The notes under the pieces are model-generated. The model was not told the DNA's origin. It did no database searches and saw only the letters and a program-made list of their open reading frames with translations. A DNA stretch of 33,345 bases from positions 1-33,345 of the forward strand of contig CABXVU010000015.1 in assembly GCA_902515775.1 (NCBI GenBank), written 5' to 3'. Positions within the stretch are counted from its first letter, which is position 1. Every line of letters begins with the position of its first letter. Positions 1 to 33,345 of this stretch are shown here, one piece after another. The position numbers were made by a program, and so were the translations under genes. The DNA is from an uncultured SAR86 cluster bacterium. Lineage in GTDB: Bacteria; Pseudomonadota; Gammaproteobacteria; Magnimaribacterales; D2472.

Positions 1-1
1 T

Positions 2-592
2 TTTTGTATTCATGCTGCTATTTTTTTATATCTGTATGGAACATTTGATTCTGATGTTACTCAAAAAATCTTAATCTCTAAACCTCTTCAAATAGAGTTA
101 AAATTTGACTTATCTACTCAGGTCAAAAAGGAGATTCCATCCGTAACGGAAGTTGATTCAGCGGAAGAGAAAGAGCCAATGGAAGAATTTATATACTCAA
201 AGGCATTTGATGCAAGTGAAATTTCATCAAGGAATCAAGTAATTACGCAAGATATCTCTGAGCTATTGACACAAGAAATTGAGGTTGAAGTTAGCAAAGA
301 GCAGCAAGAAATTTCAATGTATGCTCAACAGATAATTTTAACCATAGAAGATGCTTGGATAAAACCAAAAAATATTCCTGAGGGTTTGATTGCAAATTTA
401 AGACTTAGAATTCGTCCATCAGGAAGAATTATTAATGTAGATCTTATAAAGAGCAGTGGAAATATTAGATTTGATAACTCAGCACTTCAAGCCGTAAGAA
501 GAGTTGAAACTTTTAATTTCTTTAATTCAATTTCAAAAACTTTATTTGAAAAAGAATTTCAAACAATCTCAATTAGCTTTAATCCCTTATGA
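2..592 (+). CDS. tolA: TolA, cell-envelope Tol-Pal bridging protein (5' end outside window)
   Basis: The frame is open from base 2, so the gene begins before the window. The first visible residues (HAAIFLYLYGTF) look like the N-terminal inner-membrane anchor. About 100 hydrophilic, acidic and lysine-containing residues follow, then a TonB/TolA-type C-terminal domain (roughly 357-592, with LRLRIRPSGRI and a SSGN...FDNSALQAV pattern). In this family TolA spans the periplasm and couples the TolQR motor to TolB-Pal during outer-membrane constriction. The linker is far shorter than the long Ala/Lys-rich helix of the E. coli protein (421 residues in total), so this is a compact TolA. An ATG at 179 is internal and is not the start. 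The stop overlaps the tolB start (ATGA at 589-592), which fits translational coupling. The identity rests on the C-terminal domain plus the adjacent tolB-pal-cpoB. Confidence 0.85.
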   Translation, partial: FCIHAAIFLYLYGTFDSDVTQKILISKPLQIELKFDLSTQVKKEIPSVTEVDSAEEKEPMEEFIYSKAFDASEISSRNQVITQDISELLTQEIEVEVSKEQQEISMYAQQIILTIEDAWIKPKNIPEGLIANLRLRIRPSGRIINVDLIKSSGNIRFDNSALQAVRRVETFNFFNSISKTLFEKEFQTISISFNPL

Positions 593-1875
593 GGATAAAT
601 TTTTTAGTATTCGCTTTAGTATTTTTTCCAACATTCTGTTTTGGTGAGCTTTTTTTAGAAATTACCAAGGGCTCTGAAGATCCTTATAAAGTTGCGATGA
701 TTCCTTTTGAAGGTAATTCGAGAATTTCAAAACAACTTAACAGCATAATGCAGAATGATTTAATTCGTACAGGAGAATTTTCTATTCTTGACGAAGAATT
801 GCTTTTACCCATTCAAATTATTGATGATGAGCTTATTTACAACGATTGGAAATTGCTGGGGATGGATTATTTGGTGACAGGAAAAATTATTCAAACAAGT
901 AATTCGTTAGACATAAATTACGATATTTATGATATTCATAAAAAAAGAAAAGTTCGAAGCTCAAAAGTTTTTGGTATACCCAATCAAATTAGACAGCTTG
1001 CTCACTACGCCAGTGATGGAATTTATGAATCTATAACAGGTATTAAAGGTATTGCAGCGACCAGACTTTTATATGTAAATGAAATTAAAGATTCTAAATT
1101 AGTCTCTACTTATAAACTTATGCTTGCTGATTCCGATGGCAAAAATGAAAAGAATTTATTGACAAGTTTAGAGCCTATTATTTCTCCATCATGGTCTCCA
1201 GATGGCAAGAGGGTCGCTTATGTTTCATTTGAAACAGGCATGGCAAAGGTTTTTATTCAAGAAATTGCTTCTGGAAAGAGGGAGGTTGTGCTCTCAAAAG
1301 ATACACAAATAAGCTCACCTTCGTGGTCTCCAGATGGAAAATATCTATCATTAACTCTTTATCAAGATGGAAATGCAGAAATTTATATCCTGAGATTGCG
1401 TGATAAAACATTAACTAGAATGACCAAGCAATTTGCAATAGATACAGAATCATCTTGGTCTCCTAAAGGAAATAAAATATTGTTTACCAGTGGTAGATCT
1501 GGCTCACCACAAATTTATGAATTGGATTTAAGAAAATTAAATCCAAAAGCTAAACGCTTATCCTTTGAGGGAACATACAATGCAAAGGCTTCTTATCTCC
1601 CAAAAGAGGAGGGGATTATTTTTGTTCATAGAGCCGATAATGGTTTATTCCACATTGCTCTCAAATATAAAAAAGAAAATTTTATAAGAATATTAACGGA
1701 GGCAAAGATGGATGAGTCACCTAGTGTTGCTCCAAATGGTAATATGGTAATCTATGGAATTAAAGAAGGAGATTTAAGCATGCTTGCTGGATTTAGCCTT
1801 AGCGGAGCAAAATTTAAGCTACCTGCATCAAAAGGAGAGGTAAGAGAGCCAGCTTGGTCAAATTTTTTAAGATAA
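589..1875 (+). CDS. tolB: TolB, periplasmic beta-propeller of the Tol-Pal system
   Basis: A 428-residue protein, typical of TolB. It starts with a cleavable signal peptide (MRINFLVFALVFFPTFCFG), followed by an N-terminal alpha/beta domain with the family pattern VAMIPFEGNSR and LGMDYLVTGKI. The C-terminal half is a WD40-like/PD40 beta-propeller, visible as repeated SWSPDGK motifs (PSWSPDGKRVAYVSFE, PSWSPDGKYLSLTL, SSWSPKGNKILFTSG). TolB binds Pal and the TolA C-terminus in the periplasm. It overlaps tolA by 4 bp and is followed 25 bp later by pal. Nothing in it is broken or unusual. Confidence 0.97.
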   Translation: MRINFLVFALVFFPTFCFGELFLEITKGSEDPYKVAMIPFEGNSRISKQLNSIMQNDLIRTGEFSILDEELLLPIQIIDDELIYNDWKLLGMDYLVTGKIIQTSNSLDINYDIYDIHKKRKVRSSKVFGIPNQIRQLAHYASDGIYESITGIKGIAATRLLYVNEIKDSKLVSTYKLMLADSDGKNEKNLLTSLEPIISPSWSPDGKRVAYVSFETGMAKVFIQEIASGKREVVLSKDTQISSPSWSPDGKYLSLTLYQDGNAEIYILRLRDKTLTRMTKQFAIDTESSWSPKGNKILFTSGRSGSPQIYELDLRKLNPKAKRLSFEGTYNAKASYLPKEEGIIFVHRADNGLFHIALKYKKENFIRILTEAKMDESPSVAPNGNMVIYGIKEGDLSMLAGFSLSGAKFKLPASKGEVREPAWSNFLR

Positions 1876-1900
1876 TTTATATTTAATCGGAATAACTATT

Positions 1901-2374
1901 ATGAAAAGATCGATCAATACATTATTTGCATTATCAGTTTTATTATTTTTCGCGGGATGCAGCTCTTTGCAAATAACTGAGGAAGCAGTAGCAAATCAAA
2001 ATGTTGCTGGAGTATCTATTTCCTCAAAATCAACTGCTACTCAAGCGGTTCTTGCAAACGCAGTGGTTTATTTTGAGTATGACAAATTTAATTTAACAGC
2101 TAAATCTATTCAAGCCTTAAAGGGAGTTAGCGATTTAATGGGAAGAAACTCAAAAATTACTCTCTCAATAGAGGGACATGCTGACGAAAGAGGAACAAGG
2201 GAGTATAACTTAGCATTAGGTCAAAGGAGAGCAGAGTCAGTTGCTGATTATCTTATTGCAAATGGGGTAAACAGAACTAGATTAACTGTTAAAAGCTACG
2301 GAGAAGAAAGACCATTAGTTTTGGGGTCTAATGATTCTGCATGGTCCAAAAATAGACGAGTCGAACTTAAATAG
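1901..2374 (+). CDS. pal: Pal, peptidoglycan-associated outer-membrane lipoprotein
   Basis: A 157-residue protein with a type II signal peptide ending in the lipobox FFAGC (lipidated Cys20). A short Ser/Ala-rich tether leads into an OmpA-like peptidoglycan-binding domain at about residues 50-157. Its hallmarks are VYFEYDKFNL, IEGHADERGTREYNLALG, RRAESVADYL and the closing SWSKNRRVEL. Pal anchors the outer membrane to the cell wall and is released by TolB. It lies between tolB and cpoB in the standard order. Length and motifs match the family. Confidence 0.97.
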   Translation: MKRSINTLFALSVLLFFAGCSSLQITEEAVANQNVAGVSISSKSTATQAVLANAVVYFEYDKFNLTAKSIQALKGVSDLMGRNSKITLSIEGHADERGTREYNLALGQRRAESVADYLIANGVNRTRLTVKSYGEERPLVLGSNDSAWSKNRRVELK

Positions 2375-2385
2375 TTTTTACCTGG

Positions 2386-3021
2386 ATGAAAATTTTTATT
2401 GCTTTGCTGATAGCAATTCCTTCATTTGCTAATTCGCAGGATGTTGATGCCTCAGACATTTTATTTCTAAAAATTCAAGAACTTGAGGGAGAGATCGCTT
2501 CACTAAGAAGTGAACTTGAATCGCAAGGATATCTTCTAGAAAAACTATTAAGTGAGGAAATTGTTCAATTAGATAAGTTAAATAACAATGACAACTTATT
2601 ATCATCTGAAGCTGAAACCTTTAGATTCGAAGGTATAAATGATTCAAAAAGCATTGATGAGGTATATGACGAGGCCATAACAAACCTTAATGAAAAAGAT
2701 TTTTATAATGCTAAGCAATCTTTTAATTACTTAGCAGATAATTTTGATGATCAAGAGAAGATCCCTTTGAGTCTGTTTTGGTTAGGAGAGATTTCTTTAC
2801 TAGAATCCAACCTTGAAGAAAGCGAACAATTTTTTCAAAGATTGGCTGCCAATTATCCAGATCATTGGAGAACTCCATTAGCTCATAAAAAAATAGGAGA
2901 CATCTTAATGATGTCAGGTGAACTCAATGCTGCAAAAATTAAATATCAATATGTCATTCAAACATTCCCTGAAAATTCTGCCTCTTCTTTATCCTTGCAG
3001 TTATTGGAAAATATGGAATAA
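2386..3021 (+). CDS. cpoB: CpoB/YbgF, periplasmic TPR coordinator of Tol-Pal and cell-wall synthesis
   Basis: A 211-residue protein with a signal peptide (about residues 1-18), an N-terminal coiled-coil segment (LKIQELEGEIASLRSELES, about 28-47) that trimerises in characterised homologues, and a C-terminal TPR region. The TPR region is seen as YDEAITNLNEKDFYNAKQSF, FWLGEISLLESNLEESEQFF and KIGDILMMSGELNAAKIKY. In known systems CpoB links PBP1B/LpoB activity to Tol-driven outer-membrane constriction. It is somewhat shorter than the E. coli protein (263). The start ATG follows the pal stop by 11 bp and has no strong Shine-Dalgarno sequence. Position after pal and before tRNA-Lys matches gammaproteobacterial gene order. 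Confidence 0.9.
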   Translation: MKIFIALLIAIPSFANSQDVDASDILFLKIQELEGEIASLRSELESQGYLLEKLLSEEIVQLDKLNNNDNLLSSEAETFRFEGINDSKSIDEVYDEAITNLNEKDFYNAKQSFNYLADNFDDQEKIPLSLFWLGEISLLESNLEESEQFFQRLAANYPDHWRTPLAHKKIGDILMMSGELNAAKIKYQYVIQTFPENSASSLSLQLLENME

Positions 3022-3022
3022 T
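2995..3022 (+). promoter_or_regulatory. possible sigma70 promoter for tRNA-Lys
   Basis: TTGCAG (2995-3000), a 16-bp spacer, and AATAAT (3017-3022) lie across the 3' end of cpoB. They would place a transcript start near 3029, about 20 bp before the tRNA. The -35 match is weak and the tRNA could instead be read from the tol operon. Confidence 0.3.
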
Positions 3023-3048
3023 CAAACTTTTTTATGAAATCCTTTTCT

Positions 3049-3124
3049 GGGTCGCTAGCTCAGCTGGTAGAGCAGTTCGCTTTTAACGAATTGGTCACAG
3101 GTTCGAATCCTGTGCGACCCACCA
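3049..3124 (+). tRNA. tRNA-Lys (anticodon UUU)
   Basis: A full cloverleaf can be drawn. The acceptor stem is GGGTCGC (3049-3055) with GCGACCC (3114-3120). The D-arm is GCTC...GAGC, the anticodon stem is GTTCG/CGAAT, and the loop is CTTTTAA with anticodon TTT at 3082-3084. The T-arm is ACAGG-TTCGAAT-CCTGT. Discriminator A is at 3121 and CCA is encoded at 3122-3124. It closely resembles E. coli tRNA-Lys, which also follows the tol-pal-ybgF cluster. Confidence 0.98.
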
Positions 3125-3156
3125 TTCAGACAAACAATTAAATTAATTTGTAACAA

Positions 3157-4410
3157 ATGATTTCCATTAAAATATTTTTTGAAAAAATCTCCTTATCCTT
3201 TACCAAAAACTCAGCAATTGCAGGATTTTTTTTCTTTTTGGTTTTGTGTTCTTGGTACATCTTAAGACCTGTTAGAAATGAAATGGCAGTTCAGAACTCT
3301 GACATTCTTCCTTACTTGTTAGGGATTGGAGCATTGGTGATGCTGTTATTAAATCCAATTTATTCGTGGCTTGCATCTCATAAAAATCTTAGAAGTGTGC
3401 TGACAGGATGTTATCTATTTTTTATCTCGAACTTGCTAATATTTATAATTTTTTGGGAGGTTTTTGAATACTCCGACGCTATTTGGCTAAGTCGAATTTT
3501 TTATGTTTGGTGCAATGTATATTCTTTTTTTGTGGTCTCTATTTTTTGGGTTGTAATTATTAATTTATTTAGAGGGGATGGGGCGACAAATGTTTTTGGA
3601 GTTATTGCAGCAGGGGGATCAATTGGAGCTTTTTTAGGTTCTGAGATTTCTAAACAATTAGCGGTAACATTCAATGAATCAGGAATTATTTTTTTTATAT
3701 TGATCGCAATCTTTTTTCTTTTATCAGCCCTAATAACAGGCTTGATTTTATTAAATCGTTTATCATTTGTTGAGGGAATTAATGAAGCTGCTGGGGGAAA
3801 TAGTTTTGATGGCTTTAAAAATTTAATCTCTTCTTCTCAAATTAGATCAATAGGTTTATACATGTACCTTTGGACAGCAATGATGACAATTCATTGGATA
3901 ACATCAATTCAAATTATTAACTCTTGGTCATCAGATGGAGGAGATAGAATTATCTTCTTTAGTAATATTGAACAAATAGTAACACTGCTAACGCTTATAA
4001 CCCAATTTTTTCTTACTGCGGTAATTATAAGACTAGCAACTCCAAGAATAATTTTAATGTTTTATGGACTAATATTTTTTGGAGCCTTTGTCGGTTATTT
4101 CTTAAATCCAACGATTGGGTATGTGTTTGTTATAAGTATTGTTTTACGAGTCTTTGAATATGGAATTAATAAACCAACAAGAGAGGTAGTTTTTAGTTAT
4201 TTGAAGAAAATGGATCGCTATAAATCTTCAGTTATGTTTGATACTTTTTTGGTAAGAATGGGTGATTTTTCTGGTAGCGGCTTTATAACCTTATTTTCAA
4301 AAACATTTGGAATTGCTTTTTTTTACGTCCCATTAATAGCAATTCCCTTTGCAGGTTTTCTTGCTTTCTTAGGATTTAAGATTGCTCCTAAGGAAGAAAT
4401 ATCCTCTTAA
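3157..4410 (+). CDS. polytopic membrane transporter of the nucleotide (ATP/ADP) carrier-like MFS group
   Basis: A 417-residue, very hydrophobic protein with about 11-12 predicted membrane segments. The first segment carries SWYILRPVRNEMAV, which resembles the (Y)YLLRP(L/V)RD motif of bacterial proteins annotated as ATP/ADP or NTP/NDP carrier-like members of the MFS superfamily. FGVIAAGGSIGAFLGSEIS (about residues 147-165) also fits that group. It has no signature of the sugar or drug MFS families. The substrate cannot be told from sequence; nucleotide exchange is a family label, not a demonstrated function here. It follows tRNA-Lys by 32 bp with no clear promoter. Its stop overlaps the stop of the convergent bepA-like gene by 4 bp. 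Confidence 0.75.
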   Translation: MISIKIFFEKISLSFTKNSAIAGFFFFLVLCSWYILRPVRNEMAVQNSDILPYLLGIGALVMLLLNPIYSWLASHKNLRSVLTGCYLFFISNLLIFIIFWEVFEYSDAIWLSRIFYVWCNVYSFFVVSIFWVVIINLFRGDGATNVFGVIAAGGSIGAFLGSEISKQLAVTFNESGIIFFILIAIFFLLSALITGLILLNRLSFVEGINEAAGGNSFDGFKNLISSSQIRSIGLYMYLWTAMMTIHWITSIQIINSWSSDGGDRIIFFSNIEQIVTLLTLITQFFLTAVIIRLATPRIILMFYGLIFFGAFVGYFLNPTIGYVFVISIVLRVFEYGINKPTREVVFSYLKKMDRYKSSVMFDTFLVRMGDFSGSGFITLFSKTFGIAFFYVPLIAIPFAGFLAFLGFKIAPKEEISS

Positions 4411-5837
4411 AGACCTTTTTTATTAGCAATTCTTTCTTTTGCATATTTTATCTTTGTAAGGATGGTTTCTGAGGTTTGAAAAGAATGACCAGAAAGTCCA
4501 AACGCAAATTGAAATTGATTTAATGCATTTTGAAAATCGCCAATTAATAGGAAATATTCTCCTTTGCTTAAATGATAACCGACAATATTTTTACCTGATC
4601 TCTGGATTTCAGAAAGTTGCATCCAAATACCAGGATCCTTATTTTTTTTAATTAGCAAATCTCTTAAAATTTCTTCAGCTTTAATTGATTCATTTTTTGC
4701 ACTTAAAATTTTGGCTTTTACTATCGAGGCAGGATAGTTCCTTGGTGAGATTCTTAACACCTCTTCTATGGATAGTTCTGCACGGTCATATTGCTGAGCA
4801 GAGAGAAATATTTCTGCTTTTGTAATATTTAAAATTAAATTCTTTGGAAATTTTTCTAATAATTTATTATTCAAATTGGTTGCTTCTAGAAAATTTCCAC
4901 TTGATTTTAGCGAAGAGATATAAGCAAAGGTATTTTCATTTGAGGGATTATTTTTATATATTGATTCAAAATACCTCATGGCTGCTTGAGGCGAGGTAGC
5001 GTTATATCTAGCCTTCAATTTTCCTTTGATCAACTCAAAATTAAGAGTATTTTTCTTACCTCCTGTGATTTCTAATTGATCTGCTGCATTAAAAGCATCG
5101 CTTATTCTTGATGAGGTCACAGGATGGGTTAATAAAAATTCAGGAGGATTATCACCAGATAATTTGCGAATTTTTGCCATATTTTCAAACATTTCTCCCA
5201 TTGCTTTAGGATCATAGCCAGCAGCAATTATATTATTAAACCCATACCTATCTGCCTCACGTTCAAATATTCGACTGTATCTAAGTTGTTGTTGAGCTAG
5301 CGCAGCTGGACCAGTAATAAAAGCTGAAGGATTATTAGAAACTATTGCTAAGGCAATAGCTGATATCATCACTAATGATGATGCCAAATTTGAGTCTCTT
5401 CCACGTAATACATTTCTAGCAAAATGCCTTTGGCTTAAATGTGCTAATTCATGACCTAAGACAGAAGCAAGTTGCGCCTCATTGTCAGCATTTAAGAACA
5501 GGCCTCCGTTTACCCCAATTATCCCTCCGGGTGCTGCAAAAGCATTTAACGATTTGTCATCAATTAGAACAATTGAAAATTCTCTATCCTCTACTTGAGA
5601 TGTTTCTGAGAGTCTGTATATGAGTAACTCAGTATATTCTTGAATAATTGGATCATATATTAACGGTGCTTGAGCATAGACTTGTTCTAGGAACCCTTGC
5701 CCTAGAATTCTTTCTTGTTCTAGGGAAATAACTCCAGAGACTCTATCACCTAATTCTGGTAAATTAAGATCTTTATTCTGCGCAAGCAAAGGTGCAGAGA
5801 CCATAAGTAGAATCAGAAGATTAATTTTATGAAGCAT
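4407..5837 (-). CDS. bepA: BepA/YfgC-type periplasmic M48 zinc metalloprotease with TPR domain
   Basis: A 476-residue protein with a signal peptide (about residues 1-19, ending LLAQ). The M48 protease domain carries the zinc motif HELAH (H129, E130, H133) and the downstream ligand region FEREADRYG, with E194 the likely third ligand. The C-terminal half (about 300-460) is a TPR array. E. coli BepA degrades stalled outer-membrane proteins and assists LptD assembly at the BAM complex. Here it shares the window with bamB and bamC. It is transcribed against both neighbours, convergent with the upstream transporter (4-bp overlap) and divergent from perM across 89 bp. All catalytic residues are present. 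Confidence 0.93.
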   Translation of the reverse strand: MLHKINLLILLMVSAPLLAQNKDLNLPELGDRVSGVISLEQERILGQGFLEQVYAQAPLIYDPIIQEYTELLIYRLSETSQVEDREFSIVLIDDKSLNAFAAPGGIIGVNGGLFLNADNEAQLASVLGHELAHLSQRHFARNVLRGRDSNLASSLVMISAIALAIVSNNPSAFITGPAALAQQQLRYSRIFEREADRYGFNNIIAAGYDPKAMGEMFENMAKIRKLSGDNPPEFLLTHPVTSSRISDAFNAADQLEITGGKKNTLNFELIKGKLKARYNATSPQAAMRYFESIYKNNPSNENTFAYISSLKSSGNFLEATNLNNKLLEKFPKNLILNITKAEIFLSAQQYDRAELSIEEVLRISPRNYPASIVKAKILSAKNESIKAEEILRDLLIKKNKDPGIWMQLSEIQRSGKNIVGYHLSKGEYFLLIGDFQNALNQFQFAFGLSGHSFQTSETILTKIKYAKERIANKKGL

Positions 5838-5926
5838 TTCTTAAATTTAATGAATTGGTTGAAAGCTTACACTATTAAGTAATTTCAATTAACATACCAT
5901 TTTAATGACAAAATTAAATATAAAAA

Positions 5927-6976
5927 GTGCTTGAAGATTTAAATAATTTACTTAAAAAAATCTTTTCTAATGAAGAGACCCTAGTTTTTGCAATTCTTTT
6001 AATAATTGCTTTTTTTATACTATTTTTCCTTGGGAATATACTTACTCCTTTCTTAGTAAGTATTATATTTGCATATTTATTAGTTGGTATGCAAAAAAGA
6101 CTGGAAAATACAGGTCTAAGCTTTAATAAGTCGTTTATAATTACATATGGATTATTCTTACTATTGGGTATTGCACTGATTCTTTGGCTTGCTCCATTAG
6201 TCTATCAACAAATTCAATCATTAATTTTAGAAATCCCGAAATGGGTTAACTCTTCAATGATTTTTATTCAAAATATTCCCCAAAACTATCCTGATTTAGT
6301 TTCATCGGAACAAATTACCGCTTTTTTACAAAGTCTTTCAGACCAAATTACAGATATTTCACAGAATCTACTTCAAGCCTCGATAGCTGGTATTCAAAAT
6401 ACTGCAACGATAGCAATAAATCTAATACTTTTCCCAATTCTAGTTTTTTTCTTTTTATTTGATAGAGCTGAAATAATTTCAGGATTTCTAAAAATTCTTC
6501 CAAAAGAAAGAGAAATGCTCAAGAGTGTGTGGATTGAAATGGATGAACAGCTTAGCAATTATACAAGAGGCAAGGCAATAGAAATTGTAATAGTTGGTTG
6601 TGCCGCAGCTTTCACTTTTATTACTTTTGGCTTGGAATATATTGCCCTTTTGTCAGTTTTGGTTGGATTTTCTGTGCTAATACCGTTTATTGGAGCATTT
6701 GCTGTAACAATACCAGTTGCCGCGGTTGGATTACTGCAATTTGGTATTACTTTTGATTTTTGGTTATTGATTGGAGCTTATATTTTATTACAGATATTGG
6801 ATGGATATTTGCTTTCTCCTTTATTATTTTCAGATGCAGTGAAATTGCATCCAGTAATAATAATGTTAGCAGTATTTGTTTTTGGTGGATTGTTTGGGTT
6901 TTGGGGTATTTTTTTTGCAATTCCAATAGCAACCTTAATTAAAGCTATTTGGAATTCTTGGCCTAAGAGAATTTAG
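5927..6976 (+). CDS. AI-2E/PerM-family inner-membrane protein
   Basis: A 349-residue protein with about 7-8 membrane helices and the layout of the AI-2E exporter/PerM family. There is an N-terminal helix pair (ILLIIAFFILFFLGNIL), an amphipathic middle region (residues about 85-150), then a C-terminal hydrophobic half. The C-terminal half contains the family-typical pattern LSVLVGFSVLIPFIGAFAV and DGYLLSPLLFSDAVKLHPV. Family members export AI-2, move Na+/Li+-H+, or have unknown roles, so the substrate is not assignable. The start is GTG at 5927; an ATG at 5905 is in another frame and soon closes. Its stop lies 9 bp from the stop of the convergent bcp. Upstream is an 89-bp divergent gap with no clear promoter consensus. 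The E. coli gene perM also lies beside bepA, which supports the family call. Confidence 0.85.
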   Translation: MLEDLNNLLKKIFSNEETLVFAILLIIAFFILFFLGNILTPFLVSIIFAYLLVGMQKRLENTGLSFNKSFIITYGLFLLLGIALILWLAPLVYQQIQSLILEIPKWVNSSMIFIQNIPQNYPDLVSSEQITAFLQSLSDQITDISQNLLQASIAGIQNTATIAINLILFPILVFFFLFDRAEIISGFLKILPKEREMLKSVWIEMDEQLSNYTRGKAIEIVIVGCAAAFTFITFGLEYIALLSVLVGFSVLIPFIGAFAVTIPVAAVGLLQFGITFDFWLLIGAYILLQILDGYLLSPLLFSDAVKLHPVIIMLAVFVFGGLFGFWGIFFAIPIATLIKAIWNSWPKRI

Positions 6977-6985
6977 TAAACTGTT

Positions 6986-7459
6986 TTACTTAGAAAGCTC
7001 TTCAACGGCTTGAAGAACTTCAGCAACATGACCTTTAACTTTTACCCCTCTCCATATCTTAACTATTTTACCTTCTGTGTTAATAATAAATGTACTTCTG
7101 TCAACTCCCATATATTCTCTTCCATACATTGACTTAAGTTTCATTACATCAAATGCTTTACAAACTTTTTCATCTGGATCTGATAAAAGTTCAAATGGAA
7201 AATTTTGTTTAGACTTAAAATTTTCATGAGATTTAATTGATTCTCTTGAGACGCCTAATATTTCAGTATTTAATTTTTTAAATTTTTCATAACTGTCCCT
7301 AAATTCTTGACCTTCAGTAGTACAACCTGGAGTAGAGTCTTTTGGATAAAAATACATTACAAAGTTTTTATTTTGAAATGTATCATTTGAAATAGTTTTA
7401 TCGCTTGTTGCGTCTGCAATAAATTTGGGGCATTTCTTTCCTTCTAGATTTTTAGCCAT
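6986..7459 (-). CDS. bcp: Bcp/PrxQ-type thiol peroxidase (peroxiredoxin)
   Basis: A 157-residue thioredoxin-fold peroxiredoxin. The peroxidatic cysteine is Cys46 in YPKDSTPGCTTEG, the canonical PxxxTPGC motif. Further family residues are SRESIKSHENF and YMGVDRSTFIIN. It reduces hydrogen peroxide and organic hydroperoxides in the cytoplasm. The resolving cysteine found five residues downstream in E. coli Bcp is replaced by Gln51. Cys10 and Cys100 are the only other cysteines, so this is either a 1-Cys form or uses a different partner. It is divergent from dapA across 46 bp, whereas E. coli bcp lies close to bepA and perM, so this neighbourhood is conserved. The start ATG has AAGGA upstream. 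Confidence 0.94.
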   Translation of the reverse strand: MAKNLEGKKCPKFIADATSDKTISNDTFQNKNFVMYFYPKDSTPGCTTEGQEFRDSYEKFKKLNTEILGVSRESIKSHENFKSKQNFPFELLSDPDEKVCKAFDVMKLKSMYGREYMGVDRSTFIINTEGKIVKIWRGVKVKGHVAEVLQAVEELSK

Positions 7460-7474
7460 AATTTCCTTAAAAAG

Positions 7475-7503
7475 TGTATAGTTTTATTTTTTACTGAAAA
7501 CAA
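7475..7503 (-). promoter_or_regulatory. predicted sigma70 promoter for bcp
   Basis: On the minus strand TTGTTT (7503-7498) and TATACA (7480-7475) are separated by exactly 17 bp. The start of transcription would fall near 7468, giving a very short leader whose first bases are the AAGGA ribosome site. The site lies inside the 46-bp divergent gap, so dapA initiation must overlap it. Confidence 0.4.
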
Positions 7504-7505
7504 TT

Positions 7506-8405
7506 ATGATGCAACCCCTTCAAGGAAGTTTTGTAGCTTTAGTGACCCCAATGTTCCCAAATGGTGAGTTGGACTATGGATCATTAAAGAATCTAGTTGA
7601 GTGGCAAATCAAAGATGGTATAAGTGGAATAGTTTCTGTTGGAACAACTGGTGAATCGGCTACTGTAAATGTTGTGGAGCACTTAGAAATTATTGAGAAG
7701 ACAATAAAATATACTAACGGTAGAGTTCCTGTAATTGCAGGAACAGGAGCTAATTCGACACAGGAAGCTATAGAACTAACAAAAACAGCTTTCAACCTCG
7801 GAGCTGATTATGCCTTAGTTGTGACACCTTATTACAATAAACCTAATCAAGACGGTCTATTCAAGCATTATTTAAAAATTGCTGATGCAGTCAATATTCC
7901 CCAAATTTTATACAATGTTCCTTCGAGGACAGCATGTGACTTGAAGCCTGAAACAGTCTTTCGTTTATCTGATCATCAAAATATTATTGGCATCAAAGAG
8001 GCAGTAGATGATGAGGAAAGAATGAATAAACTTCTTGAAATTAAAGAAAAATTAAAAGATAAAAAAAACTTTTCAATACTATCCGGGGATGATCCAACTT
8101 TTAATTCATTCATGGAAAAGGGAGCTGATGGTGTAATCTCAGTTGCTGCTAATGTTATTCCTGAAGCTATTTCTCGAATCTGTACATTTAATTTGAACGA
8201 AGAATTTGATAAAGCAATCGATTTAAACAAAAAATTTCTTAATCTATATGACCTTTTATTCGTTGAATCTAATCCAATTCCTGTAAAATGGATATTAGAA
8301 AAAATGAAAAAAATTGATTCAGGAATTAGACTCCCACTCGTTTCTTTAAATATAGTTTTTCATGAAGAAATTTCCAAAGAAATGTCAAAATTAGAACTGA
8401 TATGA
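7506..8405 (+). CDS. dapA: 4-hydroxy-tetrahydrodipicolinate synthase
   Basis: A 299-residue TIM-barrel lyase of the DapA family, close to the usual 292. It condenses pyruvate with aspartate semialdehyde, the first committed step to diaminopimelate and lysine. Key residues are visible: VGTTGESATV (Thr47-Thr48), Tyr110 in TPYYNKP, Tyr136 in LYNVPSRT with Arg141, and the Schiff-base Lys164 in IIGIKEAVDD. The start is one of two adjacent ATGs (7506 or 7509), and neither has an obvious Shine-Dalgarno sequence. The 3' end overlaps the bamC start by 4 bp. The dapA-bamC-purC order is the same as in E. coli. Confidence 0.97.
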   Translation: MMQPLQGSFVALVTPMFPNGELDYGSLKNLVEWQIKDGISGIVSVGTTGESATVNVVEHLEIIEKTIKYTNGRVPVIAGTGANSTQEAIELTKTAFNLGADYALVVTPYYNKPNQDGLFKHYLKIADAVNIPQILYNVPSRTACDLKPETVFRLSDHQNIIGIKEAVDDEERMNKLLEIKEKLKDKKNFSILSGDDPTFNSFMEKGADGVISVAANVIPEAISRICTFNLNEEFDKAIDLNKKFLNLYDLLFVESNPIPVKWILEKMKKIDSGIRLPLVSLNIVFHEEISKEMSKLELI

Positions 8406-9403
8406 AAAATCTTAATATTTTCTCTTCTTTGCTTTTTGTCTATTGGTTGATGAGTTGCTCTTATATAACTGGGCCCGAAGGCTTTTTCCCAGAAACAAAA
8501 AATGATTTTTTTGATGAGAAATTGTTAGAGGACCTTACTCTAACAGAAAATGGTAGCACTAAAATAAAAAAAGATGATCATTATCCCCCGATAGGATTAA
8601 ATGAAAATTTTGTTGAAGTTCAAAATATTCCTGCCCCTCGGCAAATTTTTTCTTCAGGTGAGTCTAATGAGATTCAGCTCCGAAGATTGGGTGAGCTTAT
8701 GTGGGTTTATGTGGAGACTCTCCCTTCAACTTCATGGCCTATTGCTAAAAATTATTTTGAAGCACTTTCTTTAAATATCATAGATGCAAATCCTGATACA
8801 GGCATAATGTTAGTAGAATTTTCGGATAATATAAATTTTAAAGTTACTATTGAGCATGGTATCAAGGAAGCATCAACTGAAATATTCCTTTCAACTTTTG
8901 CCACAGATCCATCTGAAGCTTTTGTGCAGGATCCAGAATTCATTCAAGATCAGTTAAGCGACATAGTTCAGTTTTTTGCAAGCTCAGTTTCCTCTTTTTC
9001 TGGAACATCTCTAGCAGCTCAAAATTTAAATGATCGAAAGAAAACTAAGATTTTTAACTTAAATGATCAAACAATCATTGAGTTAAATCTTGGATTCGAT
9101 CGAGCTTGGTCTGCAGTCAGCAGAGCATTAGATGCAGGAAAAATTACCTCAAATGATATAGATAGAGATAATGGATTATTTTTTGTTAGTTACGCTGTTG
9201 AAACCGAAAACGAGGGCTGGTTTTCATTTCTCAATTTTAACAATGATGAAAATAATACTTCCCTATTGCTGGGAGAAGAAGCTGAATTTAAAATAAAGCT
9301 TCAAGTATTGAATGGAAAAACCAACATTTATGTCGAGGCATTGGACGGTTCTGCAAAAGAAGCTGAGGCTTTAATATCTAAAATTAATGAGTTACTAAGT
9401 TAA
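8402..9403 (+). CDS. bamC: BamC (NlpB), lipoprotein of the outer-membrane beta-barrel assembly machine
   Basis: A 333-residue protein with a lipoprotein signal ending in LMSC (Cys19). An unstructured acidic N-terminal section follows, of the kind that binds BamD in E. coli, with the conserved-looking DHYPPIGLNENFVEVQNIPAP. Two helix-grip-like domains come next (about residues 90-200 and 215-330). The overall similarity is diffuse, as is normal for BamC; length and position between dapA and purC are strong support. It is translationally coupled to dapA (ATGA overlap at 8402-8405) and followed by purC after 5 bp. bamB lies about 9 kb downstream in the same orientation. Confidence 0.88.
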   Translation: MKNLNIFSSLLFVYWLMSCSYITGPEGFFPETKNDFFDEKLLEDLTLTENGSTKIKKDDHYPPIGLNENFVEVQNIPAPRQIFSSGESNEIQLRRLGELMWVYVETLPSTSWPIAKNYFEALSLNIIDANPDTGIMLVEFSDNINFKVTIEHGIKEASTEIFLSTFATDPSEAFVQDPEFIQDQLSDIVQFFASSVSSFSGTSLAAQNLNDRKKTKIFNLNDQTIIELNLGFDRAWSAVSRALDAGKITSNDIDRDNGLFFVSYAVETENEGWFSFLNFNNDENNTSLLLGEEAEFKIKLQVLNGKTNIYVEALDGSAKEAEALISKINELLS

Positions 9404-9408
9404 ATATT

Positions 9409-10128
9409 ATGGAAAAAATATCGCAAATTACCACTGGAAAAGCTAAATCTTTATATACCACCAATGAGTCTGATCAATTAATAATGGAGTTTAGAGATGA
9501 CACATCCGCTTTTGACGGCAAGAAAATTGAGGCTTTAGATAACAAAGGAAAGGTTAATAATCAATTTAATGCATTTGTAATGGAGTTCCTTGCATCGAAA
9601 GGAATAGATACACATTTTATAAAATTATTATCTAATCATGAATCCCTTGTTTATAAATTGGAAATGTTTCCGATTGAGTGTGTAGTTAGAAATAGGGCAA
9701 CAGGTTCATTATGTAAAAGATTGGGAATTGAGGATGGCCTAATACTTGATCCGCCATTATTTGAATTTTTTCTAAAGGATGATGATCTAGGCGATCCATT
9801 AATCAATGACCACCATATTGAGTCATTTGGATGGGCCACGCAAGAAGATGCAGACGCAATGAGAGACTTAACCCTGAAAATAAATAATATTTTGGTAGAT
9901 TTTTTTATGGAAGCTAATTTGATTTTAGTTGACTATAAATTAGAGTTTGGAAAACTTGGAGAAAAGATGCTGCTTGCTGATGAGTTTACGCCCGATGGTT
10001 GTCGTTTGTGGGATAAAGATACTCTAACAAAAATGGATAAAGACAGATTTCGTCAAGATCTTGGAAATGTTATTGAATCATATGGTGAAGTTGGCGAACG
10101 TCTTGGAATGCAAATTAAACTTGACTAA
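9409..10128 (+). CDS. purC: phosphoribosylaminoimidazole-succinocarboxamide (SAICAR) synthase
   Basis: A 239-residue enzyme of the short bacterial PurC type. It ligates aspartate to CAIR with ATP in purine synthesis. Motifs include GKAKSLYTT (nucleotide-binding strand), FRDDTSAFDGKK, ECVVRNRATGSL and LVDYKLEFGK, followed by the metal/ATP-site ADEFTPDGCRLWD. It ends 26 bp before iscR, and its last codons contain the predicted -35 element of the iscR promoter. Position downstream of bamC is the same as in E. coli. Confidence 0.97.
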   Translation: MEKISQITTGKAKSLYTTNESDQLIMEFRDDTSAFDGKKIEALDNKGKVNNQFNAFVMEFLASKGIDTHFIKLLSNHESLVYKLEMFPIECVVRNRATGSLCKRLGIEDGLILDPPLFEFFLKDDDLGDPLINDHHIESFGWATQEDADAMRDLTLKINNILVDFFMEANLILVDYKLEFGKLGEKMLLADEFTPDGCRLWDKDTLTKMDKDRFRQDLGNVIESYGEVGERLGMQIKLD

Positions 10129-10148
10129 TTTACTCAGGTATTGATAAT
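10121..10148 (+). promoter_or_regulatory. predicted sigma70 promoter of the isc operon
   Basis: TTGACT (10121-10126, inside the purC 3' end) and GATAAT (10143-10148) are 16 bp apart. The expected transcription start falls at about 10155, the first base of the iscR start codon. No Shine-Dalgarno sequence exists between the -10 and the ATG, which fits a leaderless message. Confidence 0.55.
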
Positions 10149-10153
10149 ACCTG
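10135..10153 (+). promoter_or_regulatory. perfect inverted repeat over the iscR promoter, candidate IscR operator
   Basis: CAGGTATT-GAT-AATACCTG is an exact 8-3-8 palindrome. It covers the predicted -10 element and ends one base before the iscR ATG. Position suggests autorepression by IscR. It does not match the E. coli type 1 or type 2 IscR consensus as I know them, so the binding protein is inferred from location only. Confidence 0.5.
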
Positions 10154-10154
10154 C

Positions 10155-10589
10155 ATGAATTTTACTACCAAAAGCCACTACGCAGTAAATGCTCTCGCAG
10201 ACCTAGAATATTTATCTGCTTATGATTCTCCCGTTGCTTTAAAAGATATCTCAACTAGGCAGGGCATTAATCTGACATATCTTGAGCAATTATTCAGAAA
10301 ACTTCGAATAGCAGGCATTGTTAAGAGTGTTAGAGGTAGAAATGGTGGATATGTATATGCCACAAGCCCCAAAAACATAACCATCAAAAAAATTATGGAA
10401 GCAGTTGAAGAAAACTTAGACTCAACTAATTGCTCAGGGACTTCAACGTGTCATTTTGGTAATAAATGTAACTCGCATAAGTTGTGGGATGACTTAAATA
10501 ATGTAGTTGATAATTTTTTAAGTGAAATTTCAATTATAGATCTTGTAGAAAAGCCGAAGAGGCCCCATATAGTTCTCAAGGAAATTTAA
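10155..10589 (+). CDS. iscR: IscR, [2Fe-2S]-sensing Rrf2-family regulator
   Basis: A 144-residue Rrf2 protein with an N-terminal winged helix ([20 protein letters not shown], then the recognition region [20 protein letters not shown] and wing GRNGGYVYA). The cluster-binding pattern is Cys93-x5-Cys99-x5-Cys105 followed by His108, matching the three cysteines and one histidine of E. coli IscR. IscR represses the isc operon when it carries its cluster. It is the first gene of the isc operon and iscS starts 2 bp after its stop. The start codon abuts a palindrome and lacks a ribosome-binding site. Confidence 0.95.
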
Positions 10590-10591
10590 TC

Positions 10592-11818
10592 ATGAACACA
10601 AAAGTCACACTACCGATTTATATGGATTATGCCTCTACAACACCTGTTGATCCAAGAGTTGCAAAAAAAATATCTGATCATTTAACTTTAGATGGTAATT
10701 TTGGAAATCCTGCTTCACGTTCGCATAAATTCGGCTGGAAGGCTGAGGAGTCTGTTGAGGAAGCAAGATCTCATGTCGCAAATTTAGTTGGCTGCGATCC
10801 AAGAGAAATAGTCTGGACTTCTGGTGCTACCGAGGCTGACAACCTAGCTATAAAAGGAATAGCTAATTTTTACCAATCTAAAGGTAAACATATCATTACT
10901 TCAAAGATAGAACACAAAGCAGTTTTAGATCCATGCAGACAATTAGAAAGAGATGGTTTTGAAGTTACTTACTTAGAACCAAACGAGGGTGGTCTTATAA
11001 CTGACGAAGCTATTTTGAATGCAATAAGAGAAGATACTATTTTGATTTCAATTATGCATATTAACAATGAACTAGGCACAATTAATGACTTGGAAAGCAT
11101 TGGAAAAATTGCTCGAGAAAAAGGAATATTCTTTCACGTAGACGCTGCACAGAGTACTGGCAAAGTACCAATTGACTTAACCACTCTGCCTGTAGATTTA
11201 ATGTCATTTTCAGCTCATAAAACATATGGGCCTAAGGGAGTGGGAGCATTATTTGTTCGAAGGAAGCCACGTGTAAGAATCGAAGCTCAAATCCATGGAG
11301 GTGGTCATGAAAGAGGTATGCGATCCGGCACTTTGGCTACTCACCAGATTGTTGGAATGGGGGAAGCATTTAGGATTGCAAAAGAGGAAATGGATAAGGA
11401 TATAAAAAAAGTACAGTCATTACATAACAAGTTTTATGATTCTGTTTCCAAGATTGAGGAAATCTATGTTAATGGCGATATGAATAATAAAGTTAGCAAC
11501 ATATTAAATATTAGCTTTGCATATGTTGAGGGAGAATCATTAATTATGGCTTTGAAAGACATTGCTGTATCCTCAGGATCGGCTTGCACCTCTGCAAGTT
11601 TGGAGCCATCCTATGTTCTTAGAGCGCTTGGAAGAAAAGATGAGCTTGCATCAAGCTCAATTCGTTTTTCTTTTGGAAGATTTACCACTGAAGAGGATGT
11701 AGATTATACATTATCTTTGATCAACCACGCTGTTGATAGGCTTAGAGAGCTATCTCCATTGTGGGAAATGTATCTTGATGGGGTTGATCTAGATACAGTT
11801 GAATGGCAAACCCATTAA
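10592..11818 (+). CDS. iscS: IscS, pyridoxal-phosphate cysteine desulfurase
   Basis: A 408-residue group I cysteine desulfurase (E. coli 404). The PLP lysine is Lys210 in [12 protein letters not shown]. The persulfide-bearing Cys332 lies on the mobile loop [21 protein letters not shown]. The C-terminus, [21 protein letters not shown], closely follows the E. coli IscU-binding tail. It delivers sulfur to IscU for cluster assembly and to tRNA thiolation. The iscU gene begins 16 bp downstream with a strong ribosome site. The enzyme looks complete. Confidence 0.98.
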
Positions 11819-11823
11819 ATATT

Positions 11824-11829
11824 GGGAGG
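11824..11829 (+). promoter_or_regulatory. strong ribosome-binding site that sets the iscU start
   Basis: GGGAGG lies 5 bp before the ATG at 11835. The in-frame ATG at 11799 falls inside iscS and would add 12 residues absent from IscU proteins. This site therefore selects 11835. Confidence 0.8.
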
Positions 11830-11834
11830 TATTT

Positions 11835-12239
11835 ATGGCATATAGTAGAAAAGTAATTGATAAGTTCGAAAAAACACTTAATGAGCCTGAAAAATTCAAT
11901 GTAGGAAGGTTCGATCCTAAAGAAGCTAATGTAGGCACCGGAATGGTTGGCGCACCTGCATGCGGTGATGTTATGAAATTGCAAATAAAGTGCGAATCTA
12001 AAGGCAATACTCATGTTATTACAGATGTTAAATTCAAAACATATGGATGTGGTTCAGCTATTGCGTCGTCAAGTGAAATAGTTGATATGCTCATCGGCAA
12101 AACTCTTGAGGAAGCTAGAGAAATAAAGAATGTTGAAATTGCTGAGGCATTAGAGCTTCCTCCAATAAAAATTCATTGTTCTGTTTTAGCAGAAGATTCT
12201 ATTAGACAGGCAATAGATGACTTTGAGCAAAAGCAGTAG
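11835..12239 (+). CDS. iscU: IscU, iron-sulfur cluster scaffold
   Basis: Starting at 11835 gives 134 residues beginning MAYSRKVIDKFEK, as in other IscU. The three cluster cysteines are Cys43 (GAPACGD, with Asp45), Cys72 (YGCGS) and Cys115 (KIHCS). The LPPIK motif (108-112) is the form of LPPVK that the chaperone HscA recognises in E. coli, yet hscA is not next door. About six extra residues (in KTLNEPEKF, 13-21) lie between the first helix and NVGRFD compared with E. coli; this is the only notable departure. The gene lies between iscS and iscA (6 bp gap). Confidence 0.97.
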   Translation: MAYSRKVIDKFEKTLNEPEKFNVGRFDPKEANVGTGMVGAPACGDVMKLQIKCESKGNTHVITDVKFKTYGCGSAIASSSEIVDMLIGKTLEEAREIKNVEIAEALELPPIKIHCSVLAEDSIRQAIDDFEQKQ

Positions 12240-12245
12240 TTAAAT

Positions 12246-12638
12246 ATGGATAAATTTAAGCCCGAGCAACTTCAATTTTCCGATTTAGCGATTTCACACT
12301 TTTCTGGACTGCTCAAAAAAGAAAAAGTAAATCAATCCATCAGAATTGGTGTGAAGAAAGCCGGATGTTCAGGATATGAATATTTTTTTGAATACGAAGA
12401 AACCAATGCTAAGGATGATACAGTAATCAAGCATGATGACTGTACATTTTTAATTGATCCAAAAAGCTTTGAATTTCTTAAAGGTAGTAAAGTCGATTAT
12501 GAAGAAGACGGCTTCAACAAAGGTATTAAATTCCATAATCCAAATGTAACTTCAGTTTGTGGATGTGGGGAGAGTTTCACCGTGGATAGTGATAAAAACT
12601 TTAATTCTGAAGTTACTTCCCAAGTAAAAAAAAAATAA
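12246..12638 (+). CDS. iscA: IscA, A-type iron-sulfur carrier with C-terminal extension
   Basis: A 130-residue A-type carrier. The cysteines are Cys41 (KKAGCSGYEY), Cys105 and Cys107 (VCGCGESF), the standard set that holds iron or a cluster. E. coli IscA (107 residues) ends directly after CGCGESFHV. This one continues for 17 polar residues (114-130) ending SQVKKK, and also has a few extra residues at the N-terminus. The tail runs into a run of ten A's, and the stop TAA (12636-12638) sits right after it. The downstream ferredoxin frame continues from this point in the -1 frame without a usual start codon, so the true product may be an IscA-ferredoxin fusion of about 239 residues. Confidence 0.93.
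   Translation: MDKFKPEQLQFSDLAISHFSGLLKKEKVNQSIRIGVKKAGCSGYEYFFEYEETNAKDDTVIKHDDCTFLIDPKSFEFLKGSKVDYEEDGFNKGIKFHNPNVTSVCGCGESFTVDSDKNFNSEVTSQVKKK
12626..12635 (+). other. A10 homopolymer, candidate slippage/frameshift site joining iscA to fdx
   Basis: Ten consecutive A's end at the iscA stop codon. In the iscA frame they read (GT)A-AAA-AAA-AAA before TAA, which satisfies the A-AAA-AAA slippery heptamer. A -1 shift here leads straight into the ferredoxin frame (K-I-K-I-L-P-H). A single added A in the message or in the true genome would do the same. Whether this is programmed slippage, RNA-polymerase stuttering or a sequencing error cannot be settled from one sequence. Confidence 0.5.
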
Positions 12639-12964
12639 AAATTTTACCTCATGAAGAATTTTGTCCTGAGGGTACTATTATCGAGGCTCTTCCTGGCGAA
12701 AGTATTTTAGAGGCATGCCTAAGAAATAAGATCAAGATTGAGCATGCGTGTGAAATGTCTTGCGCATGTACAACATGCCATATCATTATTGAAGACGGTT
12801 TTAATAATTTAGAGGATGCCTCTGATGAGGAAGAGGATCAGCTTGATAAAGCATGGGGGCTTGAGCAAAATTCTAGATTAGGTTGTCAGGCATATCCTGT
12901 TGATGAGATGACAGTCATTAGAATTCCAAAATACACTATTAATCTGGTTTCCGAAGACCACTAA
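12626..12964 (+). CDS. fdx: Isc-type [2Fe-2S] ferredoxin, no canonical start codon
   Basis: The frame that ends at 12964 encodes an adrenodoxin-type ferredoxin aligning with E. coli Fdx along its length. It runs from KIKILPHEEFCPEG through EHACEMSCACTTCHIIIEDGF, DKAWGLEQNSRLGCQ to RIPKYTIN. All four ligand cysteines are present: HAC, CAC, TTC and LGC. The frame is open only back to 12611 (TGA at 12608-12610) and holds no ATG, GTG or TTG before ATG 12755. That ATG lies after the first ligand cysteine and cannot be the start. Options are a rare ATA (12635) or ATT (12641) start, neither with a ribosome site, or translation entering from iscA by a -1 shift in the A10 run. The start given marks the region homologous to the E. 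coli N-terminus. The stop overlaps the iscX start (TAATG). Confidence 0.85.
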   Translation, partial: KKKIKILPHEEFCPEGTIIEALPGESILEACLRNKIKIEHACEMSCACTTCHIIIEDGFNNLEDASDEEEDQLDKAWGLEQNSRLGCQAYPVDEMTVIRIPKYTINLVSEDH

Positions 12965-13164
12965 TGGAAATTAATTGGGCAGACATACAAGAAATCGCTA
13001 TAGAATTGTATGAAAACTTTCCAGAAATTGATCCCCAGTGGATAAGTTTTCCTGATTTGCATAAAAAAATATGCAATTTGGATCACTTCATTGGTGATCC
13101 CAATAGTTCAAATGAGAAAATTTTAGAAGCTATTCAAATGGCTTGGATAGATGAATTAGACTAA
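12964..13164 (+). CDS. iscX: IscX, small acidic iron-binding/regulatory protein of the Isc system
   Basis: A 66-residue acidic protein matching E. coli IscX over its whole length (WADIQEIAIELYENFPEIDP, then ICNLDHF and SNEKILEAIQMAWIDELD). IscX binds IscS and modulates its activity depending on iron. The ATG overlaps the fdx stop by one base, so it is probably read by coupling. It is the last gene of the operon; ndk follows after 36 bp with its own likely promoter element. Confidence 0.95.
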   Translation: MEINWADIQEIAIELYENFPEIDPQWISFPDLHKKICNLDHFIGDPNSSNEKILEAIQMAWIDELD

Positions 13165-13170
13165 CTAAAC

Positions 13171-13176
13171 TATAAT
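13171..13176 (+). promoter_or_regulatory. possible -10 element upstream of ndk
   Basis: A perfect TATAAT lies 24 bp before the ndk ATG. AGGA at 13189-13192 is a good ribosome site. No convincing -35 is found at 16-18 bp upstream, so read-through from the isc operon remains possible. Confidence 0.35.
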
Positions 13177-13200
13177 GTCGCAGAAATTAGGAATAACTCT

Positions 13201-13620
13201 ATGACAATCCAACGTACATTATCGATCATAAAACCTGACGCAACGTCAAGAAATATTATTGGCAAAATTATTGACAGATTTGAGAGTAACGGCCTCAAGG
13301 TTGTTGCAGGAAAGTTAATTCATATGGACCAAGGCAAAGCTTCGGGATTCTACGCTGAGCATGATGGAAAGCCCTTTTTTGCAAATCTTGTTGAATATAT
13401 GACATCAGCTCCAGTTTTTGTTCAAGTCCTTGAGGGAGAGAATGCTATTTTAAAAAATAGAGATTTAATGGGAGCCACTAATCCAAGTGAGGCAGAATCA
13501 GGAACCATAAGAGCTGATTTTGCTGAAACAATTGATGCAAATGCAGTGCATGGATCTGACTCAGTGGAAAGTGCATCTAGGGAGATTTCTTACTTTTTTG
13601 ACGATAGTGAGATCTTTTAA
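13201..13620 (+). CDS. ndk: nucleoside-diphosphate kinase
   Basis: A 139-residue NDK (typical 140-143). It transfers the gamma-phosphate between nucleoside triphosphates and diphosphates through phospho-His117, seen in the signature NAVHGSDS. Lys11 (SIIKPDA) and the nucleotide-site residues around [12 protein letters not shown] are present. In pseudomonads ndk lies between iscX and rlmN, as here. rlmN starts 4 bp after its stop. Confidence 0.98.
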
Positions 13621-13624
13621 TTAA

Positions 13625-14719
13625 GTGTCAAAAGAAAAAATTAACTTATTAGGATTGACTCATGATTCTTTAATAAATTTTTTTAATTCACTGGGCGAAC
13701 CAAATTTCAAGGCTTCGCAATTTATGAAGTGGGTCCATCAAAGAGGAGTTATTGATTTTGACAAAATGACTGACTTTAGTGCGAACCTTAGAAACCAACT
13801 TTTCGAAGTTGCAGAGATAAAACCACCAATAATTGAGGAATGCCTGATCTCACCAGAAGGCACTAAAAAATATTTAATTAAACTTGTGTCAGGATCAATG
13901 ATAGAAATGGTAAAAATTCCAGAAAAGAAAAGGCTCACATTATGTATATCTTCTCAAGCAGGATGCGCATTGCAGTGTACTTTTTGCGCTACTGGTCATC
14001 AGGGTTTTGAAAGAAATTTGTCTAGTGCTGAAATTATAGGTCAGCTATGGCTAGCAAATTTCAATGAAGAATTTGCTCAACCAATTTCAAATATTGTTTT
14101 TATGGGCATGGGAGAACCTCTTCTTAACATTGAACCTGTTTTAGAATCAATAAGTTTAATGCAGCACCAAAATGCTTATGGTTTGTCGAAAAGAAGGATT
14201 ACCCTTAGCACATCTGGAATAGTTCCGGAAATAGATAAGCTCTCATCGAGAACTGACGTTTCTCTAGCCATTTCTTTGCATGCCGCAAATAATACCCTTA
14301 GAAATGAAATAGTACCCATAAACAAAAAATATCCACTAGATCAATTGCTGAATTCATGTAAAAAGTACCTTAAAAATAAAAGTAAGCGACATACAATAAC
14401 TATTGAATACATATTAATTGATGGAGTAAATGATTCAATAGAGCATGCTAAAGAGTTAGTGAAAGTATTAAAGGGAGTGTCATGTAAGATAAATCTGATT
14501 CCTTTTAATCCCTTTGATGGAAGCAATTATTTAAGATCTCCTGAAAAAACTATTCAAGCATTTAAAGATTTTCTAATACAAAAAGGAATGATCACGACTT
14601 TAAGAATAACCCGAGGTGATGCAATAGATGGAGCTTGTGGCCAACTTGTTGGAAAGCTTAGTAAGAGTATTAGAGGAAAAAGTACAGGGAATTCAATTAA
14701 TCTTATTAATACTTCATGA
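13625..14719 (+). CDS. rlmN: RlmN, radical-SAM 23S rRNA/tRNA adenine C2-methyltransferase
   Basis: A 364-residue radical-SAM methyltransferase. The [4Fe-4S] motif is Cys114-x3-Cys118-x2-Cys121 in QAGCALQCTFCATGHQGF. The C-terminal methyl-carrying cysteine is Cys338 in DAIDGACGQL. FMGMGEPLLN and SLHAANN are typical family motifs. It methylates A2503 of 23S rRNA and A37 of some tRNAs. The start is GTG at 13625, directly after ndk. It overlaps rodZ by 4 bp (ATGA, 14716-14719). In pseudomonads pilF separates rlmN and rodZ; it is absent here. Confidence 0.97.
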   Translation: MSKEKINLLGLTHDSLINFFNSLGEPNFKASQFMKWVHQRGVIDFDKMTDFSANLRNQLFEVAEIKPPIIEECLISPEGTKKYLIKLVSGSMIEMVKIPEKKRLTLCISSQAGCALQCTFCATGHQGFERNLSSAEIIGQLWLANFNEEFAQPISNIVFMGMGEPLLNIEPVLESISLMQHQNAYGLSKRRITLSTSGIVPEIDKLSSRTDVSLAISLHAANNTLRNEIVPINKKYPLDQLLNSCKKYLKNKSKRHTITIEYILIDGVNDSIEHAKELVKVLKGVSCKINLIPFNPFDGSNYLRSPEKTIQAFKDFLIQKGMITTLRITRGDAIDGACGQLVGKLSKSIRGKSTGNSINLINTS

Positions 14720-15291
14720 ATCTAAAATCAGCTCAAACTGCAAAAGTAGGCAAAATTTTTAAGGATGCTAGATTGCAGAAATCTTTAAGCCTGACTGAAG
14801 TTTCAACTGAAGCAGTTATCAATATTGAATATATCATGGCGATAGAATCAGGAGACTATTCAGTTTTCCCTGCAAGAACATACGCACTAAAATATTTTGA
14901 AAAATATGCAAACTTTCTTTCAATAGAAGCAACTTTTTTTGATATTTTTAATTTAGATTTAATTGAAAAGGCTGCAAGAGAAGAAAAATTAAAGAATAAC
15001 CCGGAACCTTTTTTAGAGAAAAATAAAATATTTTCTTCTCTTTTAGTTGTTATCACTTTAATTGCAATTATTTTTCTTGTGATTTTAGGTGATTCTATTG
15101 AAGAAAAAAGTGATGAAACCTCCACAAATCCAGTAATGCCAGACTCATTAGAATTGAATGTTGAACCAGAGCAAAGTCTTAAATCTGAAATAAATGAGTT
15201 AAATAATCAGATCAATGATTTCTTGTATACAGATAAACTTGATTCAAATGAAAGCAATGTTAATGTTTATTCAATAGAGCTTGATGAATGA
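14716..15291 (+). CDS. rodZ: RodZ-like HTH membrane protein (shortened)
   Basis: A 191-residue protein with an N-terminal Xre/HTH_25-type domain (about residues 9-75: [20 protein letters not shown], then [29 protein letters not shown]). One membrane helix follows at about 106-126 ([20 protein letters not shown]), then a short polar tail of some 65 residues. RodZ ties MreB filaments to the membrane in rod-shape control. The large C-terminal periplasmic domain of E. coli RodZ (337 residues) is missing. The position between rlmN and ispG is the conserved rodZ place, which supports the name. It overlaps both neighbours by 4 bp. Confidence 0.82.
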
Positions 15292-16385
15292 ATAATTCTT
15301 GGATAAAAAGAAAAAAAACTGATCATATATTTGTCGGTGATGTCGGTGTTGGTGGCGATCATCCAATATCTGTTCAATCCATGACAAATACAAATACTGC
15401 TGATGTTCAAGCAACTGTTAATCAGATTGAACAATTGCAAGCAGCTGGTGCTGACATTGTAAGAGTTTCAGTTCCTGATAATGAATGCGCAAAGGCATTT
15501 AAAAAAATCAAAGGCTCTGTATCAATTCCTTTAGTTGCAGACATTCACTTTGACTATAAAATTGCTTTGCTTGTAGCTGATTCTGCGGATTGCCTCAGGA
15601 TTAATCCAGGTAATATAGGTAAAGAAGCAAAAGTTAAAGAAATAATACAAGCTGCTACTGATAATAATATTCCAATAAGAATAGGAGTGAATGCTGGCTC
15701 TCTTGAAAAGGACCTCCAGAAAAAATATGGAGAACCAAATTCTGATGCTTTGGTTGAATCGGCCTTGCGACATGTAGATATTTTGGATAAGCATGATTTT
15801 TCCAATTTTAAGCTCAGTTTAAAAGCATCAAATATTCAAATGACTGTTGAAAGTTATAGGAAGATTTCAGAACTGCTAGATCAACCATTACATCTTGGAA
15901 TTACCGAATCAGGAAGTTATAGAGCGGGTTCAGTTAAATCCTCTATTGGTTTAGGAATGCTTCTATCTGAGGGTATCGGAGATACTGTCAGAGTGTCTTT
16001 GGCTTCTGATCCAGTGGATGAGGTTAAAATTGGCTGGGACATTTTAAAAAGCCTCAATTTAAGGAGTCGAGGTATCAGAATCGTTGCTTGTCCAAGTTGT
16101 TCTAGGCAGAACTTCAATGTTATTGAGGTGGTTAATGAATTAGAAACAAGGTTTGAGGGAATTTCTGAAGATCTGGAGGTTGCAATAATTGGTTGTTATG
16201 TAAACGGTCCTGGGGAGTCAAAGGCAGCAGACGTTGGTTTAACTGGAGGACCTAGCAATTTATTATACGTTGATGGATTACCCTCAAAGAAAATTTCAAA
16301 TGAAAAACTTGTTGATACAATAGAAGAGCAAGTGAAAGAACAACTCCAAAAGAAAAATGCTGTTGAAATAATTGTTAAAGGTTAA
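15288..16385 (+). CDS. ispG: IspG (GcpE), 4-hydroxy-3-methylbut-2-enyl-diphosphate synthase
   Basis: A 365-residue [4Fe-4S] enzyme of the MEP isoprenoid pathway, converting MEcPP to HMBPP. The cluster ligands are Cys268 and Cys271 (ACPSCSRQ), Cys303 and Glu310 (GCYVNGPGE). The N-terminal TIM-barrel shows the family patterns [21 protein letters not shown] and LRINPGN. It depends on the Isc system encoded upstream. The start overlaps rodZ (ATGA), and hisS follows after 3 bp. Confidence 0.98.
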
Positions 16386-16388
16386 ACA

Positions 16389-17633
16389 TTGAAAATTCAA
16401 TCATTAAGAGGCATGCCTGATCTATTTCCCGAGGACCTAGAAAAATGGCATTACTTTGAATCAAAGCTCTTTCAAATCTTTCATTCTTTCGACATTAATG
16501 AAATCAGAACCCCTTTGTTAGAATCTACAGAACTTTTTTCAAGATCAGTGGGTAATTCATCTGATATTGTCAACAAAGAACTTTATTCTTTCTTAGATCG
16601 TAATAAAGAAAGTATCAGTCTAAGACCAGAAGGTTCTGCCAGCATCATCAGGGCAATTATTCAAAAAAAGCAAGAGCAAGATAAACATAAAGTGTGGTAT
16701 CAAGGGCCAATGTTTCGATATGAAAGACCTCAAAAGGGAAGATTTAGGCAGTTTCATCAAATAGGAGTCGAATATCTTGGGTTTGATGAAGGAGCTGCAG
16801 ACCATGAGTTAATATCTATGATTCTGCAGATAAATCAATCATTAGGCATTAGCGAATATACTCTTAAGATAAACCATCTTGGTGATGCGGATGCAAAAGA
16901 GAGTTTTTGTAAATCTCTTGTTAAATTTCTTGAGCCAAATGTAAATGAATTGCATGAAAAAGACAAAGCAAGACTTGGTTCTAATCCTTTAAGAATTTTG
17001 GATTCAAAAGAATCGTCTACCATAGAATTATTAAAAAATGCTCCTAAATATCAAGACTTCATATCTGAGGAGTCTAAAGTATTTTTAGAAGGTCTTGTGA
17101 GCGCTTTTAAAGATCAATGTGATATTCAAATTGATCAATCATTAGTAAGAGGATTAGACTACTATACTGGAATTGTCTTTGAAACAGTTTCTAAAGAGCT
17201 TGGATCGCAAGATGCTTTTCTTGGTGGAGGGAGATATGACAATCTCTCAAATCAACTTGGTGGCAAAGATATGCATTCTATTGGTTTTGCAATTGGTGTA
17301 GAAAGAATTGTGCAGCTAATAAACATGGATGATTTATCTCAAAAAATAAAAGTTGGATTTATTGTCAATGAAGAGCAGATTAATAAAAAAACATATAAAA
17401 TAGCCAATGATTTAAGATTAGCCAATAATTCTATTAGTCTTAATACTTTTTTGAGTAATGGAAGTATAAAATCTCAACTTAGAAAAGCTAACAAATCTGG
17501 ATGTAGCTTTGCAGTAATTATTGGCGAACAAGAATCAAAGAACAACCAAGTTATATGGAAAGATCTGCGTGAAAAAGGTGAGCAAGAAATACTAAGCGTG
17601 CAAGAGTTGATCAACCAATATATCAATCTTTAG
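16389..17633 (+). CDS. hisS: histidyl-tRNA synthetase
   Basis: A 414-residue class II aminoacyl-tRNA synthetase. Motif 1 lies in the early region (IRTPLLESTELFSRSVG). Motif 2 is FRYERPQKGRFRQFHQIGVE. The HisRS-specific peptides RGLDYYTGIVFE and GGGRYDNL come next, then motif 3 (IGFAIGVERI). A C-terminal anticodon-binding domain follows from about residue 325. The start appears to be TTG at 16389, giving MKIQSLRGMPDLFP, which aligns with other HisRS N-termini. It is 3 bp after ispG and 8 bp before yfgM. Confidence 0.97.
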   Translation: MKIQSLRGMPDLFPEDLEKWHYFESKLFQIFHSFDINEIRTPLLESTELFSRSVGNSSDIVNKELYSFLDRNKESISLRPEGSASIIRAIIQKKQEQDKHKVWYQGPMFRYERPQKGRFRQFHQIGVEYLGFDEGAADHELISMILQINQSLGISEYTLKINHLGDADAKESFCKSLVKFLEPNVNELHEKDKARLGSNPLRILDSKESSTIELLKNAPKYQDFISEESKVFLEGLVSAFKDQCDIQIDQSLVRGLDYYTGIVFETVSKELGSQDAFLGGGRYDNLSNQLGGKDMHSIGFAIGVERIVQLINMDDLSQKIKVGFIVNEEQINKKTYKIANDLRLANNSISLNTFLSNGSIKSQLRKANKSGCSFAVIIGEQESKNNQVIWKDLREKGEQEILSVQELINQYINL

Positions 17634-17641
17634 GAGAAGTC

Positions 17642-18277
17642 ATGGCAGAGTACAATTCAGATGAAGAAAGATTTGCCGCTGTTATAAATTTTTTTAAGGA
17701 CTATAAGACGATTATATTGTCTTCACTTGCAATAATATTCATTTCTTTAATTTCTATAATCAGTTTTCAGTCATACAAGGAAACAAGAAATTCTGATGCT
17801 GCAACAATATATGACTCTTGGTTAACAGCTCTTGAATTTAATAATGAAAGCGCAAGAGAGATTTTTGATGAATTGCAAGATACTTTTTCAGGTACGGGCT
17901 ATGCGCAACTAGCTATTATGATTAATGGTTCAAATCTAGCTAGACAGGGGAATCTTTCTGAGGCATTAGAAAATTTTAGACTACTTTTAGATGATACCTC
18001 GGGTTATTTTGGAAATGATTTACTTAATTCAGTAGCTAAAATTAATATTGCAAGAATCGAGTTAAGCAATAAGAATTTCACCAATGTCCTAAAAGTTTTA
18101 GATTCTTTTGCTTCAAATTCAGAACATCCAATGGTTTATGAGATAAAAGGTGATGCTCTTGTTGGTTTGAAAAAAGAGGAGCTTGCAATGGAGCAATATG
18201 AATTAGCAATAGAAAATGCTCGTAATGAATCGCAAAAATCTATTCTTAATATAAAAATAAATTCCATTGAGTTATAA
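17642..18277 (+). CDS. yfgM: YfgM-like inner-membrane ancillary SecYEG translocon subunit
   Basis: A 211-residue protein with a short cytoplasmic N-terminus (MAEYNSDEERFAAVINFFKD), one membrane helix (about 24-44) and a periplasmic TPR-like domain (for example GNLSEALENFRLLL, NFTNVLKVLDSF and KEELAMEQYELAIENA). In E. coli YfgM associates with SecYEG and PpiD and passes secreted proteins to periplasmic chaperones. It has a good ribosome site (AGGAG at 17632-17636, overlapping the hisS stop). Its position between hisS and bamB is the conserved one. Confidence 0.92.
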   Translation: MAEYNSDEERFAAVINFFKDYKTIILSSLAIIFISLISIISFQSYKETRNSDAATIYDSWLTALEFNNESAREIFDELQDTFSGTGYAQLAIMINGSNLARQGNLSEALENFRLLLDDTSGYFGNDLLNSVAKINIARIELSNKNFTNVLKVLDSFASNSEHPMVYEIKGDALVGLKKEELAMEQYELAIENARNESQKSILNIKINSIEL

Positions 18278-18280
18278 GAA

Positions 18281-19426
18281 ATGAAAATAAATATAGTTTT
18301 TGCAATTACGCTATTTTTTATCTCATCATGCTCAACACTTGCTTTTTGGTCGGACGATGCAGAGGAAGAGACTGCTGAACCTGTCAAGCTGACAAAGATA
18401 CAAAATCAATACCCAATAGAGGTTGAATGGAAAAGATCTTTTAATGGCGAAAATGATCTAGGATCTTTTGTACCATCTTTCTATTCTGACGAAATGATTG
18501 TAGCTGACCCTGATGGCAATCTTGTCTCGATTAATCCAAGTACTGGCAAAATTAATTGGGAAATAGATCTAAAAAGAAATTTGTCTGCTGGAACTGCATC
18601 TGGTTTCGGTAAGATCATCGTTTCTGATACCAATGGTTTTGTGATAGCTATAGATTCAATTACCAAAGAAACCTTATGGGAAAAAAGTGTTGGAGGAGAA
18701 ATTCTAATCAATGGAGTCATTTCTCCCTCATTGATAGTTGTTAAGAATTCAGCAGGAGAATTAGTAGCTTTAGATAGCTTAACTGGCGAGCAAAAGTGGT
18801 CATTTAGATCTCAATTACCGGCACTTACCGTTCGAGGAACAGGCGAACCTATTATTGAAAATAATATTGTTTACTCAACTTTCGATAATGGCAGAATAGG
18901 AGCATTTGATTTAGATACAGGATATTTTCTTTGGGATGGGCCAATATCTTTTGTTGAAGGCACATCTGAACTAGAAAATTTAATTGATTCTGATTCATCG
19001 CCAGTTATAGCTCAGCAATTAATTTTTGCTACAAATTATCAAGGCAGATTAACAGCATTTGATCTTGCTCAAAAAAGACCTGTTTGGAATGCAGAAGCAT
19101 CTTCTTTCCATTCTCCTGTTATTGGTAACAATATGCTCATGGTGATCCAAGATGATGGCTCAATACTATCTTTTTCAATGACAAATTTATCTCCTTCATG
19201 GAGTTCAGAAGAATATTTGCGCAGAGAACTTTCAAATGGATCCATGCATGACAACTTGATGCTTGTGGGTGATTTAGAAGGGTACATACATGTTATTAAC
19301 ACTTTGACAGGAATAACTGTAGGAAGAAGAAAGGTGTCTGGTAATCCAATTGTTAGCATAGTATCGTTTAGAAATCTTGCATATGTAATCGATCAAGAAT
19401 CTAATATAGTTGCAGTTTCTTTTTAA
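18281..19426 (+). CDS. bamB: BamB, beta-propeller lipoprotein of the outer-membrane assembly machine
   Basis: A 381-residue protein with a lipoprotein signal ending ISSC (Cys17). An eight-bladed PQQ-like propeller follows. Repeats are visible as LVSINPSTGKINWEIDL, VIAIDSITKETLWEKSV, LVALDSLTGEQKWSFR, IGAFDLDTGYFLWDGP, LTAFDLAQKRPVWNAE and IHVINTLTGITVGRR. BamB binds BamA and speeds folding of outer-membrane proteins. It starts 3 bp after yfgM and is followed by der, as in E. coli. Confidence 0.97.
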   Translation: MKINIVFAITLFFISSCSTLAFWSDDAEEETAEPVKLTKIQNQYPIEVEWKRSFNGENDLGSFVPSFYSDEMIVADPDGNLVSINPSTGKINWEIDLKRNLSAGTASGFGKIIVSDTNGFVIAIDSITKETLWEKSVGGEILINGVISPSLIVVKNSAGELVALDSLTGEQKWSFRSQLPALTVRGTGEPIIENNIVYSTFDNGRIGAFDLDTGYFLWDGPISFVEGTSELENLIDSDSSPVIAQQLIFATNYQGRLTAFDLAQKRPVWNAEASSFHSPVIGNNMLMVIQDDGSILSFSMTNLSPSWSSEEYLRRELSNGSMHDNLMLVGDLEGYIHVINTLTGITVGRRKVSGNPIVSIVSFRNLAYVIDQESNIVAVSF

Positions 19427-19440
19427 AATGTATTTGAATA

Positions 19441-20829
19441 ATGTTAAATTCCATAGCAATTCTTGGCAGACCAAATGTTGGTAAATCATCTCTATTTAAC
19501 AAGTTAACAAAAACACGAAACGCAATTGTTTCAGATTATTCTGGTCTTACAAAAGATAGAAATTTTGGGTATCTATCTATTAAAGATCATCGTTATTTAA
19601 TAATTGATACAGGCGGTATTGGTTCAGAGGTTAATGAATTCACTGAGGCGATCACAAAACAGGCAATTATAGCTGCAGAAGATTCTAATCTTTTATTGTT
19701 AGTTATTGATGCCTCAGAAGAGTTAACACTTGATGACATCAATTTACTTCAAGTTATTCGCAAAATGAATAAAAATTTTTTTGTTGTATTAAATAAAATT
19801 GATATAAAAAAACAATCAAATGCAAAACATGATTTAATGCAAAAAGGCATAAGTGACATAATTGAAATTAGCGCTGAGCATTCAAGAGGACTCAAAGAAC
19901 TGCAAATTCAAATTGCAAAACAATTTGATCATTTGGCTGAAGAATACGATGAGAATAATGGAACAAAAATTGCTGTAATTGGTAGGCCAAACGCTGGTAA
20001 ATCAACTTTTATAAACCAATTTACAAAACAAAACCGTTTAATTGTATCTAATATACCTGGCACAACTATAGACTCTATTCATGTACCGTTTTCTTTTAAT
20101 GAAGAGGATTTCATTTTTATTGATACTGCTGGAATTCGGAAAAAATTTAAACAAAGTCAGGCCGTTGAGTATTTTTCATATGTAAGAGCTATGCATTCAG
20201 TTGACGAATCAGATATCGTGTTAATGTTGATAGATGCTTCAAATGGAGTTGTAGATCAAGATCTCAGGATTTTAAATCTAGTAAGAAGTTATGGTAAGCC
20301 GGTAATTGTAGCTCTAAATAAAATTGATGAATTATCAAAAACAGAGGTCCACCAATTAACTGAGACAAAAAAATTTCAAAATTCTGCTTTAAGTAATTTG
20401 CATGTAATTAAAATTTCTGCATTACATAAAAATGGTTTCAAAATACTTTTTAGAACGCTTTTAAGGGTAAACAAACTGGCAAAAACTAATTTTTCTACTG
20501 GACGCTTAAATAAATTACTTAAGAAATTCATAAGCTCAATCAATCTTCCAACCATATCTGGAAGACAGATTAAAATGAGATATGTTCATTTTGGCGGAAT
20601 ACACCCTACCAAATTGATAATTCACTCTAATTTTTCTTCTAAAATCCCATTAAATTTTAAACAATATTTGATCAATTCTTTCAGGAATGAGCTTAATCTA
20701 AAAAGCATAGAACTTAAGATTAGTTTTAAAAAGGGCGATAATCCATATGACGGTAAAAAAAATAAATTAACTTCCAGGCAAATTAAAAAGAAAAAACGTC
20801 TTGTAAAATATACAAAAAAAAATAAGTAA
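19441..20829 (+). CDS. der: Der (EngA), tandem GTPase for 50S ribosome assembly
   Basis: A 462-residue protein with two GTPase domains and a C-terminal KH-like domain. Domain 1 has P-loop GRPNVGKSS (from residue 9), DTGGIG and NKID. Domain 2 has P-loop GRPNAGKST (about residue 181), DTAGIRKK and NKID. The KH-like part is rich in lysine and ends in a basic tail (RQIKKKKRLVKYTKKNK). Der acts late in large-subunit assembly. It is the last gene of the ndk-to-der run; the next 177 bp are non-coding. Confidence 0.97.
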   Translation: MLNSIAILGRPNVGKSSLFNKLTKTRNAIVSDYSGLTKDRNFGYLSIKDHRYLIIDTGGIGSEVNEFTEAITKQAIIAAEDSNLLLLVIDASEELTLDDINLLQVIRKMNKNFFVVLNKIDIKKQSNAKHDLMQKGISDIIEISAEHSRGLKELQIQIAKQFDHLAEEYDENNGTKIAVIGRPNAGKSTFINQFTKQNRLIVSNIPGTTIDSIHVPFSFNEEDFIFIDTAGIRKKFKQSQAVEYFSYVRAMHSVDESDIVLMLIDASNGVVDQDLRILNLVRSYGKPVIVALNKIDELSKTEVHQLTETKKFQNSALSNLHVIKISALHKNGFKILFRTLLRVNKLAKTNFSTGRLNKLLKKFISSINLPTISGRQIKMRYVHFGGIHPTKLIIHSNFSSKIPLNFKQYLINSFRNELNLKSIELKISFKKGDNPYDGKKNKLTSRQIKKKKRLVKYTKKNK

Positions 20830-20893
20830 TATTGAATATATGTAGTATAACTACTTAATGTTTAGTCTTTAAATCCTTTAAATAAAGCTTTTT

Positions 20894-20930
20894 TTTACTT
20901 ATTGACAATTAATCTCATATAATTTCAAAT
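20894..20930 (+). promoter_or_regulatory. probable promoter region of the sdh-suc operon
   Basis: The 177-bp gap between der and sdhC holds TTTACT (20894-20899), an 18-bp spacer and a perfect TATAAT (20918-20923). Nested within it, TTGACA (20902-20907) is 17 bp from TCAAAT (20925-20930). Either would start transcription at about 20930-20937, with a leader near 70 nt. A second TATAAT (20977-20982) lacks a -35; the 11-bp palindrome ATTGTTACAAT (20967-20977) lies just before it. The rest of the gap shows a T8 run (20889-20896) and a weak 5-bp hairpin (20842-20854) but no solid terminator. Confidence 0.45.
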
Positions 20931-21006
20931 CACGCTACAAAAATAGTTTGGGATATAACTTAAATAATTGTTACAATATAATTAATACCACGCAATAAAG
21001 GAACTT

Positions 21007-21414
21007 TTGTCTACTAATCAAAATAAAATTAGGCCTGTATATAGACCAGTATTTATTAACCTAATGCAGATTAAGCTACCTGTATCTGCATTTATATCTA
21101 TCACGCATAGATTATCTGGAATATATAATTTTTTTGTAACTCTTCCTCTTGCCCTATATCTACTATACTTTTCAACAAAAAGTTATAATGATTTTATGTT
21201 TGTTTACAGTATATTTAATAACCCTAGTTTATTCTCAACATTTGTTACTTTTAGCTTCCTTGTTTACTTTTATCATTTACTAACAGGGTTTCGACACTTG
21301 CTACAGGATATTCATATTGGTGAATCACTGGTCGTATCAAGATTATCTTCATATCTTGTTTTATTTATTTGGAGTTTATTATTTTTTGTCGTTATGTCGA
21401 GATTATATACATGA
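21007..21414 (+). CDS. sdhC: succinate dehydrogenase cytochrome b556 subunit
   Basis: A 135-residue membrane subunit with three helices. Family motifs are RPVYRPVFINL, SITHRLSG (31-38, ubiquinone site) and HLLTGFRHLLQD (90-101), with His90 the likely heme b ligand. It anchors SdhAB to the inner membrane. The start is TTG at 21007, preceded by AAAGGA (20997-21002); no in-frame ATG gives the conserved N-terminus. The stop overlaps the sdhD ATG (ATGA at 21411-21414). First gene of the TCA operon. Confidence 0.94.
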   Translation: MSTNQNKIRPVYRPVFINLMQIKLPVSAFISITHRLSGIYNFFVTLPLALYLLYFSTKSYNDFMFVYSIFNNPSLFSTFVTFSFLVYFYHLLTGFRHLLQDIHIGESLVVSRLSSYLVLFIWSLLFFVVMSRLYT

Positions 21415-21770
21415 AAGGATCGACACTATTTTATCTTGTTCGCTTATCAGCTCTTTTTGTGCTGGGATACTCGCTATGGATATTGAGCTTCATATTAACT
21501 AACAAGCCCATCGAGTATGTTGCTTGGGTTTCATTCACTAATCAATCACTATTTCAATTTTCAACTACCTTTGCTTTTCTGTTCATGCTCATTCATGCAT
21601 TCATTGGTTTGTGGACCGTAGGCACAGATTATTTCACCTCAAGAACACTCGGATTTATAAGTCCTACTCTTATCAGATATGCAGTTTTTATTAGAGGCGC
21701 CTACACAATCATATTTGTAGCTCTGGGCTTTTTAATTGTTACAACAACTTTATTTATTATTTGGAGTTAA
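21411..21770 (+). CDS. sdhD: succinate dehydrogenase membrane anchor subunit
   Basis: A 119-residue protein with three membrane helices. His62 in LIHAFIGLWTVGTDYF matches the heme-ligating His of E. coli SdhD, and Asp73-Tyr74 lie 11-12 residues further on, as in the quinone site there. The frame extends upstream to an ATG at 21369, but the extra 14 residues fall inside sdhC. The start at 21411 overlaps the sdhC stop and gives the expected length. Confidence 0.93.
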   Translation: MKGSTLFYLVRLSALFVLGYSLWILSFILTNKPIEYVAWVSFTNQSLFQFSTTFAFLFMLIHAFIGLWTVGTDYFTSRTLGFISPTLIRYAVFIRGAYTIIFVALGFLIVTTTLFIIWS

Positions 21771-21773
21771 ATT

Positions 21774-23558
21774 TTGAATATTTTAAATTCTTCTAATATC
21801 ACAACACTTGAATTTGATGTTTTAGTTATTGGTGGAGGTGGTTCAGGAATGAGAACATCTCTTGAACTAGCCAAATCTGGATTAAAAACAGCTGTTGTTT
21901 CAAAAGTATTTCCAACTAGGTCTCATACTGTCTCAGCCCAAGGAGGCATAACTTGTGCAATTGCCAGTGCTGATCCTCAAGATGACTGGCGATGGCATAT
22001 GTACGATACTGTTAAGGGATCAGATTACATTGGAGATCAAGATGCAATCGAGTATATGTGTTCTGAGGGACCAAAAGCAGTTTTTGAACTTGAACACATG
22101 GGGTTACCTTTCTCTAGAACTGAAAATGGTAGAATTTATCAACGGCCATTTGGTGGTCAGTCTAAGGATTTTGGAAAAGGTGGCCAAGCTGCGAGAACAT
22201 GTGCTGCTGCAGATAGAACAGGACATGCTTTATTGCACACTCTATATCAGAACAATGTAAAAGAAGGATCTAATTTTCTAAATGAATGGTTTGCAGTTGA
22301 CTTGGTTCTCAATCAATTAAAAGAAGTTACAGGAGTAATTGCATTTTCTATTGAGTCTGGAGAGGTTGCGTATCTAAAGTCTCAAGCAACTGTCCTAGCA
22401 ACTGGAGGAGCTGGAAGGATATATTCCTCAACAACAAATGCCCTCATAAACACTGGTGATGGTCTTGGAATGTCCCTTAGAGCAGGTATCCCTGCGCAAG
22501 ATATGGAAATGTGGCAATTCCATCCGACTGGAATTTATGGAGCTGGATCCCTAGTTACAGAAGGATGTAGAGGTGAGGGTGGCTATCTTATAAATAAAGA
22601 CGGTGAAAGATTTATGGAACGATATGCTCCTAATGCCAAAGATCTTGCTGGAAGAGATGTAGTTGCTCGTTCAATGGTTTTAGAAATTCTTGAAGGGCGA
22701 GGATGCGGCGATGAAAAAGATCATGTATTTCTTAAGCTTGATCACCTAGGAGCAGATGTATTAAATGCAAAGTTACCGGGCATATGCGAACTATCTAGAA
22801 CCTTTGCAGCTGTCGATCCAGTTTATGAACCAATTCCGGTAGTTCCAACATGTCATTACATGATGGGCGGTACCCCAACAAATATTCATGGCCAAGCATT
22901 TAAAATGAGTAGCTCCAATGATGAATATATTCCAGGACTTTTTTCAGTCGGTGAGGCTGCATGCGTTTCAGTTCATGGCGCTAACAGACTTGGTGGTAAT
23001 TCTCTTTTAGATTTGGTTGTTTTTGGAAGAGCCGCTGGTATTCATATTAATCAAGCCATGAAGTCTGGAGGCGGTGTCGCAGATGCTGGAAAAGATGACA
23101 TTGATAAAGCTCTTCACAATTTAAATATATTAAATGAATCCTCATCAGGTTATGAAGTTTCAACAGTTAAAAAAGAACTTCAAGAAGTTATGCAGAATTA
23201 CTTTGGTGTTTTTAGAAGAGGCGATTACATGGAAAAAGGTGTTGCTGCCTTGAATGGTATACGCGAAAAAATTGAGAATCTTCATTTAATAGATAAAAGC
23301 GCCGCATTCAATACAAATAGAGTAGAAGCTATAGAATTGCAAAACTTATTTGAGGTTGCTGAGGCAACTGCTATTTCCTCTCTTCAAAGAACTGAAAGTA
23401 GAGGAGCGCATGCTAGAGAAGATTATCCTGATCGAGACGATGAGAATTGGTTATGCCATTCGTTATATGATCCCACAACAAAATCTTTAGGTAAAAGACA
23501 TGTTAATTTTGAGCCTTCTCAAGTTGAAGCATTTCCTCCAAAAGTAAGAACTTATTGA
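21774..23558 (+). CDS. sdhA: succinate dehydrogenase flavoprotein subunit
   Basis: A 594-residue flavoprotein that oxidises succinate to fumarate. The Rossmann FAD motif ([18 protein letters not shown]) is followed by the covalent-FAD His51 in [13 protein letters not shown]. Active-site regions include [29 protein letters not shown] and [19 protein letters not shown]. The C-terminal helical part contains the [15 protein letters not shown] motif. The start is TTG at 21774, with GGAG at 21763-21766 just upstream at the sdhD stop. It is 3 bp after sdhD and 9 bp before sdhB. Confidence 0.98.
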
Positions 23559-23567
23559 GAGAAAATA

Positions 23568-24308
23568 ATGACAATTAGCATCAATATATATAGATACAAT
23601 CCAGAAAAGGATAAATTTCCTTATATGCAAAGTTTTGAATTTGAAAAGCCTAAAAGAGACATAATGGTGTTAGAACTGCTCAATCAGCTTAAAGAAAAGG
23701 ATCCTACCATTTCATATAGACGTTCTTGTAGAGAGGGAGTTTGTGGTTCTGATGGGATGAATATCAATGGAAAAAATGGCCTAGCTTGTATCACGCCATT
23801 ATCATCAGTTATCAAAAAAAATAAGCTAGATCTTAGACCATTACCAGGCCTTCCTGTTGTGAGAGATTTAGTTGTAGATATGACTGAGTTTTATGCTCAA
23901 TATGAAAAGATTAAGCCCTTTCTTCAAAACGATACTCCTGTTGATATTGGAGAGAGATTGCAATCACCAGAAGACAGAGACAAGTTAGATGGTCTTTATG
24001 AATGTATCCTCTGTGCTTGTTGCTCAACAAGCTGCCCATCCTTTTGGTGGAATCCTGATAAGTTTGTTGGTCCGGCAGCTCTTTTACAGGCATATAGGTT
24101 TATTGCAGATTCGAGAGATACAAAAACTGCAGAGAGACTTCAAAGTCTATCTGATCCATTTAGTGTTTATAGATGTCATGGGATCATGAATTGTGTGAGT
24201 GTTTGTCCTAAGGGGCTTAATCCTAATGAAGCAATTGGTGAAATTAAGTCAATGCTACTTTCAAATAAAAAAAACCAAAATATTATTACCTCTGATAAGG
24301 CTGGATAA
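23568..24308 (+). CDS. sdhB: succinate dehydrogenase iron-sulfur subunit
   Basis: A 246-residue protein that passes electrons from FAD to quinone. The [2Fe-2S] ligands are in [11 protein letters not shown] (Cys54, Cys59, Asp62) and GLAC (Cys74). The [4Fe-4S] and [3Fe-4S] ligands are in [16 protein letters not shown] and [17 protein letters not shown]. The sequence is close to the E. coli subunit in length and motif spacing. sucA follows after 3 bp. Confidence 0.98.
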
Positions 24309-24311
24309 CAA

Positions 24312-27134
24312 ATGAATAATATGGAACATCTTCGGTCAACTTCTCATACCGCAGGTGCTCAAAGCGCATATTTGGAATCCCTATATGAGTCTTACTTAGA
24401 GGACTCTTCCTCAATTCCTGAAGATTGGAAAATATATTTTGATTCCTTGCCTCAAGTAAATGGTTCAAATGAAGAAATTTCTCATCAAGAAGTTATTAAA
24501 AGGTTTAAAGAAGACGAAGTTAATCCTTCAATTCAAAATATTTCAGGGGAAACTCAATCAAATGTTAATCAAACTAAAGTATTTCAAGTAATTGAAGCAT
24601 ATAGAAATAGAGGACATCAAAAAGCAAATTTAGATCCCTTGGGATTAAAACCGATCAGACATGCAGATGATTTAGAGATTGAATTTTATGGATTAGACTC
24701 ATCAAATCTATCAGAAGTTTTTAACTTAGATTCATTCAATATAGGCAAAAGATCAGCATCATTGTCAGAGATTTTAAAAGCATTAGAATCAATATATTGC
24801 AAGACTTTGGGCATTGAATATAATCATATCTCTTCGCTATCTGAGAGATTGTGGTTTCAAAAACGTCTTGAACCCAACTTAGGTAAATTAAATTTTGATG
24901 CTGAAGAGCAAAAATATATTTTAAAGCGCTTAAGTTCTGCAGAGGGCCTTGCAAAATTCTTGGCATCAAGGTATCCGGGTATGAAAAGATTCGGAATTGA
25001 TGGCGCTGAATCATTGATTCCGCTTGTTGATAGCCTGATTCAAAATTGTGGAGTATTTGGTGCTGAACAAATTTGTTTTGGTATGGCTCATAGAGGTAGA
25101 TTAAATCTGTTAGTAAATGTTCTGGGGAAATCTCCAAAAGAACTATTTAACGAATTTGAAGAAGATTATGAATTAGAGGGCGCTAGCACTGGAGATGTAA
25201 AATATCATCTTGGCTCTTCAACCAACATCTTAACTCCTAATGGAGAAGTGCACGTATCACTTGCAAATAATCCGTCTCATCTTGAAATTGTCGATCCAGT
25301 TGTACTTGGCTCAGTTAGAGGAAGACAAGATAGAATTAAAGATGAAAACAAAGAATTAGTAATTCCCATTTTAATTCATGGTGATGCATCTTTTTCGGGG
25401 CAAGGGGTTGTGATGGAAACTCTTCAAATGTCTCAAACTAGAGGTTACGGTGTTGGAGGCACTGTCCACGTCATAGTCAATAATCAAATTGGTTTTACCA
25501 CTTCAAATGAGGAAGATTCACGATCAACGCAATATGCAACTGATGTTGCAAAAATGATTGAAGCTCCGGTTCTTCATGTAAATGGAGATGATCCAGAAAT
25601 GGTAGTTTTTGCAGCAAAATTAGCGTGTGAATATAGATACAACTTTAAAAAAGATATTGTTATAGATATGTTTTGCTATAGACGAAGGGGCCACAATGAA
25701 GCTGACGAGCCGTCTTCAACTCAGCCTATCATGTATCAAAAAATTGCTAAGCAAATTTCTGTGAAAAGTGCATATCAGGAAAAACTCATTTCATCTGGAG
25801 TTATTAGTCAATCTGAGTGTGATGAGTTAGAAAAAAATTATAGGTCAGCAATAGAAAAGGGAGATACCGTTGTTCATAATCTTGCTACAAAACCAAATGA
25901 GTCAATGTGGTTTGATTGGACTCCATACATGGATCAAAAAGGAGATGTTAAAATCAAGTCTTCATTTAGTAAGAAAAGATTTAAAGATCTTGCAGATCAA
26001 GTATTTACGCCTCCAAAAGATTTCATTTTGCAAAAGCAGGTAGATAAAATTTTTTCTGACAGACGCCAAATGGCAGAGGGAAAAATTCCTGTTAATTGGG
26101 GTTTTGCAGAGAATATGGCATATGCAACCCTGCTCGATCAAGGTTATCCAATAAGATTTTCTGGGCAAGATATAAGACGGGGAACATTTTCGCATCGTCA
26201 TGCAGTTGTGTTAAATCAACAGGATGGAAGAGGCTGCATACCTTTAGTCGATATTGCAAAAAATGCTGATACAACATTTGATGTATATGACTCGCTTTTA
26301 TCTGAAGAAGCTGTTCTTGGCTTTGAATATGGTTATTCTGCAACGAGTCCAAAAGGACTGGTAATGTGGGAGGCTCAATTTGGTGACTTCGTTAATGGAG
26401 CACAAGTTGTTATTGATCAATTTATTGTTTCTGCTGAACATAAATGGGAAAGACTCTCTGGATTAGTTATGTTGCTTCCGCATGGTTATGAAGGACAAGG
26501 TCCGGAGCATAGTAGCGCAAGACTGGAGAGATTTTTGCAACTGTGTGCATACGAAAACATTCAAGTTTGTGTTCCCAGTACTCCTGCTCAAATTTACCAT
26601 TTACTGAGATTCCAAACTATTCGAATGATGAGAAGACCACTTGTAGTGATTTCGCCAAAAAGTTTGCTTAGAAACCCCAATGCAGTATCTGCTTTAGACG
26701 ATCTAACAGAAGGTTCCTTCAAATATGTAATCAATGACTTGGTTGACTCTCCAGAAAAGGTTAGCAAAGTGATTATGTGTTCAGGTAAAGTTTTTTATGA
26801 TTTAGCATCAAAAAGAGATGATCTTGGTTTGGATTCTACTGCCATAATTAGGATTGAGCAGCTTTATCCATTTCCTTACGATACTCTCGAAAAAATCTTA
26901 AAGACTTATAAAAATGCAACAAGCTTTGTATGGTGCCAGGAAGAGCCAACAAACCAAGGAGCCTGGTACAACCACAGACATAGACTGCAAGAAGTTATAG
27001 ATAGGTTAAATTTAAAAGTAGAAATAGGATTGGTCAGTCGCGAAGCTTCGTCGGCTCCAGCTGTAGGTTTAAATAAATTACACATTCAACAACAAGAAGC
27101 GCTAGTAATAGAGGCTTTAACTAATGAGAAATAA
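24312..27134 (+). CDS. sucA: 2-oxoglutarate dehydrogenase E1 component
   Basis: A 940-residue thiamine-diphosphate enzyme, a full-length E1o (E. coli 933). The N-terminus has the E2-binding segment ([22 protein letters not shown]). ThDP/Mg-site motifs are [28 protein letters not shown] and [22 protein letters not shown] and the transketolase-like pyrimidine domain ([17 protein letters not shown]) follow, then [20 protein letters not shown]. It decarboxylates 2-oxoglutarate and loads succinyl onto SucB. The ATG at 24312 is 3 bp after sdhB; an ATG at 24321 is also possible. Confidence 0.98.
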
Positions 27135-27136
27135 AA

Positions 27137-28360
27137 ATGACAACTGAAATAAAATCACCAACATTTCCTGAATCGGTAGCAGATGGAACTATTGCGAACT
27201 GGGTTAAAAAAGAAGGCGATAGTGTTAAGCAGGATGAAGTAATTGCTGAAATTGAAACTGATAAAGTTGTACTGGAGGTTGTTGCTCCATTCGATGGTGT
27301 TGTTTCAAAAGTTCTTAAACCTGCTGGAGAAACTGTTCTTAGTGCTGAATTAATAGCAGAATTCAAAAAAGAAGATATAAATCAGGCATCTGATGCTCCA
27401 AAGAATGAAATTATTGCTGAGCCTGAAAAAGAAAAATCTGTTGAAATCAGCAAAGAGCTTAAAGATTCATCTATTAAAAATGGACCCGCAGTTAAAAAGC
27501 TCTTAAAAGAACATGACATAAATGAAAGCGATATTAGTGGATCTGGAAAAAATGGAAGAATTACTAAATCAGATATCGTAAATCATTTGGATGAACCTGT
27601 TAGTCAAGATCAAGATAAATCTATGAGTCCATCCGTTAAGGTTGCATCATCTTCTGATGAGAGGCTTGAAGAAAGAGTGCCTATGTCTAGGCTTCGCTCA
27701 ACAATAGCTAATAGACTGCTAACTGTTAAGCAGGAAACAGCAATGCTTACTACTTTTAATGAGGTTGACCTAAAGCCAATCAAAGACCTGCGAACAAAAT
27801 ATGGTAATGAATTTGAAGAAGAGCATGGGGTGAAATTAGGTTTTATGGGTTTCTTTGTTTTGGCAGCAGTTCAAGCGTTAAAGAAATTTCCTGTTGTAAA
27901 TGCTTCTATTGATGGTACCGATATTGTTTATCATGGATATCAGGACATAGGAGTTGCTGTTTCTACCGACAGAGGTCTGGTTGTTCCAGTTATAAGAGAT
28001 GCAGGTAATTTAAGGATAGCTGATGTTGAAAAATCTATTTTGGATTATTCAGACAAAGCAAGGCATGGAAAATTATCAATCTCAGAAATGCAGGGCGGTA
28101 CATTTACAATTTCTAATGGTGGAGTATTTGGGTCTTTGTTGTCTACTCCTATCCTAAACGCTCCGCAAACTGCAATTTTAGGAATGCATACAATCCAAGA
28201 TCGTCCAGTGGCAATCGACGGAGAAATAGTAATTCGTCCAATGATGTATCTAGCCTTAAGTTATGATCATCGCTTACTAGATGGGAAAGAAGCTGTCTCT
28301 TTTCTAATAGCTATTAAAGATCAATTAGAATCTCCCGAAAAACTTTTATTAAACTTATAA
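27137..28360 (+). CDS. sucB: dihydrolipoyl succinyltransferase (E2 of 2-oxoglutarate dehydrogenase)
   Basis: A 407-residue E2 with one lipoyl domain (Lys43 in [11 protein letters not shown]). A charged linker and a peripheral-subunit-binding domain (about 115-150: [20 protein letters not shown]) follow. The catalytic core ends in [11 protein letters not shown] with His378 and Asp382. It transfers succinyl from lipoate to CoA and forms the cubic core of the complex. Length equals the E. coli protein (405). It starts 2 bp after sucA; lpdA follows after 9 bp. Confidence 0.98.
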
Positions 28361-30941
<2,581 letters not shown>

Positions 30942-30945
<4 letters not shown>

Positions 30946-31811
30946 GTATATTGGTTGATAAAAAAACACGTCTTTTAGTTCAAGGCTTTACCGGTTCGCA
31001 AGCAACTTTGCACTCTGAACAGTCCATAGAATATGGAACCAATATTGTTGGAGGCGTTACCCCTGGAAAGGGTGGGCAGAAACATTTAGATATACCAGTT
31101 TTTAATTCTGTTCATGAGGCTGTTGAAGAGGTAGAACCCAACGCATCAATTATTTTTGTCCCAGCACAATTTTGCAAAGATTCAATTTTAGAAGCTGCCG
31201 ATGCAGGGATAAAATTAATTATCTGTATCACTGAAGGTATTCCAACTTTAGATATGTTGATTGTTAAAAAGAAAGTTGATGAGCTAGATGTAACTTTAAT
31301 AGGACCAAATTGCCCAGGAATAATCACTCCTGGTGAGGCAAAATTAGGTATTATGCCTGGCAGTATTCATATGAAAGGCTCAGTTGGCATCATTTCTAGA
31401 TCTGGCACTTTAACTTACGAAGCTGTTAAACAGACATCAGATTTAGGCTTGGGCCAAAGCACATGTATTGGTATTGGGGGAGATCCAATTCCAGGCACCT
31501 CCTTTATTGATGTTTTAAAAATGTTGGAAGCTGATGATCAAACTAAAGCTATAGTTATGGTGGGCGAAATTGGTGGTACAGCTGAGGAAGAGGCTGCTGA
31601 ATACATTAAAGATAATGTATCTAAACCAGTTATTTCATATATAGCTGGCCAAACAGCTCCGGCTGGAAAGAGGATGGGTCATGCTGGGGCAATTATTGCT
31701 GGTGGCAAAGGAACGGCTGCTAATAAAATTAAGAAGTTAAAGGAATGTGGTGTGCATATTGCTGAAAATTTGCTTCAAATTGGAACTAAAACTAAGGAAG
31801 TTCTCGGATAG
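30942..31811 (+). CDS. sucD: succinyl-CoA synthetase alpha subunit
   Basis: A 289-residue subunit matching the E. coli length. It has the CoA-binding Rossmann domain ([31 protein letters not shown]) and [12 protein letters not shown]. The phosphorylated His247 is in RMGHAGAII. It is the last gene of the sdh-suc operon. Its final 20 bp overlap the end of the convergent MATE gene, leaving no room for a dedicated intergenic terminator. Confidence 0.98.
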
Positions 31812-33159
31812 GCCTACTTATAAACTTATTGGCAATATAATTTAGTCTTGGAATTATCATGCTTGCAAATATTGTTAATCCTGTAATCATGCCAATCCAA
31901 ATACCTGAAGGACCCATTGGATTTCCAAGTATTCCAAAATAAGTTAAATAATATCCTAAGGGCAGAGCAATAAACCAGTAAGTCAAAATTATCATTAGCA
32001 TAGGAGCGAAGGCATCTTTATAACCTCTCAGGCTGCCTAGCGCTCCCATTTGCATTCCATCAGGAATCTGAAAAATTGCTCCGAACAGCAAAAGGTTAAT
32101 TGCGATTGAAATAATAGCAACGTCAGAGGAATAAATTGAGACTAGGCTTTCCCTAAATATTAAAATAACTGCCATGTTCAGTATAGCTCCACTGAAACAG
32201 ATTAAAATAGCAACGTGAGAAGCATATTTAGCTTTTTCAAATTCTACTTCTCCAACTAGATTTCCTATTCTTGTTGCAGCTGCCAGACCAAAAGATAATG
32301 GCAAAATAAATAAAACACTTACTATATTAATTGCTACTGTATGGCCACTGATAACAGATGATCCAAGTGACCCAAGTATTAAAGCAGCTCCCGAAAACAT
32401 ACTTAATTCCACAAAGACTCCAAAACCAATAGGTAGCCCAAGTTTTAGAGCTTCTTTTGTGGTTTCTGAGTTAGGAAGTGAAAATTTTGAAAATATTTTT
32501 GTTGGCGCATATTCCTTCTTTTTTAGAATCACGAGCACCAAAACAATGACTCCAATAACTATATTTATTGATGTTGCGATTCCACAGCCAACTCCACCCA
32601 TTGGAGGGATTCCAAAATATCCGTAAACAAAAATAATATCTAGTGGAATATTAAGCAGCAACCCAATGAAAGCAACCCAAAAAACAGGAAGAGTCAGGCC
32701 CATGCCTTCGCTATAGCAACGAAGACATGTAAAAATCATATTGGCAATAAAACCATATGACATAGCTTTCAAATAACCATCTGAAATTAGAGCAATATTT
32801 TCATCAATATCAAAAAAAGGAATGAAAAAACTTAAATTTCTATAGAGAATAAATCCAATAAGTCCAAGAGCTATGCTGACCCAAAGAATTTCTCGAACTT
32901 TTTGACCAATCTCTTCATATTTTTTTGCTCCAAAAAGCTGAGCTACTATTGGTGTTACAGCAAATAGACATCCGCCAAGCAAAAAATAAAAAGGCATTGA
33001 GAGAGCATTACCTATTGCTAATCCAGATAAGTCTAGGGCGCTTGCTCTTCCAGCAACAATGGTATCTGTAACTCCCATACCCATGTAAGATATTTGTGAA
33101 CCATAAATTGGAACACCTATCTTAAGTAATTGTTTTAATTCTTTTAGTAAGTTTTTCAA
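31792..33159 (-). CDS. MATE-family multidrug/Na+ antiporter
   Basis: A 455-residue inner-membrane protein with 12 predicted helices in two MatE halves. The N-terminal half has [20 protein letters not shown] and [21 protein letters not shown]. The second half starts at about residue 240 with [19 protein letters not shown] and includes [14 protein letters not shown], typical of NorM-like proteins. The substrate is unknown; drug/Na+ or drug/H+ exchange is the family role. The start appears to be TTG at 33159, since the frame has no ATG between it and the stop at 33190-33192. No good ribosome site precedes it. It is convergent with sucD (20-bp overlap). Confidence 0.9.
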
Positions 33160-33212
33160 AAAAAATAAGCCCAGAAATTCCTCGGTACTTTATCATACAA
33201 GGACCAAATTAA

Positions 33213-33345
33213 AATTGGAGATATAAAATTAGAAGAGATAGTCGCCCATACTGGTTAAAAAGAATTGCCTCTAGGTTGAATATAAGATATGTCAATAGAT
33301 TTATTCGACCTCAGTTTAAAAATTTAGGAAAGGGACCAGTTTTTT
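33213..33345 (+). CDS. 5' end of a probable acyltransferase (hexapeptide type), cut by window edge
   Basis: The frame is open from 33213 (TAA at 33210-33212) to the window end. It encodes YWLKRIASRLNIRYVNRF and then IRPQFKNLGKGPVF. The FxRPQFxxLGKGPxF pattern resembles the N-terminus of proteobacterial acyltransferases of the left-handed beta-helix type, but too little is visible to be sure. The only canonical start codon in frame is TTG at 33276, which leaves just ten codons before RPQF. The start is therefore uncertain. It would be divergent from the MATE gene. Confidence 0.35.

Follow-up and report, generated by a model that had tools for sequence, protein, structure and literature searches.

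Start-less ferredoxin frames behind stop-adjacent A-runs in the isc operon of SAR86 bacteria, and a putative IscA-ferredoxin fusion made by slippage

The isc operon and its iscA-fdx junction

The isc operon described here lies in a stretch of 33,345 nucleotides from an uncultured SAR86 cluster bacterium (the window, meaning the whole stretch of DNA analysed; contig C15 of a 1.26 Mb genome in 36 contigs). The genes are arranged on the forward strand in the order iscS, iscU, an A-type carrier in the iscA position, fdx, and iscX; the gene behind them was named ndk from its translation, and ndk homologues stand behind the operon in most of the loci compared. The cysteine desulfurase gene iscS (10592..11818) scores above the cut-offs of NF010611 and TIGR02006, and the best family of the scaffold gene iscU (11835..12239) is TIGR01999 iscU, with 174.1 bits, below the cut-off of 192.4. 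The iscX gene (12964..13164; TIGR03412, 95.8 bits, cut-off 40.4) begins with an ATG that overlaps the fdx stop as TAATG (12962-12966), an ordinary coupling right behind a gene that lacks a canonical start.

The gene in the iscA position (12246..12638) encodes 130 amino acids and ends in QVKKK-TAA. An initial annotation of this DNA had called it IscA; its product passes TIGR00049 (107.5 bits, cut-off 58.8) and matches PF01521, but misses the IscA, SufA, and ErpA equivalog cut-offs (e.g., TIGR02011, 93.1 bits against 150.6), so that the name holds in the wider sense of an A-type carrier in the iscA position, and iscA is used below in that sense. As annotated, the protein carries 17 residues beyond SFTV, a polar tail or linker (12585..12635) that is absent from ordinary SAR86 IscA; ordinary relatives end at SFT or at most two residues past it.

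The 3' end of iscA reads GT-A10-TAA. The A10 run (12626..12635) presents the heptamer A_AAA_AAA in the iscA frame, belongs to a 23-nt conserved block, and is directly followed by the iscA stop TAA (12636..12638). The fdx frame (12611..12964, forward strand) is in the -1 phase relative to iscA, opens after a TGA (12608-12610), and closes with a TAA (12962-12964). It encodes a complete Isc [2Fe-2S] ferredoxin (TIGR02007 fdx_isc, 158.3 bits, cut-off 132.1), and from its opening to the EHACE motif it contains no ATG, GTG, or TTG; the first in-frame ATG is at 12755, beyond the first ligand cysteine. The coordinates, the phase, and the completeness of the ferredoxin had all been given correctly in the initial annotation, which offered three explanations: a slip that fuses IscA to Fdx into a protein of about 239 residues, a rare ATA or ATT start codon, or a miscounted homopolymer.

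No genome among the 203 of the order reaches the HscA cut-off; weaker matches in 198 of them are taken to be other Hsp70 proteins, and the order as a whole seems to lack the ISC chaperone. That iscA and fdx are adjacent would be explained by a loss of hscBA. At 12 loci (L077-L081, L083, L085, L086, L089, L091, L092, and L096) the order is iscU, fdx, A-type carrier, with fdx immediately following iscU.

The junction in other SAR86 genomes

A pattern scan of the 203 genomes for the run and the ferredoxin start matched 22 genomes in three of 22 genera, and the reversed control pattern matched one. Matches were found in 18 of the 26 genomes of the window's genus: five have A10 with fdx out of frame (the window included), two have A11 and a single open reading frame, and 11 have an iscA stop followed by an fdx with an ATG. 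Named genomes were scanned as well (the best 80 of 195 loci were read), which added the complete chromosome CP097968.1 (G195), with A10 and an out-of-frame fdx. No fdx match was found in five g22 and two g6 genomes.

Twenty-five junctions were inspected, leaving aside L001, which repeats the window, and L151, at a contig edge. Eighteen are start-less and in the -1 phase, three are fused in frame, one is start-less in the +1 phase, and three have an ATG for fdx that overlaps the iscA end; most other SAR86 loci inspected have an iscA stop and then an fdx with an ATG. The 18 start-less -1 junctions come from three genera in two families, and as their genomes are related they are not 18 independent events. 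Counting the A's in aligned relatives, as the initial annotation had suggested, gave A10 in 15 of these loci and A9 in three. Runs of A9 to A11 are present in 22/22 loci that are either start-less or fused in frame, and in 18/18 start-less -1 loci the iscA stop is TAA, 0-2 nt past the run.

That the homopolymer was simply miscounted is refuted by 18 genomes that share this out-of-frame state, a complete chromosome among them. Homopolymers are error-prone in some technologies, and an assembly error may exist in G183 (about 70 contigs, 64% complete), which has the only start-less +1-phase locus and whose phase is possibly wrong; as an account of the junction itself, however, assembly error is rejected and given practically no weight. 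It was also proposed that relatives with a clear ATG for fdx would speak against slippage. Such relatives exist, but they lie outside the clade of A-run copies except for three genomes inside it, in which the ATG overlaps the end of iscA (L146 in G196, L145 in G193, and L147 in G191). Their position suggests that the start was regained in these genomes, and they imply that a fusion is not indispensable.

In all 18 start-less -1 loci, no ATG, GTG, or TTG is found at or before codon -33 of fdx, which codes for the I of ILPH. The fdx frame of G192 does not open until the run itself, since the first base of the run is the last base of a TGA, and this makes initiation upstream in the fdx frame impossible. 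An in-frame TTG at codon -32 in four of the 18 loci counts against slippage. An fdx that initiates by itself at a rare AUA or AUU, through termination and reinitiation at the iscA stop, is improbable on the whole. In the window an ATA does overlap the TAA, ATA or ATT is present at codon -33 in 18/18 start-less loci, and iscX of the same operon uses TAATG; but the codon corresponding to the stop-overlapping ATA is TTA or CTA in eight of the 18, and initiation two codons further on, at the conserved codon -33, would cut the first ferredoxin strand. A rare start would also leave the conserved run, the linker, and the three in-frame fusions unexplained. Of the original explanations this one is weakened and the slip-made fusion is favoured.

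The in-frame loci have runs of A11, A11, and A10 and encode single IscA-Fdx proteins of 239 (G015), 238 (G012), and about 236 amino acids (G088, from coordinates), matching the fusion length predicted for the window. A fusion is therefore viable, as three genomes encode it directly. Among the matches listed for 369 Gammaproteobacteria, no single open reading frame spanned IscA and Fdx; in G100, also of SAR86, both domains are covered with a TAG between them. The presence of both A10 and A11 among sister species might point to phase variation, in which the run gains or loses A's in the DNA and cells switch between split and fused forms. This is very improbable, as it would turn off what seems to be the sole Isc ferredoxin.

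Constraint, probable transfer, and a second junction

The start-less ferredoxin is under purifying selection. In pairs of start-less fdx genes dN/dS is 0.017-0.083 in 13 of 14 cases and undefined in one, with several dS values near saturation, and the four cysteines are kept in the Fdx of 25/25 loci; this selection argues that the protein must be made. No other short complete Fer2 protein was found in eight genomes searched, only some of which are complete. Six of the eight have a second Fer2 match inside an open reading frame of 407-438 aa, probably NqrF judging by length alone; in G020 the second match is a fragment inside a frame of 104 aa that lies at the end of a contig; G000, the genome of the window (78% complete), has none.

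Conservation at the junction extends to nucleotides. The 23-nt block A10-TAAAAATTTTACC is identical in 9/9 g1/g6 loci (seven out of frame and two in frame) and is the longest identical block in 345 bases, the next being 8 nt. Among the Fdx codons of g1/g6 that are invariant as amino acids, 17 of 77 are invariant as nucleotides and 60 vary. In g22 the run is kept, with a variable 3' edge that in every case leaves a TAA; the junction blocks there are 8 and 7 nt, and the longest identical block, of 9 nt, is elsewhere, which counts against slippage. Of 30 occurrences of KKK in 415 kb of G000, 6 are written AAAAAAAAA (AAA-AAA-AAA), as are 12 of 49 in 400 kb of G195. Lysine columns elsewhere are also sometimes invariant in codon (all AAA in two of seven invariant K columns in g1/g6 and in one of three in g22), and K-codon invariance alone is weak evidence.

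Long A-runs are scarce in these genomes. Compared with synonymous shuffles, open reading frames contain two runs of at least ten A's where 10.9 are expected (G000) and three where 12.8 are expected (G195), and the iscA run is one of these in each genome. The number of A9 runs is close to that expected (17 against 22.8 in G000, 26 against 27.8 in G195) and that of A8 runs is higher than expected (101 against 68.8, and 105 against 84), so the scarcity starts only at ten, a further point against slippage. Start-less frames behind runs are themselves rare: in G195, 2 of 242 A-run/frame pairs (runs of at least eight inside long frames) and 0 of 93 pairs at T-runs of at least eight show the arrangement. 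In the 415 kb of G000, 2 of 100 A-run pairs and 0 of 38 T-run pairs fit, the window being one of the two. A general tolerance of frame breaks at A-runs, as in endosymbionts, is not supported by the G195 counts. A weak candidate for another slip junction was seen at L190:12773 (contig C19 of G000), where an A8 run stands just ahead of a stop and is followed by a start-less frame of 84 codons.

The history of iscA and fdx appears to differ from that of their neighbours. In a tree of IscA and Fdx, the A-run copies of the two families are joined with a local support of 0.992, and the three loci that seem to have regained an ATG are placed within this clade. In a tree of IscS, IscU, and Ndk (96 loci), every copy stays with its own genus. 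Within g6, the neighbouring genes of G090 and G091 group with those of G087 and G089 (support 1.0), which have the ordinary junction, and their iscA-fdx groups with that of the window's genus. The trees were built without 16 loci, most of which repeat another locus and which include L018-L020 (partial or short g1), and without L093, L098, and L099. From these comparisons of sequences, iscA-fdx seems to have recombined as a block and moved between genera. Shared fast evolution may be an alternative cause of the IscA and Fdx grouping, and several of the tree supports are low.

A second junction of this type is found in the TMED112 genus, where a beta-propeller gene (phytase-like, by eye) is followed across an A-run by a gene with a VTT domain (PF09335, DedA-like). 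In the complete chromosome CP097968.1 the run is at L197:9059-9068 on the minus strand, with homologues at L231-L244. The DedA-like gene is present in 16 of 21 TMED112 genomes, and 14 of these 16 loci were examined (L245 and L246 missed the motif): the run is A9 in ten and A10 in four, and in 14/14 no ATG, GTG, or TTG precedes the NPxxAP motif in the DedA frame. The phase is -1, with a stop 3-24 nt past the run, in 13/13 resolved loci (L232 gave no phase). Thirteen of 19 distant homologues were also examined, and after L257-L259, which showed a wrong frame, ten from other genera were left; all ten have an ATG near the expected start, and at 29-40% identity they are possibly not true orthologues. 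This separate junction, again start-less and -1 at A9 or A10, counts in favour of slippage and makes a case for a device rather than a one-off accident. A wider and tentative proposal is that stop-adjacent A9-A10 slip junctions are a recurrent fusion device of SAR86, present in at least two unrelated gene pairs that lost the downstream start and would be expressed through programmed slippage. The iscA-fdx version may have passed from genus to genus by recombination, as a cassette that would set the ratio of IscA to IscA-Fdx.

Proposed slippage, the fusion protein, and known recoding systems

We favour, with modest confidence, recoding at the A-run, mainly by slippage of RNA polymerase, as the source of both IscA and an IscA-Fdx fusion that would serve as the Isc ferredoxin. 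Under this model fdx would have no initiation site of its own and would be expressed as the C-terminal half of the fusion. Transcription of the A10 run would produce mRNAs with a variable number of A's: the templated A10 mRNA would yield IscA alone, terminating at the TAA right past the run, and an mRNA with one extra A, or two fewer, would yield the fusion. The polar linker, A-run, stop, and first ferredoxin strand would thus make up a co-inherited recoding cassette. We infer the slip, the polymerase as its main site, and the existence of both products.

Several features are those expected of transcriptional slippage: every start-less run is at least 9 nt long and is placed at the frame junction, and both the run and the overlapping frames are conserved. 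From a length of nine, a large proportion of genomes show clear selection against slippage (PMC1088944), and slippage on long poly(A) yields 12-50% corrected transcripts in AT-rich endosymbionts (PMC5009743). By eye, A_AAA_AAG is absent from the upstream frame at every start-less run; in E. coli this heptamer is much shiftier than A_AAA_AAA (PMC5009743). Run lengths that never fall below nine, together with the unused A_AAA_AAG, favour the polymerase over the ribosome.

A programmed -1 ribosomal frameshift on A_AAA_AAA beside the iscA stop would give the same fusion from an unaltered mRNA, and is possible but rather unlikely. The slippery heptamer is in the iscA frame with a -1 frame downstream, as such a shift would have it; of the 19 fdx loci that are start-less and out of frame, 18 are in the -1 phase, and so are all 13 resolved DedA loci. 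A nearly constant -1 phase fits polymerase and ribosome alike, because one added A gives the same result; as a ribosomal shift also predicts it, the 18 to one distribution weighs against the polymerase, but the +1-phase locus of G183, if real, could not be served by a -1 ribosomal shift. Seven A's would suffice for the ribosome, and yet the runs are always of at least nine.

Seven downstream stretches, folded from differing start points, gave z values of -0.67 to -2.25, two of them below -2; inspection by eye showed one stem in both the window and its sister L003 and otherwise no common fold. Nothing like a Shine-Dalgarno motif was seen by eye upstream of the iscA runs. GGAGG, an element that can stimulate ribosomal shifting, lies upstream of two DedA junctions, including that of the complete genome. 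ARAGORN lists a single tRNA-Lys (UUU) for G195, which would suit a ribosomal shift; the tRNA-Lys of E. coli is likewise UUU. The list, made on stretches of G195 (L153-L172 and L193-L223), is incomplete, for it has no tRNA-Cys, and tRNAs across stretch borders may be missed.

For the slippage product, a predicted model of the natural in-frame fusion of L005 (mean pLDDT 71.2, pTM 0.47, from an 18-row alignment) resembles E. coli-type Fdx (1i7h) and IscA/SufA (1x0g, 2d2a). Confidence is low at residues 106-126 (the linker), 167-176, and 232-239. The first ferredoxin strand is modelled at residues 129-133 and begins in residues encoded by the run. In mitochondria, two [2Fe-2S] clusters on ISCA1-ISCA2 are coupled with electrons supplied by the ferredoxin FDX2 (PMC9313013). 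By analogy, Fdx tethered to a fraction of IscA chains would place an electron donor on the carrier, IscA alone could occupy the remaining seats of the oligomer, and the tethered donor may help the reductive coupling of [2Fe-2S] to [4Fe-4S] clusters.

In the surface ocean, SAR86 ranks among the most abundant groups of bacteria (PMC11582366). If the model is correct, a conserved recoding event operates in a core housekeeping operon, and slippage makes a two-domain protein from two ancient genes. Sister species with split, slip-joined, and in-frame forms would then offer a natural experiment on the evolution of gene fusion, and the tethering of ferredoxin to carrier as an aid to [4Fe-4S] assembly becomes testable. 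Gene callers that depend on start codons are likely to miss or truncate fdx here. No report of an IscA-ferredoxin slip fusion was found among the titles and abstract openings retrieved, a search outside which most subscription papers lie, and the main text of a frame-transition survey of 1106 prokaryotic genomes (PMC3711429) contains neither "ferredoxin" nor "IscA".

The SAR86 junction resembles known systems in different respects. Like dnaX of Thermus thermophilus, which slips on nine A's, it has an A-run, two products per locus (putative in SAR86), and nearby stops in the shifted frames (PMC1088944, PMC5009743); in Thermus, however, the long product is encoded in frame, whereas in SAR86 the long product would mostly need the slip, which would join two genes that are separate in relatives. 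The poly(A) genes of Buchnera and Blochmannia likewise belong to AT-rich reduced genomes in which breaks at A-runs are rescued by slippage (PMC3017870, PMC5009743). Those are interrupted single genes of host-bound symbionts, whereas SAR86 keeps a stop-adjacent gene junction across marine genera, with few others in the complete genome. In Shigella mxiE and IS elements the longer product requires slippage (PMC1088944), as is proposed for SAR86, but the SAR86 junction is in a housekeeping Fe-S operon, with no mobile element seen in it. With the -1 ribosomal frameshifting of E. coli dnaX and magnesium chelatase it shares an A_AAA_AAR-type site and the direction of the shift (PMC5009743); it differs in the absence of A_AAA_AAG, the longer runs, and the fact that no common downstream structure was seen. 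The ordinary SAR86 isc operon encodes the same proteins in mostly the same gene order, but in it fdx has its own ATG and the iscA stop comes shortly past SFT.
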